Positions 1 through 64,000 of a stretch of DNA of 64,000 bases are shown here, one piece after another; positions within the stretch are counted from its first letter, which is position 1; each line of letters begins with the position of its first letter. Below the pieces are notes generated by a model. The model made no database searches. It was not told where the DNA came from and saw only the letters and a list, made by a program, of their open reading frames with translations. A program made the translations under genes and the position numbers. This stretch comes from Erysipelotrichaceae bacterium RD49 (GTDB lineage Bacteria; Bacillota_I; Bacilli_A; Erysipelotrichales; Erysipelotrichaceae): positions 1-64,000 of the forward strand of contig JADGIS010000001.1 of NCBI GenBank assembly GCA_015233825.1. The letters run 5' to 3'.

Positions 1-243
1 TTCTAATCTGACTCTTCCAGGTTCTGGAAGTTCCATTTCCTGATGGAGTTCCTTACGACCGCGTTCAATGGTTTTTGGATCCGTATGAGTTCGCTGGGCA
101 ATATAGTGCTGGGCACCACGGCCGCCGTTTTCCGCCATTAGAGCAAGCATTCGTCTGTTCGCCACTTCGTCGAGGCTGTCCTGCATGCTCTCATAGAGTT
201 CAATCTGGGCGATTAGCTTTTCGTCTGGAACATAGGGTTTCAT
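1..243 (-). CDS. Partial transposase, ISAzo13-like N-terminus
   Basis: The frame opens at a minus-strand ATG behind a strong ribosome site (GGAGGAG) and runs off the left edge, so only the first 81 residues are visible. They show the N-terminal layout of ISAzo13-family DDE transposases: a charged helix (LDEVANRRMLALMAENGG), a Gly-Arg-Gly turn, then a helix-turn-helix segment ending TIERGRKEL and a GRVR motif. This part should bind the ends of the insertion sequence. The catalytic DDE domain lies outside the window, so it cannot be said whether the element is intact. The family name is from recall of the pattern; another mobile-element DNA-binding protein is possible. Confidence 0.6.
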   Translation of the reverse strand, partial: MKPYVPDEKLIAQIELYESMQDSLDEVANRRMLALMAENGGRGAQHYIAQRTHTDPKTIERGRKELHQEMELPEPGRVRLE

Positions 244-444
244 AAGATACACTCCTCCATCAGCTGGTACTGATACATTTCAAGGAAAGTATAGTTCCAA
301 AGAATAGAGGACATTCACTGAAGGCTCATAGTAGAATCAGTATCAATTCTCATAGATGTAATCATGGGAATTGTGTGACTGAAGATAGCTGGGGGTCTTT
401 TTCCTGACGTTCCTAAGTACGTTTTTCATACCGAGGAACATCGA

Positions 445-822
445 ATGCATAAAGAACAAGAATATCTGGAAAAGCTTTTAAAAGCGGACAAGCCCGATGC
501 CAACTGCCCTGTCCACCGGGCTTTGAACCAGCTGCAGGGCAAATGGAAGACAAACGTGCTGTTTGAGTTGCTGAAGCAGGATTCAATCCGCTTCAATGGT
601 CTGAAAAAGAAAATTCCCTTCATTACGGGATCTATGCTGTCATCCGTTTTGCGGGATTTGCAAAAATCCAATCTGGTTGTCCGCGTCCAATATAATGAAA
701 TTCCACCGCGAGTAGAATATTCTCTGTCGCCAAAAGGCAAGGGACTGCTCCCAGTTCTGGCTGAGCTGACCAATTGGATCGAAAAAGTATCCCTCATAGG
801 GCATTCCATTTTTGACTTTTAA
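445..822 (+). CDS. HxlR-family winged-helix regulator
   Basis: A 125-residue protein with the full HxlR/DUF24 layout: an early Cys (CPVHRALNQLQGKWK), the recognition region around FNGLKKKIPFITGSML, and the wing YNEIPPRVEYSLSPKG. Such proteins bind promoters as dimers and often sense electrophiles or redox stress through that N-terminal Cys (here Cys26). The ATG follows a GAGGAAC ribosome site. HxlR genes usually lie divergent to an oxidoreductase they control. Here the divergent neighbour is a transposase end, so a former target may have been lost; this is inference. The family call is firm, the signal unknown. Confidence 0.9.
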   Translation: MHKEQEYLEKLLKADKPDANCPVHRALNQLQGKWKTNVLFELLKQDSIRFNGLKKKIPFITGSMLSSVLRDLQKSNLVVRVQYNEIPPRVEYSLSPKGKGLLPVLAELTNWIEKVSLIGHSIFDF

Positions 823-836
823 AGTTTCGATCACTT

Positions 837-917
837 AAAAACAGCCGCTCTTTTCATTGAGATTCTTACGCAAACTTTGTTGGAACCTTCATTGAGAAAG
901 CGGCTGTTTTCATTTTT
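837..917. terminator. Convergent terminator, HxlR gene / recG
   Basis: An inverted repeat AAACAGCCGCT...AGCGGCTGTTT (arms at about 838-849 and 899-910) sits between two convergent genes and is flanked by T-rich runs on both strands. The loop of about 50 bases is long, so it may work less well than a compact hairpin. Confidence 0.55.
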
Positions 918-955
918 GATCGATATGGAATTCGAACGAGAAAAATAACTCGCAG

Positions 956-3025
956 CTAATCGACCAGGCTCTTATCGGAAGCCTGTCGCAGGTAATTCAT
1001 CATCGCCCGGTTTTCCGGATTTTCCGGGTGTTCTAAAATTTCAGCTGCATCCTTTTCGCAGCAATCCATCATGGCTAAATCTTTGCCGGCATCGCCTAAG
1101 ATAAAAGCCGGAATGCCCGACTGGCGGGTCCCTAAAAGATCTCCCGGGCCGCGCAGCTGCAAGTCATACGCCGCTAAATCAAATCCATTGTCTAGCTCTT
1201 CCATCTTTTTCAGGCGGTCGATCGACTGCTTTGTTTTGGAATTGGACAGCAGGTAGCATTCGCCCTGCACGGGTCCTCTGGCACACCGGCCGCGCAGCTG
1301 GTGCAAGGCTGAAAGGCCGAAGCGGTGGGCATCGTAGATGACCATCATGGTCGCGTTCGCCACGTCGATTCCGACTTCAATGACAGTTGTCGAGACCAGA
1401 ATCTGCGTTTCATGATTCTTAAAGCGGTCCATGATTTCTTCTTTTTCTTCCGTTTTCATCCGTCCATGCAGCAGATCAATCGAAATCTGTTTTCCCAATA
1501 CCGACTGCATGCCCTCATAAATCGATTTGGCCGCAGTAATTCCTTCATCAGGATTTTCATCGATCGCGGGACAGACGACATACACCTGGCGGCCTTCTTT
1601 TTGAATTCCCTCTAAAATCCGGCCTAAAACCGGCTTCATGCTTGAAGTCTGAAAATATTTCGTAATCACCGGCTTGCGGCCTGGGGGCATCGTGCGGATG
1701 GCGGACAGATCAATATCGCCATATAAAAAGTGCGCGGCCGTCCGTGGAATCGGAGTGGCACTCATCAGCAGCACATCGACATGATGGCCTTTTTCAATAA
1801 GTGCTCTTCGCTGCAGGACTCCAAAGCGATGCTGCTCGTCTGCAATGACCAGCCCTAAATTGTCATATTCCACAGCTTCCTGGAAAAGCGAATGCGTACC
1901 GACCACCAAATCAATTGTTCCTTCTTTGAGTCCTTTGAGTACTTGTCTTTTCTCGCTGGCTTTAAGCGATGAGCAATAGAGCGTGGCTTCAATGCCTAGT
2001 TTTTGCAGGGAGATCACATGCTGGCGGGCAAGGATTTCCGTTGGCGCAAGCAGGGCTGCCTGCTGGCCGGAAAGCTTGCAGGCATACAAGGCCATCGCGG
2101 CGACCATCGTCTTGCCACACCCTACTTCTCCTTGCAACAGCCTGTACATTGCCTGGTCTGAATGCAGGTCGTTTAGAATCTCGTCGATGCTCGATGCCTG
2201 ATCGGGTGTCAGGGTATAGGGAAGGTTGGCGATCCGCTGGTCGATCAAAGACTGGTCAAACTGCTTGGGCGTTTTTTCAATACGGATCGACTGCCGCAGC
2301 CTGGCGCAATGGAAGCACAAAAACTCTTCATATTTTAAGGCGCGCACCCCTTGATACAATTCAGCTTCATTTTGCGGCTGGTGAACGGCTTTTAACGCTT
2401 GAGCCAGCGGCAGCAGCCGGTATTTTTTACGCAGGCTTTGCGGGATTCGGTCTGGAAGTTTGTCGACATGCTTCAGCGCCTTATCGATGATTTTGATCAT
2501 CATATCCCGTCTGGTTTTGTTGGGCAGTGAATAGTTGGGATACAGTAGCTGGCCAGGTTCAATGACTTTGGCTGCGCTTGTCCAGTTGGCGCTGATGCGA
2601 TTGGGTTTGTGAAAAGTACCGCAGACCGTCAGCGTCTTTTCAATGGTAATCTGGGGAAAATAGCCGTAGGAAAAAATCGATACGATCAGCTCCTGGTCCC
2701 AGGCATACATCGTAACCTGCGTGACAATCCGGTTATGGCTGATGCGCTGCCCGCCGTTTGAGCGGATGACCATTCCTTCCAATAAAACTTCATCACCCTC
2801 TTCCCATTTTTCATAGGGCCTGATAGGGGTATAGCGAAGTGGATACGTATGAAGCAGATCCGAGAGCGTTTCGATCTTGCGGCTGGCAAGAAACTCCTGC
2901 TGCGAAGGAGTCAGCTTTAACGGCTTAAATTCTGAGTTTTCAACCTTTTGGCTGTTTTTCTTTTTCCTCTTGCTTTTCTGTTGATTATCGGTCTTGTTCT
3001 TTTCTTCTTTCTGGTTTTCCGCCAT
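956..3025 (-). CDS. recG: ATP-dependent DNA helicase RecG
   Basis: RecG remodels stalled replication forks and branch-migrates Holliday junctions. The 689-residue protein has an N-terminal wedge/OB region, Walker A GEVGCGKT (residues 299-306), the RecG-specific box II DEQHRFG (from 396), a SATPIPRT motif and the C-terminal domain ending in the LRGPGDLLGTRQSG segment. I chose the ATG at 3025 because it follows GGAGGAAG; the open frame continues upstream but that part overlaps the next gene's region and does not look like RecG. The first 30 residues are very Lys/Gln/Asn-rich and probably disordered, unlike typical RecG. It lies downstream of a membrane protein and an S66 peptidase on the same strand, possibly one operon. 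Confidence 0.96.
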   Translation of the reverse strand: MAENQKEEKNKTDNQQKSKRKKKNSQKVENSEFKPLKLTPSQQEFLASRKIETLSDLLHTYPLRYTPIRPYEKWEEGDEVLLEGMVIRSNGGQRISHNRIVTQVTMYAWDQELIVSIFSYGYFPQITIEKTLTVCGTFHKPNRISANWTSAAKVIEPGQLLYPNYSLPNKTRRDMMIKIIDKALKHVDKLPDRIPQSLRKKYRLLPLAQALKAVHQPQNEAELYQGVRALKYEEFLCFHCARLRQSIRIEKTPKQFDQSLIDQRIANLPYTLTPDQASSIDEILNDLHSDQAMYRLLQGEVGCGKTMVAAMALYACKLSGQQAALLAPTEILARQHVISLQKLGIEATLYCSSLKASEKRQVLKGLKEGTIDLVVGTHSLFQEAVEYDNLGLVIADEQHRFGVLQRRALIEKGHHVDVLLMSATPIPRTAAHFLYGDIDLSAIRTMPPGRKPVITKYFQTSSMKPVLGRILEGIQKEGRQVYVVCPAIDENPDEGITAAKSIYEGMQSVLGKQISIDLLHGRMKTEEKEEIMDRFKNHETQILVSTTVIEVGIDVANATMMVIYDAHRFGLSALHQLRGRCARGPVQGECYLLSNSKTKQSIDRLKKMEELDNGFDLAAYDLQLRGPGDLLGTRQSGIPAFILGDAGKDLAMMDCCEKDAAEILEHPENPENRAMMNYLRQASDKSLVD

Positions 3026-3140
3026 TGTCTTCCTCCTCTCTAAGCGACAAAAACGCCAGGGACATTGTCCAAGGCGTTCGTCAATGGAAACAAAAACTGG
3101 TTCTTCTGCAGGATTTGGCAAATATTGAATCGGTATAGCT

Positions 3141-3959
3141 TTAGTGCTTCTGGCGCGGCAGCGAAGGCGAGTTTTTTTCAATCGGCTTATTGTAGTGATA
3201 TTCATTCCACATCTGCTGGCCAGCCTGGCCAATCCAGGCAATGATGTTGCATTCCAAAAAGACCATCAAAACAGCTTCCAGAATGCCAAGCATCGTCAGC
3301 TCCCAGGTTCCAGGAGCGGATTGGGAAAAGAGCAGAATCATTTCAAAGTAGATGGTTGGCTCTTTTAAATACATCAGCGTGGTAAAGATCGATGGCGCAT
3401 CAAAGGTACCGGCACTGAAGAGCGGCCCACCCATGAAGTTATCCCAGGCATACATCAGCACAAACAGCATCAGCCAAAGGTCGAGAATATACCAGAACTT
3501 CCCCCGCCAGGCTAAACGGACAAATTTAATCTGGTCGCTCAACGAATCAATGCCATTGTAAATCGCCCGGAAAAACAAAATCAAAGTCGGCAGGGCAAAT
3601 AATAGGCAGACCGTTCCCAGGACGGCTCCAAGCAAGAGCAATCCAAGATTGCCGCCTTGCAAGGAAAGCGGTGAAATGACCCAGGTGGTCACAACGGCCA
3701 AAAGCAAGCACAAGCTCCAGACTTCCCCGGCCCGTTTGGGGGTGAGTGTCTGTCTTTTTTTGCCCCAGATCAAAGTGGAGACAAAATACAGCCCTAAGCC
3801 AAAAACCGACAACAGCAGGCAGCGGGAAATGTCGTTATAAGGGGAAGGCAGATCCATCAATTTGAGTGTTCCAAATCCATAAATCAATGAAAATAAAAAC
3901 AGATAAATCATCGGCCGCAATAAGCTTGTAAACCGAAACGGATTTTTAAAAGATTTCAT
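3141..3959 (-). CDS. Polytopic membrane protein, unknown function
   Basis: A 272-residue protein with about six hydrophobic segments, for example IYLFLFSLIYGFGTL, LLLSVFGLGLYFVSTLIW and LWLMLFVLMYAW, and a hydrophilic Lys-rich C-terminus. No motif of a known transporter or enzyme was recognised. The ATG at 3959 is preferred because GGAGG lies five bases before it; a TTG four codons upstream has no better site. It starts about 20 bases after the S66 peptidase gene ends, so the two are probably co-transcribed, and recG follows 115 bases downstream. A role at the envelope near the peptidase is only a guess. Confidence 0.7.
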   Translation of the reverse strand: MKSFKNPFRFTSLLRPMIYLFLFSLIYGFGTLKLMDLPSPYNDISRCLLLSVFGLGLYFVSTLIWGKKRQTLTPKRAGEVWSLCLLLAVVTTWVISPLSLQGGNLGLLLLGAVLGTVCLLFALPTLILFFRAIYNGIDSLSDQIKFVRLAWRGKFWYILDLWLMLFVLMYAWDNFMGGPLFSAGTFDAPSIFTTLMYLKEPTIYFEMILLFSQSAPGTWELTMLGILEAVLMVFLECNIIAWIGQAGQQMWNEYHYNKPIEKNSPSLPRQKH

Positions 3960-3979
3960 ATGCGCCTCCAAAATCGCTC

Positions 3980-5047
3980 TTACTTCTGAAAAGAAAAAGG
4001 AGTGATGTAGACATCTGCTGATGAAATTGTATAGGAATGCGCCTGATTTTTTGACTCTTTCCGGTCATTATTGGTCATTTTGTCCACTTCAAGATTAGAT
4101 TTTATCTGATACTCATTTTTCGGAACGCTTGGCAAAGATCCAATGGGGGCTTTGACCGGACCTGTTTTAGCGGTTTGTCCAGATGGGTTTTCGTCTTTTT
4201 CAACGGATTTTTTGCAGGACAGTTCCCTGGACTGGCTGGCTGTTTTTCCCGCACTGATCCATATTCCCTGTGAGTTTGGAATATGGCCAAGCTGGTCAGC
4301 CTGGTAAAAATCGAAAGGCTGGTCTACCAGCGAGTTTAAAAAGGCCATCATCACCTCCAGTGCCCGGTCTCTGCTTCCTGCTTGCCTTTCCAAAGCATTA
4401 AAGCGGCCAAGTACAATCCCCCAAATCGAATCAAAAGCTCCGATCTGGGCTAAATGGGCACTCATCGAGCGAAATGCGTTCCAATCGGCACTGGACGATT
4501 CTAAAAGCAGATAGCTGTCCGTCAAATCCGGAAAACCATCTGTTCCTGCCAATTTTAAAAAGCAGCGGATATTGCCCCCAAACACTTTGGCATGGCGGGG
4601 CATCGGCCTGGCATGGCCCATTGGTTCAATCTGCGGATGCATCTTGCCGGTTTGAATCAGCGAAATGGTCTGGGAAAAATCAGTCTGGTTCCAGATTGGA
4701 AAAAGCAGCGCTTTTTTATGGCCCCGGCACGCCAAGGCATTGACGATACAGGTTCCATCGCTGAAAGCCCCATAATAGGTTGTTCCATTCTGGTAGGCTT
4801 CATAATCCAGATACGGTAAAACCAGGTTTGCTAAATTTCCGCCGGAAACATCCAAAATCCAAGTATACCGCCCACTGCGCAAGGCTCTGTTCAAATCCTG
4901 GGCTTTATAGCAAGCTGGCAGATCCTGCTGCAAATACTTGGAAAGCTCCAGCTGAATTCCCTGCTTTTCAAAGACTGGAATCAACTTTTCATATCGGCTT
5001 CGGTCCACAATTGGATCGGAAAGGGCACAAAGATAAACACGCTGCAT
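3980..5047 (-). CDS. S66-family peptidase (LD-carboxypeptidase/MccF-like)
   Basis: The 355-residue protein has the S66 serine peptidase signature. It has a GGN...LPYLDY segment (69-82), the nucleophile Ser96 in GAFSDGT, a second FGGN motif (156-159), Glu183 in LLLES and His255 in LGHIPN. This gives the expected Ser-Glu-His triad of LD-carboxypeptidases and the microcin-immunity protein MccF. Members trim cell-wall tetrapeptides or cleave peptidyl-nucleotide toxins. After residue 270 there is an unusual low-complexity, Lys/Ser/Asn-rich tail of about 85 residues. The substrate cannot be read from sequence. It is the first gene of a likely operon with a membrane protein and recG. Confidence 0.85.
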   Translation of the reverse strand: MQRVYLCALSDPIVDRSRYEKLIPVFEKQGIQLELSKYLQQDLPACYKAQDLNRALRSGRYTWILDVSGGNLANLVLPYLDYEAYQNGTTYYGAFSDGTCIVNALACRGHKKALLFPIWNQTDFSQTISLIQTGKMHPQIEPMGHARPMPRHAKVFGGNIRCFLKLAGTDGFPDLTDSYLLLESSSADWNAFRSMSAHLAQIGAFDSIWGIVLGRFNALERQAGSRDRALEVMMAFLNSLVDQPFDFYQADQLGHIPNSQGIWISAGKTASQSRELSCKKSVEKDENPSGQTAKTGPVKAPIGSLPSVPKNEYQIKSNLEVDKMTNNDRKESKNQAHSYTISSADVYITPFSFQK

Positions 5048-5239
5048 TACAACTATTCCTCCGCTTCAAAATGGGCTTTTCTGCTTTGAGGGCTGGGTTG
5101 ATTTGACAGGCAGGTTCGATTCCAGATCCTTCATCAAGCCGCGCAAAAAAGTCCAACAGTTCGTCATCGACCCACTCTTGGGGTCTTCCCGCTACAATAA
5201 TACAAGGAAGGCAAGATTCCTTGCCAACTGGAGGTAACT

Positions 5240-5725
5240 ATGGCTAAAACATTTACGATTACCATGAACAACGGCGATGTCATCAAAGGGGAACTCTATC
5301 CAGACAAAGCGCCAAAAACAGTCGAAAACTTCGAAAAGCTCGCCAACGAAGGCTTCTATGATGGATTAAACTTCCACCGCGTGATCCCTGGCTTCATGAT
5401 TCAGGGTGGCGATCCCAAAGGAAATGGAACCGGCGGCCCAGGCTACAGCATCCCTGGTGAGTTCAAATCCAACGGCTTTACACAAAACGACCTGAAGCAT
5501 ACCCGCGGCGTTCTGTCGATGGCCAGAGCTCAGGATCCAAACTCGGCTGGAAGCCAGTTCTTCATTATGCATGCCGATTCTCCATGGTTAGATGGTGAAT
5601 ATGCCGCATTTGGAAAAGTCACATCCGGTATGGAAGGTGTTGATAACGTAGCCAGTGTCAAAACCGATTTCAGTGACAAACCAAAAGAACCACAGATCAT
5701 CAAATCCATCCGTGTTGAAGGATAA
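5240..5725 (+). CDS. ppiB: Peptidyl-prolyl cis-trans isomerase, cyclophilin
   Basis: A 161-residue cytoplasmic cyclophilin that speeds proline isomerisation during protein folding. The family core is complete: [14 protein letters not shown] (catalytic Arg in FHR), [16 protein letters not shown] and the [12 protein letters not shown] segment. There is no signal peptide. The ATG follows GGAGG seven bases upstream. A small hairpin (GGCAAG...CTTGCC, about 5208-5225) lies in the leader and TACAAT around 5191 is a plausible -10 box. A clear terminator follows, so it is probably monocistronic. Confidence 0.96.
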
Positions 5726-5760
5726 AGGCAGATAGAAAAGGCCAAATTATAATCAACTCA

Positions 5761-5802
5761 AAAGAACCGCAGTGAATCGCCAGATTCATACGGTTCTTTT
5801 TT
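5761..5802 (+). terminator. Terminator of ppiB
   Basis: AAAGAACCG...CGGTTCTTTTTT with an inner TGAATC/GATTCA stem forms a compact hairpin followed by six T, about 35 bases after the ppiB stop codon. Confidence 0.9.
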
Positions 5803-5840
5803 CATACTTCAAGGTACTCATCAGCCGCTGGAAATTAGAA

Positions 5841-5905
5841 AACAAAAGAAACTCTCCTTGCCCAATGGATTCTGTCATCGACTGGTTCAGAGAGTCTCTT
5901 GATGA
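5841..5905 (-). terminator. Possible terminator of malQ
   Basis: Read on the minus strand, AGAGACTCTC pairs with GAGAGTTTCT and is followed by TTTTGTTTTC. The loop is long, so confidence is modest, but it lies just past the malQ stop. Confidence 0.4.
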
Positions 5906-5946
5906 TTATTTCAATAGGCCGCTTTTTGAATTGATGCGAAAGCCAT

Positions 5947-7497
5947 TTAGTCTGCCAGATCAGCAGTTTCTAATGCAAGCAAAGTGGGCTTTTTCTTTTT
6001 GGGATCGATTCTCTGTTCGGGAAGCCTGCGGTAGACACGCGTGAGATATTTGAGATGGCGCATCGTATCTTCATTGAGCTGTCCTGGAATCAGGCGCCAT
6101 TGCCAGCTTCCAAGCTCACCTGGCTTATTCATACGGCTGTCACTGCCAAGACCCAATAAATCCTGTGCCATGACAATCGTGGTATCGGATGGTGAATTGA
6201 GCAGCTGGGCAAACATCCGCCAGTGAATATTGTTCGGATCCCAGGTATCCAGATATTCGCGGACATATTCTTTATCCACTTCGGATAAAGAATTGAACCA
6301 TCCATAAATGGTGTCATTATCATGCGTACCCGCATAGGCGACGCTCTTGACTGGATAGCTGAATGGCAGATATTCCTGTCCTTCGGTAGTATTGGCAAAC
6401 AAGCCAAATTCCAGGACTTTCATGCCTGGATAGCCGACCTCTTTCAGCATTTTTTCAACGGAAGGCGTCAGAATGCCTAAATCTTCAGCAATAATGTTGC
6501 GGCGGCCAATCTTTCTGGTCATCTTTTTAAACAGATCCGCGCCCGGTCCTTTCATCCATTTGCCTTCCAGCGCATTTTTGGCATCGGCCTCTACGGTGTA
6601 GAACGAATCAAAGCCGCGGAAGTGGTCAATTCGCAAAATGTCATAAAGCTTGGACATCCGATCAATCCGGTCGATCCACCATTGATAGCCGGTTTTCTGA
6701 TGGTATTTCCAGTTATAAACCGGATTGCCCCAAAGCTGTCCTTCTTTGGAGAACGCATCAGGGGGTACAGCGGCTACGCGGGTTGGGTTGGAATGCTCGT
6801 CCATCATAAAAAGTTCCGGATGCGACCATGCATCGGCCGAATCCATGGCAACATAAATCGGAATATCGCCTAAGATTTCAATGCCATGATCGTTGGCATA
6901 CTGCTTCAACTGGTGCCACTGCCTGAAGAAGAGGTACTGAACAGCCTCATAAATTTGAATCTCGTCTTTGAACTGTTCTTTCCAGGTTTCGATCTTTTTG
7001 CGGTCGTAAACTTTATATTCTTCCGGCCAGTCTTTCCAGCCCTGTCCGCCATGCGCGTTTTTAATGGCCATAAAGAGGGCATAGTCATCCAGCCAAGCCT
7101 TATTGTCCTTTAAAAACCGATCGTAATCAGCAGGCTTATTGGCTAAAAGGCGCTGGGCTGCCAGGCGCAGGACTGGCATTCTCTTGCGGGCTAAAATAGC
7201 AAAATCTGCTCGGTCTGGATAGGTATACCATTGCTCATGCTGGAACTCATGCCATTGCAGCAAGCCATCAAAAGCCAGCTGGTCCAAATCGATCAGATAG
7301 GGATTGCCTGCAAAAGTCGAGCTGCCCGCATAAGGCGAATCGCCAAAGCCAGTTGGATTGATGGGCAAAATCTGCCAGATGCTCTGGCCGTTTCGTTCCA
7401 GTTGGTCTATAAAATCCCGCGCTGCCTGGCCCATGGTTCCAATGCCGTAAGGACTTGGCAGCGAGGTGAGGTGAATCATAACGCCGTTTTTTCTCAT
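5947..7497 (-). CDS. malQ: 4-alpha-glucanotransferase (amylomaltase)
   Basis: A 516-residue GH77 enzyme that transfers maltooligosyl units between alpha-1,4-glucans in maltodextrin or glycogen use. The catalytic residues are all visible: nucleophile Asp291 in RIDHFRGF, acid/base Glu338 in IIAEDLG, and Asp393 in GTHDNDT. The N-terminal HLTSLPSPYGIG and GDSPYAG motifs are typical. The ATG at 7497 matches the usual N-terminus; the ribosome site (ACGAGAT) is weak. No maltodextrin transporter or phosphorylase gene is adjacent, so the pathway partners are elsewhere. Confidence 0.96.
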   Translation of the reverse strand: MRKNGVMIHLTSLPSPYGIGTMGQAARDFIDQLERNGQSIWQILPINPTGFGDSPYAGSSTFAGNPYLIDLDQLAFDGLLQWHEFQHEQWYTYPDRADFAILARKRMPVLRLAAQRLLANKPADYDRFLKDNKAWLDDYALFMAIKNAHGGQGWKDWPEEYKVYDRKKIETWKEQFKDEIQIYEAVQYLFFRQWHQLKQYANDHGIEILGDIPIYVAMDSADAWSHPELFMMDEHSNPTRVAAVPPDAFSKEGQLWGNPVYNWKYHQKTGYQWWIDRIDRMSKLYDILRIDHFRGFDSFYTVEADAKNALEGKWMKGPGADLFKKMTRKIGRRNIIAEDLGILTPSVEKMLKEVGYPGMKVLEFGLFANTTEGQEYLPFSYPVKSVAYAGTHDNDTIYGWFNSLSEVDKEYVREYLDTWDPNNIHWRMFAQLLNSPSDTTIVMAQDLLGLGSDSRMNKPGELGSWQWRLIPGQLNEDTMRHLKYLTRVYRRLPEQRIDPKKKKPTLLALETADLAD

Positions 7498-7820
7498 AAT
7501 TTGATCTCGTTTCCGGTAAACAACCTTTTCTAGATTATTTTATCCGCTTTCCTTCTCTCCTTCTGATGGGTAGCCTGCCATATTCAAAACCGTTTCAACA
7601 GCTTTTCTTTTGGTGAGTTTACAGACTGGATTCAGGACTCAAAAAGAAAAGCGGTTTCCAAAGATTTGCCCTGCTCTTACAACTCGCATCTAAGTCAGGC
7701 ACCAAGACCAGTCTCCTCAAACAGAAATTGAAAAAGGCAAAGAACAAAGCCAGAAAACAAGCTATTCTATTCCATATCTATATGTATCTATATGTCTTCT
7801 CTGGATACGGAGGTGAAAAA
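7498..7820. other. Intergenic region with long inverted repeat
   Basis: No gene seen. The only structure is an inverted repeat GCTTTTCTTTT (7601-7611) / AAAAGAAAAGC (7642-7652), extended by outer AACCG/CGGTT arms. It is not followed by a T run, so it does not look like a terminator. Confidence 0.4.
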
Positions 7821-8036
7821 ATGAAAAATCCAAACGCAAAGTCATCCCGCCAGGTCCAGCTCAGCAAATTCCTGGCCAAAATTCTGCGCCATCCTCCTGA
7901 GCTGATCGGCCTCGAGCTGGATGACCAAGGGTGGGCTGCTATGGATGAGATGCTGGTAAAAGCAGCCAAGCCGGATTTAACGCACCAAATGCTGGAAAAA
8001 ATCGTAGCGGACGATGAAAAAGGCCGCTGTCAATGA
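7821..8036 (+). pseudogene. kptA: kptA fragment (RNA 2'-phosphotransferase N-terminus)
   Basis: The 71 codons from an ATG with a strong GGAGGTG site match the N-terminal half of KptA/Tpt1, which removes a 2'-phosphate from RNA using NAD: the SKFLAKILRHPPELIGLELD segment and GWAAMDEML, then IVADDEKGR. At that point the frame runs into the left end of the IscB element, whose bases supply the TGA. The rest, including the NQGHS-type NAD-binding region and about 110 residues of the usual 180, is absent from this locus. It is also not found on the far side of the element, so there was a deletion as well as an insertion. The product should be inactive. Confidence 0.85.
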
Positions 8037-8294
8037 CCCCACCCAAACTGCCTTGCAATTTGGATGGGGCTTGAAATAAGAAGCTTTCATGCATCTGTTT
8101 CAAGCCTGATTGACTAGCCTGAGTCTTAACTGACTACGTTATTTGAGAATCAACCTTAAACAAGTTGAAATAGGCACTCCAGGATGTTCAGCTCTAGTCC
8201 TGGACTCTGCGGACCTGTATTAAACAGTACTGAGGTCAGGTGCAGTGTGCAGGTCAACAAACCTCTTATAACATTGGCGAAGGCTGGTGCTTCA
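8036..8294 (+). ncRNA. Putative omega RNA scaffold of IscB, copy 1
   Basis: In known IscB systems the guide RNA scaffold (omega RNA) is encoded just 5' of iscB and its guide comes from DNA flanking the left end. Here the region from the left-end hairpin to GGTGCTTCA is nearly identical to the copy-2 region, although it has no reading frame, and similarity drops sharply after that point. Several helices can be drawn, including GAAGC (about 8080) with GCTTC (about 8289) as a possible closing or pseudoknot pairing. RNA ends and structure are inferred, not shown. Confidence 0.65.
8037..8069 (+). repeat. Left-end hairpin of element copy 1
   Basis: CCCCACCCAAA pairs with TTTGGATGGGG around a TGCCTTGCAA loop, with one mismatch region. 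It sits just inside the left boundary and has the same arms as the right-end hairpin, as expected for a TnpA recognition hairpin. Confidence 0.7.
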
Positions 8295-8351
8295 ACTACC
8301 TTTTAGGACGCTTTATTATCCTAAAACGAATTATTACCTTGGAGGTACAAT

Positions 8352-9644
8352 ATGGTTTACGTATTAGATGTAGATGGCAAGCCCTTAATGCCTACCCAAA
8401 GGCACGGCAAGGTGCGCCACCTTTTAAATGACAAGAAAGCCAAAGTGGTAAAGAAAAATCCATTTACCATCAAGCTTTTATATGATTCAACTAGATATAC
8501 CCAGCCCGTCACTCTTGGAGTAGACGCTGGTTCTAAACAGATTGGTCTAAGTGCTTCGAGTGAAGATAAAGAACTGCTGGCATGGGATGTCCAGAACAGA
8601 ACAGATATCACTGAGCTGATCTCGACTAGAAGAGAAGCGCGCAGAGCAAGAAGAAACCGCAAGACAAGATACAGAGCGCCACGCTTCAATAACCGAGTGC
8701 GTACGAAGCATAAAGGCTGGCTTGCTCCTTCGGTTGAACACAAGATTGATACTCATCTTCATTGCATTGAAGAAGTCCAAAAACTTTTGCCTGTAACCAG
8801 GATCGTGGTGGAGACAGCTTCTTTTGATACGCAGAAATTAAAAAATCCAGAGATTTCTGGAACTGAATACCAAAATGGTGATCAAAAAGGATTCTGGAAT
8901 GTTCGTGAGTATGTTTTATTTCGAGACAACCACGAATACCAGCACTGCCATGGCAAGAAAAAAGATCCTATCTTAAATATTCATCACATCGAAAGCCGAA
9001 AGACTGGCGGCAATTCGCCTTCCAACCTGATTACGCTTTGCGAAACGTGCCATAACGAATACCACAAAAAGATCAAGTCAGAAAAGATCAAAGGTCCAGA
9101 AGACTTCAACCTGCCCAAGCGGACTAAGCCGTATCGAGATGCGGCTTTCATGGGCATCATGCGCTGGACCCTGCTGGAACGATTAAAAGAAGCCAACCCC
9201 GATATCGAAGTCATCAATACCTATGGCTACCTGACCAAGAACAAAAGAATTGAATTGAACCTAGCTAAAGTGCATTACAATGACGCCTATTGTATTGCAG
9301 GCAATCTCAATGCCAAGCCGTTAAAACAATGCCTGTACCTCAAGAAGATCAGAAGGCATAACCGCCAGATTCATAAGTTCAACTTCATCAAAGGACATAA
9401 ACGCAAGAACAACCAGGCACCACATATGGTTGGCGGGTTCTGTCTTTTTGATAAAGTTCGGTACAAAGGGCAAGAGTGCTTTATTACAGGGCGCAGACAG
9501 TGCGGCGCTTTTACTTTAAAAACCTTTTGGGGACAAAAGATTAAAGATGGTGCTTCGATGAAAAAGCTGATTCTTGTAGAAAGAACCAGCGGATACATGA
9601 AAGAAACAGCAACTCGGCAATTCCTGGCCACCCAAACCGTATAA
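8352..9644 (+). CDS. iscB: IscB RNA-guided nuclease (RuvC + HNH)
   Basis: The 430-residue protein has the whole IscB layout: an N-terminal PLMP domain (PLMP at 11-14), RuvC-I with Asp58 in LGVDAGS, an Arg-rich bridge helix (93-115), RuvC-II with Glu154 in IVVETASF, and an HNH domain (about 194-240; HH211-212, Asn225). RuvC-III follows with His308/Asp311 in HYNDAYCIAG, and then a C-terminal DNA-recognition domain. IscB is the family from which Cas9 arose and cuts DNA guided by omega RNA. One oddity: the first zinc CxxC of the HNH domain reads YQHC (Tyr197), while the broken second copy still encodes CQHC. C230 and C233 are kept. The ATG follows GGAGG, and the stop codon lies inside the right-end hairpin. 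Confidence 0.93.
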   Translation: MVYVLDVDGKPLMPTQRHGKVRHLLNDKKAKVVKKNPFTIKLLYDSTRYTQPVTLGVDAGSKQIGLSASSEDKELLAWDVQNRTDITELISTRREARRARRNRKTRYRAPRFNNRVRTKHKGWLAPSVEHKIDTHLHCIEEVQKLLPVTRIVVETASFDTQKLKNPEISGTEYQNGDQKGFWNVREYVLFRDNHEYQHCHGKKKDPILNIHHIESRKTGGNSPSNLITLCETCHNEYHKKIKSEKIKGPEDFNLPKRTKPYRDAAFMGIMRWTLLERLKEANPDIEVINTYGYLTKNKRIELNLAKVHYNDAYCIAGNLNAKPLKQCLYLKKIRRHNRQIHKFNFIKGHKRKNNQAPHMVGGFCLFDKVRYKGQECFITGRRQCGAFTLKTFWGQKIKDGASMKKLILVERTSGYMKETATRQFLATQTV

Positions 9645-9659
9645 CGGTTTGGATGGGGT
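9629..9659 (+). repeat. Right-end hairpin of element copy 1
   Basis: CCACCCAAACCG pairs with CGGTTTGGATGG around TATAA, with one mismatch. The last codons and stop of iscB form part of it. It mirrors the left-end hairpin. Confidence 0.7.
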
Positions 9660-9674
9660 ACCCTTGCCTAACAT

Positions 9675-9992
9675 ATGGACTCGATCTTTACGCGCAAAGT
9701 CTTTGAAGACTGTCCATGCGAATACAGGCGTCAGATTCTGCAGGTTCTGCTTCGCGTGGCTTTTGAAAAGCCAGCCTTAACGATCACGCAGGCAAGTCTT
9801 CAAACCGAACTGCAGGATCAGTATGGTCCTCAAGCACCTTTTGGCGTAAGCGCCGAAGACCAGAATCACCAGTTCTACAACGTTGCCTTTCTGTTTCGCA
9901 GGTTTGATTTGGATCATATTCGTATAGAAGAATTTTTCCGGTTTTTAAGAGCCGGACATCATGAGACCAAAGTTGTCGTTGTCTACAACTAA
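9675..9992 (+). CDS. Small unknown protein, 5'-truncated paralog of next gene
   Basis: Function not recognised. The 105 residues align without gaps to residues 31 onward of the next gene's product: MDSIFTRKVFEDC with MDPWFAQMVLDHC, then a shared LTI, and finally AEDQNHQFY with AEDQNHNHY. It therefore lacks about 30 N-terminal residues. Its ATG lies in the CATATG at the element's right end, with no good ribosome site, so the true 5' end was lost when the IscB element arrived or in a linked deletion. It extends about 26 residues further at the C-terminus than the paralog. It is probably not expressed normally. Confidence 0.55.
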   Translation: MDSIFTRKVFEDCPCEYRRQILQVLLRVAFEKPALTITQASLQTELQDQYGPQAPFGVSAEDQNHQFYNVAFLFRRFDLDHIRIEEFFRFLRAGHHETKVVVVYN

Positions 9993-10116
9993 GGATAAAG
10001 ACTGCTCAGAAGGCAGACATTAGTTTGTTTGAACCAATGCCAAGAAAACATCATCATTACAAAATTTTTTATCCGCAGCTCAGGACTGCCAAGAAAGAAA
10101 TTCAGAAAGGAATTTT

Positions 10117-10443
10117 ATGACCAAACAGATTTCAAAAGAACTGGATCCAAAATGTAACCCAGAACTCGATCAAGCGATCAAAAAAGCTATCGATGAGGCA
10201 ACTTTTATGGATCCCTGGTTTGCCCAGATGGTCCTGGATCACTGTACTGACCAGGAACGCAACGAGATTGCCCAAGGCATTCTGCGCCCCATCGTCGGCA
10301 AAGACGATTTAACAATCATCTCAACAAAGACCAAAAGACTGTTGGGGGATGGCTATGATGCCCTCACAGCGCCAATTGAATTCTTCGCTGAAGACCAGAA
10401 TCATAACCATTACCACATCGTCTGGCCATTTTCAGGCCGCTAA
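10117..10443 (+). CDS. Small unknown protein with AEDQNH motif
   Basis: A 108-residue soluble protein with no recognised family. The ATG has a good site (AAAGGAATTTT). It shares with the gene upstream an LTI core and the motif AEDQNHxxYxxxxxF near the C-terminus, so the two are paralogs and this is the complete one. The N-terminal half is acidic and probably helical. A bidirectional terminator follows about 50 bases after the stop. It may once have been co-transcribed with kptA, but that cannot be shown here. Confidence 0.65.
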   Translation: MTKQISKELDPKCNPELDQAIKKAIDEATFMDPWFAQMVLDHCTDQERNEIAQGILRPIVGKDDLTIISTKTKRLLGDGYDALTAPIEFFAEDQNHNHYHIVWPFSGR

Positions 10444-10494
10444 GAGGCCAAGAAGAAGGTTAGCTTTCAAAGAAGCCAGCCATTTATATCTCGA

Positions 10495-10536
10495 AACAAC
10501 AAATAGCCGGGAGGACCATCCTCCCGGCTTGTTGAT
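10495..10536. terminator. Bidirectional terminator before UPF0210 gene end
   Basis: AGCCGGGAGGA...TCCTCCCGGCT is a perfect GC-rich stem with AACAACAAAT on one side and TTGTTGATTG on the other. It lies between convergent genes. Confidence 0.8.
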
Positions 10537-10540
10537 TGTC

Positions 10541-11896
10541 TTAGTTTTTAAGAGCCTGCAATGGAGCAGGAATGCGTCCGCCGCGGTTGACGAAAACGGA
10601 ATTGTTTTCCTGATTGATCCGGACAACCGGACCAGAACCGAGCAGGCCGCCAAAATCGAGCACATCACCGACTTCTTTGCCGATGGCAGGAATGATACGA
10701 ACAGCCGTTGTCTTGGTGTTGACCATACCAATTGCGGCTTCATCGGCAATAATGCCGGATAAAATATCCGCACTTGTGTTGCCAGGAACAACGATCATAT
10801 CCAAACCAACGGAGCAGACAGCTGTCATGGCTTCCAGTTTTTCCAAGGTCAAAACACCTTTGGAAGCCGCATGAATCATGCCGGCATCTTCGGAAACCGG
10901 AATAAAGGCTCCCGACAGGCCGCCAACGTTGCTGGCAGCCATCACGCCGCCTTTTTTGACGGCATCGTTGAGCATGGCAAGGCAGGCAGTCGTTCCATAG
11001 GCGCCGCATGTTTCCAGGCCCATTTCTTCGAGAATATAGGCGACAGAATCGCCGATTGCTGGCGTTGGAGCCAGGGAAAGGTCGACGATGCCAAAGGGGA
11101 CACCAAGGCGTTTGCTGGCTTCACGCCCAACCATCTGGCCCATGCGGGTAATCTTGAAAGCGGTGCGCTTGATCAGGTCGGCCAGTTCATTCATTGGCGC
11201 ATCGTCAGGCATTTTGGCTAAAGCCGCTCTGACCACGCCAGGTCCGGAAACACCGACATTAATCACGCAATCCCCTTCCCCCACACCATGGAAGGCACCA
11301 GCCATGAAGGGGTTGTCTTCCGGTGCATTACAGAAGACAACGAGTTTGGCTGCCCCAAGGCAGTTATTGTCAGCTGTCAGCTCAGCGCTTTCGCGGATGA
11401 TCTTGCCCATCTGTTTGACCGCGTCCATATTGATGCCGGCTTTTGTTGAGCCGATGTTGACCGAAGCACAGACATGTTCAGTTGCGGCTAAAGCTCTTGG
11501 GATGCTTTCGATCAAGGCATTGTCACCATGGGAATAGCCTTTTTGCACCAGAGCGGAATAGCCGCCAATGAAATTGACGCCAAGCTTTTGGGCACAGCGC
11601 TCTAAAGTCAGGGCATATTCGACCGGATCGCCGCCGCTGGCGGCTGCCAGCATGGCAATTGGAGTGACAGAAATCCGTTTATTAACAACCGGAATTCCAT
11701 ATTCACGGGAAATATCGTCCCCGACTTTGACTAAATCTTTAGCCAGCGTGCAGATTTTCTTTTCAATTTTACGGCAGGATTCATGAATATCCTGATCTGC
11801 GCAGTCTAATAAGGAGATGCCCATTGTAATCGTTCGAATATCCAGACATTCCTCGTCAATCATTTTGATGGTTTCTAGAATCTTATCGGTCTGCAT
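10541..11896 (-). CDS. UPF0210/PFL-family protein (DUF711)
   Basis: A 451-residue member of the UPF0210 (PFL-fold) family: long Gly/Ala-rich core with [22 protein letters not shown], the [20 protein letters not shown] segment and the C-terminal NRGGRIPAP. The family resembles glycyl-radical enzyme barrels, but its reaction is not known. It starts 9 bases after the ACT-domain gene ends, the widely conserved two-gene arrangement of this family, so co-regulation by the ACT partner is likely. The ATG is at the expected place. Confidence 0.92.
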
Positions 11897-11905
11897 AGAA
11901 GTCCT

Positions 11906-12175
11906 CTAAATTGTGTGCATCGCCTGGAAGATCTCATAGTTCATGACCCGGATCACCAGGGCGTTTGCGATGCCGAGAGCTTCAAATTCTCCCGCAAATT
12001 CATCAAATGTAATATCCATGCGGTCCATATCAACACTCATGGTCATGGAGAAGACACCATCTAAAATGGTCTGTGAAACTTCAAGAACGTTGACCTGATG
12101 TCCAGCACAAACATTGGCACACATAGCCAGGATTCCGACACGGTCCTGTCCGATTACACTGATAACAGCTTTCAT
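11906..12175 (-). CDS. ACT-domain protein, UPF0237 family
   Basis: An 89-residue single ACT domain (MKAVISVIGQDRVGI at the start, then NVLEVSQTILDGVFSM), of the kind that binds amino acids or related small molecules as a dimer. I chose the ATG at 12175, preceded by GAGGAGA; the open frame extends upstream but that part has no ACT homology. It precedes the UPF0210 gene directly, so it probably senses a ligand for that protein. The ligand is unknown. Confidence 0.92.
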   Translation of the reverse strand: MKAVISVIGQDRVGILAMCANVCAGHQVNVLEVSQTILDGVFSMTMSVDMDRMDITFDEFAGEFEALGIANALVIRVMNYEIFQAMHTI

Positions 12176-12319
12176 ACTTTTGCGTTCTCCTCTATTCGGG
12201 TTTTCTTGTTCAGCAGTTGATGCTAAGCCAGAACGGTTTTGATGTTTAGCCTGTTTCATGCGAACTTGGCGGTTTTCAAGCTTTAAAATACCCAGCCAAA
12301 CGGCTCAGCACAAGGCAGT

Positions 12320-12811
12320 TTAGTGAAGCTCGAAGCTGACCTTGCCATAGCGGGCCAGTTCAGGCGGCTCCATCGCACTCATCAGGCCATCGAGATTGAC
12401 ATCATACTCACCTGGCATGAATTCCATCTTAGCCTGTTTTTCAAAAAGTTTGTGAAGTTCTTCGGTTGTCTTGGCTGACAGCGTTGCACTTTTAACAGCT
12501 TTTATCACATTATTGCCATCAATCAGCACTGCCTGCACATCCAGATTTTTCTGGGCAAGCAGCCGATCCTTCTCGTCGCACTCCTGAATATTGAAATAAA
12601 AGTCGCAGGTATCCAGCGGGCCGCCTTCCATTAAAAAGATGATCATGCCGTTGGTTTCGCAAGCCAGCACGTTAAAGGGATTCTTTGCCGCTGATTCCAG
12701 CTGGTTTTCGTTCCAGTCTTCATCTTTGACAGCTAAAATCAATTGACCATTTGCAAAATCCATAGCCGCACCATCATCCATCGGCCAGGGAAAGGTTTCA
12801 TTCTTTTTCAT
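12320..12811 (-). CDS. Hypothetical protein
   Basis: Not recognised. About 163 residues, acidic, soluble, no signal peptide or membrane segment. The central part (VLIDGNNVIKAVKSATLSAK) looks like strand-helix alternation. The ATG at 12811 (MKKNETFPWP) is preferred because the upstream extension is not protein-like. It has no clear ribosome site, but a TATACT box lies about nine bases before it, so a very short leader is possible. It lies alone between the ACT/UPF0210 pair and pta. Confidence 0.6.
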   Translation of the reverse strand: MKKNETFPWPMDDGAAMDFANGQLILAVKDEDWNENQLESAAKNPFNVLACETNGMIIFLMEGGPLDTCDFYFNIQECDEKDRLLAQKNLDVQAVLIDGNNVIKAVKSATLSAKTTEELHKLFEKQAKMEFMPGEYDVNLDGLMSAMEPPELARYGKVSFELH

Positions 12812-13026
12812 AAGCTTAAGTATAGCAGTTTGCCATGACTTTTCTTGAGTGCTGGCCAAGTGAATCGAAGAAGTCGCCAAAACGAAGGAAAATCAATTCC
12901 GCTCTGCCTTTCTTGGCTTGCTCTTTATCAATCGCTTTCCTTTTTTCCTGTTCCATCCAACTGGGCCGGAGTCTGGATTCGAGCATTCATTTTTGCTCTT
13001 CAAAAAAAGCAAACTAGACCAAAGCA

Positions 13027-13050
13027 CAAAAAAAACACCCGAAGGTGGTT
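13027..13050 (-). terminator. Terminator of pta
   Basis: On the minus strand ACCACC-TTCG-GGTG is followed by eight T. It is a short tetraloop hairpin about 55 bases after the pta stop. Confidence 0.85.
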
Positions 13051-13103
13051 TAAAATCAATGTTCAATCCCAATCAATTCGGGTATGTACAGCCAGAGAGG
13101 AAT

Positions 13104-14099
13104 TTAGAATGGCAGAGCAGTCGTTTTGGCAACTTTTTGAGCGGCTGTCACGATCGCCATTTTGTAGATTTCTTCTTCGTTGGCACCACGGCTTAAGTCG
13201 TTGATTGGTGCATTCAGCCCCTGCAGAATTGGTCCTAAAGCTTCCCATCCACCAAGACGGGCTGCGATCTTGTAACCGATGTTACCAGAAGACAGGTTCG
13301 GGAAGATGAAGGTGTTGGCCTGGCCGGCAACTGGAGAATCTGGTGCTTTTAATTTGGCAACTTCTGGAGAGACAGCGCAGTCGAACTGCATTTCGCCGTC
13401 AACCGCAAAGCCGATTGGCATACGTTTTAAACGAGTGGTGGCTTCTTCCATTTTCGCTACGCAATGTCCGGTAGCCGATCCAAAGGAAGAGTAAGACAGC
13501 ATGGCAACTTTTGGTTCAACACCAAATTTTTTCGCTGTGTCTGCAGTCTGGATTGCGATTTCAACCAGTTCATCCGGGTTTGGATCACGGTTGATGGCGC
13601 AGTCTGCCATGAACAACTGCTGTCCGTCTTTAACCAGGATGAAGGTTGAAGATACGATGGACTGACCTGGCGCTGTTTTAACCAGCTGTAAAGCAGGACG
13701 TACAGTATCTGCTGTTGAATAGGTAGCACCACCGAGCAGGCCATCGGCATAACCCATTTCAACCAGCATCGTTCCAAAGTAGTTGGTGTGGCTCAGCAGT
13801 TCGGAAGCTGCGTCGCGGTCGAGTTTACCACGACGGAGTTCGATCATGCGGGTAACCATTTTTTCTTTTTCATCTGCTGGAAATTCAGATGGAGCGATAA
13901 CTTCGATGCCCTCAATGTTGAAGCCATGGTCAGCTGCGCATTTTTCAACTTCTTCATGTTCGCCCAGCAGAACTGGCTTTAATAAATCGTCTTCTTTCAG
14001 ACGAACGGCGGCACCCATAACACGTGGGTCCCAGCCTTCAGTAAATACGATCCGGGTATCTTTTCCCTTGATCAGTTGTGATAATTTTGAAATGATCAT
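13104..14099 (-). CDS. pta: Phosphate acetyltransferase
   Basis: Pta converts acetyl-CoA and phosphate to acetyl phosphate, the step before ATP formation by acetate kinase. The 331-residue length is that of the short class without the DRTGG domain. Motifs are typical: IVFTEGWDPRV, LLGGATYSTADTVRPALQ, MLSYSSFGSATG, and the C-terminal NDLSRGANEEEIY. The ATG follows GAGGAATAAATC. No acetate kinase gene is adjacent. A T-rich terminator follows. Confidence 0.97.
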   Translation of the reverse strand: MIISKLSQLIKGKDTRIVFTEGWDPRVMGAAVRLKEDDLLKPVLLGEHEEVEKCAADHGFNIEGIEVIAPSEFPADEKEKMVTRMIELRRGKLDRDAASELLSHTNYFGTMLVEMGYADGLLGGATYSTADTVRPALQLVKTAPGQSIVSSTFILVKDGQQLFMADCAINRDPNPDELVEIAIQTADTAKKFGVEPKVAMLSYSSFGSATGHCVAKMEEATTRLKRMPIGFAVDGEMQFDCAVSPEVAKLKAPDSPVAGQANTFIFPNLSSGNIGYKIAARLGGWEALGPILQGLNAPINDLSRGANEEEIYKMAIVTAAQKVAKTTALPF

Positions 14100-14307
14100 G
14101 ATTTATTCCTCTTCTGGCTCTTGCCTCGGCTCTAAATATAACACGCCAACGGCGCTTTGCAAAATTGGTCAATTTCTTCACAAGTAAAAAGAAATGCTTT
14201 AGGTACAGCGTATTTTCTTGAGCACGGGCCAGAGTCTTGTCACATCTCAATTTTAACCTGTTTTCGACAAGTTTAGTGCATGATTTACAATCTGAGGGCT
14301 TCGAAAT

Positions 14308-15366
14308 TCAGAACTTTAAAACTTCTTCTTTCAGGCGTTCAACCATTTTATCCTGCGGCAGTTTTTCAATGACTTCGCCTTTTTTAATCAGCAGTCCTTC
14401 CTTGCGCCCGCCGGCAATTGCGATGTCGGCATGCTTGGCCTCGCCTGGTCCATTGACTGCGCAGCCCATGATCGCCACCGTCACCGGCTTGCGGATGGTC
14501 TGGAGCCACTGCTCCATTTCATCGACCACCGGTTTCATCTGCCAGGCTGTGCGCCCGCAGCTTGGGCAGGCAATCAGGTTTGGCACATCATCAATCAGCC
14601 GGCAGTCTTTTAACAGCTCGCGCACGATTGGAATTTCCAAGTCGGCATCGCCATTGACGGAAATGCGGATGGTATTGCCAATGCCCTCTAAAAGCAGCGG
14701 TCCTAAAGCAAGCGTAGATTTGACTGCAGATGTCATGACCGTGCCGGCTTCCGTTACCCCAAGGTGGAGCGGGTAGTCAAATTCTTCACTGGCTTTGCGG
14801 TAAACCTCCATACACAGCAATGGATCACTCGATTTAAAGGAGAGGACGATATCGTGAAAATCAAGATCTTCCAGAATTGCAACATGCCGTTTGGCTGACT
14901 CAATCATGCCCTCTGCTGTTGGCTTGCCGTATTTTTCATGGATATCTTTTTCAAGCGAACCGGAGTTAATGCCGATTCGAATCGGGATATTTTTTTCTTT
15001 GCAGGCCCGCACAACCGCTTCGACGTTTTCTCTTGGCCCGATATTGCCTGGATTGAGACGGATTTTATCCGCTCCCGCCTCAATTGCTGCCAGTGCCAGC
15101 TTGTAGTTAAAATGAATATCAGCCACGAGCGGGATATGAATCTGCTCCTTGATTCTGGCAATGGCTTTGGCATCTTCAAAATCCATCACCGAAACGCGGA
15201 TCAGCTCACACCCCTGCGCTTCCAGCTTTAAAATCTGCTGGACCACTTCATTGACTTGACTGGTTTTAATAGAACACATTGATTGGACAACCACATGGTT
15301 ATTGCCGCCGATTTCCAGATTTCCTACTTTGACACTTCGTGTTTCTGTTCGTTTCATATTCTTCAT
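14308..15366 (-). CDS. ispG: 4-hydroxy-3-methylbut-2-enyl-diphosphate synthase
   Basis: IspG carries out the penultimate step of the non-mevalonate (MEP) isoprenoid pathway using a 4Fe-4S cluster. The 352-residue protein has the N-terminal TIM barrel with MCSIKTSQVN, and the cluster ligands Cys267, Cys270 (CPSCGR), Cys302 and Glu309 (GCAVNGPGE). The ATG follows GGAAAGGATAG; an in-frame ATG four codons in is also possible. It stands alone between pta and uvrB and shows that the organism makes isoprenoids by the MEP route. Oxygen sensitivity of the cluster fits an anaerobe. Confidence 0.97.
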   Translation of the reverse strand: MKNMKRTETRSVKVGNLEIGGNNHVVVQSMCSIKTSQVNEVVQQILKLEAQGCELIRVSVMDFEDAKAIARIKEQIHIPLVADIHFNYKLALAAIEAGADKIRLNPGNIGPRENVEAVVRACKEKNIPIRIGINSGSLEKDIHEKYGKPTAEGMIESAKRHVAILEDLDFHDIVLSFKSSDPLLCMEVYRKASEEFDYPLHLGVTEAGTVMTSAVKSTLALGPLLLEGIGNTIRISVNGDADLEIPIVRELLKDCRLIDDVPNLIACPSCGRTAWQMKPVVDEMEQWLQTIRKPVTVAIMGCAVNGPGEAKHADIAIAGGRKEGLLIKKGEVIEKLPQDKMVERLKEEVLKF

Positions 15367-15658
15367 CTATCCTTTCCAGGTCTATGCATGCTGAAGGCAG
15401 ATGCTCTTCGCATTTGAAAGTCCGGCCATCTGGGCCAGGCGCAGAACGCTTTCTTGGTAAAACTTTCACTCTTTTGATGCATCTTGCCACTTTTTTCTTG
15501 CGTATGCTTTTCGTATACTTTGAAAGCAGACATCGAGATTTTCGCAAGCTACCTGCTGCCTGCTTCTTGGTAAGCAGCCGCTTCAATCGGCACTCTCCCT
15601 GCTAAAATCAGTATAGACTGCCATCTGTCATTCTGTCTGTCAAGAAAGGAGTCCGTTT

Positions 15659-17635
15659 ATGGATGAAAAATTTGAACTGGTCTCCCCCTATCCTCCCGCT
15701 GGTGACCAGCCCGAAGCGATTGCCGAGCTGGTCAAAGGGATCCAGGAAGGCAAAAAGCACCAGGTTCTGCTGGGAGCCACTGGAACGGGGAAAACCTATA
15801 CGATGTCCAATGTCATTGCCCAGGTCAATAAGCCGACATTGGTGTTTGCGCATAATAAAACATTAGCCAGCCAGCTGTATTCCGAACTAAAAGAGTTTTT
15901 CCCGCATAACCGCGTTGAATATTTCGTTTCTTACTTTGATTACTATCAGCCGGAAGCCTATATGCCCAAAACTGATACGTATATCGATAAAAATACCAAA
16001 ACCAATGCCGAACTGGATATGCTGCGCATGGCGGCGGTGAATTCTGTCCTGCATCGGCGCGATACGATTATCGTCGCTTCCGTTGCCTGTATCTATGGTG
16101 CGTCCAATCCTGATCAATACCGGGACATGATCGATACCATCCGTGTAGGGGATATCATCGATCGGCAGGATCTGTTAAAGATTCTGGTCAACCAGCAGTA
16201 CAAGCGCAATGACATGGAGCAGCAGCGCGGAACCTTCCGCGTGCGCGGGGATACCATTGAAATTGCGCCCGGCCATACTGACAGCTTCATCATCCGCATC
16301 GAAATGTTTGGCGATGAAATTGAGCGCATCTGCGAAGTGGAACCCTTAACTGGAAAGCTCATCCAAGCCTACAACCTCTATAACCTCTATCCTGCTTCCG
16401 GCTATGCAACAAGCATGGACATTATCCACAAAGCAGCCAATTCCATTGAAGCCGAGCTGGAGGAGCGGGCTGCTTATTTTGATGAAATGGGCAAACCACT
16501 GGAAAAAGAGCGTCTGGTCCAGCGCTGCACGTATGATGTGGAAGCACTGCGGGAGCTTGGCGTCTGCCCAGGCATTGAAAACTACTCCCGCCATATCGAC
16601 GGCCGCAAGCCAGGCGAAACGCCCTATACCCTATTCGACTACTTCCCTGATGATTTTTTAATGATCGTCGACGAATCCCATGTTTCGCTGCCCCAGATCC
16701 GCGGTATGTACAATGGCGACCGCGCCCGCAAGCAAACGCTGGTTGATTATGGCTTCCGTCTGCCTTCCGCTTTGGATAACCGGCCGCTGACCTTTGATGA
16801 GTTTGAGAAAAAAGCTCCGCAGGCTGTCTACGTTTCCGCCACGCCAGGTGATTATGAGCTGGAAAAAACGGAAGGCGAAATTGTCGAACAGATCATCCGT
16901 CCAACTGGCCTTCTCGATCCCATTGTGGAAGTCCGCCCGACCCAGGGCCAGATTGATGATCTTGTCGAGGAAATTAAAGAGCGGATTGCCCGCAATGAAC
17001 GAACACTGGTCACAACCCTCACTGTGCGGATGGCCGAAGACTTAACCGAGTACCTGAAAAACCTGGATATCAAAGTGGCCTGGCTTCACCATGAAGTCAA
17101 AACCATCGAACGAACGGAGATTATTCAGGATCTGCGCAAAGGCAAATATGATGTATTGGTCGGGATCAACCTGCTCAGGGAAGGCCTGGATATTCCGGAA
17201 GTCTCGCTGATTACAATTTTGGACGCTGATAAAGAAGGCTTTTTGCGCTCCAAGCGCTCGCTGGTCCAGATCATCGGCCGGGCTGCGCGCAATGCGCAGG
17301 GCAAAGTCATTATGTATGGCGATTCGATTACCGAATCCATGCAGTATGCGATTGATGAGACAGCCCGCCGCCGCAAGATTCAGATGGAATACAACGAAAA
17401 GCACGGCATCGTGCCAAAGACCATCATCAAGCCGATCCGCGAAGTGGTTCATTCCAAAGAAACCAAGGAAATGACGGCTAGATATCTGCGCAAAAAGCAG
17501 AAACTCAGCAAGAAAGATACCGCCCAATATATTCAGGAACTCGAAGCTGAAATGCGCCAGGCAGCGTCCGAACTCGATTTCGAACGGGCTGCAGAACTGC
17601 GCGATATGGTGATGGAACTCAAAGGCTTAAACTAA
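15659..17635 (+). CDS. uvrB: Excinuclease ABC subunit B
   Basis: UvrB verifies damage and loads UvrC in nucleotide excision repair. The 658-residue protein has Walker A GATGTGKT (39-46), the beta-hairpin region YYQPEAYMP, helicase motif [13 protein letters not shown], and a C-terminal UVR motif (about 620-655, [12 protein letters not shown]) that binds UvrC. The ATG follows AAAGGAG. uvrA, which often follows uvrB, is not here; a terminator lies just after the gene. Confidence 0.98.
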
Positions 17636-17656
17636 TTGAGCTAAGTTTTTAACTCT

Positions 17657-17692
17657 GCCGGTGTCATCCTCCTGATACTGGCTTTTATTTTT
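17657..17692 (+). terminator. Terminator of uvrB
   Basis: GCCGGTGTC pairs with GATACTGGC (two G-T pairs) and is followed by TTTTATTTTT. Confidence 0.8.
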
Positions 17693-17873
17693 CCCTCGGT
17701 TTACCAAAGTGCACCCAGTCCCTTTTTTGAGGATCAGGCAGGGCTGTTTTTGGCAGGCTGCCGGACACATCTGACAAATTTCAATGCTCATCCTCTGCTA
17801 TACTGCTTTCAAAACAGGTCAGCCAAAGAATGGAGGTTCTTCAGCTGTCCTTTAAACATAAGGAGATTTGGTT

Positions 17874-18575
17874 ATGCCTGTCATTGAACTGTAGTATCCG
17901 GCTTTGTTCAAGCGCAATAAGCGCGACTATTCTTTGTGGGTGCCCGATTTTGACAATCAAGAATTTTGGGGAATCTCGCTGGAGGAAACAAAGAGCGAAG
18001 CGCTCTACTGGATGGATAAGACAATCATCCATGCTCTTTGCCATGGCGAATATCTACCCGAACCTTCCTCTTATTTTCAGTATCTGCATCTTCGAGGAAT
18101 GATTTTAACACTTCTTGGCGGCTGCTATAAAGTGACCGAGGCCCAGCTGAAGGCACTTGAAGGGGCCAGAGAAAAGCACAGACTGGAAGAGCATCGCCAA
18201 TTTTTACAATGGAAAGAAGAGCGTCGAAAAGAAGTGGATGCGTTTATCGAATCCAAATCCGCTGCTGACAAAGCGGCTGCAGACAGCTTTCGCAAGAAAA
18301 TGCGAAACCTTCTGCCAGATGCCCTCAAAATCCCAGATGCCCTCAAAATCATGGAAAAAGGAAAGCCGGTCTTCCAAAACGAGGGCCGGAACCTTGCCTG
18401 GAATGTCAGCTGCAATTCGCTGTATCTCTATCCGGATGCAGAGACTATCGAAAACATGAGCCCTTCGAAATTTAAGGATAGGATCAAAGTTTCGGCCAGT
18501 TCCATTCGCATCCCGCTTGCAGATGATCTGCCAGACGAACTGGTTGAACAGATTGTCAGGCTTCAGCTGCTTTAA
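17874..18575 (+). pseudogene. HicB-like gene with in-frame amber codon
   Basis: The best start is the ATG at 17874, seven bases after AAGGAG. The frame reads MPVIEL, then TAG (17892-17894), then YPALFKRNKRDYSLWVPDFD and about 220 more residues in the same frame. The part after the stop has the HicB antitoxin-like fold (YPALF..., YSLWVPDF, the LEETKSEALYWMDKTI helix, GEYLPEPS), so the true gene includes the six codons before TAG. A TTG at 17904 could restart translation but has no ribosome site. The remainder is a Lys/Glu-rich helix and an unrecognised C-terminal domain. An 18-base tandem duplication near 18318-18353 gives PDALKI twice. No hicA toxin gene is adjacent. Confidence 0.65.
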
Positions 18576-18691
18576 CTGGGTCTGCCGCAGGTCCTGGACC
18601 TGGCGCTGGAGATCAAGACTGTCGATTGGCACCCAGATTGAATCTGAGAAATCAAGATCCTGTCAAATTGGTAAGTGATTTATAAACAGCA

Positions 18692-18745
18692 CAAAAAATA
18701 AAAAAGTCTGCCCTGATTCAACGCAAAAAGGGCAGGCCTTTGTTT
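18692..18745 (-). terminator. Terminator of the downstream-facing small gene
   Basis: On the minus strand AGGCCTGCCCT...AGGGCAGACT is followed by TTTTTATTTTTTG. It ends the transcript of the hypothetical gene at 18778-19176. Confidence 0.85.
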
Positions 18746-18777
18746 GAAGGAATATTGAAGCGAAAAGTTTAAAAAAC

Positions 18778-19176
18778 TTAGTGAAGCACATGAAAATCAT
18801 CAAAGCCGTCAAATCCATCCAGCGGATCGTCCAGGTCGTCTTCGTCAGGATGGGTTATCTTGTAGACTTTCGTCAGTTCATTTTGCTCGTTAAAATCAAG
18901 CCGCGAAAGCAGTTCTTCAAACTGTTCTTCAGACAGCTTGGCGATTTGCTCCTCGACTTCGCGCTCGCAGGCCATCAGTCTGGTTTCGGATTTCATCACA
19001 TCACGGATCGTCTCTAAATAGCGGACTAAGGTTGCTTCCAGTTTGGGGTTATAACCGATGCCCAAAAGTTCCATAGTCTTCTGGACGCCGTGTTCGAGCA
19101 GATATTCATCCAGATCCAGTGTGGTTCCATCTTCCTTGCAGATGACAATGGCTGTATCGTTTTCAGTTCTTTGCAT
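18778..19176 (-). CDS. Hypothetical protein, acidic
   Basis: Function not recognised. 132 residues, strongly acidic at the C-terminus (HPDEDDLDDPLDGFDGFDD). The middle part is helical and rich in Glu (CEREVEEQIAKLSEEQFEEL), suggesting a coiled coil. I chose the ATG at 19176 because GGAGGGAA precedes it; the open frame extends 15 codons further without support. It lies just downstream of ung on the same strand and could be co-transcribed with it. Confidence 0.65.
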   Translation of the reverse strand: MQRTENDTAIVICKEDGTTLDLDEYLLEHGVQKTMELLGIGYNPKLEATLVRYLETIRDVMKSETRLMACEREVEEQIAKLSEEQFEELLSRLDFNEQNELTKVYKITHPDEDDLDDPLDGFDGFDDFHVLH

Positions 19177-19244
19177 GATTTCCCTCCTGGCTGCCTTTCT
19201 TATTGTAACCAGAATCGCCAAACCCTGTCGGTTTAACTCACTGC

Positions 19245-19904
19245 CTACCGGTTACTTTCAGCCCAGTTGATCGGGGCAACCCCTTTGGATTCTAAAAATT
19301 CATTGGCCATGCGGAAATGATTGTTGCCAAAAAAGCCGCGGTTTGCCGAGAGCGGTGATGGATGCGGGCTTTCCAAAACCAGGTGGTTGGGATTATTCAA
19401 AAAGTGTTTCGCCTTGCGGGCATGGGATCCCCATAGTAAAAAGACGATCGGCTGATCGAGCTTGTTGAGCTCTTGAATGATGTCATCGGTAAAGGTCTGC
19501 CAGCCCACGTTCGCATGCGAAAGCGGCTTCCCCTGTTCCACCGTCAAGATTGAGTTCAAAAGCAGAACCCCCTGACTGGCCCAGTCTGATAAATCGCCGG
19601 TTCTGGTCACTGGCACCTGGTATTCATGGCTGATTTCCTTATAGATATTTTGCAAAGATGGCGGCAGCTGCTGGTTGGCCGGAACCGAAAACGAATACCC
19701 TTGCGCCTGGTTAGGTCCATGGTAAGGATCCTGGCCAAGGATCACAACCTTCACCTGATCCATCGGCGTCATTTCCATGGCTTTAAAAATGTTTTCTTTG
19801 GCTGGATAGACCGTTGTCCGGTCATAAGCCTGACCTACCGCATCGCGAATCGGGCCTAGTACCCCTTTTTGAAATTCTTGTTGAAAGAACTCTTCCCAGT
19901 TCAT
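19245..19904 (-). CDS. ung: Uracil-DNA glycosylase
   Basis: Ung removes uracil from DNA at the start of base excision repair. The 219-residue protein has the family-1 motifs GQDPYHG (water-activating Asp59), LLLNSILTV and the C-terminal SPHPSPLSA loop with the catalytic His. The ATG lies behind a strong GGGAGGGG site. The gene is divergent to folC with about 70 bases between the two starts, so their promoters overlap. Confidence 0.98.
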   Translation of the reverse strand: MNWEEFFQQEFQKGVLGPIRDAVGQAYDRTTVYPAKENIFKAMEMTPMDQVKVVILGQDPYHGPNQAQGYSFSVPANQQLPPSLQNIYKEISHEYQVPVTRTGDLSDWASQGVLLLNSILTVEQGKPLSHANVGWQTFTDDIIQELNKLDQPIVFLLWGSHARKAKHFLNNPNHLVLESPHPSPLSANRGFFGNNHFRMANEFLESKGVAPINWAESNR

Positions 19905-19972
19905 TTACAACCCCTCCCTCGATCTTTCTCTATTTTTTGTTTTTTAATTTGCCGTCAGGATATTATAAAGAC

Positions 19973-21208
19973 ATGCCCATCACTCGACAACAGAAAATAC
20001 TTCAAATGGAGTCCTGCCGATCCAATAACCATCCGCAGCTCACTCTCAAAGCCTGGTATGACCAGGACTTTCAATCGCACCGTTTTTACCGCTCCGTCCA
20101 TGTAGCGGGAACCAATGGCAAAGGATCTGTCATTCAATGGCTGGAAGCACTACTTGCCACCCGCAGCCTTACAACTGGATCCTTCATTTCGCCCCATTTA
20201 ATCAGCCATAACGAACGCATCCGCCTGGATGGGATTCCCATTTCCCTGGATGAGTGGGAACAAACCTATGATGCCCTTCATCCTTTGTTTTCCAGACGGC
20301 AGATGACAATGTTTGAGATGGATCTTTGGATGGCCGCCAGTATTTTTAAAACCCGCCGTCCCGACTGGGTGCTGATGGAAACTGGTCTTGGCGGAAGCAA
20401 AGATGCAACGAATATTTTAAATTACCCCTTTGGCATCATTACCCGGATCGGCATGGATCACATGGCTTATCTTGGCCCCACAAAAGAAGAGATTGCCAAA
20501 GCCAAAGCAGGAATTATCCATGAGGATATGTTTATCATCACGGCAGAAACCGATCCTGAATGTCTGCGTATTTTTGCGAATACCTGCCAGAAGCAGCATG
20601 CCTGGCTCATCCAGATTCCCGATCCTGAAACCTATGACTTTTCTGGCTTCTGGCCGTCTGGACTGCCTGAATACCAGAAAGAAAATTTCCTGTGTGCCCT
20701 GACCACTTTAGAGATGGCCGGCATGTCCTTTTCAACAAGCCAGTTAAAAAAAGCCGCAGACCATTTTTTCTGGCCCGGCCGCTTCCAGCTTCTGCAAAGA
20801 GATCCTGCCATTTTACTGGATGGCGCCCACAATCCTGACGGCATCAATGCCCTGGTTTCCACCCTGCTCAAAGACGGGAATGAAAAGATCAAGCCGCAGA
20901 CCATTTACTTCTCCGTTTTGGCAGACAAGCAGGCCGATGAAATGATCGAACGCTTATCCGATTTGAATGCCGAGCTTATCCTGGTTCATTTTGATACCTA
21001 TCGGCTGGCTGATCTGGAAGTCCTGGCTCAAAAGTACAATTGCGATATCCTTTCGTTTGAGGATCTGTTTGTGCGCCTTGCCAGGACCAAAAGACCTGCT
21101 TTGATCTGCGGTTCGCTCTATTTTGCCGGAGCAGTATTGGCCAAATGGCAGCAAGAGCATCCAGACTTTCAAATTGACAAATCCTTTGGCTTTGCAAGTC
21201 GAAAGTGA
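19973..21208 (+). CDS. folC: Folylpolyglutamate/dihydrofolate synthase
   Basis: FolC adds glutamate to folates (and in bifunctional forms makes dihydrofolate), trapping them in the cell. The 411-residue Mur-ligase-type protein has the P-loop HVAGTNGKGSV (43-53), METGLGGSKDATN, and LDGAHNPDG at the C-terminal domain. I chose the ATG at 19973 (MPITRQQK); its ribosome site (CAGGAT) is weak and the open frame extends far upstream into the divergent ung start region, which is not plausible. It is convergent with folT, whose product imports folate, so both ends of folate salvage sit together. Confidence 0.93.
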   Translation: MPITRQQKILQMESCRSNNHPQLTLKAWYDQDFQSHRFYRSVHVAGTNGKGSVIQWLEALLATRSLTTGSFISPHLISHNERIRLDGIPISLDEWEQTYDALHPLFSRRQMTMFEMDLWMAASIFKTRRPDWVLMETGLGGSKDATNILNYPFGIITRIGMDHMAYLGPTKEEIAKAKAGIIHEDMFIITAETDPECLRIFANTCQKQHAWLIQIPDPETYDFSGFWPSGLPEYQKENFLCALTTLEMAGMSFSTSQLKKAADHFFWPGRFQLLQRDPAILLDGAHNPDGINALVSTLLKDGNEKIKPQTIYFSVLADKQADEMIERLSDLNAELILVHFDTYRLADLEVLAQKYNCDILSFEDLFVRLARTKRPALICGSLYFAGAVLAKWQQEHPDFQIDKSFGFASRK

Positions 21209-21267
21209 ATCTTTCTTTTTGGAACAAGGCTGTCCTCATCTGCTTGATTGCGATTCAATCTTGACAA

Positions 21268-21300
21268 ACATAAAAAACGGCCGTGGCCGTTTTTTTATGT
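21268..21300. terminator. Bidirectional terminator, folC / folT
   Basis: ACATAAAAAACGGC-CGTG-GCCGTTTTTTTATGT is an almost perfect palindrome with a T run on each strand, placed between the two convergent folate genes. Confidence 0.92.
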
Positions 21301-21331
21301 CATTTTGTTGATCGCATGGAAAAGAGCAGCT

Positions 21332-21904
21332 TTACGCCTTAATCTGGGTGGCGGCTGCCGGCTTGGCGCGCGAATAAATATTCAAAACCGTTTTCAGGGC
21401 AAAATATAACGCCAGGCACTCAATCGGATAGCAGAGCGCATTTTTTACCAGTCTGGAGCTCACCAGTACCCAATAGGGCATGCCATACATCCAATGCAGC
21501 AGCAAAGGATTGAGCAAAATATTGCAGACCACGACCGCGCAAAGCTGTCCGAGCAATAAACGCGGAACCGATACTTTGTCCTTGCCATAAAAAAAGCAGG
21601 TATAAATCCAGGCCTTCACCACTAAAATCAAGGCAAACAAGGGCATGTAGGCCCCATCTGGATGAACCAGATAGCCGATAAAGTCAGCGATCAAGGCAAA
21701 GGCAGCATTGGGCCAGAAGCCATATAAGGCGCAGGATAAAGCCAAAGCCACAAAGGAGAAGCTGACGCGCAAGGTGGTGGACAGGTTGATAGTGACCATT
21801 TGTAAAACACAATACAAAGCGATCAATAAAGCCAAGGTCGTCATCGTTTTGACGTTGGAGACACTGGCGCTTTTCCAGTGCAGAATCGATTGAACAGATT
21901 TCAT
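21332..21904 (-). CDS. folT: ECF transporter substrate-binding subunit, folate type
   Basis: A 190-residue integral membrane S component of an energy-coupling-factor importer, with about six hydrophobic helices (TLALLIALYCVLQMV, AFALIADFIGYLVHPDG, LLLGQLCAVVVCNILL). It works with shared EcfA/EcfT subunits encoded elsewhere. The folate specificity is inferred from two contexts: it faces folC, and its leader carries a tetrahydrofolate riboswitch. The ATG follows an exact AAAGGAGGT site that can be hidden by an anti-SD in the leader. Confidence 0.9.
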   Translation of the reverse strand: MKSVQSILHWKSASVSNVKTMTTLALLIALYCVLQMVTINLSTTLRVSFSFVALALSCALYGFWPNAAFALIADFIGYLVHPDGAYMPLFALILVVKAWIYTCFFYGKDKVSVPRLLLGQLCAVVVCNILLNPLLLHWMYGMPYWVLVSSRLVKNALCYPIECLALYFALKTVLNIYSRAKPAAATQIKA

Positions 21905-21911
21905 GAAAATA

Positions 21912-21943
21912 CCTCCTTTCCCTCATGCAGATGAAAAAGGAGG
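21912..21943 (-). promoter_or_regulatory. Riboswitch expression platform: SD / anti-SD
   Basis: The folT ribosome site AAAGGAGG (minus strand, 21912-21920) is complementary over eight bases to CCTCCTTT (21936-21943) just upstream. Pairing would make a hairpin that hides the ribosome site, so control is probably at translation. Confidence 0.7.
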
Positions 21944-21959
21944 CTGGTCTTTTTCGTTT

Positions 21960-22060
21960 GCAGCGGGATGCGAAAAACAGACCGCAAGGATATCTTTTCG
22001 TCATCGGCTCAACTCCCCGTTGCCGATGCACTTAACGCCTGTTTTCCTACTCTGTCGGGC
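21960..22060 (-). ncRNA. Tetrahydrofolate (THF) riboswitch
   Basis: Read on the minus strand the leader contains the conserved blocks of the THF riboswitch class in order: GAGTAG, GCGTTAAGTG, GGGGAGTTG, ACGAAA, CCTTGCGGTCTG and GCATCCCGCT, with ATCGGC/GCCGAT forming an internal helix. The class binds reduced folates and usually controls folT or folE. It lies between a consensus promoter and folT, so folate should switch off folate import. Confidence 0.88.
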
Positions 22061-22062
22061 TC

Positions 22063-22091
22063 ACTATAAAATCAAGTTTTGCTGGCGTCAA
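22063..22091 (-). promoter_or_regulatory. Sigma-A promoter of folT
   Basis: On the minus strand TTGACG (22086-22091), a 17-base spacer and TATAGT (22063-22068) lie directly upstream of the riboswitch, giving a transcript that starts just before the aptamer. Confidence 0.8.
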
Positions 22092-22279
22092 TTCATAAAG
22101 TGAGATTCTCTTTTCTCCACCCTAAGAACCTTTTCAAAATGCTAGAAAAGAGTCTGTTTGGTGCATTCACAAGACAATTCTCCCTGGTTTCAGCTACCTG
22201 TATCACATCAGTTTCCCATTGACAACCTTATTACCCGGTCATTTGTGATATTCCTATCTGAATTTAAAAATACCGCCAG

Positions 22280-24928
22280 GTGAGTTACGCTTCTTCTCCA
22301 GCTTTTTTATCATGCAAATCCTTACCCGATCCCTTTCAAATCCGATACCTTAAAGCTATGACTACTTTCTTTCATTGGCCGCCGACACTGGCAAACGGCC
22401 AGCTCTATCAATACAACAATATTTTTTCCTGTCTTTATTTATTTACCTTGCTCATGGCTGTCATGACGGCCGTGGCAGCATACAAAAAACAGCCCCGCTG
22501 TTTTGCATTTATGGCAATGGGGGTTTCTTCGCTCTATATCCGCCATTGGGTCAGCCGCATCATCCCAAATCCCACCAATGCCTTTCAGTTTCTGCTTTTC
22601 TTTACGACAGACTGGGTTTTGTATTGGATTCTTTTGTTTCTCTTTAAAAAGTTCCAGTATTCCAGATTCCATCAAAAATTAAATCCGACCCTCTGCTTTT
22701 TTTGCCGCGCCCTGATCTGCAGCGGCATTGCCAGCTGGTGTATATTACGGATGTTTGCCAACCAGACGCTAGCCGTCTTTATTTCCATTGGAGTATTTGG
22801 ACTTTCAGCTGCCAATCGGAATGTAAAGTGGCTTGCAAATCCAAAATTTCCACATTGGACCTATGTTGACTTACTGGAACAGACTGGAACGCCATGGCAA
22901 AAAAAGCCTCGTTCAAAAGCCTATCCCATCGTCATGTATTTTGTCTCCCTGTATTTAGCCTGGCGATTTTTATTTACTCTGCCCTTCAATGCCCAAAGTA
23001 CGTTCGCCATGGTTCTGGCCATAATCATGCTGGTCACTGAATGCATGGCAATTCTCGAGTTTTTGCATCACATAGCCACCATCAGCCAGAACTTCAATTT
23101 TCCAGTTCCCAAAGTTTCAAGCCATGAAGAATGGCCGGATGTCGATGTCTTTATCGCCACCTACAATGAGGATGAGGATCTCTTGTTTAAAACCGTGAAC
23201 GGCTGTCTGCACATGACCTATCCGGATCCCCAAAAGGTCCATATTTACCTGTGTGATGACGGGCGCCGGGAAAACATCCGCCATTTGGCTGAACGCATGC
23301 AGATTGGCTACATCATTCGCGAGGATAACCAGGGCGCCAAAGCAGGCAATCTCAACAACGCCCTGAAGCATACAACCAGTCCTCTGGTCGTCACCTTTGA
23401 TGCGGACATGATTCCCCGTTCCCACTTTTTAATGGAAACGATTCCCTATTTTATCGATGCCCGCCGCCGCAACCGTCAGCTGCTTGCCCAAGGCAAGTCA
23501 CCCATTCCACTCGGCTTTTTGCAAACGCCGCAGTCTTTCTACAATCAGGATTTATTCCAGTACCATTTGTATTCCGAAACGCAGATGGCCAATGAGCAGG
23601 ACTATTTCTATCGGGAGATTCAGCCTTCGCGTACACTGTCCAACTCCGTCATCTACGGTGGATCCAATACGATTCTTTCCAGAGAAGCTCTCAATTCGGT
23701 CGGCGGCTTCTTTACCAAAGCCATCACTGAAGACTTTGCCACTGGAATTCTGATTGAGGGCAACGGGTATGTCTCGATTGGAACAAGCCAGCCTCTGGCT
23801 TTTGGTCTTTCTGCTGAAGATTTTCCTTCCCTGATCCAGCAGCGTAAGCGCTGGGGACGGGGCGTAATCAATGTGCTCTACCAGATCAATCTGTTCTTTA
23901 CCAGAAGATACTCAACCGCTCAAAAGATCAGCTATTGGTCCAGCATCCAGTATTGGCTTTCCCCGTTTATGCGGGCTGTCTTCAGCTTTACGCCGGTAAT
24001 CTCGGCTTTAATGGGCGTTGCCATTGTCAATTGCTCAATCGAGCAGTCTTTGATCTTCTGGGTTCCTTATGCATTGGCGCAGACCTTCATGCTCAGCCAT
24101 GTAACCCATAACTTAAGATCGTCTTTCTGGACGATTGTCTACGATACAATTCTGGCTCCCTTCTTGTTTTTCCCAATTCTCAATGAATTGTTAGGGATCT
24201 CGCTGAAGACCTTTAAAGTAACGCTTAAAGGGCAATCCAGCGATAAGCACAATCAGCTTCGCTATATCTGGCCCTTTGCCATCACCTTGATTCTCAATAT
24301 CGCAGCCGCGTTCATTTCGATTCGAAATATCGTGGTTGACCAAGCTTTCGGAATGGCGATCACGCTGTTTTGGATTTTAAACAACCTCTCCATCAATCTG
24401 ATTGCTCTGCTTTTTGTGGCTGATACAAAATCCGGCAGCCCGGCCATGATGAACCGCGAGTATATGAGCGTAACGGTTGCTCCAAGCATGAGCACCCAGA
24501 CCATTCGCAATGGAGTCGTTACAGAGATCAGCGAGGATCACATGAATATCGTCTTTAAAAATCCCTGGAATATTGATCCTGGTACCAAAGTCACCGTGAA
24601 TCTGACCTTTGAAAACAAGACCATTCAGGTAACTGGCATTGTCGATGGTGTCTTCCATAAAAATGGCCTGAAAGTTGTTGAACTCTATAAATTGCAGTCC
24701 AATGAGCCGGAAGAATTCCTGACCCTTGTTCACGACCGTGACTTGACGCCGTATTCCGGGAATACCGGACCAGTCGTTAGCGTCGCTCTGGTGAAGATTT
24801 TGAAAAACCGCTTTTCCAAGCGAAAAGATGCTCGAAGACAGGCAAAAGAAAAAGAGGCCAGCATTCGGCGCCTGAACCGTCCAAAGCGGGCTGCGCGGTT
24901 GCACGAGGATGAGTGGCACGTCAAATAG
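22280..24928 (+). CDS. BcsA-like processive glycosyltransferase (GT2) with C-terminal PilZ-like domain
   Basis: The 882-residue membrane enzyme resembles cellulose synthase catalytic subunit: N-terminal membrane helices, a cytoplasmic GT2 domain, further helices, then a beta-rich PilZ-like domain. Catalytic motifs are intact: Asp327 in CDDGRR, DAD at 374-376, TED at 483-485 and QRKRW at 521-525. The PilZ-like part (about 740-825) lacks a visible RxxxR motif, so c-di-GMP control looks doubtful. No bcsB, bcsZ or cyclase gene is nearby. The start is uncertain: a GTG at 22280 (used here) or the ATG at 22358; neither has a ribosome site. The product may be cellulose or another beta-glucan. Confidence 0.88.
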   Translation: MSYASSPAFLSCKSLPDPFQIRYLKAMTTFFHWPPTLANGQLYQYNNIFSCLYLFTLLMAVMTAVAAYKKQPRCFAFMAMGVSSLYIRHWVSRIIPNPTNAFQFLLFFTTDWVLYWILLFLFKKFQYSRFHQKLNPTLCFFCRALICSGIASWCILRMFANQTLAVFISIGVFGLSAANRNVKWLANPKFPHWTYVDLLEQTGTPWQKKPRSKAYPIVMYFVSLYLAWRFLFTLPFNAQSTFAMVLAIIMLVTECMAILEFLHHIATISQNFNFPVPKVSSHEEWPDVDVFIATYNEDEDLLFKTVNGCLHMTYPDPQKVHIYLCDDGRRENIRHLAERMQIGYIIREDNQGAKAGNLNNALKHTTSPLVVTFDADMIPRSHFLMETIPYFIDARRRNRQLLAQGKSPIPLGFLQTPQSFYNQDLFQYHLYSETQMANEQDYFYREIQPSRTLSNSVIYGGSNTILSREALNSVGGFFTKAITEDFATGILIEGNGYVSIGTSQPLAFGLSAEDFPSLIQQRKRWGRGVINVLYQINLFFTRRYSTAQKISYWSSIQYWLSPFMRAVFSFTPVISALMGVAIVNCSIEQSLIFWVPYALAQTFMLSHVTHNLRSSFWTIVYDTILAPFLFFPILNELLGISLKTFKVTLKGQSSDKHNQLRYIWPFAITLILNIAAAFISIRNIVVDQAFGMAITLFWILNNLSINLIALLFVADTKSGSPAMMNREYMSVTVAPSMSTQTIRNGVVTEISEDHMNIVFKNPWNIDPGTKVTVNLTFENKTIQVTGIVDGVFHKNGLKVVELYKLQSNEPEEFLTLVHDRDLTPYSGNTGPVVSVALVKILKNRFSKRKDARRQAKEKEASIRRLNRPKRAARLHEDEWHVK

Positions 24929-24972
24929 AGGCTGGACTTCATCGACTCTGGCCTGGATCCAAAACTATTTTT

Positions 24973-25003
24973 ACCGTCAGCAGCTTGCTGGCGGTTTTTC
25001 TTG
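24973..25003 (+). terminator. Terminator of the glycosyltransferase gene
   Basis: ACCGTCAGCA-gct-TGCTGGCGGT followed by TTTTCTTGTTTTC, 45 bases after the stop codon. Confidence 0.88.
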
Positions 25004-25051
25004 TTTTCTTTCGCTTTTTGCGCTTTGAAAACCGAAAAATTTTTTACATCA

Positions 25052-25091
25052 AAAAACCTCCTGTTTTGCAGGCTGCAAAACAGGAGGTTTC
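25052..25091. terminator. Terminator of the S41 protease gene
   Basis: AAACCTCCTGTTTTGCAG-gctg-CAAAACAGGAGGTTT is a long perfect stem. On the minus strand it is followed by TTTTTTGATG, so it mainly serves the protease gene. Confidence 0.88.
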
Positions 25092-25161
25092 AAGTGGTTT
25101 CAAGGGCGTTTAGCCAGTCGGGAATCCATCAAAAGGATCCGTCGAAACAGGCAGCCAACGG

Positions 25162-26772
25162 CTATTCGACAAACTGTTCGTCAATCGTTTCTGGCTGAAG
25201 ATCTTCAGCAGGGACCTCTTCGCCATTGATGTCTTCGATCACTTGATCCGATCCATCATCAGACGACTCGGAATTTTCGGCCTGATCCGGATTTTGAGAA
25301 CTTGGAACCTGGCCGCCGTTTTTAATGATCGTAATCGCTGTCCACAATTCATCATCCTGGTCTATCCCTTGACTGCTCAGCTTATTGCCGACTGTATCGA
25401 GCAGCTTATCAAATGTGGCCTGATCGACTACTCCCGTTGCTTCCAAGCCATTATCGGCCTGAAACTGCTTCAGCGCTTCACTGCTGGCGGCTGAAAAGTA
25501 GTTGTCCGACCGTTCAGCGGGGTAACCTAAAAAGCGCAGATAAACCTGGACAGCAGCCGCGTTAGGATTGACTGAATCCGGTTCGATTCGCAGCTCCTCC
25601 CCTTCCTTGGTTCCGGTATAAGTCACAGTGGAGACTTCATCTAAGGCTACTTCAACGTCCGGTTGGAATCCGATCTTATTGATGGAAGTGCCATTGGGAG
25701 TCAGCCATTCAGCAACCGTATATTTCAACGAGGTACCGTCCGAAAACGGGACGGTGACCTGCTCGGTTCCTTTTCCATAGGTGCTGGTGCCGACCGTAGT
25801 GATTTTTTCCGGCATATTGTCTTTCAAAGCGCCGATCAAAACTTCGCTCGCTGACGCAGTATTTTTATTTTGAAGAATATAGATATGGTCAAAATCAACC
25901 TGCGCATACTGGCTGTCCGTCTTCAGTTCCTTGGTCTGGCCGTCTTTGGTCTGCTCTTTAAAAATCACCGTATCATCAGGCAGAAAAGAAGAAGCGATTT
26001 CTCTGGCCGCCGATAAATAACCGCCGGTGTTGTTGCGCAAGTCGACGACAAGATTCGTCGCCCCCTCACGCTGCATACGTCCAATCGCTTCCGTGAAGTC
26101 TTTCCCGCTGTCCGCGGAAAACGAAGACAGATCGATGTATCCAATATTGTCTTCCAGCACCTGGGCACTGACTGTAGAATCAAACACGCCAGGGGTAACA
26201 TTCAAATCGAGAATTTCATCTCCGCGTTTGACTTGAACGGCCACCTGTTTGCCATCCATGCTCTTGATGTAGTCAACCAGTTCATCGGTCGTTACTACAC
26301 CCGCCTCTTTGTCTCCGACTTTAACAATCTGATCGCCTGGCAAAATGCCAGCCCGGTCAGCGGTGGAATTGATATAGACCTGTTTGACTACCATCTGCCC
26401 CTGCTCGCCTGGATAGAAAGAAACCCCGATGCCCACATTGCTTCCCGCCAAGGAATCACTGAAAGCCTTGGCGTTTTCTAAGTCAAAGTAATTGGTGTGG
26501 CGGTCCTGGGCAAGGGTGGTCATGCCCATCAAAGCCTGCTCGATGAGCAGATTGTCGATGTTTTCAACATCTTTGCCATAGTACCAGCCATCTTTCAAAA
26601 GGCTGTAGGCTTCCTCAAATTTATCCAGCTCATTACTGGAAACTGGGGAGACCTGTTTAACCATATAAGGAACGGCGAGGCCTGCAGCAAAACAAAGGGC
26701 ACATGCGCCGACAATTGCCGCCGATTTCCAGATCGGCTTTTTTGATTTCTTATTTGGATCTACTTTTTGCAT
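25162..26772 (-). CDS. C-terminal processing peptidase, S41A (CtpA/CtpB type)
   Basis: A 536-residue membrane-anchored serine protease. One N-terminal helix (16-38) places it outside the membrane. A PDZ domain follows (about 112-195), then the S41 core with Ser309 in TASASE, Lys334 and Gln338 in YGKGTEQ, matching the Ser-Lys-Gln triad of Bacillus CtpB. A peptidoglycan-binding repeat (about 402-460, VQVYLRFLGYPAE) and an acidic disordered tail complete it. Such enzymes cut secreted regulators or wall proteins. Its own ribosome site is weak. Two palindromes lie in the promoter region. Confidence 0.94.
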   Translation of the reverse strand: MQKVDPNKKSKKPIWKSAAIVGACALCFAAGLAVPYMVKQVSPVSSNELDKFEEAYSLLKDGWYYGKDVENIDNLLIEQALMGMTTLAQDRHTNYFDLENAKAFSDSLAGSNVGIGVSFYPGEQGQMVVKQVYINSTADRAGILPGDQIVKVGDKEAGVVTTDELVDYIKSMDGKQVAVQVKRGDEILDLNVTPGVFDSTVSAQVLEDNIGYIDLSSFSADSGKDFTEAIGRMQREGATNLVVDLRNNTGGYLSAAREIASSFLPDDTVIFKEQTKDGQTKELKTDSQYAQVDFDHIYILQNKNTASASEVLIGALKDNMPEKITTVGTSTYGKGTEQVTVPFSDGTSLKYTVAEWLTPNGTSINKIGFQPDVEVALDEVSTVTYTGTKEGEELRIEPDSVNPNAAAVQVYLRFLGYPAERSDNYFSAASSEALKQFQADNGLEATGVVDQATFDKLLDTVGNKLSSQGIDQDDELWTAITIIKNGGQVPSSQNPDQAENSESSDDGSDQVIEDINGEEVPAEDLQPETIDEQFVE

Positions 26773-26822
26773 TGTTCAGTCCTGTCTATTGAAAAGAGAG
26801 AGCAAAACTCTCCTGTGCGACT

Positions 26823-26870
26823 GTTCTCTTCTAGAGAACGGTCTGCTTTGTCAAGGATCAGCAAGTGATC
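26823..26870 (-). promoter_or_regulatory. Promoter/operator region of the S41 protease gene
   Basis: On the minus strand a TTGACA box (26849-26854) is followed by the palindrome GTTCTCTAGAAGAGAAC (26823-26839), where the -10 box should be; no good -10 is visible there. A second palindrome GGATCA-gcaag-TGATCC (26854-26870) touches the -35 box. The arrangement looks like a repressor site over the promoter. Confidence 0.45.
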
Positions 26871-27015
26871 CCAATTTGGAAGTGAATCCGGATTCCATCC
26901 TGCGCTTCTCTTTCCAAGCTGTGCCTATTTGATCTTCCGCTTCTGTTGTCTAAGCCGGTCAGCCAAACCGTTTAATCGAGCGGCCATTAAAAAGGCAGCT
27001 GGAAAAGCATCTCAA

Positions 27016-27053
27016 AACAGATCCGTGATTTTGGATCTGTTCTTTTTTCTTTT
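27016..27053 (+). terminator. Plus-strand terminator without an assigned gene
   Basis: AACAGATCC-gtgatttt-GGATCTGTT followed by CTTTTTTCTTTT. No plus-strand gene lies upstream; the genes on both sides are on the minus strand. It may end a small RNA. The rest of 26773-27173 holds no gene that I can see. Confidence 0.7.
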
Positions 27054-27158
27054 CCCATTCTTGAATAGTTTAGAGGACATTCTCCAAGAGATCAACGAAC
27101 GAAATCTGCTCTGGCTTATTTCATTTTATGAACCCGTTTTTACTCTTTAACTTCTTTG

Positions 27159-27189
27159 AAAAAGCATCCGGAATCAAGAACCGGATGCC
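27159..27189 (-). terminator. Terminator of corA
   Basis: On the minus strand GGCATCCGG-ttcttgat-TCCGGATGC is followed by TTTTTC. The hairpin begins in the last codons of corA. Confidence 0.85.
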
Positions 27190-28181
27190 TCATTACCATT
27201 AGCTTCGTTATCGTTATTAGAAAAGAAATTGGCTGCCGCCTGGTTCTCTTCTTTCTCCTTAAGAATCCGGCTTGGTGTATTGGACTTCCCCTGGCCGCTC
27301 AGCCAGTGATGACGGCGGATGAAGAGGATTTCACACGTAAGAACTACTAAAGCCAAACCGATAATAATTGGATATCCATATGGATGATGAATAAGGGGCA
27401 TATTGGGAAAATTCATGCCATACCACCCTGTCATCAGTGTAAGCGGCAGGAACAGCGTAGTAATAATCGTCAACAACGTGCTGATCTTATTTTGCTTGTC
27501 AGAAAGCTGCGTCTGCCGCAGATTCCAGATCTGATTGGTATTATCCTTGACGTTTTCAACCAGATTCAAAAGCTGTGAGCATCTTGTTAAAAACAAAGAG
27601 AGCATTGCATTCTCATCATTATTATTAAATGGAATGATGATCTGCTGGAGCGATTCCCCGATTGCGGTTAGCTGCAAATAGTAGCTGCCAAGCTCATTCA
27701 TGTCCTTGCGGGCAATCATGATCACGCGCTCCAAGCCAAGGGAATGTCCATCATACAGTGCTTCTTCAATGTCCTCGAGCTTTGCATTGTAATCTTCCAG
27801 ATAATAGACATCTTCCTGGATCATGTAATTCATAAACCGCAAAAGAAATTCAAACGGGCTGTTGATTGTATCAGAATACTGTTCCATGAATTCCATAACC
27901 ATCTGGGCGATGTCCCCTTTATCCTTAATGAAATAAAGGGTTCGTCCATACAAGATGAATCCAAATGAAATGTGGTCCTGAATCGGCCTGCTCTTTTTGG
28001 GAATCACAAACGTTCCCGAAAGCTCATTGTGGTAATTCATGACCCTCGAAAACTTAAATGGCCGGGGGTCTTCCATGATCATCGTCCGCTTCACTAAATC
28101 TTGATACTCAGCAGCCAATTGGTTTCGATCAATCATCACAATCGCTTTGGCTGGATCCGTTGAATTCCATGCGATTTTCAT
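27174..28181 (-). CDS. corA: CorA-family divalent cation transporter
   Basis: A 335-residue member of the CorA Mg2+/Co2+ channel family: large cytoplasmic N-terminal domain, long stalk helix, then two membrane helices with the signature Gly255-Met256-Asn257 (YGMN) at the pore mouth. The C-terminal tail is unusually Asn/Glu-rich (NNDNEANGNEASGS). The ATG at 28181 has a GGAGGAAA site and is preferred over an upstream in-frame ATG. The metal specificity is inferred from the family. Confidence 0.92.
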   Translation of the reverse strand: MKIAWNSTDPAKAIVMIDRNQLAAEYQDLVKRTMIMEDPRPFKFSRVMNYHNELSGTFVIPKKSRPIQDHISFGFILYGRTLYFIKDKGDIAQMVMEFMEQYSDTINSPFEFLLRFMNYMIQEDVYYLEDYNAKLEDIEEALYDGHSLGLERVIMIARKDMNELGSYYLQLTAIGESLQQIIIPFNNNDENAMLSLFLTRCSQLLNLVENVKDNTNQIWNLRQTQLSDKQNKISTLLTIITTLFLPLTLMTGWYGMNFPNMPLIHHPYGYPIIIGLALVVLTCEILFIRRHHWLSGQGKSNTPSRILKEKEENQAAANFFSNNDNEANGNEASGS

Positions 28182-28295
28182 CCGCTTTCCTCCTTGCGTC
28201 CATTCATCCGTTTCCATCTTAATCATCCAGATGCCCGACCAGCGTTTAAAAAACCGAAAAAATGCAAAAGAAAAGAGCTGGCCTTTGCTCCATTC

Positions 28296-28535
28296 TCATT
28301 CTTGATCGATTTGGGCAAGCCGCTCTTGTGGGATCGGGACATACTTAAGTTCGACATCATAGCCAAGACCTTCCATCATAGAAACGAAAGTCTTATTGAC
28401 CAATCCATCCCGCTTTTTAATAATGTGATTGACATATTGCGAAGTGAGACCAAGCTTTTGGGCCAGGGTACGCTGCACCATACCGGCCTCCACACACTTC
28501 ACCTTAATATCAATTTCAAAGTTGTTTCGAACCAT
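28296..28535 (-). CDS. Small XRE-type helix-turn-helix protein
   Basis: A 79-residue protein that is little more than a Cro/XRE helix-turn-helix: the TLAQKLGLTSQYVNHIIKK segment is the HTH, with the second helix at LTSQYVNHI. It ends in a short strand GYDVELKYV. The ATG follows GAGGAGAA. Such proteins are often regulators of mobile elements or toxin-antitoxin pairs; it stands at the left edge of the AT-rich accessory stretch, but no toxin partner is visible. Confidence 0.8.
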   Translation of the reverse strand: MVRNNFEIDIKVKCVEAGMVQRTLAQKLGLTSQYVNHIIKKRDGLVNKTFVSMMEGLGYDVELKYVPIPQERLAQIDQE

Positions 28536-29612
28536 TCGCCGTTCTCCTCTTCATTACCCATATCATACAGGTTTATCCAATAAAAAATATACCCTTATCA
28601 ATAAGTGAGTTGAATTTCTCCAAACAAATGCCGGAATTTATAATCAAATATCCCATAAATGCATTTATAAAAACCTTAGACACAAGCCCTTATGAAAGCC
28701 GACTCAATCAAAGATGGCCCAGAAGCCAGAAGCGAATGCCCTGCCAGGAAATTTCTTTTAAATCGCCACACCTAAAGCAAGTTAAGCCTGCATCTTTCAG
28801 CCCTTCTTATGCTCTTGCCATATACAAAACAAAGGAAGCAATCCAAGATACGTCTAATCACTGGCTCCATAACCAATAAAAATCGGCTAAGGAAAAAATA
28901 GATGAGCAAATATAAAATTAACCTAAAGAAACTTCCTCCTGTACTCATCTTCTTGTACAGACCTTTGAAAGGGCAGAGCAGCCAAAATTCAGTACTTTTT
29001 TCCATTTGTGATCTTTTACAACCATTGGATCCAGGATTCTATTGTTCGCAACAGAGTACCCCGGCTGAATGGAGAATCATCGAGCTGGTAATAGGAATGT
29101 GATTGTATTTTCTTCGTTCAGCTGGTGGGGATGAATGTCCACCCACTGGCGGCTCTGAAAGCTATCTGTAAGAGACAGCATGGCCTTTGGCCACATGCCG
29201 CAATGAAAGTTGCTAAAGCGAACTTTCAAAGTAGTATTGAATGTCTTGATCTTGGTATATCCTTTTCCTGCTTCTGCATTTCGCTGGTTCTTCTAACAAA
29301 TACTTTCTTGTCATTCTGAACAGTCTGCTCCATCCTACCTGTTCAAGGCGGCTGCGATGGCCGAAAAAACCGATGCCTATAATATAGGGCGCTAGGAAAG
29401 TCACGTGCAGGAACGAAAGGAAAGCAGTTTAGTGAAACAGCCATCCTTGGCGCAAGCCGTAGATTGCGCCCGGACTACTACCATTTTCATCACGAATCAG
29501 ATATTCTCGTTCATACTCTGTCAGAACGCTGACTTCATCAAAAAAAGGCTGTAACTTACTGCTTGAGAGCGGTTTGTTACAACCCTAAATAACTTATCTA
29601 GCTTGGTTAGAC
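28536..29612. other. AT-rich accessory region without a convincing gene
   Basis: No frame here has both a good start and protein-like composition. The one stretch worth noting is on the minus strand at 29429-29584. Fifty-one codons after a stop read GCNKPLSSSK, later FFDEVSVLTEYEREYLIRD and end at WLFH. They have no start codon. The Gly-Cys at the front recalls a lipobox, so this may be the remnant of a lipoprotein gene. The composition is clearly more AT-rich than the flanking core genes, suggesting acquired DNA. Confidence 0.4.
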
Positions 29613-29822
29613 TCATTTTGACTCAGCGTCTTTATCTCGAAGAAGATCATAAAGTGGATGCCAGTCTCTGGTCCAATAGGCAAATAAAATTCCAATGGGA
29701 TAACAGGTGAGAAAGAGATAAAGAGGTATCGGCTCGCTTGATGTCTTATAGTAAAGATAGGTAAGAACGATGAAGACTATTGTTCCCCAAGCAACTTTTT
29801 TCCAGAACATAATCGTATCCAC
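29613..29822 (-). CDS. Small two-helix membrane protein
   Basis: A 65-69-residue protein with two hydrophobic segments (WGTIVFIVLTYLYY and LYLFLTCYPIGILFAYW) and a charged C-terminus (LLRDKDAESK). No family recognised. The start is either a GTG at 29822 or, more likely, the ATG at 29810; an AGAGGA site lies 13 bases before the ATG. It follows the broken secreted-peptide gene by a few bases, so the pair was an operon. A small membrane partner of a secreted peptide could be an immunity or export protein, which is inference only. Confidence 0.5.
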   Translation of the reverse strand: MDTIMFWKKVAWGTIVFIVLTYLYYKTSSEPIPLYLFLTCYPIGILFAYWTRDWHPLYDLLRDKDAESK

Positions 29823-29828
29823 ATCCTC

Positions 29829-30349
29829 TTAGTCGATAACGTAGTAATGAACTTCATTAAGAGACATTGAGGATCCATATACTGTCACAATTTTAACTCT
29901 TTTTCCTTGATAATAAGCTTGAGTAATGGCATTTCTCAAATTTGAATTCTGCAACCCACCTACGCCAATTACCGCTCCAAGAATAGGGTATTTAAGTCCA
30001 ACCGCTATTCCTAGCCATGTTGACCCTGTTCCAACCAAATTTAGATTATTAAAGATTACTCTAACCTGTTCGTGGGTTAAAATCTGAGTGGAAGTTAAAG
30101 GTGCAGCCCTAAAAAGGGAAGTGGATTTTGATTCTGGGGATTCAGAAGATCAATGCCAACTAAAGTTCCCTCAGACGAAATTGTCATATTCTCTAGGAAT
30201 TGGAAAGCCTCTTCTTCTGTATAACCTTGCTCGACAAGCAAATCCTTGGCTTTGTCTCTGTTATTATTGGGTTCTGCTGCAAAAGCAAAACCGGTAGACG
30301 AAAGTAAAAGGACAAATGCAGAAAAATCAGAAACTAAAACTTTAACCAT
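29829..30349 (-). pseudogene. Secreted small protein gene broken by a frameshift
   Basis: The first part (from 30349, strong AAGGAGG site) starts with a signal peptide (MVKVLVSDFSAFVLLLSSTG, cut after AFA-A) and continues with GYTEEEAFQFLENM before stopping at 30095. A second frame continues without stop from about 30110 to 29829 and holds a Gly-rich hydrophobic stretch (WLGIAVGLKYPILGAVIGVGG) and a C-terminal domain ending HYYVID. Adding one T to the run of five at 30111-30115 joins the two frames into about 174 residues. The layout, secreted with a hydrophobic Gly-rich core, recalls bacteriocin-like proteins, but no family was recognised. A sequencing error is also possible. Confidence 0.5.
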
Positions 30350-30532
30350 TTTATTCGTGTAATCCTCCTTGTCTAAAGTCAGAAAATCTTGTAAGCCGTT
30401 TTCTAAGACATCAAGCGGAAAGCAGGGGGAAACATATCCGCAAATTAATTGTAATATAAATAGTCTTTTAGATTGAATTACAGTTTCGTAAGTGATACTA
30501 AATAGTTGAAATTAGCTATCAATGCTAAAATG

Positions 30533-30574
30533 CAGTAGTATAGCCTTCTCAAAGTTCGGAAGGTCATACTACTG
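30533..30574 (+). terminator. Terminator-like hairpin without an assigned gene
   Basis: CAGTAGTAtaGCCTTC...GAAGGtcaTACTACTG followed by TTTTCAGTTTT. It lies just before the truncated recombinase; no plus-strand gene precedes it. It may belong to a small RNA or to the end of a mobile element. Confidence 0.5.
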
Positions 30575-30594
30575 TTTTCAGTTTTATAAAAACC

Positions 30595-31485
30595 GTGCAT
30601 CACTGCTGTTTAAAGTTGAAGAAGAAACTCAAGACTTACTTGGCTGTAAAGATAGTATCCAAGAATGAACGGAATAATGAATGCAAGAAGGCGAAGGACA
30701 ATCCAGCGATGATGGCTGTCCTTCATAAAGCAGATTCCAATATCCGGAAAGTCCGGGATATTGAAACCTTCATTCAGGCACTGGGCTATGCCGAGGGGAC
30801 ACTGCTGGGCTTGTGTATGTATCTGGCCTTTTCCTGCTCTTTGCGGATTGGAGAGATACTCGGCTTAACCTGGGATGATGTGGTCATTGACGAGCAAGCC
30901 TGTGTGACTCGGGACGCTCGCCTCAAAGTAGAGAAAGAAATGACACGCATTCCATGCCGGTGCTTGGAGGATCTGGGACAAAAGGATATTTCCCGGATAT
31001 TTCCAACAAACAAGAAGGACGCTTCGACCCGGCTTATTCTGAAGTCACCAAAAACAAAGTCCAGCAACCGTATTGTCTGGCTCCCTGAAACCATCGCTGA
31101 ACTCCTAATCGCCCATGAGGACGGAAGACCGGCAGAAAGCCGTTTTATCCTGAAAAAGCTTCATAACCTGTGCGACGCTCACGGTCTGGAAGTTGTCGAT
31201 TTCCACTCTCTTCGACATTTGAGCACCAGCTATAAACTCAAACTGACCAATGGAGATGTGAAATCGGTGCAGGGAGATACAGGCCATTCACAGGCAAGCA
31301 TGGTCGTTGAAGTTTATTCAAGAATTCTTGATGAAGACCGTCGGAAAAATGCGAAAAAGCTGGAGGAACAGTTCTACCAGAAAAAGGAAAGCTGCCAAGA
31401 AGCGGACTATCAGAGACTGAAAAAACTGATTGGATCCCTGACTGCAAAGCAGCGGGAAGAACAGCTAAAAATCAATAGTGATTAG
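30595..31485 (+). pseudogene. Tyrosine recombinase (integrase), N-terminally truncated
   Basis: The catalytic domain of a phage/ICE-type integrase is complete: Arg in SLRIGEILGLTWDD, HSLRHLS, GDTGHSQ and the nucleophile Tyr in VYSRILDED. The N-terminal DNA-binding domains, normally about 150 residues before this, are missing; the first 45 residues (MHHCCLKLKKKLKTYL...) are Lys-rich and do not match. The GTG start has no ribosome site. The gene points at the 3' end of tRNA-Ala(CGC), about 300 bases away, with four short direct repeats between, the usual layout of an integrated island end. The enzyme is probably inactive. Confidence 0.75.
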
Positions 31486-31785
31486 CAAACAATTAGCAAA
31501 TCCGTCTTTGGTGGTCTCTCTTTTTAAAAGAGAGAGGCCTCTTACATTTTCGATTAGCAACCATCACACGCACAAGCCTGTGGAAACAACAGAAAAACGT
31601 CAGGCTGGAAAAACCATCCTTCCGGCACTTCACGCCCAACAAAAAAAACCGTTATCTCCTTTAGATAGAGGAGATAACGGCAGATTTGGGACTTCCCGCT
31701 TCCGTCAGACAGCCCCAAAAATTCTTGGCAGAATTAAAAGCTGTCCTTCGGAATCTCATGGGAAGCAGTCAAATCCAATTAGCAA
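31481..31785 (+). repeat. Four ATTAGCAA direct repeats (candidate integrase arm sites)
   Basis: ATTAGCAA occurs at 31481, 31492, 31553 and 31778, all in the same orientation, between the recombinase and the tRNA-Ala 3' end; the last ends six bases from the tRNA CCA. Tyrosine integrases bind such arm-type repeats beside their crossover site. The role is inferred from position. Confidence 0.5.
31641..31680 (-). terminator. Terminator of tRNA-Ala(CGC)
   Basis: On the minus strand CCGTTATCTCC...GGAGATAACGG is followed by eight T. It ends the tRNA-Ala transcript. Confidence 0.9.
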
Positions 31786-31790
31786 AATGT

Positions 31791-31866
31791 TGGTGGAGCG
31801 TACGGGATTCGAACCCGTGACCTCCTACATGCGAAGCAGGCGCTCTCCCAGCTGAGCTAACACCCC
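31791..31866 (-). tRNA. tRNA-Ala (CGC)
   Basis: A 76-base tRNA with encoded CCA. The anticodon stem CCTGC/GTAGG encloses TTCGCAT, giving anticodon CGC. D-arm AGCTCAGCTGGGAGAGC and T-loop GGTTCGAATCC are normal, and the acceptor stem GGGGTGT/ACGCTCC pairs fully with wobbles. Its 3' end faces the truncated recombinase, which suggests it served as an attachment site. Confidence 0.95.
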
Positions 31867-32030
31867 ACAATCAATCCAGTTTTCAAGCTGAATTCTTTAT
31901 GATCTTAGTCCAACCTTGCCTTGCAGAGCAAGCATTAACGGACTGTATCTTTGCAGAATGTCATAAAATTTATCATTTTGAACGACAAAAACAAAGAAGA
32001 GCAGTTTGAGATGCTTTTCGAATGTCAATG

Positions 32031-32289
32031 ACCCCACCCAAACTGCCTTGCAATTTGGACGGGGCTTGAAATAAGAAGCTTTCATGCATCTGTTTCAAGC
32101 CTGATTGACTAGCCTGAGTCTTAACTGACTCCGTGATTTGAGAACCAACCCTAAACAAGTTGGAACAGGCACTCCAGTGATGTTCAACTCCAGTCCTGGC
32201 CCCTGCGGATTGGCATGAAACAGTACTGAGGTCAGGTGCAGTGTGCAGGTCAACAAACCTCTTAGAACATTGGCGAAGGCTGATGCTTC
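32031..32289 (+). ncRNA. Putative omega RNA scaffold, copy 2
   Basis: Nearly the same non-coding sequence as upstream of the intact iscB, with scattered substitutions and one single-base insertion. Similarity holds up to TGCTTCA and is then lost, although a short spacer to the iscB start remains. That the non-coding part ends its similarity at the same point as the proposed RNA supports a functional RNA. Confidence 0.55.
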
Positions 32290-32350
32290 ACCCACTTCTC
32301 TGGAACGCTTTTAAGCTTACGAGATGCATCACTCGTTCGAGGACAGGAGT

Positions 32351-33648
32351 ATGGTTTATGGATTCGATATGGACGACACACCTTTAATGCCGACTGAAAG
32401 GCATGGCAAAGTCTGCCACCTTTTATCCGCCACCTTTTAAAGGAAAGAAAAGCCAAAGTAGTAAAGAAAACACCGTTTACCATCCAGCTTTTAGACGACT
32501 GAACACGATAGACCCAGCGCATCACTCTTGGCGTAGACGCTGGTTCCAAACAGATGGGTTTGAGTGCTTCAAGTGAAGACAAAGAACTTCTTGCCTGGGA
32601 TGTCCAGAACACGACAGATATCACTGAACTGATCTCTACAAGAAGAGAAGCACGCCATACAAGACGAAATCGCAAAACTCGATACAGCGCCCCACGCTTC
32701 AATAACCGAGTGCGTACTAAACATAAAGGATGGCTTGCTCCCTCTATTGAATACAAGATTGACACTCATCTTCATTGCATTGAAGAAGTCCAAAAGCTTT
32801 TGCCTGTAACCAGGATTGTTGTGGAAACAGCGTCTTTTAATACGCAGAAATTAAAGAATCCTGATCTTTCTGGAACTGGGTATCAAAATGGTGATCAAAA
32901 GGGTTCTGAAATGTTCGTGAGTATGTTTTATTTCGAGACCATCACGAATGCCAGCACTGCCATGGCAAAAAGAAAGATCCGGTTTTAAATGTTCATCGTA
33001 TCGAAAGCCGAAAGACTGGCGGGAATTCACCTTCCAACCTGATTACGCTTTGCGAAATGTGTCATAACGAATACCATGACAAGATCAAATCAGGCCAGAT
33101 CAAAGGTCCAGAAGACTTCAAGCCGCCGAAGCGGGCTAAGCCGTATCGAGACGCTGCTTTCATGGGCATCATGCGCTGGACGCTGCTGGAACGATTAAAA
33201 GCAGCCAACCCTGATCTTGAAGTGGTCAATACTTATGGCTACCTGACCAAAAACAAACGGATTGAACTGAACCTCGCTAAAGAGCATTCCAACGATGCGC
33301 ATTGTATTGCAGGCAATCTCAATGCCAAGCCATTAAAACTATGCCTGTATCTCAAAAAGATCAGAAGGCATAACCGCCAGATTCATCAATTCAATTTCAT
33401 CAAAGGACATAAGCGTAAAAGCAATCAAACCGACCATATGGTTGGCGGCTTCTGCCTCTTTGATAAGGTCAAATTCGAAGGACAGGACTGCTTGATTACT
33501 GGACGCAGAAAAAGCGGATCCTTTGTTCTGAAAACTTGATCAGGGCAAAAAATCCATAGTGCTGTTTCCATAAGGAAATTAGTTCTGATCGAAAGAGCGA
33601 ATGGATCCTTAAAAGAAACAAGAATTCGGCAATTCCTGGCCACCTAAA
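32351..33648 (+). pseudogene. iscB: iscB pseudogene
   Basis: The sequence follows intact iscB throughout but is broken several times: a repeat of CCACCTTTTA near 32418-32440, in-frame TGA and TAG near 32500-32512 (where copy 1 reads DSTRYT), and a frameshift near 32900 before the HNH domain. The remaining frames (about 32554-32988 and 33057-33539) keep RuvC-I DAGS, the bridge helix, IVVETASF and the RuvC-III region. In the proper frame the HNH zinc pair is CQHC, the expected form, unlike copy 1. The product cannot be made. Confidence 0.9.
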
Positions 33649-33710
33649 CCGTATAACGATTTGGATGGGGTATCCTTGCCTAACATATGAAGAACTGCCT
33701 GCATAAAGAC

Positions 33711-33744
33711 AAAATAAAAACCCTTCAGGTAAGAAACCCGAAGG
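33711..33744 (-). terminator. Terminator of tRNA-Ile/tRNA-Ala pair 1
   Basis: On the minus strand CCTTCGGGT-ttctt-ACCTGAAGG is followed by GTTTTTATTTTG, just after tRNA-Ala(TGC). Confidence 0.88.
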
Positions 33745-33757
33745 ATTGATTACAAAA

Positions 33758-33833
33758 TGGTGGAGCGTAGGAGGATCGAACTCCTGACCCCCTGCGTGCA
33801 AAGCAGGTGCTCTCCCAGCTGAGCTAACACCCC
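33758..33833 (-). tRNA. tRNA-Ala (TGC), pair 1
   Basis: 76 bases with encoded CCA. Anticodon loop TTTGCAC between CCTGC and GCAGG, giving anticodon TGC. Identical to the second copy 1.8 kb away. It follows tRNA-Ile by about 20 bases in the same transcript. Confidence 0.96.
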
Positions 33834-33852
33834 ACATCAATAAGTCAAAAAA

Positions 33853-33929
33853 TGGTGGGCCTGAATGGACTCGAACCAGCGACCTCATCCTTATCAGGGA
33901 TGCGCTCTAACCACCTGAGCTACAGGCCC
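33853..33929 (-). tRNA. tRNA-Ile (GAT), pair 1
   Basis: 77 bases with encoded CCA. Anticodon stem CATCC/GGATG encloses CTGATAA, giving anticodon GAT. T-loop GGTTCGAGTCC. It is first in the Ile-Ala transcript. Confidence 0.96.
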
Positions 33930-33948
33930 GTTTCTTGACTGCCTAAAT

Positions 33949-33977
33949 AATATAACAGATCGATTTTCGAAGGTCAA
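33949..33977 (-). promoter_or_regulatory. Promoter of tRNA pair 1
   Basis: On the minus strand TTGACC (33972-33977), a 17-base spacer and TATATT (33949-33954), about 20 bases before tRNA-Ile. Confidence 0.8.
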
Positions 33978-34300
33978 ACCCTAATTTGAATTTTTTTCAA
34001 TAATTTTTTTATTCGTAGAATTCCGCTTTATTTAAAGTGCTATTTTATAAAAATAAATTTAATTTCTACTGCTGGTTTGCAGAGAATCCCCTCCAAAAAC
34101 AAGGCTGATTTCATTTTACGAGACAGGTTAATATTCAAAAAAGCCAGCTGTCTATACGGATACGGTCCAGCTGGCTTTTAAAAATTTTTGAACAGGCAAG
34201 AAATGTTTCCATCATTTCATCCCCTTTACAAAACGAAAACCAGCTTTTACCATACAGCTCTCAAAGCCCTTTACTCAAAGCAGCGCTTTCCTTGCTTGCT
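33978..34300. other. AT-rich intergenic region with a terminator
   Basis: No gene seen. It contains the hairpin AAAAGCCAGCTG...CAGCTGGCTTTT (34137-34179) followed by AAAAATTTTT, a bidirectional terminator that probably ends the aldo/keto reductase transcript. Confidence 0.6.
34137..34190. terminator. Terminator of the aldo/keto reductase gene
   Basis: Stem AAAAGCCAGCTG/CAGCTGGCTTTT with A/T runs on both sides, about 110 bases past the reductase stop. Confidence 0.75.
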
Positions 34301-35320
34301 TTAAGCATGAGCCGCTTCGATTTCGTGAATTCGATGAGCGATTTTGTCGATCTGTTCCAGCTCTTGTTTTGTTAACGGCTTCGAATCGAGTACTTGCAGA
34401 TTTTTGAGAATCTGTTCCGGCTTGCTTGCGCCAATCAAAACACTGGTGGTGCCAGATTTATCCAAAACCCAGCGTAAAGCCATCACCGAAAGATCCTCTC
34501 CGCGGCTTGCTGCCAAATCATTGAGCTTTCTTAACTCTTCCACCTTAGCTTGCGGCAGATCGGATTCATGCAGAAAGCGGCCATCCGTACGAATGCGGCT
34601 GTCGGCAGGAATTCCATTAAGATAGCGGTTCGTCAACTGGCCTTTTGCCAGCGGCGAGAAAGTGATCAAACCTTTTTGCAGAGCATTGGTCATCTCTTGC
34701 AGGCCGTTTTTTTCAATTGAGCGGTCCAGAATAGAATAGCGGTTCTGGTTGATGACAAAGGGAACGTTCAGATCGGTCAAAATCTCCGCTGCTTTTTCCA
34801 GCGTTGGACCATCATAGTTGGAAAGCCCCACATACAGCGCCTTACCAGAACGGACAGCCTGGGCTAAAGCCCCCATCGTCTCTTCTAATGGCGTATTTGG
34901 GTCCATCCGATGGTGGTAGAAGATGTCAACATAATCTAAGCCCATTCTCTTTAAAGACTGGTCGAGGCTGGCAAGCAGCGATTTACGCGATCCCCAGTTT
35001 CCATATGGTCCGAGCCACATTTCATAGCCGGCTTTTGTAGAAATAATCAACTCATCCCGGTACGGGAGAAGGTCTTCTTGTAAAATGCGGCCGAAATTCT
35101 TTTCGGCTGCTCCATTTTGAGGACCATAGTTGTTGGCCAGATCGAAGTGCGTAATTCCATGGTCAAAAGCCGTAAGAACCATTTCTTTCATATTTTCATA
35201 GCTGGAATGATCGCCAAAATTCTGCCAGAGGCCGAGCGAAACAACCGGCAGCATCAAGCCCGAATTTCCAGAGCGGCGATATTCCATCTTTTTATAGCGA
35301 TCAGGATTTGCGATATACAT
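34301..35320 (-). CDS. Aldo/keto reductase, YghZ/Gpr type
   Basis: A 339-residue NADPH-dependent reductase of the AKR superfamily. The tetrad is visible: Asp in FDLANNYG with its Tyr, Lys in STKAGYEMW and His in YHHR. It has the extra MWLGPYGNWGSRKSL segment typical of the YghZ (L-glyceraldehyde 3-phosphate reductase) and Kv-beta-like group. Members reduce toxic aldehydes such as methylglyoxal. The ATG follows AAGGAAGAAATTT. It lies between two copies of the same tRNA pair, so it was probably caught in a local duplication. Confidence 0.92.
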   Translation of the reverse strand: MYIANPDRYKKMEYRRSGNSGLMLPVVSLGLWQNFGDHSSYENMKEMVLTAFDHGITHFDLANNYGPQNGAAEKNFGRILQEDLLPYRDELIISTKAGYEMWLGPYGNWGSRKSLLASLDQSLKRMGLDYVDIFYHHRMDPNTPLEETMGALAQAVRSGKALYVGLSNYDGPTLEKAAEILTDLNVPFVINQNRYSILDRSIEKNGLQEMTNALQKGLITFSPLAKGQLTNRYLNGIPADSRIRTDGRFLHESDLPQAKVEELRKLNDLAASRGEDLSVMALRWVLDKSGTTSVLIGASKPEQILKNLQVLDSKPLTKQELEQIDKIAHRIHEIEAAHA

Positions 35321-35481
35321 AAATTTCTTCCTTTAAAGGAAACCTTTCTTCTTGTCCGCTGATTTGCAGACGTACTGATCAATTTGGTCCAGATTATGTG
35401 ACAAGAGGAACCGGATCTGTCTATGGACAAAGCCCAAATCATCCTGCTGTACAAAAAGACAGACCCGCCAGAAGCGGGCAT

Positions 35482-35511
35482 AAAAAAACTCCAAGCACTA
35501 GGCTTGGAGAT
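35482..35511 (-). terminator. Terminator of tRNA pair 2
   Basis: On the minus strand CTCCAAGC-ctagt-GCTTGGAG is followed by seven T. Confidence 0.9.
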
Positions 35512-35522
35512 TAATTTCATAA

Positions 35523-35598
35523 TGGTGGAGCGTAGGAGGATCGAACTCCTGACCCCCTGCGTGCAAAGCAGGTGCTCTCCCAGCTGAGCTAACACCCC
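35523..35598 (-). tRNA. tRNA-Ala (TGC), pair 2
   Basis: Same sequence as the pair-1 tRNA-Ala: anticodon TGC, encoded CCA. Confidence 0.96.
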
Positions 35599-35621
35599 AC
35601 ATGAAATAAGTCAAAAAATAA

Positions 35622-35698
35622 TGGTGGGCCTGAATGGACTCGAACCAGCGACCTCATCCTTATCAGGGATGCGCTCTAACCACCTGAGCTACAGGCCC
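35622..35698 (-). tRNA. tRNA-Ile (GAT), pair 2
   Basis: Same sequence as the pair-1 tRNA-Ile: anticodon GAT, encoded CCA. The Ile-Ala spacer differs from pair 1 only by small changes. Confidence 0.96.
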
Positions 35699-35717
35699 AT
35701 TTCTTGACTGCCCGATA

Positions 35718-35746
35718 ATCATATCAGAGCTGAAGATCGATGTCAA
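35718..35746 (-). promoter_or_regulatory. Promoter of tRNA pair 2
   Basis: On the minus strand a consensus TTGACA (35741-35746), a 17-base spacer and TATGAT (35718-35723). It is closer to consensus than the promoter of pair 1, so this pair may be the stronger one. Confidence 0.88.
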
Positions 35747-35898
35747 CCAGAAATTTCAATTTTTCATCACCTGATTTGCAAATGGTGGAATTGGCATCCC
35801 TGTCTGAACTCGACTCATTGAGTATACCGCATTTGGCTCATATAGCAAGCCCGAACTCAAAATTTTTATAGGCATTTATAACAAGCGTATAAAAGGTA

Positions 35899-35943
35899 AA
35901 CAAGGATGCACTTCGGCTTATCTTGTCGGTATCATCCTTGTTG
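35899..35943 (-). terminator. Possible terminator of the HAD phosphatase gene
   Basis: On the minus strand AACAAGGATG...CATCCTTGTT is followed by TACCTTTTATAC. The T tract is interrupted, so it is a weak candidate. Confidence 0.5.
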
Positions 35944-35978
35944 AACGTTCATCAATTGAATTGCAGATTGAAAGAGTC

Positions 35979-36878
35979 TTAGTTTTCAAGCTGGCTTTGG
36001 TTTTGAATGGATCCCTGACGTTCAAGCAGCTGCTCGATTGCCCAGGCTACACCATCCTGGTCATTGGGTTTGGTGACATATTTGGAAACCCGCTTGATGT
36101 TGTCTTCGGCATTGCCCATGGCAACCGTGACAAAATCCATCTCCATCATCGATAAATCATTATCGGAATCCCCAAATACCATGACTTCGTCCATCGAATA
36201 ACCAAGCGATTCAATATAGGCTTTTAAAGCCGGGCCTTTCTGGGCTTGCTCATGGGTAATTTCGATATTGGTTGGAAAAGAGGAAGCAATGCCAAGATGC
36301 GGCAGTTTTTTCAGCTTTTCCCTGGTGGCGGCAATCTGTTCGATGCTTCCGCCAAAGCAGAAGATTTTTGCCACTTCGCCAACTTCTTCCAGTAGTGTAT
36401 CGATATTCGAATAGGCTTTGCAGTTGGTCAGCATATTCAAAAACCGACGGTCTTGACAGGCTTCTTCTTTGGTCTGGTGATCATGAAAAACCAGAAAATC
36501 CTGCAGTGCTTTTTCTTCCAGCTCTTTTCTCGTTCCGATATAGCCATTGCGCTCGAACCCATTGTATTTGGCCACGACTGGCTCTTCGCCTTTCATTGCT
36601 TCATAAACCATTCGCACCGACTCAGGCGAAAGCGGTCTGTGAATGATGGTCTCGCCTTGGGCATTGATGACTTCTGCCCCGCTGTTTAAAAGCAAGTCCA
36701 CTTGCTCTAAAACGCCTCTTACAGTATTCATCGCGCCCTCATAAAAGCGGCCGGTGGCGATGATGATCCGAATGCCGGCTTTCTGCGCTTTGGCGATCAC
36801 TCGGGCTGTATGAGCATTGATATCGTGGTCAACATCGCACAACGTGCCATCTAAATCTGTTGCGATTACTTTGATCAA
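35979..36878 (-). CDS. Cof-type HAD phosphatase
   Basis: A 299-residue HAD-superfamily hydrolase of the Cof/YidA type, which dephosphorylates sugar phosphates or flavin-type compounds. Motif I DLDGTL (nucleophile and acid Asp), motif II IIATGR, the type-IIB cap, then motif III with Lys (QKGPALK) and motif IV VFGDSDNDLSMM. The best start is a TTG at 36878, seven bases after GGGGGA; an ATG close by is out of frame, and the in-frame extension upstream lacks a site. The C-terminus is Gln-rich. The true substrate is unknown. Confidence 0.88.
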   Translation of the reverse strand: MIKVIATDLDGTLCDVDHDINAHTARVIAKAQKAGIRIIIATGRFYEGAMNTVRGVLEQVDLLLNSGAEVINAQGETIIHRPLSPESVRMVYEAMKGEEPVVAKYNGFERNGYIGTRKELEEKALQDFLVFHDHQTKEEACQDRRFLNMLTNCKAYSNIDTLLEEVGEVAKIFCFGGSIEQIAATREKLKKLPHLGIASSFPTNIEITHEQAQKGPALKAYIESLGYSMDEVMVFGDSDNDLSMMEMDFVTVAMGNAEDNIKRVSKYVTKPNDQDGVAWAIEQLLERQGSIQNQSQLEN

Positions 36879-37054
36879 ATAACATTCCCCCTTCTCTTCT
36901 GCCTGCATCCTATCATGAATTTTCATGCTTGCTCACTGTCTGTTTTTGAAATTCCCATCCAATCCGGTCCCAATCCGTTAGAGCACGAAAGCCCGGCCGA
37001 TTCATTCAAAGAACTATACTGAATATGCCAAGATTCACCCAACAAGGAGGCCGC

Positions 37055-37690
37055 ATGCCCAAAAATCTTTATCTTGTCCGCCATGGCGAAACACTCTTCA
37101 ACCAGAGAAATATCATTCAAGGCGTCGTGAATGCTCCACTGGTCTTAGATGGTGTAGCCCAGGCGATCCATACTCGAAAAGCCTATTTTGAAGCGCGCAA
37201 TATTCAATACGATCATGTATTCTGCTCGCCTGAAGGACGCTGCATCCAAACCACACGTTTATTAACCACCAAGCCGTATGTTATGGTGGACGCTCTTCAT
37301 GAGATGTGCTTTGGCAGGCTAGAGGGCTGCCCTGGCTTTCTAGGCGCCCCGACGCCCAGCGCATTAGCGACCTACTATGCCCAGTTTGGCGGGGAAACCA
37401 CCGCTCAAGTCCAGGAGCGGATGAACCGTGCCTTATTGAAGATTATGAACGCCCCTGAAAATGAAATCGTTCTGGTCGTTGCGCATAGTTGTGCCAACCA
37501 GGCGTTCATGGACTATTGGCAGCCCGATGCCAAAACCACCGATCCAAACGCCCTTAATTACGTTTCGGTTCTCCATTTCCAGTTTGATCCCAAGGACCAG
37601 ACATTCTCTTTGGTTGATACCTTTAACGAGGAATATGCGGGCGAGGATCTCGATGAAGCCAGAGCCGCCCACGAGGCTTTGATTGTCTAA
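37055..37690 (+). CDS. Histidine phosphatase (phosphoglycerate-mutase-like)
   Basis: A 211-residue member of the histidine phosphatase superfamily: LVRHGETLFNQRN holds the phospho-accepting His, CSPEGRCIQT the second Arg, and VVAHS the second His. There is a Glu in MCFGRLEG as general acid. Most small members are phosphatases of unknown substrate rather than glycolytic mutases. The ATG at 37055 follows AAGGAGG; the open frame upstream has no support. TATACT at about 37015 is a likely -10 box. A terminator follows. Confidence 0.9.
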   Translation: MPKNLYLVRHGETLFNQRNIIQGVVNAPLVLDGVAQAIHTRKAYFEARNIQYDHVFCSPEGRCIQTTRLLTTKPYVMVDALHEMCFGRLEGCPGFLGAPTPSALATYYAQFGGETTAQVQERMNRALLKIMNAPENEIVLVVAHSCANQAFMDYWQPDAKTTDPNALNYVSVLHFQFDPKDQTFSLVDTFNEEYAGEDLDEARAAHEALIV

Positions 37691-37705
37691 GTTTTCCTGA
37701 ATACC

Positions 37706-37731
37706 AATCCACCGATCCGGTGGATTTTTTT
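37706..37731 (+). terminator. Terminator of the histidine phosphatase gene
   Basis: ATCCACCG-ATC-CGGTGGAT followed by seven T. Confidence 0.9.
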
Positions 37732-37735
37732 CCTC

Positions 37736-37763
37736 AAAAAAAGAGCAGGCGATAGTCCTGCTC
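37736..37763 (-). terminator. Terminator of sbcDC
   Basis: On the minus strand GAGCAGG-actatcg-CCTGCTC followed by seven T, immediately after the sbcC stop. Confidence 0.88.
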
Positions 37764-37768
37764 CTGGC

Positions 37769-40411
37769 TTACAAGGTTTCAATTCGCGTATGGCTTCCTT
37801 GGATTGGATCTTTGGTGACGAGAATCTGGTGTTCAATGCGGTTCATCAAGGATTCGACATGAGAAATAATGCCGACCATCCGTGAGTCTGCAATTTGGTC
37901 CAGTGCTTGAATAGCCTTGTTCAGGCAGTCCTCATCCAACGAACCAAAGCCTTCATCGACAAACAGTGTTTGCAAAGACACCGCACCCGCTTCCATCTGA
38001 ATTTCTTCCGATAATCCTAAAGCCAGACACAAAGACGCCAGAAACTGTTCCCCGCCGGAGAGCGATTGAACAGGACGGCGCGAACCATTATAGTGATCCA
38101 CAACATCCAGCCCCAGGCCCACTTTGCCGCGCCCCCCCTCTTCACTGGCGCGGATCAATTCATACTGGCCGCTGGTCATGACATTCAGTTTTTGATTGGC
38201 CCGGCTGATGATCTGCTCAAAGAAAGCAATCTGAACGTAGGTTTCCAAATTGAGCTTAGCCTGGCCTGACAGGTTTCCGTTTAGCGTGTCAGAAAGGTTT
38301 TTAAGCGCCTGGGCTTTCGCTTGAAGCTTGGGCAGATCTTTACAGGCTGCTTCCAGCTCTCGATATAAAGACGCATTCACCTTTAAGTTGCCCTGCAGAT
38401 CGCGGATACTGCTGTTGACAGCTTGGATCTGGTCATTGACAACCATCAAATCACTTTGCAAGGCAAGCAGCTGGATCTGTGGATCCAAAGGGTCTTGATC
38501 GTAGGTATCCAGAATGCCTTGATATTGATTCAGATTGCTTTTGTGCCTTTCCAGCAGTTCCTCATTTCGTTTTTTACGGGTATCAAAAGCCCGGACTTCT
38601 TTTTGCAATGCAGCAAGTCTTGCTCTGGCCTGGTCTTCTTGTTCAAAGCTGAGGGCCGCCTTCATGCTTTCCATCCGGCCGGTCAAGCTGCTTGCCTGCT
38701 GCCGCAGCGTTTCCAGTTTCTGCTGATGAATTTCGAGCTGCTGGCGGCTTGTTTCAATCGTTTTGGCCAATTGATCCAGCTGGCCGAGCATCTGGGTGCG
38801 CAGCGAAACCTGTGCTGTATATTGAGCCAGATCCGCCTTGGCTTTGTCATAGCTTTGATCGGAAGGAAGCGCATCCTGCAACGCCTCCAGCTCTTTGGCT
38901 TGTTCTTCAAAACGGGAAAGCAGCTTGGCGCAGTGCTCGGATTGGCTTTGCGCAGCCTTGGCTTTTCGGGCAGCCGTGGCTTCCAGTTTTTTCAAAGACT
39001 GTTCATCCGGGATATCTTGTTCCATCAAAGCCGGGTTTGGATGCTGAAGGGATCCGCAAACCGGACAGGGCCGGTTCGTTTCTAAAGTATTGGCCAGAAT
39101 TCCGGCCTGCCCGGCTAAAAAGCGGCTGTTTTGATGAAGATAAAGCGCTTGTGCCTCATCAGACTGCACTGCCAGTTTCTGGTATTTTTCCTGCTCCTGT
39201 TTCAATTCCGTTTCCAATTGATCCAGCTGTTTTTGACGACGGAAAGCTTGGTCGAACAATTCACAAAGGTGCGCCGCTTTCTGGCGGTTGACAGGCGCAT
39301 CGACGAGTTCTTCGGCCTTCTTTTGGAAGTCTTTGTGCGCTTTTGTATCTGCTTCTAAACCTATTTGGATGTTTTTAACTGCCTGTATTTGAGTCGCAAT
39401 TTGTTTTTGTTTCTGGCTTTGCTCATTGGCGAGTTTCTGGTACTCGCCAAACCGCTCCAGCTGCTTGGTCAAATTGTTGATCTCGTAAAGCATTTCTGTA
39501 ATCTGCAAGGCTTGCCCAGCCAGCGCATTGTGTTCAAGCTGCGTCTTTTGGAGCTGAGGAAGCAGGTCGTTGAGCTTCATCCTGGTTTCCACCCAAAGAT
39601 CAAACCGCTTTTTCTGCTGGTCCAGTTCCCCTTTTCGATTGGACAGATTGGCAAGCTTGGTCTGGAGCGCAGTCTGCTTAGAAATCTGGCTGTTCAAGGC
39701 TGCCGCCTGCTCTTGCAGCCACTTGGCAATGAAAGGCGGCTCATCCAAAGCTTCTTCGGGAATGCCTTGGAACGATTTTTGGATTCTGATCATCTCTCCA
39801 TCCAGTGCTTCGACTTCCTGTCTGGCTTTTTTTGCACGGTTGAAAACTTCGCTTTCTAAAGCCGCGTAATCGTTAGTCTGGAACAAATCCCTGAAAATCT
39901 GAATTCGATCTTTCGTGTTGGCGACCAGAAGTTTGGTGAATTCGCCTTGTGCCAGAACTGCAACCTGCTTGAACTGCCTGGCATCCAGGCCGATCATGCG
40001 CCCAATGGCTTCACGCACCTCCACAACTTTGGTCAAAGACTTTATGTCCTCCTGGAAGATGAGCTCCACACTGCTGGGGTGTTTGGTCACTCCGGTTCCA
40101 TTTTTCTTTTCGCGCAGATATTCCGGCGAGCGCGTGATTGTATAGTGCTTATCATTGAGCTCAAATTCCAGCTCGACGAACGTGTCTGTTTTGGGCAGCG
40201 CATATTTGGAGCGAAGCATATCCGGTTTGCGCAGATCGCCGGAGACTTCTCCATACAAGGCATAAACGATGCCATCGAAAAGTGTCGTTTTGCCAGCACC
40301 GGTATCCCCGCTGATCAAAAACAAGCCTTTGTCGCCAAACGCTTGAAAGTCAACCACTTCTTTTCCGGCATAGGGTCCAAATGCCTGCATGGTCAGTTTA
40401 ATCGGTTTCAT
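37769..40411 (-). CDS. sbcC: Exonuclease SbcCD, ATPase subunit
   Basis: SbcC is the SMC/Rad50-like ATPase that with SbcD opens hairpins and trims protein-blocked DNA ends. The 880-residue protein has Walker A GDTGAGKT (35-42), two long coiled-coil arms, the zinc hook Cys449-Pro-Val-Cys452 at the bend, the ABC signature LSGGEQFLASL and Walker B/D-loop LFVDEGFGSLDED. The ATG follows GGGAGGAAA and overlaps the end of sbcD by 14 bases, so the subunits are translationally coupled. Confidence 0.96.
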   Translation of the reverse strand: MKPIKLTMQAFGPYAGKEVVDFQAFGDKGLFLISGDTGAGKTTLFDGIVYALYGEVSGDLRKPDMLRSKYALPKTDTFVELEFELNDKHYTITRSPEYLREKKNGTGVTKHPSSVELIFQEDIKSLTKVVEVREAIGRMIGLDARQFKQVAVLAQGEFTKLLVANTKDRIQIFRDLFQTNDYAALESEVFNRAKKARQEVEALDGEMIRIQKSFQGIPEEALDEPPFIAKWLQEQAAALNSQISKQTALQTKLANLSNRKGELDQQKKRFDLWVETRMKLNDLLPQLQKTQLEHNALAGQALQITEMLYEINNLTKQLERFGEYQKLANEQSQKQKQIATQIQAVKNIQIGLEADTKAHKDFQKKAEELVDAPVNRQKAAHLCELFDQAFRRQKQLDQLETELKQEQEKYQKLAVQSDEAQALYLHQNSRFLAGQAGILANTLETNRPCPVCGSLQHPNPALMEQDIPDEQSLKKLEATAARKAKAAQSQSEHCAKLLSRFEEQAKELEALQDALPSDQSYDKAKADLAQYTAQVSLRTQMLGQLDQLAKTIETSRQQLEIHQQKLETLRQQASSLTGRMESMKAALSFEQEDQARARLAALQKEVRAFDTRKKRNEELLERHKSNLNQYQGILDTYDQDPLDPQIQLLALQSDLMVVNDQIQAVNSSIRDLQGNLKVNASLYRELEAACKDLPKLQAKAQALKNLSDTLNGNLSGQAKLNLETYVQIAFFEQIISRANQKLNVMTSGQYELIRASEEGGRGKVGLGLDVVDHYNGSRRPVQSLSGGEQFLASLCLALGLSEEIQMEAGAVSLQTLFVDEGFGSLDEDCLNKAIQALDQIADSRMVGIISHVESLMNRIEHQILVTKDPIQGSHTRIETL

Positions 40412-41528
40412 GCATTTCCTCCCAGATCTCCTGGACTTGTGTTTTCATTGCCTCACTTAGATCCTGATCGTTTTGCAGCGCATAAAATTCTGTCACAATT
40501 TCTAGCGGACTTTTCATCCGTGAGGCTGCAGGCGTATATTCATCAAGTGTTCGGAATCTTGGCAGATTGCAGTATTCAATTTTGAGGATGCGCGGGTAGC
40601 GTTCGCGCAGTTTTTCAAAAGCCTGGAAAACTTCTTGAGAATCTTCCAGCGTGATATAGACATACGCCTCGCGGTCTACCCTTCTGACGAAGTCCTTCTC
40701 CAACAAATCTGCAAACATTCCCTTGAGATGAATCATCTCCCGTTTTGGCACAACGGGAACCTCTTCAATCGTGATCGAATGATCTGGATGGGTTTCAATC
40801 AGCGTAATAGACTTTTGGGCATTGATTTCGGAAAATGAAAATTTCAGCAGCGTACCCGGATAGCGGTTTTCGGGACGCCCAGTCGATTGAGGATTATGCA
40901 GATGGCCAAGGGCGCAATAATCAAACGGTTCCAGCACAGAGGTGCTGACCTGATCGAGCGTGCCGATATTGGCAGCCTCGCTGTCACAGACCTGCCCTCC
41001 TGCATAAAACTGGTGGCTCATCAAGATATTGGCGGCATCTTCTTTAAACTGGGTTGTATCCAGTGCCAGCTTCAGTGCTTCATTCCAATCCCGGCAGTCC
41101 ACGCCTAAAGCAGCCCGGACAATGCCCGGTCGCAAAAACGGCAGCATATGGATGCGGACAGATTCTCCTTCTTGATCGAAATCGACAAATTCCACCTGGC
41201 CATTCCAGGTTCCTGCAATATGAATAGCCGTCTCTTTTAAAATTCCGGATCCAAAATCCAGTCTGCCCGCCGAATCATGATTGCCGCTGATTATCAGCAC
41301 CGGAATGTGCTGGCAATGAAGAGCCTCTAAAAACTGATCCAGCAAATTGACTGCATCAACCGGCGGCAATGGATGATCATAGACATCCCCGCAGATCAGC
41401 ACACCATCCACCTGCCTTGCTTGAGCCAGGGTGACCACCTGGTTGAGAACATCCTGCTGCTCTTCCATCATGTCGTAGCCAAACACTTTCTTGCCTAGAT
41501 GCAGATCAGCCAGATGAATAAACTTCAT
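40398..41528 (-). CDS. sbcD: Exonuclease SbcCD, nuclease subunit
   Basis: A 376-residue Mre11-type metallophosphoesterase: Asp8 and His10 in HLADLHLG, then ICGDVYD, SGNHDS, MSHQFY and GHLH supply the two-metal site. A C-terminal capping and SbcC-binding part follows. The ATG has an AAAGGGG site. It is the first gene of the sbcDC operon. Confidence 0.96.
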   Translation of the reverse strand: MKFIHLADLHLGKKVFGYDMMEEQQDVLNQVVTLAQARQVDGVLICGDVYDHPLPPVDAVNLLDQFLEALHCQHIPVLIISGNHDSAGRLDFGSGILKETAIHIAGTWNGQVEFVDFDQEGESVRIHMLPFLRPGIVRAALGVDCRDWNEALKLALDTTQFKEDAANILMSHQFYAGGQVCDSEAANIGTLDQVSTSVLEPFDYCALGHLHNPQSTGRPENRYPGTLLKFSFSEINAQKSITLIETHPDHSITIEEVPVVPKREMIHLKGMFADLLEKDFVRRVDREAYVYITLEDSQEVFQAFEKLRERYPRILKIEYCNLPRFRTLDEYTPAASRMKSPLEIVTEFYALQNDQDLSEAMKTQVQEIWEEMHETD

Positions 41529-41682
41529 AAAAAATCCCCTTTCTTTTCCCCGTATAAAATGTCATGACACGCAATTCTTTTGGACTGCGATGCATTTTTC
41601 TTACTTTCGTATATACAGGATTCCTCGCTTCAGGTAAACCAGTATAGAAAATCAAACTCGTAAATGCACTTTTTGTTCATCT

Positions 41683-41713
41683 AAAAAACCAAGGCAGTCC
41701 CCCGCCCTGGTTT
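41683..41713 (-). terminator. Terminator of the CPBP protease operon
   Basis: On the minus strand AAACCAGGG...CCTTGGTTT (one G-T pair) followed by TTTAG, downstream of the CPBP gene. Confidence 0.65.
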
Positions 41714-41754
41714 AAAATCGAATCTAAAAATCACAAGTTTAAAAACCATTCTGC

Positions 41755-42753
41755 TTAGTAGAACGCGCCGCCAAAAGAATTCAGCAGCAGGGTCCCGAAA
41801 GTTGACAAGAAGCTGAAGGCCATAAAAATGACCACCAAAACCCAGAAACCAGCATTGTGCAAAACCAGCTTCCATTCCATGCCGGCTTGCGAATTCTGTT
41901 TGAAGACGCCCGCAAACTGCCGGCGTTCTTTGTATATGAAATAGAGACCAAGCACTGTGAGCACCAGCATCAAAATCAAGAAGACAATCGACAAAATATC
42001 GGGCGAATAGGTTTGAACCAAAGCAAGAAAGTTATTGATGACATGCATCAGGATCGGCACCCGCAAAGAACCGCTGCGCAGATACACAAACGCAAAGACA
42101 ATGCCCATGCCAAAGACTGGAATGCCCTGATACAAATTCAAATGGGCAATTGCAAAAAGCAGCGCGGAGAAGATCACCGCAAAGCCTTTATTGAATCGGG
42201 ACAAGCTCTTGCAGATGACCCCGCGAAAGACAATTTCTTCAAAAAGCGGGGCCAGGACGACTGCGCTGGCAAAATTCATCAAAAAGCCAAAGAAGCCGCC
42301 ATCTGTGGCCAAGCCGACTTCATCAATTCCTGCTCCAAAAATTCCCAGCAGAGCATTCAATAAAGAAACAACCAGCGAAAGCAGAAAGTTCATCGCAAAA
42401 GCCATGCAGACCCCTTTATAAATCCAGGAATGGTCGTATTGGTTCGATTCAACCTGTGCTTTCAGGCTTTCGCCCGACAGCCGAAGCCCAATCCAGGAAG
42501 TCAGTCCCCCTGAGACAAGCGTCGCGACAAAAAGCAATACGCTGTAGAGCACACTGATCCAGCCGCTCATCACCATGACCGTGCTGTAATCACCAATTGC
42601 ATAGAGCACTTGGCTCATCATGGCACTCACAAAACTCGGCCCAAACGATGAGGCCACCTGCAAAGCCAGATACAGCCCTAAGCAGGCCACACTGATATTG
42701 ATTGCCCGCGCCGCACTCAGCGGCTTTTGGGCAGGTGCCGTTTTATTTACCAT
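41755..42753 (-). CDS. CPBP-family intramembrane metalloprotease
   Basis: A 332-residue membrane protein of the CPBP (Rce1/Abi-type) family with about eight helices. The catalytic motifs are EEIVFRG (EExxxR), FAIAH (FxxxH) and HVINN. Members process prenylated or secreted peptides and include bacteriocin self-immunity proteins. Two more helices follow the protease core (FWVLVVIFMAFSFL). The ATG overlaps the end of the gene upstream by 7 bases (GGAGGAAATTGTCAT site inside it), so the two are co-translated. Substrate unknown. Confidence 0.9.
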   Translation of the reverse strand: MVNKTAPAQKPLSAARAINISVACLGLYLALQVASSFGPSFVSAMMSQVLYAIGDYSTVMVMSGWISVLYSVLLFVATLVSGGLTSWIGLRLSGESLKAQVESNQYDHSWIYKGVCMAFAMNFLLSLVVSLLNALLGIFGAGIDEVGLATDGGFFGFLMNFASAVVLAPLFEEIVFRGVICKSLSRFNKGFAVIFSALLFAIAHLNLYQGIPVFGMGIVFAFVYLRSGSLRVPILMHVINNFLALVQTYSPDILSIVFLILMLVLTVLGLYFIYKERRQFAGVFKQNSQAGMEWKLVLHNAGFWVLVVIFMAFSFLSTFGTLLLNSFGGAFY

Positions 42754-43352
42754 ATGACAATTTCCTCCTGATCATCTGGATCCTTCGTTTTCGCCAACGC
42801 TTCCCGTCTTTTTTCTTCTTTCCAAATATCGAAAGGACACATAATGCCTTGGTCCATTGGATCTCCTTCAAATTCAAGCGGCTGTTGAAAATCATTCAAG
42901 GCCTCGCTGCGGGTCAGCTTTTCGCCTTTATTGCCCAAGTGTAAAGACCCCAGGACACCGGGCGCTTTATCCATCTCCAAAAGCAGCGTCTTATCCAATC
43001 CAAATACGCCCTCGTGCTTTTGATTGGTATGAAAGCTGATTTCCTGCAAAATGGCTTTGCAAAACTCTTTCAAGCTGTAAGGATCCAGATTGGATTTAAA
43101 TAGAATAAACGGAATCTTGTCATTGGTCAGATACAATGGCTGACTCAAAACAAATTTGTTGAGAATTGCCTGTGGAATTTCCTTGCCCATCATCTCTTCC
43201 ATATAGGCTTTGTAGACTGGATCTTCCTTCATTCTGTCCTGGTCAGGTATCACTTCAAAATGCAAAGTGGGATTGACCGAGCCGTTGCGAAACAGGCATC
43301 CCCGTGTGGATAACACATACAGTACGGGATACGGCTTTTTACCTTTGGCCAT
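42747..43352 (-). CDS. Hypothetical protein, operon with CPBP protease
   Basis: Not recognised. 201 residues, soluble, mixed alpha/beta composition. It has a Cys in TRGCLFRNGSVNPTLHFEV and a C-terminal acidic segment (DPMDQGIMCPFDIW). It starts two bases after the gene before it and overlaps the CPBP gene, so the three form one operon. The ATG at 43352 has no strong ribosome site of its own, which fits translational coupling. Confidence 0.65.
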   Translation of the reverse strand: MAKGKKPYPVLYVLSTRGCLFRNGSVNPTLHFEVIPDQDRMKEDPVYKAYMEEMMGKEIPQAILNKFVLSQPLYLTNDKIPFILFKSNLDPYSLKEFCKAILQEISFHTNQKHEGVFGLDKTLLLEMDKAPGVLGSLHLGNKGEKLTRSEALNDFQQPLEFEGDPMDQGIMCPFDIWKEEKRREALAKTKDPDDQEEIVIW

Positions 43353-43354
43353 CG

Positions 43355-43630
43355 TTATTGTTTCTCCCTTCGCCAGGCATAGTACTCTTCATCCTTCAAT
43401 TCATCGACCAGTTCCTGGCGGTTTGTTATCATTGCTGCATATCCACCATAAGTCTCGAGAAAATCATGCTGCTCCAGGCGCAAGGTAAAATTGGGACCGT
43501 TCAAATAAAACCGCTCATTTTCATAGCGGACCAATACAGGCAGGTCAAGAAATCGAAATGTATAGCCTTGTTTGAGCGCATCAATCAATCTCAAAGAAGA
43601 AAAAGTATCATTCTGGTTCATATCCATCAT
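43355..43630 (-). CDS. Hypothetical protein, first gene of the CPBP operon
   Basis: Not recognised. About 91 residues, soluble and acidic, with a likely beta-rich front (YTFRFLDLPVLVRYENERFYL) and a charged tail (ELKDEEYYAWRREKQ). Several ATG codons stand close together (43630, 43627, 43621) and none has a strong ribosome site. It ends two bases before the next gene. A regulator or small partner of that protein is possible but not supported by any motif. Confidence 0.6.
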   Translation of the reverse strand: MMDMNQNDTFSSLRLIDALKQGYTFRFLDLPVLVRYENERFYLNGPNFTLRLEQHDFLETYGGYAAMITNRQELVDELKDEEYYAWRREKQ

Positions 43631-43832
43631 TGTAGTCAACCGCTCTCTAAACTTCAAATTCCCTTGCAGGGATGGAAGATCCTTCTATTTTGATCGGATC
43701 TTCTAATCAAAAACCCACCGTCCAATGGCTTTGCATCCTGAATCCAGAAGATCTGCCCTTGGTTTTTAACCTTGTAATCGAGCAGGTGGCATTTAAGCCC
43801 CTCTCACACCACCACGGTATGTCGGGCATACA

Positions 43833-43863
43833 AAGAAAACCTCTGGCATTTGCCAGAGGAAGA
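43833..43863 (-). terminator. Terminator of the sortase-like gene
   Basis: On the minus strand CCTCTGGCA-aat-GCCAGAGG followed by TTTTCTTTG. Confidence 0.88.
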
Positions 43864-43870
43864 AACAGAA

Positions 43871-44803
43871 TTATTGCAGACCCATGATCTGCACATCGGA
43901 TTGCGTGTAAGGATAATTGGTGAATTGATAGGGGTAACCAGGGCCATCAACCGGTTCATAGTGAACCAAGCGGTTGGTGGTATCGGTAATGCAGGTTTGG
44001 AATACGATGCCATTGTTGGCCCGCGCTCTGGCAATTTCTTCCGTCGATACACTATCGTCAGAAATCCAGGTATCCGTCATGGCATAGACCTGACCATCGA
44101 CTTCTACATAAGATGGAATCGAAGCGATTGTATCTCCATTGAGCATGCCGGAATGCGCGATGAACCAGCCATCTGCCCAAAGGCCGATCGATCCATCGTC
44201 CGGAGCAGCCGCAGCACCCCAGTACGGGATATAGCTGACATGCCAGATTCCGTCACTTCCGATTGGGGACAGATAGGTTGGAGAAGCGGGAGCCGGCTGG
44301 GTTGTGACCTGAGCGGTCTGCTGCAAGAGCTCATTGGGATCAACTTCCTCAAAGGGAACAAAACTGTTGGCTTCTGCTGGCCGGATTGTATTTTCATCGC
44401 TGGTCGATTCAGCACTCGCCAAAACCGCTGGCAAGGGTGTCTGGCCGACGGTATCGGCTGCCGCCGCAAAAACAGGATGGGAAGCATTTTCTGTCCGCTC
44501 AACTTGTAAAGTCGGGGTAGCGGACTCTTTTTGAGCCGCGGCCTGATCCATGGTGACAGCCTGGCTTGGCTGTGTGTTTACAGCCTTGGCGGGTTGATCG
44601 TCAGCCGGTGTCGGCTGTTCATCAACCGTAACTGCGATTTTCTGCTCTGATGCTGGATCATTGGCCACAATAGTCGGCGTGGTCTGCATGATTCCATAAC
44701 TGACAATTCCAGCAATCGAGCACCCTAGTGCAAGAGCAATATATTTGCACCATCTGGTGTCTTGACAAGACTTCAACGCTTTCAATTTTGATGTATGCTT
44801 CAT
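43871..44803 (-). CDS. Secreted protein with sortase-like domain
   Basis: The 310-residue protein has an N-terminal membrane anchor or signal (about 20-38, ALALGCSIAGIVSYGIM), then a long Ala/Thr/Pro/Gln-rich linker (about 45-180), then a C-terminal domain with the residue order of sortases. His217 lies in WFIAHSG, a GD and a YVEVDGQVYAM strand follow, then Cys271 in QTC and Arg278 seven residues later (TNRLVHYEP). Classic sortases have this His-Cys-Arg triad for joining proteins to the wall. The domain is short and divergent, so the activity is inferred. The ATG follows GGAGGGAA. It is apart from the pilus locus and has no substrate gene next to it. Confidence 0.6.
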   Translation of the reverse strand: MKHTSKLKALKSCQDTRWCKYIALALGCSIAGIVSYGIMQTTPTIVANDPASEQKIAVTVDEQPTPADDQPAKAVNTQPSQAVTMDQAAAQKESATPTLQVERTENASHPVFAAAADTVGQTPLPAVLASAESTSDENTIRPAEANSFVPFEEVDPNELLQQTAQVTTQPAPASPTYLSPIGSDGIWHVSYIPYWGAAAAPDDGSIGLWADGWFIAHSGMLNGDTIASIPSYVEVDGQVYAMTDTWISDDSVSTEEIARARANNGIVFQTCITDTTNRLVHYEPVDGPGYPYQFTNYPYTQSDVQIMGLQ

Positions 44804-45736
44804 ACGATTCCCTCCGATACCCGTTTTCAGGGTCCATTTTCTCTTCTCCAAACAAGAAGATCGAAGAACAAAAATTGAGGAACAAAATTGGGGGACTACT
44901 CATTTTTAAGCGTTTATTTCAAACCCGATGAGTAGCATTCTTTATTTCTCCTTAACTCCATCTTTATTCTATCCTTATGCATATATTCATGTAGGGTATT
45001 TGCCGCTAAATTTTTGATAGGCAGAATTTTCTCTCTTCTTGTGGAGCTCTATTTTTATAGTAATGGCTATATCGACATTATTGATGTCATTGAAAAAATA
45101 AACCTCAAAATATTCGTTGTGCCGGTTGCATATATTATCTTTTAAGTGTTGCTTTTTTGTCCTACCAATTTACCTTCACTCTATCCTTTCAGTTGTTTAA
45201 AATATTAATTTATGTTAGTTTTCCCTTTATAGAGTGGTCAACCTTCTTAATTTTATCTTTACAATAAGAGCTATTCATAATTCATTCTCACTGTCCAGTC
45301 CAAAAAGAGAAGGCTTTCAATTTTGCGAAGTTTATCGTTACCTTTTTATTCTCCTTATGCTCTTTGTTTTCATGCTATTCAGCGCAATATTTATGCATGA
45401 TTGCATCCGCATTTTCATTTCCAATCCACCCTACTCTTGCCCCCTCACCCTGCGTCTCTTTACCCGAAAACGCGTTTTGATGTCCCTGTATTTCTTTTAA
45501 ACAAAGGTGTCTGGTCAATCTGCAGGGCAGACAGCCGGTCATCGCAGTCTTCTAAAGAACACCTGGCATTCATGGCTATCCGCTGCAAAGACGGAATTTG
45601 GCATTTGGCGATTATTTATAGAACGGTTAATTCAGTCAATATAAATCACTCGAAATTGAAAAAATGCACTTTGTTGCATGAATTAAAGCCGGCTTCTTTG
45701 GTTTTTAAATTGGAAAAGCAGGTCGAATCCGGCATT

Positions 45737-45772
45737 AAAAAAGCCCGGTTTCAGATTTGGAAAACCGGGACG
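45737..45772 (-). terminator. Second terminator downstream of rubrerythrin
   Basis: On the minus strand CCCGGTTT...AAACCGGGC followed by TTTTTTAATG. Confidence 0.75.
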
Positions 45773-45938
45773 CATTGAAAACAGCCATCCTTAACTTGAA
45801 AGGCTTATCTGAACATTCGCTAAAAACAGCATGGGTAAATGGGGCAGGAAAGACTGCCTTTTGCGCAGAACAAAAGTGTATGTTTTTCGCCCATTTTCGG
45901 GTGCAGAACAAATTTCCAGATCGATTGAAATCCAATCA

Positions 45939-45971
45939 AAAAAGCTTCCCGTTCAATTCGGGAAGCTTTCA
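45939..45971 (-). terminator. Terminator of rubrerythrin gene
   Basis: On the minus strand AAAGCTTCCCG-aattgaa-CGGGAAGCTTT followed by TTTGATTGG. Confidence 0.88.
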
Positions 45972-46063
45972 AGGCTGATTTCAGCCGTTTGTTCAATCGT
46001 ATTGTTGAATAACTGCCATCGGATGATCCACGGCAGATTCGTAAACCCTGTTCAGAGATGGAT

Positions 46064-46630
46064 TTAGATGTTGGATGGGTTTGCAAGAGTCTGGTTGAAA
46101 TCAACGAGAACTTCGAACCAGGACTGTGGATGTTTGCAGACTGGGCATACTTTTGGTGCGGATTTTGCTTTTGTAATGTAACCGCAGTTCAGGCAGATCC
46201 AGTTTACTTCTTCTGGCTGAGTGAACATCAGATCGTTTTTGATCAGGTTCATCATGTCCGCATAACGATCTCTGTGGTGAGCTTCGATTTCACCAACGAG
46301 TTCCATTTTCTTGGCGATTTCAGTAAAGCCTTCTTCTTTTGCCTTTGCGGAGAAGTCTTTGTACATTTCAGTCGTTTCGTAGTCTTCGCCATCCCATGCC
46401 ATCTGTAAGCATTCCATAGTGGTTGGAGTCTGATTATTGTGCAGGTATTTGAACCACAGCTTTGCATGGGCTTTTTCGTTCATAGCTGTTTCATTGAAGA
46501 TGCTTGCTACATGGTTATAGCCTTCTTTTTTTGCATAAGCAGCAAACCACTGATATTTTGTGTAAGCCTGGGATTCGCCAGCAAGAGCGGCCTGCAGGTT
46601 CTTCTCAGTCTGAGATCCTTTTAATTCCAT
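46064..46630 (-). CDS. rbr: Rubrerythrin
   Basis: Rubrerythrin reduces hydrogen peroxide in anaerobes through a di-iron site, with electrons passed from its rubredoxin-like domain. The 188 residues show a four-helix ferritin-like domain (Glu ligands in LAGESQAYTKY, NEKAHAKLW, GEIEAHHRDRY) and a C-terminal rubredoxin domain with CLNCGY and CPVCKHP. The ATG follows ACGGAGGTAA. Its presence indicates an anaerobic or microaerophilic organism. It is monocistronic. Confidence 0.96.
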   Translation of the reverse strand: MELKGSQTEKNLQAALAGESQAYTKYQWFAAYAKKEGYNHVASIFNETAMNEKAHAKLWFKYLHNNQTPTTMECLQMAWDGEDYETTEMYKDFSAKAKEEGFTEIAKKMELVGEIEAHHRDRYADMMNLIKNDLMFTQPEEVNWICLNCGYITKAKSAPKVCPVCKHPQSWFEVLVDFNQTLANPSNI

Positions 46631-46882
46631 AACGTCATTACCTCCGTTTACCTTATGAGTATATCACCACTTCCTCTCTTCAAGCACTTATTAAAAGCTA
46701 TACCTCGTTAAAAAGGAAAAGAAACCAACTAGAATTGAATACTTATCTGAATGAGAAGATCTGCTTTAAAAGGGAGATGCCCGGAAATCTTTCTTTTTCT
46801 GGTAGATCCTTTTTAAATAAAGAAAAGCTGCCTGATCTTGATCGGATTTGGCAGACAAGTCATACATCTGGAAAGACCCATA

Positions 46883-46916
46883 AGAAAAGCGCAGAGCTTA
46901 AAGTCTGCGCTTTTCT
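46883..46916. terminator. Terminator of the pyrophosphatase-like gene
   Basis: AGAAAAGCGCAGA...TCTGCGCTTTTCT is a 13-base perfect stem just after the gene's stop; each strand has a T4 in its 3' arm. Confidence 0.75.
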
Positions 46917-46929
46917 GGGTTCATTTGGC

Positions 46930-47334
46930 TTATTGGTCGTTGGTCGCCCACGAAGGGACTTCTGCACCGCGTCTGACCAGAATGGCTTTCTGGAACTCGG
47001 TGGCATTAATAAATTTCAAAATCAGCCGGCACTCTTCTTCCGTGCAGCCAATCAAGACTTTCGTCAAAACTTCCCTGGATAAAATATCTGCCTGAACAAT
47101 TAAGGCGGTTGCACTTAAAGAGTTCAGTGTGCCTCGAAAACAATAGAATGGAGTGCCTGGTGCAGAAATCGTATCTTTGACACAGCCAAAATCTACGGGA
47201 TAGATCAGTCCAGGATAATCCACGCTTGGCTGGCCCTTTTGACGGATGAGTTCAATCTGGCTCGATAAAATCAGCGTATCGAGCTTCTGCCAGAAAAACA
47301 CATTATTTTCAAGTTCTTTTTCGTTTCCTTTCAT
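46930..47334 (-). CDS. Inorganic pyrophosphatase-like protein
   Basis: A 134-residue protein with the layout of the short, divergent PPase-like family of clostridia and relatives. It has an IELIRQKGQPSVDYPGLIYP segment where pyrophosphatases have their RPKGSxHPxYPDxxYPLDYGY region, and then LIGCTEEECRLILKFIN and ILVRR at the end. The acidic metal-binding residues of true pyrophosphatases are mostly missing from the TISAPGTPFYCFRGT segment, so activity is doubtful. The ATG follows GGGAGAG. The family assignment is from pattern memory. Confidence 0.55.
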   Translation of the reverse strand: MKGNEKELENNVFFWQKLDTLILSSQIELIRQKGQPSVDYPGLIYPVDFGCVKDTISAPGTPFYCFRGTLNSLSATALIVQADILSREVLTKVLIGCTEEECRLILKFINATEFQKAILVRRGAEVPSWATNDQ

Positions 47335-47454
47335 TTTGCTCTCCCTTTTTACATCTACTTACATTAGAGCTTTTTTATTCACGGATCAACCTAACAAAAC
47401 ACAAACCCGGTGTTTCCAAGAAGGAAATAGTCATTTTGGCTTGGCACTCTTCGC

Positions 47455-48027
47455 TTACTCACTGGTAGTCTGCGAGATCAGCTGATCCAATTCGTCTGGC
47501 GAAGCCCCCAAGTATTCCCACAGATCGACGGCTTTGGCCACATTCCAGTCAATGGTGCTGTCCACACCCCAGTTCGATACCGTATGGCGGCTTTCGTCAT
47601 AGCCAATTCCGCAGTTGACAGGTTTGCCTTCTTCGATTTTGTAGATGGCTGGTGTATACAGAAAATAAGGAAAGATAGCCAGGAGCTTCTGACCTTGGTC
47701 GGTCGAAGAAACCAGCGTCATATCGCCTTCATTTTCCCGGTACAGCTCATAATCCGTTGTATTGAGTTTATAGACATTATACCGGCCAGGGTGCTCTTGC
47801 CGGGTCTGCTCAATATAGGTATTCATTGCGGCACAAAAATTACAGTTATCGCGTTCTACCAGTAAAGTAAATGTCTCTTTATCCTCCAGCTTGGTTTCCA
47901 GCTGATTGATATCGATCTCTTGAATCGTTAACGGTTCTAAAGGATCTTGCTTTTGACATCCGGCAAGACCAAACACAAGTGCAACGGCCATCCCCCACAT
48001 GGCCATTCTAGTCAATATTTTTCTCAT
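47455..48027 (-). CDS. Thioredoxin-fold lipoprotein
   Basis: A 190-residue exported lipoprotein: N-terminal helix and lipobox GLAGC (Cys24), then a thioredoxin-like domain with the redox pair Cys62-Asn-Phe-Cys65 in RDNCNFCAAMN. The rest of the domain is short. Similar proteins assist disulfide handling at the cell surface and some are bacteriocin accessory proteins. Here the context (glycerate kinase upstream, pyrophosphatase-like gene downstream) gives no clue. The ATG follows AAGGATAGTG. Confidence 0.8.
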   Translation of the reverse strand: MRKILTRMAMWGMAVALVFGLAGCQKQDPLEPLTIQEIDINQLETKLEDKETFTLLVERDNCNFCAAMNTYIEQTRQEHPGRYNVYKLNTTDYELYRENEGDMTLVSSTDQGQKLLAIFPYFLYTPAIYKIEEGKPVNCGIGYDESRHTVSNWGVDSTIDWNVAKAVDLWEYLGASPDELDQLISQTTSE

Positions 48028-48085
48028 TTTATTTCACTATCCTTACCTATAGCATTTAACATGGCAGACTTCTTGCTGCCTTCTT

Positions 48086-49228
48086 TTAGCGGCAGCTTTT
48101 GCGGGCTGCCAGGATCAGGCGCATCAAATTCCAGGCTTCTTGTTCAAGCTTCTGTGGTCCATGACGCAGTGCATAGGAAAAGCTCATTGCCCGATCCGCA
48201 GTTGAAAACATGGCATCCACACCCTGGCTGTAGAGTTTTTCAAATCCTGGTCCAAGGGCGCCGCTGATGACCACCATCGGAACATCATACTGCCTGGCCA
48301 GTTTAGCAAGGCGGGATACGACTTTTCCATCGGCAGACTGACTGTCCGTCTGCCCTTCGCCAGTAAAGATGAAATCACACGCTTTTAAAGCGCTCATCAT
48401 CTCCCCTTCTTCCAAAATCTGCAGGCCTGGAACCATATGGGCTTTAAAGACTCCGATGAGCATTCCGCCAAGTCCCCCGGCTGCTCCAGCCCCAGCGTAG
48501 GCATTCATGTTGACATGGAAAGTCTGGTCAATTTTTGCATTGAGCTGGCTCATTCCCTGCTCGACAATTTCCTGCTGGAAATAAGTTAATCCTTTCTGCT
48601 TGCCAAAAATCCAAGTTGCGCCATGCGGCCCCAGCAGAGGGTTATTGACATCGCATGCTGCAATCAGATTCACGCCGCGCGGCGGGTTAAAACCGCGCTT
48701 ATCAATGAAAGCGATCTTGTTGAGATTTTTCGTACACGGCTCTAACACCTGCCGGTATCGATCATAAAACACCGCGCCAAAGGCGCTTAAAAATCCCATT
48801 CCCCCATCGTTGCAGCCTGTTCCGCCCAGCCCAATAATAAGCTGCCGGATCTTCTTCTGGCGCAGCACCTCTTTACAAAGCATTCCCAAGCCATAACTCG
48901 ATGAATCCATCACATGGCGTCTAGAATAATCATATAAAGTAAGTCCCACTACACTTGCCGCTTCAATACAGGCGGTCTGTTTGGATTCGCAATACGCATA
49001 ACGCACCCAGATAGGCTTATGATACAAATCCTCTGCCCGTACTTCATAGATTTTGGCTTTATAAGCAAACGCAAAAGCGTCCACCATTCCTTCACCACCA
49101 TCTGAGATCGGGAAAGAAAAGCATTCAACAGAAGGATCTGCTCGTTTTATACCGCTTTCGATTTGCCAGTTTGCTTCCTGGCTTGTCATACATCCTTTAA
49201 AGGAATCTGAAGCTATCAGTACTTTCAT
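48086..49228 (-). CDS. Glycerate kinase, GlxK family
   Basis: Phosphorylates D-glycerate in glyoxylate/sugar-acid use. The 380-residue protein shows the family marks: MKVLIASDSFKGCMTS at the start, FPISDGGEGMVDAF, GLGGTGCNDGGMGFLSAFGA, GAGAAGGLGG and TGEGQTDSQSADGKV. I chose the ATG at 49228 because it gives the standard N-terminus; it has no clear ribosome site and an upstream ATG is open in frame. No other glycerate pathway gene is adjacent. It is divergent from coaBC. Confidence 0.93.
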   Translation of the reverse strand: MKVLIASDSFKGCMTSQEANWQIESGIKRADPSVECFSFPISDGGEGMVDAFAFAYKAKIYEVRAEDLYHKPIWVRYAYCESKQTACIEAASVVGLTLYDYSRRHVMDSSSYGLGMLCKEVLRQKKIRQLIIGLGGTGCNDGGMGFLSAFGAVFYDRYRQVLEPCTKNLNKIAFIDKRGFNPPRGVNLIAACDVNNPLLGPHGATWIFGKQKGLTYFQQEIVEQGMSQLNAKIDQTFHVNMNAYAGAGAAGGLGGMLIGVFKAHMVPGLQILEEGEMMSALKACDFIFTGEGQTDSQSADGKVVSRLAKLARQYDVPMVVISGALGPGFEKLYSQGVDAMFSTADRAMSFSYALRHGPQKLEQEAWNLMRLILAARKSCR

Positions 49229-49431
49229 ATACTCATTGTATAGGAGATTTCCTGATGCCGCTTGATCGCTTTCAAGGATTGTCATCGAATGAACCGTTTT
49301 TAAAAGTTAGCTTATACCGGTATAATATTGGTTAGCTTTTCGCATTGATATCCACTCAAAAATCAGCTGGAACATCTTGCAGGTCCGAAGCGGCTGCAAA
49401 CGATACCAGTGTGTTTCTAAGGAGGTTTTTC

Positions 49432-50688
49432 ATGGAATCTGCGCATATTCTGATTGGTCTTTCGGGATCCATCGCCGCTTTCAAAATTGCCTCGCTGGTC
49501 AGCTCGTTGACCAAGCAGGGCTATGAAGTGCGGGTTATTGAAACCAAGCACGCTGCCGCGTTTCTTGGACCACTTACCCTTGCCGCTTTATCTCATCATG
49601 ATGTCTATACGGATGAGTTTAACGGAGCCAATGAGGCCATGATTCCTCATATTGCCTTAAGCCGCTGGGCAGATCTCTTTTTAATTGCGCCAGCGGATGC
49701 CAACATTTTAGCCAAAGCAGCCTGCGGCATTGCCGATGATCTGCTTTCCAGCACGATCCTGGCAGCAACCTGCCCCATGTTAGCAGCTCCCGCGATGAAT
49801 GTTCATATGTTTGAAAACATCGCCACCCAAAACAATCTCAAAACGCTTCATGAACGCGGCTGGCATATCATTGATCCGGCTTATGGAATGCTCGCCTGCC
49901 AGGAAGCCGGCCAGGGACGGATGGCAGAACCGGCCGATCTGGAAGCCGCAATCAAAGCTGTTCTGGCCAAAAACGATGCCTCCAGGCAAAGTGAGTCCCG
50001 CCAGGAAGCTGATCTGCCTTTACAAGGCAAACGCGTCGTGGTTTCGGCCGGACCCACCCAGGAATCACTTGACCCGGTCCGCTTCATGTCCAACCACTCT
50101 TCCGGCAAGCAAGGCTACGCCATTGCCAAAGCGGCTCGTGATCTTGGAGCAACCGTGACCCTTGTTTCCGGTCCGGTGACGATTGCCCCGCCAGAAGGGG
50201 TTGAAGTTGTGCCAATTGTCAGTGCGCTCGACTTGGAAAAAGCGATGCTGGAACAGGCCGAGATGGCTGATTTTATCATCATGGCCGCGGCGGTTGCCGA
50301 CTATCGCTTCAAAGACCAGCACGATCAGAAGATGAAAAAATCAGGGGATACCTTGACGCTGGAACTCGTAAAAAATCCGGATATTCTCGCCCATCTTGGA
50401 GCTAATAAAAAAACGGGCCAGATTTTGTGCGGCTTTGCGATGGAAACAGAAAATCTCGACGCCAATGCCCGCATCAAGCTTGAGTCCAAAAACTGCGACA
50501 TGCTGGTGGCCAACAACCTTCATACCAAAGGCGCCGGCTTCCAAACGGATACCAATATCGTTTCCCTTTTATTTAAAGACCGGACTGAGCATTTAGACTT
50601 GCAGACCAAAGAAGCGCTCGGCCACATTATCTTAAAAACCATGCTCTCGCTGCAGGAAGGAGACTCCGTTCATGCTGCTTTGCGTTGA
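49432..50688 (+). CDS. coaBC: Phosphopantothenoylcysteine decarboxylase/synthetase
   Basis: The bifunctional enzyme makes 4'-phosphopantetheine from phosphopantothenate in two steps of CoA synthesis. The 418-residue protein has an FMN-binding CoaC half (GLSGSIAAFKIAS, APAMNVHMF, LACQEAGQGRM) and a CoaB half (VSAGPTQESLDPVRFMSNHS, then AAAVADYRF and KNPDIL). I chose the ATG at 49432, which has an AAGGAGG site and standard N-terminus. TATAAT at 49321-49326 is a likely -10 box. The end overlaps coaX, so the two CoA genes are coupled. Confidence 0.96.
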   Translation: MESAHILIGLSGSIAAFKIASLVSSLTKQGYEVRVIETKHAAAFLGPLTLAALSHHDVYTDEFNGANEAMIPHIALSRWADLFLIAPADANILAKAACGIADDLLSSTILAATCPMLAAPAMNVHMFENIATQNNLKTLHERGWHIIDPAYGMLACQEAGQGRMAEPADLEAAIKAVLAKNDASRQSESRQEADLPLQGKRVVVSAGPTQESLDPVRFMSNHSSGKQGYAIAKAARDLGATVTLVSGPVTIAPPEGVEVVPIVSALDLEKAMLEQAEMADFIIMAAAVADYRFKDQHDQKMKKSGDTLTLELVKNPDILAHLGANKKTGQILCGFAMETENLDANARIKLESKNCDMLVANNLHTKGAGFQTDTNIVSLLFKDRTEHLDLQTKEALGHIILKTMLSLQEGDSVHAALR

Positions 50689-51508
50689 TGTAGGAAACTC
50701 AAATATTACCATCGGTGTTTTTGATGGCGACACGCTCATCTGCAACTATCGCATGAACACCAAAGTCCGGCGGACTTCAGATGAATACGGCTTTATGCTG
50801 GAAAACTTCCTGCGCTCCGCAAACTTGGACAACTCCGATATAGAAGGCGTTATTGTCAGCTCCGTCGTACCCAAAGTGATGCACTCCTTTCGAAACGGCA
50901 TCATCAAGTTTTTAGGCATTGAACCTTTGGTCATGGGTCCTGGCGTCAAGACCGGTGTCAGTGTCCAGCTTGAAAATCCGCGTTCAGTCGGTGCCGACCG
51001 CATTGCGGATGTCGTAGGCGCCGTTGAAGAATATGGCTATCCGCTTCTAATTGTCGATTTTGGCACTGCCACTACCTTTGACTACGTCGATGAAAACGGC
51101 GTGTTTAAAGCTGGGGCAATTGGAGTCGGCATCGAGACGGGTGCCAACGCTTTATGGGGCCAGACGGCCCAGCTGCCCGAAATTGAAATCAAGAAACCTC
51201 GTTCTGTCATGGGAAAGAATACCCAGACCGCCATGCAGGCTGGAATCTTCTACCAGTTTTTAGGCGGCTTTGAAAAGACGGTTGAGGCTTTCCGCAAGGA
51301 AGCCGGTGTTGATTTTAAAGTGATCGCCACCGGCGGACTTGGCCGCGTGATCTGCCAGCATACGGATAAAATTGATGTCTATGATCCGCAGCTGATCTTT
51401 AAAGGCCTTAAAGTTGTGTATGAACGGACCATGGAATATGAAAACAGCCGGAATGCCAAGTTCCGGGATAAAGTTGAAGAAAATTCTCACTGCTCTTCTG
51501 CTTCATGA
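50672..51508 (+). CDS. coaX: Type III pantothenate kinase
   Basis: CoaX phosphorylates pantothenate, the first step of CoA synthesis, and is not inhibited by CoA, unlike the type I enzyme. The 278 residues have DVGNSN (phosphate 1), GADRIAD, FGTATTFD and the ATGGLGRVI segment. The ATG follows AAGGAGA inside coaBC and overlaps its last 17 bases. With coaBC this operon gives all steps from pantothenate to phosphopantetheine. Confidence 0.97.
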   Translation: MLLCVDVGNSNITIGVFDGDTLICNYRMNTKVRRTSDEYGFMLENFLRSANLDNSDIEGVIVSSVVPKVMHSFRNGIIKFLGIEPLVMGPGVKTGVSVQLENPRSVGADRIADVVGAVEEYGYPLLIVDFGTATTFDYVDENGVFKAGAIGVGIETGANALWGQTAQLPEIEIKKPRSVMGKNTQTAMQAGIFYQFLGGFEKTVEAFRKEAGVDFKVIATGGLGRVICQHTDKIDVYDPQLIFKGLKVVYERTMEYENSRNAKFRDKVEENSHCSSAS

Positions 51509-51572
51509 TCCAAAGCGTTCCAATCTCATTTGCTCTCCTTTCTTTTTATACTGAAGACAGGAGGGCTTTTTT

Positions 51573-51779
51573 ATGGACAGCCAGAATCTTACCGAAGAAC
51601 AAAAATACAATAAAATGGTCGAACTTTACAATCAATGCCAGGACTACTTCCTGCGCCGCTATATGAAACTTTCCCATCATGACATGGACCGCAAGATCCG
51701 CATTTTGCAAGCCCGTGTTGATGGCAAAACACCACCTCAAATCGGGCCCGACTGGGATGCCGTTCAGGAAGAAGACTAG
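51573..51779 (+). CDS. Small conserved-looking protein, unknown
   Basis: A 68-residue soluble, charged protein. Not recognised. It is helix-rich at the front (TEEQKYNKMVELYNQCQDYF) and ends acidic. The ATG has a strong AGGAGG site eight bases upstream and a terminator follows, so it is a real gene. It lies 64 bases after coaX and may be part of that transcript. Confidence 0.75.
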   Translation: MDSQNLTEEQKYNKMVELYNQCQDYFLRRYMKLSHHDMDRKIRILQARVDGKTPPQIGPDWDAVQEED

Positions 51780-51792
51780 ACTCCGATCCCTC

Positions 51793-51820
51793 TGCTCCAG
51801 TGCGCTGGAGCTTTTCTTTT
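51793..51820 (+). terminator. Terminator after the small gene (coaBC-coaX unit)
   Basis: GCTCCAG-tgcg-CTGGAGC followed by TTTTCTTTTG. Confidence 0.88.
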
Positions 51821-52041
51821 GTCCATCTGCTGATGATTTTGCCAAACTTTATAAAAAGCAGATTCAGTCTGGCAAAAGATCCAAAGAGTGAACATTCCTG
51901 TCAAAAATCATTGTGCTCTCATCTAATTATTGAGATATTTGAATCATCATCCGCCCGATCCGATTGAACATCAGATTTCAGAAGCAGAGCCATCAAGCCG
52001 TCTGCATTGGATCAAGGACTGAAATACAAGGAGGAAATGAA

Positions 52042-52485
52042 ATGACCAGCTGCGAAAACAACAAACAAGTGGAATCACTCACTGAAAGCGAATATGAGAC
52101 TATTGAATTAGATGAAATTCAGACTCTGGCCAAACACCAGACTCCCCAGCAGCTCGCCAAGCGCATCGAAAACATTAAACAGATGGAAATTTTAATGGAG
52201 AAACTGGAAACAAATTATGATTCCTTCAAAGCGCTGCAGGAAAATCTTGAACAGGCTGGAAAGGCCTTGCAGGCATTAAAAGCATGGTATTTCAGTCCGG
52301 AATGGCTGCTTGACTACGCGATCGATGAATCAGGGGCCTACGATGGAATCGATCGCGGTGTATTAAGCGAAGATGGTTTATACAATCTGTTCCTGGACTA
52401 TTCGGAACTGGGAAGCCGCCTTGAACAGGCTGCTTTAAAATTAACAGAGCCCAACGAAGAGGAACCAGAGAAATCAGAAGGGTAA
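52042..52485 (+). CDS. DUF4298-like protein
   Basis: A 147-residue protein. The C-terminal half matches the DUF4298 pattern: a predicted coiled-coil (KRIENIKQMEILMEKLETNY), then WYFSPEWLLDYAIDESG and RGVLSEDGLYNLFLDY. The function of the family is unknown. The ATG at 52042 follows AAGGAGGAAATG and is preferred over an upstream in-frame ATG. It is monocistronic, divergent from nothing known. Confidence 0.75.
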   Translation: MTSCENNKQVESLTESEYETIELDEIQTLAKHQTPQQLAKRIENIKQMEILMEKLETNYDSFKALQENLEQAGKALQALKAWYFSPEWLLDYAIDESGAYDGIDRGVLSEDGLYNLFLDYSELGSRLEQAALKLTEPNEEEPEKSEG

Positions 52486-52508
52486 GCCGGTTGATCGGCC
52501 TTCTTTTC
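52476..52508 (+). terminator. Terminator of the DUF4298 gene
   Basis: AGAAGG...CCTTCT with an inner GCCGG/TCGGC stem, followed by TTTC; overlaps the stop codon. Confidence 0.5.
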
Positions 52509-52556
52509 AGGCTTCAAGCTGATTCCAATCCGAATAAAAATTAAATGTGGATTCAT

Positions 52557-52602
52557 AAAAATAAGACAGGCTGGAACCGGGCAGCCTGTCCTTTTCTTAT
52601 TG
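52557..52602. terminator. Terminator of the pilus operon
   Basis: GACAGGCTG-gaaccgg-GCAGCCTGTC, with A/T runs on both sides (TTATTTTTATG on the minus strand). It ends the pilus transcript about 105 bases after the last gene. Confidence 0.8.
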
Positions 52603-52706
52603 GGATCGTGTTTATTTTGGATGGGCGATGCTTGAAGGTCATGCTTGCACCGGCCAGTTTTACCAAGTGGTTTTGTTTTGCGCTGGGGGAGTGAAAAGAT
52701 TTCAGG

Positions 52707-53843
52707 TTAGTCCAGATACGAAGGCCGTTTGGGTTTATGTTCGTGATGGCGCCTGTAAGCAATCCCAGCCAATGCGCCCAGAAAAATTGCCAAAGCACCA
52801 CCGAATACTTTTAACCATAATCCAGCTTGCGTCTTGGTGGTTGTAGCCGGTTTTGTTGCTGAATACGCTGGAGCCGATGCCTGCGATGTTTGGCCGACGA
52901 CTGGCGTATTGTTGCCTGGACCAGGTGTCAAAGTCGTATCCGGCTTATTGGGAATCGTCGGAGTGGGTGCCGGCTGGCCCGGTTCGGGTTCGGGCTGGTC
53001 AATCGGTTTGTTTTCATATTGGATGGTGACCAGATTATCAACGGCTTCTTTTTTCTGGTTATCGATATAGACCGAACCATCCAAATCCATAGCCACTTTT
53101 ACCAAACGTTCAGAAAGCTGGTAGCCTTGCGGCGCACTGATTTCCTTGATGTAGATCGTCTGTCCTAAATTCGGACGAAAGACAACTGTACCGGTGGTTG
53201 TATCCGCACTTCGGGCCGCGATCATCCCCGTTTGTTCCATGTCGCTGTAAGCGGCAAAGACAAACTTCGCATTGCAGATCGGCTGATTTTGGGGATCGAT
53301 TTTCTGGATTTGCAAATCCGGAATTGGATTGGGCTTCACCCGAATGGTAATACGGCTCTCTTCTTTTTGTTCTTTCGCATTCCAGAGCGGCAGGATGCCA
53401 AGAAAATCACCGACCAGTTCGTATTGAGCCGGATTGCTGACGACAAAAAGATAAAGTCCATAGGGGATAGCCTCAAAATAAGCACTTCCATCCGAGCCGG
53501 CTGTGGCAGTGGCATCCGGTGTGGTTTTATGCGCTTTTAAGAATTGAATGGCCTCTTTCATCGGTTCAGACTGATCAATCTGACTGCTTTTTAACGTACA
53601 GTCTTTGTATGGTTCTAGAAAGACAAACTCACTTTGTACAAGATCAGCCACCCGGTACGCTTCAAATTCAACATGCTCGGCCGGACGCCCGGAAGCGGCA
53701 GGCTCCAGCCGGATTTCAATCGTTCCTGTCTGCTGGTTAAAAGCAGCAGGATCCATTTCTTCGGCCGCCAGGATCATGCAGCCGCTGCAAATACAAAGCA
53801 GTCCAGTAATCAAGATCAGAATCCAGGATTTCCATCGTTTCAT
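52707..53843 (-). CDS. Ancillary pilin, SpaA-type
   Basis: A 378-residue surface protein: signal peptide (1-27), a SpaA/Cna-B-like domain at about 170-285 (with YIKEISAPQGYQL, a Glu that often makes an isopeptide), a Pro-rich linker (EPEPGQPAPTPTIPNKPDTT), a C-terminal helix and a basic tail. No LPxTG is visible before the helix; the best candidate is TTTKTQAG. It may be a basal pilin with a changed sorting signal or be held by the membrane. It is the last gene of the pilus operon, directly after the sortase. Confidence 0.8.
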   Translation of the reverse strand: MKRWKSWILILITGLLCICSGCMILAAEEMDPAAFNQQTGTIEIRLEPAASGRPAEHVEFEAYRVADLVQSEFVFLEPYKDCTLKSSQIDQSEPMKEAIQFLKAHKTTPDATATAGSDGSAYFEAIPYGLYLFVVSNPAQYELVGDFLGILPLWNAKEQKEESRITIRVKPNPIPDLQIQKIDPQNQPICNAKFVFAAYSDMEQTGMIAARSADTTTGTVVFRPNLGQTIYIKEISAPQGYQLSERLVKVAMDLDGSVYIDNQKKEAVDNLVTIQYENKPIDQPEPEPGQPAPTPTIPNKPDTTLTPGPGNNTPVVGQTSQASAPAYSATKPATTTKTQAGLWLKVFGGALAIFLGALAGIAYRRHHEHKPKRPSYLD

Positions 53844-54728
53844 TTATTTCGCCTTTCTTTTGGCGGATACAAAGGAAACGAACAACACCAGCATGGCAAC
53901 GCCAGCCATCAGCCACGGCCAAAGTTTGAAAAGCTGTTCACGAAGCGATGGTTTTTGGACGACTGGCTTTCTGATTTCTTCCTGAACCTGCTCTGTCCAG
54001 TCGACCCGTCTGCCGGTGACTAACAGCCGATGGTCATTGATTCCATAAGGCGTACACGTCAGCAAAGTCACCAAGTCTTGTCCCTCGATAATGGCTAGCT
54101 TCTCGACTTCTTCAGGCAGAATCACCTCGATATCGCAAACCTGGTAAGCCATCGTCTGCTTCGGGTTTTCAATGTGGAACAAGTCCCCGATTTCCATCTC
54201 ATCCAGGCGGGTGAAAAGCTCGCTTGACATCAATCCCCGATGAGCGGACAGGACCGTTCGTCCTGTTGAAGATCCGACCGGCAGTGAAGAGGAGGGCAGA
54301 TGTCCTGCTCCTTTTGAGAGCGCTTCTTCTTCCACGCCATGATAGATCGGCAGCGTAATTCCGATCTTCGGGATATGGAGAATCCCCATGACCCCATGAT
54401 CGAGCACACAAAGCTGCTGGTCATAAGGCGGCAGCTTTTCAAATTGATTCGTACGGACCACATCAAAGGACTGGCCGGTATCGGCAAGTTCCAGCTCCTC
54501 CGTTTTTGGCTCCTGTACGTGGCCAGCCAGGTTTTCATTCCAGGCGTGCGCCTTGGCTAGAACCTCATCGATTTGATGGTCGTCCAATGTTTTGGCTTGT
54601 TGGCGGATTAATTGAATCTGGTCAGCGGCCTGGTGGTAAGAAAACCGGGACCAGATCGTCGGCGCCAGACAAAGTGCCAGCCCGCCGACTAGCAAGACAA
54701 GGCGGAGTGTTCGTTTCAATCCTGCCAT
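53844..54728 (-). CDS. Class C (pilin) sortase
   Basis: A 294-residue membrane enzyme that joins pilin subunits by amide bonds. It has the active-site His in LSAHRG, the Cys in TLLTCTPYGINDHRLLVTGRR (with the Arg 8 residues on), and N- and C-terminal membrane helices typical of class C. The usual DPF/DPW lid motif was not found. It lies between the major pilin and the ancillary pilin; its start is 12 bases after the pilin stop, and the ancillary pilin gene starts immediately after it. Confidence 0.94.
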   Translation of the reverse strand: MAGLKRTLRLVLLVGGLALCLAPTIWSRFSYHQAADQIQLIRQQAKTLDDHQIDEVLAKAHAWNENLAGHVQEPKTEELELADTGQSFDVVRTNQFEKLPPYDQQLCVLDHGVMGILHIPKIGITLPIYHGVEEEALSKGAGHLPSSSLPVGSSTGRTVLSAHRGLMSSELFTRLDEMEIGDLFHIENPKQTMAYQVCDIEVILPEEVEKLAIIEGQDLVTLLTCTPYGINDHRLLVTGRRVDWTEQVQEEIRKPVVQKPSLREQLFKLWPWLMAGVAMLVLFVSFVSAKRKAK

Positions 54729-54740
54729 ATCAAATTCCTT

Positions 54741-56606
54741 TTAGTTCTTTTTCTTCTTTTGCAAAGTCATGCTCAGTCCACCGATAACGAGCACGCTGCC
54801 CGCAGCCATCGAGATCCAGGCAGTATTCGAACCGGTTAAAGGCAGCTCTTTTCCAGTGCGGTTGACCACCTGCAGCTGGACAGAACCATTTCCTACTTCA
54901 GTTTCTACAACTTGATCTTTGATCTCTTGCTGGTCACCATTCACACTTTCGATATAAGAGACTTTCGCATTCAGCTGCTTGAGGATCTTATCTGTCTTTC
55001 CCTCACCTGCTGTGTAGTTATTGCGATTTTCCGTATAGGTTGGGGTAATGTCTAATTTCAGGGGCGTCAGTGGACCATGATAGCCATCTGGAGCCTGGGT
55101 TTCTTTAAGATAGTAAGTTCCTTGGTCCAGGCCGAAGATTTTGATATTTCCATTCGCTTCGGTAACCAGCTCGGCTCCATCTGTTGTGGCCTCAGACTGG
55201 ATTGCATATCCATCTGTCACTTTTTTGAGCCGAATCTCATTTTTACAATCCTGATCTCGATAGAGGCGGAAGTGAGCACCCGCTAATGGCTGCGGGGTAT
55301 CACCTTCTGATTTGGGTTCAGCAACTTTAACGCCATCAATCTGGAATGTAAAGGCAACAACCGTATCCCATGGTGTAAAGCCGGTCGTTCCCTGGCCATC
55401 GCTGTCTGGATCATTAGAGTATTCTAATCGAACATTGTTTTCAAAACCGGGTCGGCCTGGATTTGAAGCGGCTGTCTCTGAGAGTTTGGCATTGTACGTC
55501 ACTTCAATGGTCTGCCCATAAGGATGATCGGCTGCTGGAGCACCAGCGGCGGCACCATAAATTTTCTGGTCAATAATGCCTTTGATATCAGAAATCACAA
55601 TCTCAAAGGTATTTCCCTGCGTGATTCCTGGTGTTTTGATTTGGTAATCAGAAGCTTGCAGAGAGTAAGTCTTTCCACTGTCCGCACTTGTCCCCTTAAC
55701 CGTAATGGCAATGGAGTCCGACTGGAAATTTAAAGCGGCATCCATCTTATCGTGGATGACAAGTGTATAAGTCTTGTACCCGCTGATATTGGGAATCCCA
55801 ATCTGGTAGCGGTAAGGGATAGTCTGGCCGATTTCGTAGTCACCAATATCATTCCAGCCATCACTTCCCAGGGTATCTTTGTGATCGTCTTCCTGGATTT
55901 GTTTGTGGATAGTTGGGTAGACACCTTTTAACTCCAGTTCCTGGTTGTCGTCTACAGTTAACATCAGGCAAAGAGAATGTCCTTGATCCGGCTCAGAGGA
56001 AGCAGATGGCTGGGCGACTTCTTCGTCAATCAGGTAGTATCCTTTGGTCAATCCTGAAATTTGGTAGGTGGAACTGTTCTCAGTTACACTTTGGGTTTGT
56101 GGTGTAACATTGGCGGCAGCCAATTCCTTGCGCAGCGTTTCGCTGAATTTTCGCATCCGGCTGGTCTGACCCTCTATCTTTCCAGTCTCTGATTCTGGCA
56201 AATCGGTAAGTCCTGCAATGGTATCAAGTGCTTTGGCAATCGTAATCGTTTTGGCTTGGTCATCACTTACCTGAGCCCCTTCACCCACACCTGTCGTGAT
56301 CGTTCGGTAAACCGCTTTTTGGACAGCTTTTTGAGTATTTGCATCACTGGTAAAGGTATAGTTAAAGGCCCCGCCTGTCCCTGTCGTTAAGTCAAAGATC
56401 TTGTAGAGATTAAACTTTCTTCCCTTCAGTGATCCAGCATTGGTGCTGGTCAGCGTGATGGTATAGGGGCCATTGTTTCCTGCAGCTTCTTGGTAAACCG
56501 GGCTTGTTGTCATCGCCTGGACGCTGGTCATGCTGGCCATTGGAACCATCAAAGTGGTTAAAGCCGCAAGCAAAGCATTTCGCGGGCGGATGAGATGTCT
56601 TTTCAT
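54741..56606 (-). CDS. Major pilin subunit, LPxTG
   Basis: The backbone subunit of the pilus. The 621-residue protein has a signal peptide (1-31), several SpaA-like domains, an E-box (YYLKETQAPDGY) and the sorting signal ELPLTG before a membrane helix and KKKK. The pilin motif Lys that the sortase uses is likely in VYPTIHKQI (about 230). The ATG follows AAGGAATTGATTT. It lies in the operon after the adhesin gene and before the sortase. Confidence 0.93.
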   Translation of the reverse strand: MKRHLIRPRNALLAALTTLMVPMASMTSVQAMTTSPVYQEAAGNNGPYTITLTSTNAGSLKGRKFNLYKIFDLTTGTGGAFNYTFTSDANTQKAVQKAVYRTITTGVGEGAQVSDDQAKTITIAKALDTIAGLTDLPESETGKIEGQTSRMRKFSETLRKELAAANVTPQTQSVTENSSTYQISGLTKGYYLIDEEVAQPSASSEPDQGHSLCLMLTVDDNQELELKGVYPTIHKQIQEDDHKDTLGSDGWNDIGDYEIGQTIPYRYQIGIPNISGYKTYTLVIHDKMDAALNFQSDSIAITVKGTSADSGKTYSLQASDYQIKTPGITQGNTFEIVISDIKGIIDQKIYGAAAGAPAADHPYGQTIEVTYNAKLSETAASNPGRPGFENNVRLEYSNDPDSDGQGTTGFTPWDTVVAFTFQIDGVKVAEPKSEGDTPQPLAGAHFRLYRDQDCKNEIRLKKVTDGYAIQSEATTDGAELVTEANGNIKIFGLDQGTYYLKETQAPDGYHGPLTPLKLDITPTYTENRNNYTAGEGKTDKILKQLNAKVSYIESVNGDQQEIKDQVVETEVGNGSVQLQVVNRTGKELPLTGSNTAWISMAAGSVLVIGGLSMTLQKKKKN

Positions 56607-56658
56607 AAATCAATTCCTTCTTTCAAATTTCTCTTCGTAAAGTCTCGATCGACTTTGT

Positions 56659-59600
56659 TTAAAACGTCTTGAATGAATGGGCAGATCGTTTTGAGCGGTG
56701 TTTCGGCCTGACCAAACTGGTGACGATCATCGTTGAGCCCATACTTAAAGCAAGTGGAACCTGCCAGGCCCCTGTTTTGGGTAAAATCACCTGCTTGTCA
56801 TTGCGCAGTTTGATATGCAAGATCGAACCACTGTTACTGGTAGGGCTCCAGAAGGCGTACTCTGTATTTTTAAAATCCGAAACTGGCGGCTCTGTGAGCT
56901 GAGTAACGGCGCTTGCCCCTGACCCGGCACGAAAGGCGTACAAGCCGTTGTCGTAGAACCCTTCAAACCGGTACGTTTTGGGGGCACCGCTTTTCTTTAC
57001 AAGCGGCTTGTATCCTTCAGGAGGACTGATTTCAGCCAAGTAGTACTCCTTATCTGTCTTAAGTGGGCCAAAGTCGATTCGGCCTTGTTCATCACTGATG
57101 CCTTCATCCAGCTTTTCCTTCAGCCCAGAATCGCCATACAGCCCGAAGACTGCTCCTTGAAGCGGCTGGTCATTGCCATCTACTTTGTGCACCTGCAAAG
57201 AAAAGCCTTCGGTAAAGTTGGAAACAACCAGTTCCAGGTTGGTTCCATCAAATTTCACCGTCTCGCTATCTGCCAAGCAGGTAACAGTTGATCCGTTCAC
57301 CTTGAATGGAATGGCTTTGGAATAGATCGTATAGCCGGCCGGGGCCTTCGTTTCACGAACGGTCCATTGGCCATCTTCATCCAGCGTGAACCGAGAACTG
57401 CCATTGGTATCGGTAGTCAAGGTAAAACGGCGGTTGGAGGGTGAAGTCACTGTAAACTGTGCGCCAGGCAGGCGGGCACCGCTGCTGCCATCGACTTTGT
57501 AAAGGTTTAAGTCAACGATCGGCTCATTGGTTATGCGGATTGGACTTAACGTCATGAAACATTCTTCCTTACTGTTTTTCGGATCCAGTGCCAGAATATG
57601 TACCGTATCATCCAGCCGGTAGCCGTCCGGAGCTTCAATTTCCTCGATGGTCAACACGCCAATCGGGAATTTTGTGTTGCTGGCGATGATTTTTCCCTCG
57701 GAATTCGTTGTTAATTCCCACTCCTGGACAGCCGTTGCTTTTTTGATATTGGCCAAGGTGGCTTTAGCAGGATCTAAGGCGTAATACTTCACCATAAATT
57801 TGGCTCCCGCCACGGGCTGGTTTGTCCGCTTGTCCGTTTTCACCACCAAGACGTCTGCCTGGCAGTATTGGGCTGGATCGTAAACGATGATTCGGTTGGG
57901 TGCGGCTGTTGATGAACCGGCCGTAACCGTAATGGAATAAGATGTCCGATCCAGCGCAAACCCTTTAGGCGCTGTAATCTCCTTAACCCAATACGTTCCG
58001 GGTTTGACCACAACAGTCTGTGAACAGCCATCAGCGCCAATCGTCAAAGTTCCAGCAGCCGTCGATCCTTGGCCATACTCATACACAGCTCCCTGCAGGG
58101 AATAATTCGATCCCCCGTAATTGGGAAGCAGTCCATTTTCGCTTTTGATCGACTTAACAATCTGCAAGGCGCCTTTATCTTCTTCGCCCATAAAGCCAAA
58201 AGCTAAGGGCTGCCGGCCGCTGTTATTGCCTTGGAAGTTCGGGCCGGAACCTGGAAAGTCCGCCAGATAGACCTTGTAACGGGCTGGCGGGCCAGGCTGA
58301 CTGACCACTTCATTCCAGCGATCCTTCATTCCCGAACTCCAAATCGTCCCATTGAACGTAATCTCTGAAATTGATTTTCCGGATTGGGCATGAGAGACCA
58401 TTTCATTGGTAAAGATGACTTGCTGGGCGGTCGTATACGCTTTAAAGAGGTTAGCCGGACCGCCATAGCCGTAGTAAATGGCTTTTCGTAAATTTGAATC
58501 GCTGACTTCCCGAATGTTCGAAGCTTTTTCATTTGGCAAGGGTTCTGAGCCAAGAGCGTTGGCACAAAAGGCATTGCAGCCATTGGAGAGAGTCCAGAGA
58601 TAATTGCTGACGGTATACCCGCCAAAAGTGGGTACCGAACCATACAAATTGCGGCTGGAAATTGTGACTTCGCCCGTTATGCCGCCACTATTGGGTGCGG
58701 CTGCCCGGACTTTCGCTCTGGCTCGCGTTTGAGGGGCGGCCTTTTGAACCAGGCCTGGATTGAAGGCTTGCAGCCAGCCTGGAATGGCATCAGGATCATC
58801 GAAAACATCTGTTGGCAGAAACCCGTTTTCGTCCAAAAACGAAGTGATTTCGCATTTAGCTCCCAAAGCTTGGCGAAAGTCTTTGAATTCATCGGGATTG
58901 CCCTGCAGGTAGCTTTCGTAGAGGATCACAAAGTCGGTCTGCCATTGGTGGTAAAACTCTTCTACAGCGCTTTGGGATAAGTCTTTCCAAGTCACTCTCT
59001 GACTTGCAGTCTCACCACTCTGGCTGCTCGAATCCAAAGATTCTTCTTGAGCTTCCAAAGTGGAATTTGAATCTGCAGTTCTTATCGACTCTGACAGGCT
59101 GCTTTGGCTCTCAGTTTCAGTCGATCCACCCCATTCCGCCTGGCTGCTGGAATCGGCAGTTTCAAAATTCCCTTCTAAACCAGGATCAAGATCGCCCGAG
59201 ACCAGCGGCTTTTCAGAGAATGAATCATTGGGAAGCTGGCTTAAAGCAAACTGAGAGACATCATCCAGCTTGGAGAAGTCAGAGGATAAACTCGAAATCG
59301 TTGATCCCAAATGCATCAGAATCTGGCCAATCGAAGCGGCATTGGATTTGTTCTCTTCTGTTTGAGAGAGCGGCTCCTGCTTTGTGTCGTCCATCCTTTC
59401 AAAGCTGGAATCTTGAGCAGGCTCGAAAGATTCAGTTTGGCTGTCATCAAAATCTTCTGTTTTCCAGTTGGAAAAGGAGACGACAATCGGAGTATTGCGA
59501 TCAAAGGAGCGGGTGATCTCATAGCTTTCCTGGTCCTTGGCCGCCTCTATTTCCTGCTCATCGATCCAAAGTCGTTCAATCCGGGCGTTTTCATCTGCTT

Positions 59601-59820
59601 TAGCCAGAATTCGAACTGGATCCTGGCCTGGCAGCGGGATGATGAGCCTTTGATGGGTACAGGTCCACTCGTGCTGATCTTGCTCAAGGTGGACTTGGCC
59701 TGCGCCTTTGGCTTCGATTGAAATGGATGGTGGGTCACTATTGGTCAGCTGGCGCATTGAGCCAATGTTTCCAAGCGACAGAACAGCGCAAAGGGTAAGT
59801 CTGACAAACGCTTGAATCAT
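56659..59820 (-). CDS. Pilus tip adhesin with thioester domain, LPxTG
   Basis: A 1053-residue surface protein and the first gene of the pilus operon. After the signal peptide come a Ser/Glu/Gln-rich linker (about 125-290) and then a thioester-type (TQxA/TED-like) domain: Cys419 in FCANALG and a Gln (466 or 467) in TAQQVIF can make the internal thioester used to bind host surfaces covalently. Three or four SpaA/Cna-B repeats follow (for example IEEIEAPDGYRL, VRETKAPAGYTIY), ending with LPKTG and a basic tail. I chose the ATG at 59820 (AAAGGAAATTTT site). It should sit at the pilus tip. Confidence 0.9.
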   Translation of the reverse strand: MIQAFVRLTLCAVLSLGNIGSMRQLTNSDPPSISIEAKGAGQVHLEQDQHEWTCTHQRLIIPLPGQDPVRILAKADENARIERLWIDEQEIEAAKDQESYEITRSFDRNTPIVVSFSNWKTEDFDDSQTESFEPAQDSSFERMDDTKQEPLSQTEENKSNAASIGQILMHLGSTISSLSSDFSKLDDVSQFALSQLPNDSFSEKPLVSGDLDPGLEGNFETADSSSQAEWGGSTETESQSSLSESIRTADSNSTLEAQEESLDSSSQSGETASQRVTWKDLSQSAVEEFYHQWQTDFVILYESYLQGNPDEFKDFRQALGAKCEITSFLDENGFLPTDVFDDPDAIPGWLQAFNPGLVQKAAPQTRARAKVRAAAPNSGGITGEVTISSRNLYGSVPTFGGYTVSNYLWTLSNGCNAFCANALGSEPLPNEKASNIREVSDSNLRKAIYYGYGGPANLFKAYTTAQQVIFTNEMVSHAQSGKSISEITFNGTIWSSGMKDRWNEVVSQPGPPARYKVYLADFPGSGPNFQGNNSGRQPLAFGFMGEEDKGALQIVKSIKSENGLLPNYGGSNYSLQGAVYEYGQGSTAAGTLTIGADGCSQTVVVKPGTYWVKEITAPKGFALDRTSYSITVTAGSSTAAPNRIIVYDPAQYCQADVLVVKTDKRTNQPVAGAKFMVKYYALDPAKATLANIKKATAVQEWELTTNSEGKIIASNTKFPIGVLTIEEIEAPDGYRLDDTVHILALDPKNSKEECFMTLSPIRITNEPIVDLNLYKVDGSSGARLPGAQFTVTSPSNRRFTLTTDTNGSSRFTLDEDGQWTVRETKAPAGYTIYSKAIPFKVNGSTVTCLADSETVKFDGTNLELVVSNFTEGFSLQVHKVDGNDQPLQGAVFGLYGDSGLKEKLDEGISDEQGRIDFGPLKTDKEYYLAEISPPEGYKPLVKKSGAPKTYRFEGFYDNGLYAFRAGSGASAVTQLTEPPVSDFKNTEYAFWSPTSNSGSILHIKLRNDKQVILPKTGAWQVPLALSMGSTMIVTSLVRPKHRSKRSAHSFKTF

Positions 59821-59848
59821 AAAATTTCCTTTCTTACTCGCGAGGTAT

Positions 59849-59884
59849 AGGTGGGACAATTGCCGGGTTCTTCCAAACCCACCT
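59849..59884 (-). promoter_or_regulatory. Leader hairpin of the pilus operon
   Basis: On the minus strand AGGTGGG pairs with CCCACCT around an inner GGGTTTGG...CCCGG region, about 30 bases before the adhesin start codon. It is not followed by T, so it is not a terminator; it may affect translation or transcript stability. Confidence 0.4.
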
Positions 59885-60037
59885 GCACTCTACCGCATCT
59901 CGAAAACGACCGTAAACCCTTTAAAGCCTTCGATTTTATGTGTTAATTTCAAGAAAGAATCGTAAATTCCCTTTTTATTCTCCAATTCATTCAGAATTTC
60001 TTCTTTTTAGAATTCATTTAATCGTTGCTTGTCAAGT

Positions 60038-60075
60038 AAAAAACGCAGCCCGTATTAATCTGGACTGCGTTTTGT
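60038..60075 (-). terminator. Second terminator downstream of panE
   Basis: On the minus strand ACGCAGTCC...GGGCTGCGT followed by six T. Confidence 0.75.
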
Positions 60076-60291
60076 TCTTCCTTGTTTACCTGACCAGTTC
60101 GGTCTTTCGATTGTTTTTGCCAGTTATGTTTATCGTTCTTATCTAAGGAAAATGAACGATCCTTGATCCTTGATGAAGGCTGAATGCCCTGCTTTGGCTG
60201 AGTCTGGGCGGTATTTAAGGAGCAGGCTGTTTCTTTTCACCATCTTTTTCCAAGGTATTAACAATCGCGGATCCCATATTTTCGAGCAGGC

Positions 60292-60317
60292 AAAAAAAAG
60301 AAGAGCCTTTCGGCTCT
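60292..60317 (-). terminator. Terminator of panE
   Basis: On the minus strand GAGCC-gaaa-GGCTC followed by TTCTTTTTTTT. Confidence 0.85.
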
Positions 60318-60325
60318 GAGATTGT

Positions 60326-61273
60326 TTACAAATTTGAATATTCACTGACACGTTTTTCAATACGGTCCATCAGATCTTCCAGTACCGGAACCGGAATATG
60401 GAGAGTATGGGCTTTGGGAACAACCGTTCCTGAAAACAGTTCAAGTTCCACTGGACGCTGATGCAAAACATCCTGCGCCATGCTGGGCATCGAATCCGGG
60501 TCAAACGTTCCGACTTTATAGCACCAGTTTTCCAGGCTTTTGCGGCCGGGATCTTCCCCCATTGCTGCTAAGACTGTTCTGGCTTCTTCCATCGCTTGGC
60601 GAAAGATTTGGTTAAGAACAGGATTCTTTGCGACATCACCATAGGTTGCCTGATAGGCAGCACAGACCTGATTGATACCACAGTTGAACATCAGTTTGCG
60701 GTATTGATCCAGCAAGATCGACTGCGAACGGATATATGGAATCTGGCAGGCATCAAAAAGAGCCTGCACTCGGTCAGCCTGGCTGGTCAGCTCTTCTTTG
60801 GCTGGGCCAAACACCAGTTCCCCGCGCGTTGTAAATTGCAGTATCTGCGCTTTGGGATCGTAGCGGGCATCCATGTTCTGGGCGATCGTATGAATCACCG
60901 GATTGTTGGGGAAAGCTTCCATGAGCTTGTCTTCGCTGCTGATCCCATTGATCGCACTCATAAAAATCGTCTGGTCATCGATAAAAGGCCTGGCCTGCTC
61001 TATGGCTTCATCAAGCGAATAGGCTTTGCAGGCAAATAAAACTAAATCTGCCTTGAATCCATTTGGATCATCGCTGGCTAAAACCGGATAGGTTTTGGGC
61101 TCACCATTGAACTGAACCGGCTTTTTGGCATAACGCCTGGCTCTTGGAGGATCGCATAAAAAAGCAAAATTTCCCTTGGGTAAATGGGCATCAAACAAAT
61201 CGCCCATCGTCATGCCAACCGCTCCGCGGCCGCAGACTAAAACCGTCTCAATTTTCTCTTTGTTCATTTCCAT
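60326..61273 (-). CDS. 2-dehydropantoate 2-reductase-like (PanE family)
   Basis: A 315-residue NADP-dependent oxidoreductase: Rossmann motif VLVCGRGAVGMTMGDLF near the start (usual GxGxxG, here GRGAVG), then FACKAYSLDEA, the catalytic Lys in RKLMFNCGINQVCA (KxxxN) and SMAQDVLHQRPVELE with the Ser and Glu. The family reduces ketopantoate in pantothenate synthesis, but many are branched-chain 2-oxoacid reductases. It starts one base after the stop of nth, so it is the last gene of that operon. The CoA genes at 49-51 kb fit a pantothenate role, not proven. Confidence 0.85.
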   Translation of the reverse strand: MEMNKEKIETVLVCGRGAVGMTMGDLFDAHLPKGNFAFLCDPPRARRYAKKPVQFNGEPKTYPVLASDDPNGFKADLVLFACKAYSLDEAIEQARPFIDDQTIFMSAINGISSEDKLMEAFPNNPVIHTIAQNMDARYDPKAQILQFTTRGELVFGPAKEELTSQADRVQALFDACQIPYIRSQSILLDQYRKLMFNCGINQVCAAYQATYGDVAKNPVLNQIFRQAMEEARTVLAAMGEDPGRKSLENWCYKVGTFDPDSMPSMAQDVLHQRPVELELFSGTVVPKAHTLHIPVPVLEDLMDRIEKRVSEYSNL

Positions 61274-61274
61274 T

Positions 61275-61964
61275 CTATTTTTTGGCTTCCTGCTCTTTGG
61301 CGGCTTTCTTCTTTTCCTTTAATTCTTTCTGGTAGGCTTCCAGCTTGTCTTTTTTGCAAAATGAGGCAAATGGACATTCTTCACAGCGCGGCTTGCGAGC
61401 CGTGCAAAAATAGCGGCCAAAGAAAATAAGGTCATGATGACCTTGATTCCAGCGGTCGCGCGAAATCTTGCGGCACAGCTTCTGCTCCACTTTGAGCGGA
61501 TCATCGTCTACTTTGGCCAACCCTAACCGCTTTGAAACGCGCTCCACATGGGTATCCACCGCAAAAGATGGTTCTTTAAAGGCTACCGAACGCACGACAT
61601 TGGCCGTCTTGCGGCCAACGCCAGGCAAAGACTGCAGATCTTCATAGGAGAAAGGAACTTCACCATTGAACCGTTCTACAATTTCCTTCGAGAGTGCGAT
61701 GATGTTTTTGGCTTTGGAGCGGTAAAGCCCAATCGACTGAATCACCGCTTCGACTTCTTTCAAATCCGCATTCATCAGCCTCGGCGCATCTGGCCATTTG
61801 GCAAACAGATTAGGAGTAATCCGGTTGACCGAGGCATCCGTAGTCTGAGCAGACAGGACCACCGCCACCAGCAGCTGAAAAGGCGTTTCATGCTTCAGCT
61901 CACATTCGGCGTTAGGAAACAAAATCTCGATCTGATCTAAAATTTCATCACCAGTCATGCTCAT
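61275..61964 (-). CDS. nth: Endonuclease III
   Basis: A DNA glycosylase/AP-lyase for oxidised pyrimidines. The 229-residue protein has the helix-hairpin-helix with catalytic Lys (LPGVGRKTA), Asp in VDTHVERVS, and a 4Fe-4S loop with the C-X6-C-X2-C-X5-C spacing (CTARKPRCEECPFASFC). A Lys-rich tail (KELKEKKKAAKEQEAKK) is unusual. The ATG overlaps the stop of the dnaD gene (ATGA). The gene order matches Bacillus. Confidence 0.96.
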   Translation of the reverse strand: MSMTGDEILDQIEILFPNAECELKHETPFQLLVAVVLSAQTTDASVNRITPNLFAKWPDAPRLMNADLKEVEAVIQSIGLYRSKAKNIIALSKEIVERFNGEVPFSYEDLQSLPGVGRKTANVVRSVAFKEPSFAVDTHVERVSKRLGLAKVDDDPLKVEQKLCRKISRDRWNQGHHDLIFFGRYFCTARKPRCEECPFASFCKKDKLEAYQKELKEKKKAAKEQEAKK

Positions 61965-62506
61965 CTTTTCCCATTTTCAATGTCTACGGCATCTAAACCG
62001 CGGGCTTTCCAGCCTGAAAGCAAAGCTTCTACATAGTTGAGCGAGCGCTTGTTATACGCGGAAGCTTCATCGAGCGCGTGAATAATCGTATCTTCTTCAT
62101 ATTGATCAGCGAGCTGGAGAATGCGTTCCATTTCCGACCCCGATAAAGGCCGGCCAAATTCCATCGAAAATTCGCGGATTAAAGACTGTGATACCGGATT
62201 ATCTAAATCCGGCGTGGGCAGTTCCAGCAGGCCTTCGATATTAAAGTAAAGCTGTTTGTTGCGGGTGTCGGTTTTACCATACCCCGCTGCTTCTAAAAAG
62301 TCGTAAACCCCAAATACCACCGAATCATCGAGACCTGTTTTTTCACAGATGATATCGGGGGTAAAAGGTGAATGGGTGTCATTTAAATAGGCGATGACCG
62401 CCACGACCAGCTTTTGATTGGAGTCAAGATCCAATTTTTCCAAATTGCCCATGACCCAGTTGAGCTGGCTGAACCAAGGCTGGTTCCAATCATTGTGATC
62501 CACCAT
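61961..62506 (-). CDS. dnaD: DnaD-domain protein (replication initiation)
   Basis: A 181-residue protein with an N-terminal winged-helix part (LDSNQKLVVAVIAYLNDTHS, TPDIICEKTGLDDSVVFGVYD) and a C-terminal DnaD domain (FGRPLSGSEMERILQLADQY, then YVEALLSGW). It helps load the helicase at origins. The gene overlaps nth downstream and the TseB-like gene upstream, as in Bacillus apart from missing aspB and asnS. The ATG at 62506 follows AAAGGGGAACTGG. Confidence 0.92.
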   Translation of the reverse strand: MVDHNDWNQPWFSQLNWVMGNLEKLDLDSNQKLVVAVIAYLNDTHSPFTPDIICEKTGLDDSVVFGVYDFLEAAGYGKTDTRNKQLYFNIEGLLELPTPDLDNPVSQSLIREFSMEFGRPLSGSEMERILQLADQYEEDTIIHALDEASAYNKRSLNYVEALLSGWKARGLDAVDIENGKR

Positions 62507-63104
62507 AACCAGTTCCCCTTTCGTAAACCCAGTCCAGCGTATCATAGTCCAGCATCAGAATCTGGTCGCTTGATTCCAGCTGGTAAACCGGACCGGAGTA
62601 GCCATATGCCAGAAAAACCGTATCCGGACTCATGTTGTATAACTCCTGCGCCTTCTGCCTGGCTTCGTTGTAGTTCAGTGTAGATAATTCTCTTGTTGTG
62701 ATGATCGCTCCTGTTGCATCAAACCAGTATAAAGTCTCATCGGTATAGCCCTGCCAGGTAACGAAGTCAAACTCTGTCTGGCGCAAAGACTGAATATCCG
62801 GGACCTGCTCTTCAATGACAGCCTGGACTCTGGCAATCGCTTCATCATGAATGCGGGCTGGACCACTGATAAACAAAGCCCATATCGTCATGATCATGAC
62901 AATGAGCAAAGCAAAAAGCCCAGCGGTCAGCGGCCAGCCATAGTAGGTCTTGGCAGGCTTGGTTTTGCGTTGACGCTTAGACTTTCTGCTTGAAGAGTGG
63001 TTTGTGGGATGGGGAGTCGATCTATGTTCATGCTCAGTTTCCACTGACTTCTGGGTATGGGAAGTCTTGTGGACACTGGCTTTTGAATCTGCTTGTTTTC
63101 TCAT
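62490..63104 (-). CDS. TseB/YpmB-like membrane protein (DUF5590)
   Basis: A 204-residue protein: a long Lys/Arg/His/Ser-rich cytoplasmic N-terminus (about 1-50), one membrane helix (about 55-80, LTAGLFALLIVMIMTIWALFI) and an extracellular part with two related DUF5590 segments, as in Bacillus YpmB/TseB, which works with penicillin-binding proteins. The start is uncertain (63104 or an ATG at 63125). TATAAT sits just before the 63104 ATG, so a nearly leaderless transcript is possible. It overlaps dnaD by 17 bases. The assignment rests on position and layout. Confidence 0.78.
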   Translation of the reverse strand: MRKQADSKASVHKTSHTQKSVETEHEHRSTPHPTNHSSSRKSKRQRKTKPAKTYYGWPLTAGLFALLIVMIMTIWALFISGPARIHDEAIARVQAVIEEQVPDIQSLRQTEFDFVTWQGYTDETLYWFDATGAIITTRELSTLNYNEARQKAQELYNMSPDTVFLAYGYSGPVYQLESSDQILMLDYDTLDWVYERGTGYGGSQ

Positions 63105-63200
63105 GCGTCCATTATACGATTTCATGCGCAATTTCAAAAAAGCGCCAATCAAAAAGCCTGCCGAGTGTAAGGGTAAATCCACGTCGCTACAATCAGGAGG

Positions 63201-63881
63201 TCATTTCATATTGTCTAGTGCCTGGTTGTACTGCATCAAGATCGACACATGGTCCATCGTTTGCCTTTTTCTGATCGTATTGGTATTTTCACCAAACACG
63301 ATAATGTTGATTCCTGGATAGTGATTTTGGTCAGCCAGAAGTTCAGCTGCCCGGTTACAGCCCCTTTTATCTGCCAGTCCTAAGGAGATAAGCAAATTGA
63401 AATCGAGTCGTTCGACGCCTAGTTTTTCAATTACTTCCTGTTCGAGTGCGTGAAAGGTCAATTGCGCATGATCGGCAGGAAGTTGATCAAATGTCATGTT
63501 TCTGCCCTGCAAGATTAAATCCTGTAAGGTCAGATCTTCCACTTCTACTGTCGATGCCTTTCGGCGCCGGTAGGCTTTCTGGTCGTATAAATAAGGTCTC
63601 TGCCGCCCTTTATGAACCAATAACTGAACGGTTCTGTCCTTTTCGTGAATGGAAATTTCAAAGTCAGGAATGGGCTTCACCTTGTCAATAATCGTATTCG
63701 TTATGTCCTTGGCAAACTTTATCGGATCTTTTAATCCTTGAATGGTACGATCCTCATTGATTCCAAATTCGATGGTTCCATCGCCAAAATTCGCATAGGC
63801 CGAAACTGTCTTCAAAAATGAATCCGTCCTATCCTTTTGGTATTCAATTTGGTCCGATTCTGGTCTTCTCTTATTTTTCAT
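63201..63881 (-). CDS. AlbA_2 (Schlafen-type) domain protein, probably truncated
   Basis: A 226-residue protein whose front half is the AlbA_2/Schlafen domain: IEYQKDRTDSFLKTVSAYAN, then GDGTIEFGI, and Lys/Arg-rich strands up to YRRRKASTVEV. Such domains are found in DNA/RNA-binding regulators and in Schlafen-like defence proteins. The middle region (LGLADKRGCNRAAELLADQN) is typical of longer proteins with a further C-terminal part, which is missing; the stop is followed at once by the next operon's upstream region. The ATG follows GGAGAAGG. It may be a deletion remnant or a short form. Confidence 0.7.
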   Translation of the reverse strand: MKNKRRPESDQIEYQKDRTDSFLKTVSAYANFGDGTIEFGINEDRTIQGLKDPIKFAKDITNTIIDKVKPIPDFEISIHEKDRTVQLLVHKGRQRPYLYDQKAYRRRKASTVEVEDLTLQDLILQGRNMTFDQLPADHAQLTFHALEQEVIEKLGVERLDFNLLISLGLADKRGCNRAAELLADQNHYPGINIIVFGENTNTIRKRQTMDHVSILMQYNQALDNMK

Positions 63882-64000
63882 CCGCCTTCTCCCGCTCTTT
63901 TCCAGCGATCCTAACCCGCTTTCAGATTAGCATAAAAGATGCCATAAGTTTTATCTATTTATTTACGAATTGTTTTGCGGCAGACAAAAAGTGGTTTGAT

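What the first reader, a model, noticed from the sequence alone, without database searches (positions are those of the whole stretch)
8028..9677. Intact IscB RNA-guided nuclease in an IS605-like element without transposase
The protein has PLMP, RuvC-I/II/III, bridge helix and HNH parts in the order of IscB, the family ancestral to Cas9. Upstream is a conserved non-coding region that ends near GGTGCTTCA and looks like omega RNA. Both ends carry paired hairpins. No tnpA is present, so mobility depends on a helper elsewhere. Family properties are established; the RNA is inferred.
Basis: partly seen in the sequence, partly recalled or inferred. Interest (0 to 1): 0.75.

Follow-up and report, generated by a model that had tools for sequence, protein, structure and literature searches.

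The report
IscB element with switched target cassette
This is one of about 27 full or partial copies, in one bacterial genome, of a mobile element carrying an ancestor-like relative of Cas9 and its guide RNA; comparing copies suggests that the part reading the target site is exchanged as a block, and that related elements often land right at the start codons of host genes.

Summary
Confirmed: window 8029-9674 is a HEARO/IscB (OMEGA) element with a complete omegaRNA (RF02033, 117 bits), a 430-aa IscB (guided_IscB, 371 bits, cutoff 175), hairpin ends and no tnpA inside. It is one of 27 places in this 2.97-Mb genome; six are full-length and open. 'Intact' needs a caveat: this copy has Tyr at HNH zinc-ligand Cys196 (Cys in 45 of 45 other aligned IscBs), and its flanks come from two different broken genes.

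(1) Left flank (guide) varies; right flank is ATGG in 8/8 copies with one C-terminal type and ATGA in 13/13 with the other. The types differ mainly in the TAM-interacting domain plus right end, so TAM and transposon end appear to switch as one linked cassette; a cleaner independent case is in a Sutterella genome. Residue 384 tracks TAM base 4 (S/T with A; R/K/D with G) across relatives, with few exceptions. (2) In relatives the right-flank ATG is usually a host start codon (28/38 against 55/194 control sites), often with a Shine-Dalgarno in the guide. The window's ATGG subfamily does not show this (2/9). Inference: host promoter and leader supply the guide RNA. Cleavage, expression and mobility are untested.

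The parts
8029..9674 (+). whole HEARO/IscB element (1646 bp; last base T could be host)
   Evidence: ends set by alignment of own-genome copies
8013..8028 (+). predicted 16-nt guide of the omegaRNA, in host DNA (inside the kptA fragment)
   Evidence: sequence directly 5' of the scaffold differs between the 23 located left ends; guide length of about 16-17 nt from PMC9640706, passages, and recall
8029..8293 (+). omegaRNA scaffold (HEARO, RF02033)
   Evidence: 117.2 bits, complete model
8037..8069 (+). left-end hairpin
   Evidence: DNA fold, z -3.58
8352..9644 (+). iscB, 430 aa
   Evidence: model Z 25-26 to OgeuIscB, OrufIscB, DtIsrB
8937..8939 (+). codon 196 TAC (Tyr) in place of the first Cys of the HNH CxxC pair
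   Evidence: Cys in 45 of 45 other aligned proteins; one other own copy, L060, has TAC
9426..9674 (+). exchanged cassette: TAM-interacting domain (from about aa 359) plus right end
   Evidence: between-type identity 0.75/0.69 at element positions 1401-1600 against 0.84-0.91 at 401-1400
9501..9503 (+). codon 384 (Cys here; Arg in 5 of 8 ATGG copies, Ser in 12 of 13 ATGA copies), proposed reader of TAM base 4
9628..9656 (+). right-end hairpin
   Evidence: DNA fold, z -3.05
9675..9678 (+). right-flank ATGG, predicted TAM / insertion motif
   Evidence: ATGG in 8 of 8 copies of this type
7821..8036 (+). left host gene: 5' third of kptA (RNA 2'-phosphotransferase), cut off by the element
   Evidence: PF01885 positions 1-64 of 177; no other PF01885 match in the genome
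9675..9992 (+). right host ORF, 105 aa, probably the 3' part of a gene paralogous to 10117-10443
   Evidence: its Met1 aligns with Met31 of the neighbour, 36% identity over 75 positions
32024..33685 (+). second copy in the window, iscB broken; hybrid (type-A right-end hairpin, type-B TAM domain, flank ATGA)

Best explanation
The feature is a non-autonomous IS200/IS605-type HEARO (OMEGA) element. A transcript that begins in host DNA carries the last ~16 nt of left flank as guide, then the omegaRNA scaffold; IscB binds it and cuts the empty donor site (left flank followed by the ATGG that now sits at the right end), so the element is copied back by repair after a Y1 transposase supplied in trans has excised it. 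In this genome the element family exists in two target types that differ mainly in a linked C-terminal cassette, TAM-interacting domain plus transposon right end, which goes with ATGG or ATGA. This particular copy is of the ATGG type, sits at a rearranged site, and its HNH domain is probably impaired. Shown here: anatomy, copy number, ends, flank motifs, the cassette pattern and the missing Cys. Inferred: transcription, cleavage, mobilisation, that the flank motif is the TAM, and the order of events.
For: omegaRNA and protein models; fold matches to OrufIscB, DtIsrB, OgeuIscB at Z 25-26; catalytic positions D58, E154, H212, H308, D311 present (alignments; the catalytic residues are named in PMC9640706, passages). 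27 places in the genome, six full-length and open; 19 HEARO matches, 11 over the cutoff. Left flank variable, right flank ATG[A/G] in 26 of 26 located right ends. TI type and flank agree in 8/8 ATGG and 13/13 ATGA copies; two hybrids separate the right-end hairpin from TAM base 4. Y1 transposase genes elsewhere.
Against: No expression or cleavage data. C196Y may make this copy unable to cut both strands. Its TAM domain has C384 instead of the R384 of five sister copies. The flanks seem to be from different genes, so the guide need not match an existing empty site; the closest other genomic match has one mismatch and no ATGG after it. At least one of the genome's tnpA genes lies beside a TnpB-type gene (PF01385), in an element whose end is similar but not the same, so the helper is not identified. 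The two types also differ in the left end and in the 3' part of the omegaRNA in many copies, and three type-A copies are mixed in the first half of the TAM domain, so the block is not perfectly clean here.
Confidence: 0.8

Rival explanations
1. The window copy is a dying remnant: a formerly mobile IscB element now decaying, with no activity of its own.
For: C196Y, replacements V210I, G244E, E307V found in no other own copy, 21 of the 27 places are broken, partial or diverged, flanks rearranged.
Against: The frame is open over 430 codons, RuvC and HNH catalytic residues are present, the omegaRNA is complete and the best scoring in the genome, and only 5 private changes in the gene (2 silent, 3 replacing) are seen.
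Confidence: 0.4
2. The nuclease has been adopted by the host as an RNA-guided regulator or nickase, which would explain the lack of tnpA and the altered HNH zinc site.
For: RuvC catalytic residues are kept while an HNH zinc ligand is lost; nuclease-altered relatives used as regulators are known for TnpB (recalled).
Against: High copy number with many broken copies; no more than weak HNH-region matches in four same-genus genomes, which are 58-92% complete; a guide in a broken gene with no other perfect match in the genome.
Confidence: 0.05
3. The start-codon association is only survivorship: the motif is ATGA/ATGG, insertions inside genes are weeded out, and the remaining intergenic sense-strand sites are mostly start codons; it has nothing to do with expressing the guide.
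For: In this genome ATGG copies are not at start codons more than control sites (2 of 9 against 19 of 60), yet they persist. Start contexts are naturally rich in ATGA (recalled).
Against: A different IscB lineage ends at AGGAGG just upstream of apparent start codons in three of three located ends, so two motifs lead to the same place; the insertions separate important genes (rplI, rnpA, atpA, rlmN) from their upstream leader, which weeding should not favour.
Confidence: 0.4
4. The chimeric flanks at the window copy are an assembly error across a repeated element, not a real rearrangement.
For: Draft genome of 308 contigs with ~27 copies of the repeat; some contigs end in a copy (C65, C268, C269).
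Against: The other halves of the two genes are not found: there is no other PF01885 match in the genome, and no second place carries the missing start of the right-hand ORF.
Confidence: 0.25

Closest known systems
OMEGA IscB nucleases (OgeuIscB, OrufIscB) of HEARO elements
   Same: PLMP, split RuvC, bridge helix, HNH, WED/TI domains; 5' omegaRNA of the HEARO family; guide from the left flank
   Different: ATGG/ATGA flank instead of the NNRR TAM of OgeuIscB (PMC9640706, passages) and NTAAA of OrufIscB (PMC13180657, passages); Tyr for an HNH zinc Cys in this copy; linked TAM/right-end cassette
IsrB nickases (DtIsrB, BbIsrB)
   Same: TAMs of the NTGA and NTGG kind; in DtIsrB Gln326 reads base 4 and Q326R accepts ATGG (PMC9581776, passages); same overall fold, Z 26
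   Different: IsrB lacks HNH; the A/G switch there was engineered or seen between distant orthologues, here it occurs between closely similar copies in one genome
IS200/IS605 elements with TnpB
   Same: Y1-transposase-type hairpin ends, RNA-guided nuclease cutting the empty site (recalled)
   Different: TnpB's guide is at the 3' end from the right flank (recalled), so its RNA can start inside the element; IscB's guide is 5' and needs upstream transcription
PAM-interacting-domain exchange in Cas9 (recalled)
   Same: specificity changed by replacing the C-terminal domain
   Different: here the same stretch also holds the transposon end, so nuclease and insertion specificity would move together

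Membership tests
IscB (OMEGA nuclease) | protein scores as IscB, PLMP + RuvC with HNH | tested here: met
   NF040563 370.9 bits, cutoff 175; RRXRR and HNH
IscB (OMEGA nuclease) | RuvC (D61, E193, H340, D343 of OgeuIscB) and HNH (H247) catalytic residues | tested here: met
   D58, E154, H308, D311, H212 by alignment (residues named in PMC9640706, passages)
IscB (OMEGA nuclease) | HNH zinc pair CxxC ... CxxC/H | tested here: not met
   Tyr196 in place of Cys in this copy; Cys in most sister copies. Not family-defining on its own, but it bears on activity
IscB (OMEGA nuclease) | omegaRNA directly upstream | tested here: met
   RF02033 117.2 bits, full length
IscB (OMEGA nuclease) | RNA-guided cleavage next to a TAM | not testable with these tools
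   needs biochemistry
IS200/IS605-type element | hairpins near both ends and a fixed flank motif on one side only | tested here: met
   hairpins; motif on right side only
IS200/IS605-type element | own Y1 transposase | tested here: not met
   no PF01797 match inside; matches elsewhere in genome. IscB/HEARO without TnpA nearby is reported as usual (PMC9755519, passages)
Insertion at host start codons (pattern seen in relatives) | right-flank ATG is the start of a host gene | tested here: not met
   window ORF 9675 looks internal; ATGG subfamily 2 of 9 against 19 of 60 control sites

The most novel reading that the evidence does not exclude
IscB elements carry their target specificity as one exchangeable cassette: the coding stretch for the TAM-interacting domain runs straight into the transposon right end, so a single recombination event changes both what TnpA inserts next to and what IscB accepts as TAM, keeping the two matched (ATGA to ATGG by S/T to R/K at one hairpin-tip residue). 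The ancestral ATG-containing motif places elements between a host gene's Shine-Dalgarno and start codon, so the host promoter and leader make the guide-omegaRNA; switching to ATGG released the window's subfamily from start codons.
Probability: 0.5. Interest if true: 0.8.

Novelty: new variant of a known kind. Interest (0 to 1): 0.58.

Why it matters
IscB is the presumed ancestor of Cas9. Two open questions become testable: how an RNA-guided nuclease and the transposase it serves keep their target motifs matched when the motif changes, and how an element whose guide lies outside its own 5' end gets that guide transcribed. The natural ATGA/ATGG pairs, in Sutterella differing almost only in the last ~60 residues and the right end, are also ready-made material for working out how IscB reads its TAM.

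Tried and rejected
Considered and dropped: that ATGA in GTCAATGA at the left end is the target motif (it is inside the element: GTCAAT is constant in 23 of 23 located left ends while the base before it varies). That all of T/TG before the right-hand ATG is host sequence (it is near-constant within a family and differs between families, so it is more likely the element's own end). That the Cys to Tyr change is private to the window copy (L060 also has TAC). That a second target of the window guide exists in the genome (110 hits at up to 3 mismatches against 29 for the reversed pattern, an excess I did not pursue; the one 1-mismatch site has no ATGG after it). That relatives' kptA genes show the empty site (five of eight fetched kptA genes were aligned at that point and none carries ATGG there; inconclusive). 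Residue-level mapping of position 384 to DtIsrB Gln326: a C-terminal profile found no PDB match at E up to 10, and the structural aligner gives ranges only. A sigma-70 promoter scan gave nothing on the plus strand from 7500 to 9800 (1 site in all, 3.1 expected in shuffles; uninformative). A weaker start-codon test on single-copy elements left many unassigned: 24 of 48 genome loci and 55 of 80 viral loci; its first version had an off-by-one for stop-overlapping junctions and is superseded. The two-criterion test was mended: one locus with a 1-base left flank and one with a masked left flank were taken out, and control sites without enough upstream sequence were dropped (20/32 against 13/194 became 19/30 against 13/179).

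Not found in print: the listings of ten library searches on HEARO or IscB with start codon, ATGA, Shine-Dalgarno, insertion site, domain swapping or recombination showed no paper on these two patterns; some searches listed only the top 15-25 of many. The primary papers I thought most relevant (Weinberg 2009, Altae-Tran 2021, Kapitonov 2015) are not held, so prior description there is possible; that HEARO integrates at ATGA or GTGA is recalled from the first of them.
Full report
WHAT IS THERE. The finding's coordinates hold almost to the base. An ORF of 430 aa at 8352-9644 (+) matches Pfam RRXRR and HNH and the NCBIfam equivalog guided_IscB at 370.9 bits, cutoff 175. Upstream, Rfam HEARO (RF02033) matches 8029-8293 at 117.2 bits, full model, gathering score 83. 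An AlphaFold2 model (mean pLDDT 76.5) aligns best to OrufIscB, DtIsrB and OgeuIscB (Z 25-26). The ends fold as hairpins (z -3.58 and -3.05). There is no Y1 transposase in the element or the window; 12 PF01797 matches, many of them fragments, lie elsewhere in the genome, one intact-looking (139 aa) on the same contig 67 kb away.

MANY COPIES. The genome (G000, 2.97 Mb, 308 contigs, 99% complete) holds 46 match segments to this protein, by my count in 27 places; six places are full-length without stops (88-100% identity), the other 21 broken, partial or diverged. HEARO gives 19 matches, 11 over the cutoff. At least seven ~56-bp remnants consist of left end joined to right end. Four same-genus genomes (58-92% complete) have no real IscB; two had weak matches to the HNH part only. 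The order is probably Erysipelotrichales: three contigs of relative G024 have the lengths of Sharpea porci contigs, e.g. 244,663 bases. IscB proteins of about 50-63% identity are found in many gut and rumen bacteria and in viral contigs (each capped at 80 loci).

ENDS, GUIDE, TAM. In 23 of 23 located left ends the scaffold begins GTCAAT (GTCAATGA in 21) and the sequence before it varies; in 26 of 26 located right ends an ATGA or ATGG follows within two bases of the conserved end. So the guide is the left flank and the TAM the right flank. The T, TG, G or CA before ATG is near-constant within each family and differs between families, so I assign it to the element.

'INTACT' QUALIFIED. All RuvC and HNH catalytic positions are present, but residue 196, first Cys of the HNH CxxC pair, is Tyr here and Cys in 45 of 45 others in the alignment. 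Among own-genome copies only L060 shares the TAC codon. Private changes in the gene are few: 2 silent, 3 replacing. The flanks seem not to belong together: on the left is the 5' third of kptA, with no other PF01885 match in the genome; on the right an ORF whose first Met aligns with Met31 of the adjacent paralogous ORF. The simplest account is a deletion between two element copies; a misassembly is not excluded.

A LINKED CASSETTE. Aligned own-genome copies fall into two types. Between types (7 A, 6 B copies), identity at element positions 401-1400 is 0.84-0.91, about the same as within types (0.81-0.94), then drops to 0.75 and 0.69 at 1401-1600, aa 359-425, where within-type identity is 0.86-0.95. 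It is not the only difference: the 3' end of the omegaRNA and the start of iscB (201-400) and the left end also differ by type in many copies, and three A copies are mixed at 1401-1500. All 8 copies with the A-type TAM domain are followed by ATGG, all 13 with the B type and a readable junction by ATGA; one further B copy (L062) has no right end. Two copies (window 32024-33685 and L063) combine an A-type right-end hairpin with a B-type TAM domain and are followed by TATGA, separating the two determinants. Copies in one genome share ancestry, so these are not independent trials. An independent case is the canine Sutterella genome LR994475: two ATGG and three ATGA elements are 0.88-0.98 identical up to about aa 370, then 0.49 and 0.68 through the TAM domain and right end.

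ONE RESIDUE TRACKS BASE 4. At the tip of the beta2-beta3 hairpin (strands 374-381 and 386-390 in the model) the motif GRRxxG has S or T at position 384 with ATGA, and R, K or D with ATGG. Of 160 relatives, 75 had both motif and junction assigned; after removing near-duplicates the table is ATGA 37 S/T and 1 N, ATGG 6 R/K/D and 1 T (Fisher 5.9e-6); with junctions fixed by copy alignment or stop overlap it is 12:0 against 0:3 (p 0.0022); the three D cases rest on rule-based junctions. Of the 13 order relatives, partly overlapping that set, 11 ATGA have S/T, one ATGA has N and one ATGG has K. In this genome the A type has R384 in 5 copies and C384 in 3, including the window copy; the B type has S384 in 12 of 13 and a gap in L069. 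So this copy may read its TAM less well. The literature fits: in OgeuIscB this hairpin enters the TAM major groove (PMC9640706, passages), and in DtIsrB Gln326 reads base 4 while Q326R accepts ATGG (PMC9581776, passages). The equivalence of 384 and Gln326 was not shown here.

START CODONS. In relatives the junction ATG is typically the start codon of a host gene. Using nine groups with copies enough to fix the junction (29 of 80 genome loci plus 9 copies of G023), 28 of 38 junction ATGs open an ORF of 60 aa or more, against 55 of 194 same-motif sites in their flanks (p 2e-7); adding the demand of an in-frame stop within 35 codons upstream in the joined empty site gives 19 of 30 against 13 of 179 (p 2e-11). 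Groups differ: Duodenibacillus 9 of 9, G023 4 of 9. Single-copy elements with a rule-based junction give 13 of 24 against 161 of 554 (genomes, p 0.012) and 11 of 25 against 129 of 720 (viral contigs, p 0.003); in eight of these iscB's own stop overlaps the start (TGATG), and 7 of the 8 open a long ORF. Of 15 loci fetched from order relatives, 13 had a locatable IscB ORF; with the junction picked by eye as the first suitable ATG after iscB, 12 of 13 open such an ORF (L307 repeats L134). N-terminal family matches confirm starts: rnpA 1-108 on 1-108 and a manganese-dependent pyrophosphatase 1-352 on 2-358, atpA 3-36 on 1-34 from a 36-residue piece, and in 9 of 10 further junction ORFs at least one family alignment begins within ten residues of both ends, e.g. 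ribosomal protein L9 1-147 on 1-147, RlmN, NtrC, LolCE, HisA; the exception is a weak universal-stress match, L159. A Shine-Dalgarno often lies in the guide: rlmN AGGAGGttgtgta| and rplI AGGAGGgttagtt| in this genome; mean pairing energy -5.9 for 27 junctions (21 passing the ORF test plus all six G023 junctions with a left flank) against -3.3 kcal/mol for 2,387 random 20-mers (controls not from G023); 18 of 27 against 34% reach -4. In this genome the ATGA type follows the pattern weakly by ORF length (8 of 15 against 15 of 47, p 0.22) and more clearly with the upstream stop (4 of 9 against 2 of 42, p 0.006); the window's ATGG type does not (2 of 9 against 19 of 60; 1 of 8 against 5 of 60). In Sutterella, however, 3 of 5 ATGG junctions pass the ORF test, so ATGG alone does not explain the loss.

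HOW IT MOST LIKELY WORKS. Established for the family: omegaRNA-guided cutting next to a TAM. Inferred here: because the guide is 5' and outside the element, its transcript must start in host DNA; landing between a promoter-proximal leader and a start codon, in sense, provides that. Supporting this, a second IscB lineage (L054, L056, L038, about 32% identical) ends at AGGAGG 6-9 bases upstream of an apparent start codon in three of three located ends, of four known copies. How the host gene is still translated is open; stop-start overlap would explain some cases.

VERDICT. The window feature is a member of a known family with one damaged zinc site; what it opens, a matched TAM/transposon-end cassette and start-codon landing, I saw in none of the listings of the held library, but key papers are not held.

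Noticed in passing
L054, L056 (G023) and L038 (G029), right ends near locus position 2779: A second IscB lineage, about 32% identical to the window's, ends at ...GATTTAATA|AGGAGG directly upstream of apparent host start codons (one looks to me like anaerobic ribonucleotide reductase) in three of three located ends: its flank motif looks like the Shine-Dalgarno itself. A fourth copy (L314) was fetched but its right end was not located.
   Followed up: partly
G000: C296, C292:2982, C222, C242:31209, C51, C77, C21 (L078-L082, L086, L087): Seven ~56-bp mini-elements made of the left end joined to the right end through their similar hairpin stems, flanked by the usual motif; deletion scars or tiny mobile derivatives.
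   Followed up: partly
33744-33995 and 35509-35764: Two 90%-identical copies of an Ala/Ile tRNA pair region, as found in rRNA operons, with no rRNA match in the window; a broken IscB copy (32024-33685) sits beside the first.
   Followed up: no
21959-22056 (-): Tetrahydrofolate riboswitch, 84 bits.
   Followed up: no
L046, L047, L048 (G023), upstream of iscB: Three IscB copies share iscB and right end with sister copies, but similarity stops at the Shine-Dalgarno, so the usual omegaRNA part is not directly upstream; they may use omegaRNAs of sister copies in trans. Not scanned for HEARO.
   Followed up: no
L028/L089-L092 (G000): TnpA copies with hairpin foot GGGGTACTCTGCCCTTAAG, similar to the IscB element's GGGGTACCCTTGCCTAACA; in L090 and L091 a divergent gene lies beside tnpA, TnpB-type by PF01385 in L091. 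Possible helper, not shown.
   Followed up: partly
10117-10443 and 9675-9992: Two neighbouring paralogous small ORFs of no known family (36% identity), a third related stretch in C88 inside a 430-codon open frame.
   Followed up: partly

Follow-up and report, generated by a model that had tools for sequence, protein, structure and literature searches.

Remote sortase similarity in the C-terminal domain of a stalked protein from Erysipelotrichaceae bacterium RD49

According to the literature, every native sortase known in 2021 has His, Cys and Arg as its catalytic residues (PMC8361268). In a 64,000-nucleotide stretch of the genome of Erysipelotrichaceae bacterium RD49 (hereafter the window), one gene encodes a protein whose C-terminal domain carries a His, a Cys and an Arg in a similar arrangement, and this raises the question of whether the domain is related to sortases and, if so, whether it could still work as an enzyme. 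A sequence-only reading had described an export signal, an Ala/Pro-rich linker, the motifs IAHSG and QTC and an Arg seven residues after the Cys, and all of them were found at their places when we read the sequence. The literature that we searched contained no description of such a sortase.

The gene, its relatives and the layout of the protein

The gene is located at 43871-44803 of the window on the minus strand (310 codons plus a stop codon), with the coding part at 43874-44803, the ATG start at 44803 and the stop codon at 43871-43873. A probable ribosome-binding site, GGAGGG, can be read in the sequence upstream of the ATG (44810-44815, minus strand), and an intrinsic terminator consisting of a hairpin of 8 pairs and a T-rich tail lies just 3' of the stop codon (43840-43859, minus strand). 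The ORF is real and not a chance one, since it has paralogues on two other contigs, a dN/dS of 0.12-0.22 over the domain and a homologue of 41% identity in another genus.

The two paralogues are 72-74% identical to the window protein in the domain, so that the genome contains three related exported proteins. One of them (contig C277, 259 aa, 72% identity in the domain) is intact, while the other (contig C86, 74%) has an in-frame TAG between stalk and domain, at 4333-4335 of L075. This is a single in-frame stop, yet the domain behind it looks constrained (dN/dS about 0.2), and the TAG could be a recent break, a sequencing error or a case of readthrough. Between the paralogues, the dN/dS values over the domain show that it is under purifying selection.

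To find further relatives, we ran profile searches in all 316 genomes of the order, and the only other homologue was a protein of Erysipelotrichaceae bacterium OPF54, which belongs to another genus and shares the 41% identity in the domain. It was also the sole find of the profile scan of the genome contigs, while the scans for close homologues with the window protein gave no match in the genome contigs or in viral contigs. Profile searches in samples of the class and the phylum gave no additional homologue, and the weak matches of all these profile searches, including those in the order, looked like chance except for one sortase. In the plasmid and phage collections, the domain had no match at E 1, and the OPF54 protein had only chance matches at E 10.

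The window protein has a basic N-terminus followed by a hydrophobic segment (residues 21-39; 44687-44743, minus strand), which by Kyte-Doolittle analysis (maximum 1.8 at residue 21) and paralogue comparison should be a signal peptide or a membrane anchor. There is no second hydrophobic segment, and a single N-terminal hydrophobic segment with a C-terminal domain is the export layout of sortases. A (V/I)xA site at residues 45-47, after the hydrophobic stretch, is common to the paralogues and suggests, without proving it, that the signal peptide is cleaved. Residues 48-180 (about 133 residues; 44264-44662, minus strand) form a low-complexity stalk by composition, which is rich in A, P, T, Q and E, contains no cysteine and varies in length between the paralogues. 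Paralogue comparison revealed a short conserved motif in the stalk, SFVPFEEVDPNE (residues 147-158; 44330-44365, minus strand). This motif, SFVPFEEVDP, lies about 30 residues ahead of the domain and is kept partly in both paralogues (YFVPFDEVEP and SLFEEVAP); it possibly acts as an extra strand, supplying a missing one, or as a binding motif.

The C-terminal domain covers residues 183-310 (43874-44257, minus strand), with a core that extends to about residue 288. By alignments and profile-profile comparison, His217 in WFIAHSG (codon 44153-44155), Cys271 in FQTC (43991-43993) and Arg278 in TNRLVHY (43970-43972), all on the minus strand, align with the sortase catalytic His, the nucleophile and the Arg respectively. 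Cys271 is the sole cysteine of the window protein beyond the hydrophobic segment, and its counterpart is the sole cysteine of the intact paralogue. Conservation of the three residues among homologues had been proposed as a check: all four homologues retain the His and the Cys, with invariant FQTC and AHS contexts, while the Arg is present in the window protein and both paralogues but is replaced by Leu in OPF54, the only outgroup. Besides, the proteins of the source genome have a tail of about 22 residues beyond the core, which is absent in OPF54.

Comparison of the domain with sortase cores

The curated models gave no Pfam or NCBIfam family match and no sortase match up to E = 1. Even at E = 10, Pfam gave no sortase match to any of the four family members, and the PDB sequence search gave no match. 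The AlphaFold2 models were uninformative on the eight-stranded beta-barrel of sortases: made from 3-4 sequences, they reached pLDDT values of 38 and 47 and pTM values of 0.29 and 0.40. Foldseek returned no significant match and no sortase for them, and its matches are meaningless.

We then compared profiles. Sortase core profiles were built from the sortases of related genomes and compared by hhalign with the four-sequence family profile; only the cores were used, because decoys were misleading when the sortases were aligned in full length with their membrane segment. It turned out that the family matched the class C cores with a score of 27.4 (P 5e-4), while none of 200 column permutations was as good (best 20.3) and the best of 13 unrelated orthologue groups scored 17.9. 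For the class A-like cores, P was 4e-4 (0 of 200 permutations) and the alignment ran mainly through the beta5-beta8 part, so the similarity does not lie only on the motif first noticed. The combined class A-like and class C cores gave a score of 30.0 (P 1e-4, hhalign probability 58%; 0 of 200 permutations, best 18.4). These three profiles overlap one another. In all three comparisons the aligned length extends well beyond the motifs and the register is the same, with His217, Cys271 and Arg278 falling on the sortase catalytic residues, which supports the earlier claim that the domain mimics the sortase active site. Neither the class B profile nor a profile of Gln-type sortases was significant against the family.

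Rankings of single sequences were also made. Among 188 ORFs, the window protein and both paralogues came immediately after the true sortases. Among 564 real ORFs with 71 flagged sortases, the window protein (present twice) ranked third and fourth of the unflagged ones and the paralogues seventh and eleventh, again in the same register; ahead of the window protein were one missed sortase and one non-sortase protein. What is more, a search of whole genomes with a sortase-free family profile gave 30 weak matches, and one of these was a class B-type sortase, aligned on LSTCYTGTENRYVVY, that is, at its Cys/Arg strand pair.

As judged from these alignments, the similarity to sortase cores extends from about beta4 to beta8 and keeps His, Cys and Arg in register. 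The profiles went through several versions, and the domain had been picked as a candidate for its motifs, so that the register match is partly built in; because of this, we regard homology to sortases as quite probable but not as certain. Membership in the sortase family is withheld, because the domain is not recognised by the curated models and the Arg varies within the family, and what we assign to the domain is a remote sortase similarity.

The size of the domain deserves a correction. It had been called far shorter than the known classes, which overstates the difference: the core (about residues 183-288) has 106 aa, versus 112-131 aa in the sortase cores compared, and the His-to-Cys spacing of 54 is close to the 57-62 or so of class A- and C-type sortases. 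The shortfall sits before the His, where about 32 residues are found versus about 44-50 in sortases, and where what is left is one likely strand (IWHVSYI) plus the strand that leads up to the His.

Among named systems, the class A/D and class C sortases (PF04203, TIGR01076) share with the window protein an N-terminal hydrophobic segment and an exported C-terminal domain, a His after a hydrophobic strand, a hydrophobic strand ending in TC and an Arg on the next strand. Unlike them, the window domain has about 12-18 fewer residues before the His, a Cys-Arg spacing of 7, a C-terminal extension of about 22 residues and a 133-residue stalk; the curated models of these classes do not match the family, and the Arg is not conserved in the OPF54 homologue. 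In class B sortases (e.g. in L024/L055), IYGHNMKNGS resembles IAHSGMLNGD of the window protein and LSTCYTGTENRYVVY resembles FQTCITDTTNRLVHY, but the His-Cys stretch is much longer and the profile comparison was not significant. A class C sortase encoded in the window itself (53844-54728) has the same three active-site residues in register. In contrast to the target, it is canonical (PF04203 E 2e-24, class C model above cut-off) and stands among SpaA-type pilin genes.

Possible functions of the domain

For the fold, the catalytic activity, the substrate and the location of the protein, we infer the following. The explanation we favour, with about even confidence, is an exported, stalk-borne, compressed and very divergent sortase-like Cys/His domain which would act on extracytoplasmic polypeptides. 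Cys271, at the end of a beta7-like strand, would serve as the nucleophile, His217, at the end of a beta4-like strand, as the acid/base, and Arg278, at the start of a beta8-like strand, as the oxyanion helper. An extracytoplasmic polypeptide would be bound to the domain as a thioester, to be resolved by hydrolysis or by transfer to an amine. On its stalk, the domain would extend through the wall or to its edge, with the hydrophobic segment either kept as an anchor or cleaved; fully stretched, the stalk would measure up to roughly 45 nm by our own estimate and could place the domain on the outer side of the wall.

The main rival to this enzyme reading is a non-catalytic binding domain derived from a sortase, in which the old peptide groove would bind wall peptides or another surface protein and be shown on the stalk, while His and Cys would be kept for structure or ligand contact. 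We consider such a pseudoenzyme possible but rather unlikely. The loss of the Arg to Leu in the only outgroup speaks for it, as do the compression of the domain towards its N-terminal side, a region that in sortases contributes to the barrel and the groove, the long stalk, typical of displayed binding domains, and the lack of a substrate gene nearby. On the other hand, His, Cys and their FQTC and AHS contexts are invariant in 4 of 4 homologues, the Arg is kept in the three proteins of the source genome, and some sequences above the general sortase cut-off have Gln at the Arg position. The latter come from another family of the same class (L122-L127, family f12; matches at 1501 onward): they are sortase-family proteins with PF04203 E-values of about 1e-16 to 2e-19, two tested ones pass the TIGR01076 cut-off, and all keep His and Cys, while five of the six have Gln at the position of the catalytic Arg (e.g. 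TCTKDNKNTQTIYY). Therefore, loss of the Arg alone is no proof of inactivity.

A domain with no kinship to sortases, namely an orphan small beta-rich domain with a coincidental His/Cys/Arg spacing, seems improbable: it would agree with the lack of a family, PDB or fold match, with the marginal single-sequence scores (at least one unrelated protein ranks higher) and with the non-significant class B profile, but not with three overlapping core profiles at P 1e-4 to 5e-4 and 0 of 200 permutations, in one register and aligned well beyond the motifs.

Returning to the sortase-like Cys/His domain, the family might be a new sortase-fold enzyme subfamily of a few Erysipelotrichaceae, with a Cys/His dyad, a dispensable Arg and a compressed barrel held at the end of a wall-spanning stalk, with polypeptides at or beyond the edge of the wall as substrates; we think this full version unlikely. 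An active sortase relative would show to what extent the fold tolerates compression, that it may do without the Arg and that a stalk can take the chemistry off the membrane, and it would be a modest point of departure for peptide-ligation tools. An inactive domain, in turn, would be a binding domain of sortase origin. In both cases, a testable hypothesis is obtained for this unannotated family, of which one genome has three copies.

Genomic neighbourhood

In four congeners the neighbour genes are conserved, while the target gene is absent at the conserved site. In three of the four, the rubrerythrin gene is kept, at a distance of no more than about 200 bp from the 100-aa ORF, versus 2.4 kb in the window. 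The target is therefore a lineage-restricted gene that was gained or lost. An operon role with the neighbours S100, P201 and rubrerythrin was rejected, as these are syntenic in congeners that lack the target gene. There is no obvious mobile-element context, and no substrate-like gene is adjacent to the target at any of the loci examined.

The class C sortase of the window, about 9 kb from the target gene, belongs to a sortase-assembled pilus operon (52707-59859, minus strand), a separate transcription unit about 8 kb away from the target, in which three SpaA-type proteins surround the sortase; the large pilus subunit carries an LPKTG signal and shows a weak match to a thioester domain. Elsewhere in the same genome (contig C1, L080 3860-4497), a class C-type sortase is apparently frameshifted, its sequence being divided between two reading frames of 132 and 100 aa.

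Several other features of the window were recorded. A lipoprotein-like ORF at 47455-48027 (minus strand), conserved in congeners, has a weak match to PedC/BrcD bacteriocin disulfide isomerase (E 9e-8, below cut-off). At 8029-9641 (plus strand), a HEARO RNA (Rfam, 117 bits) lies directly 5' of an ORF with RRXRR and HNH domains, which looks like an IscB-type RNA-guided nuclease locus. Besides, two tRNA pairs with identical Rfam scores are located about 1.8 kb apart (33761-33929 and 35526-35698, minus strand), apparently as a result of local duplication.
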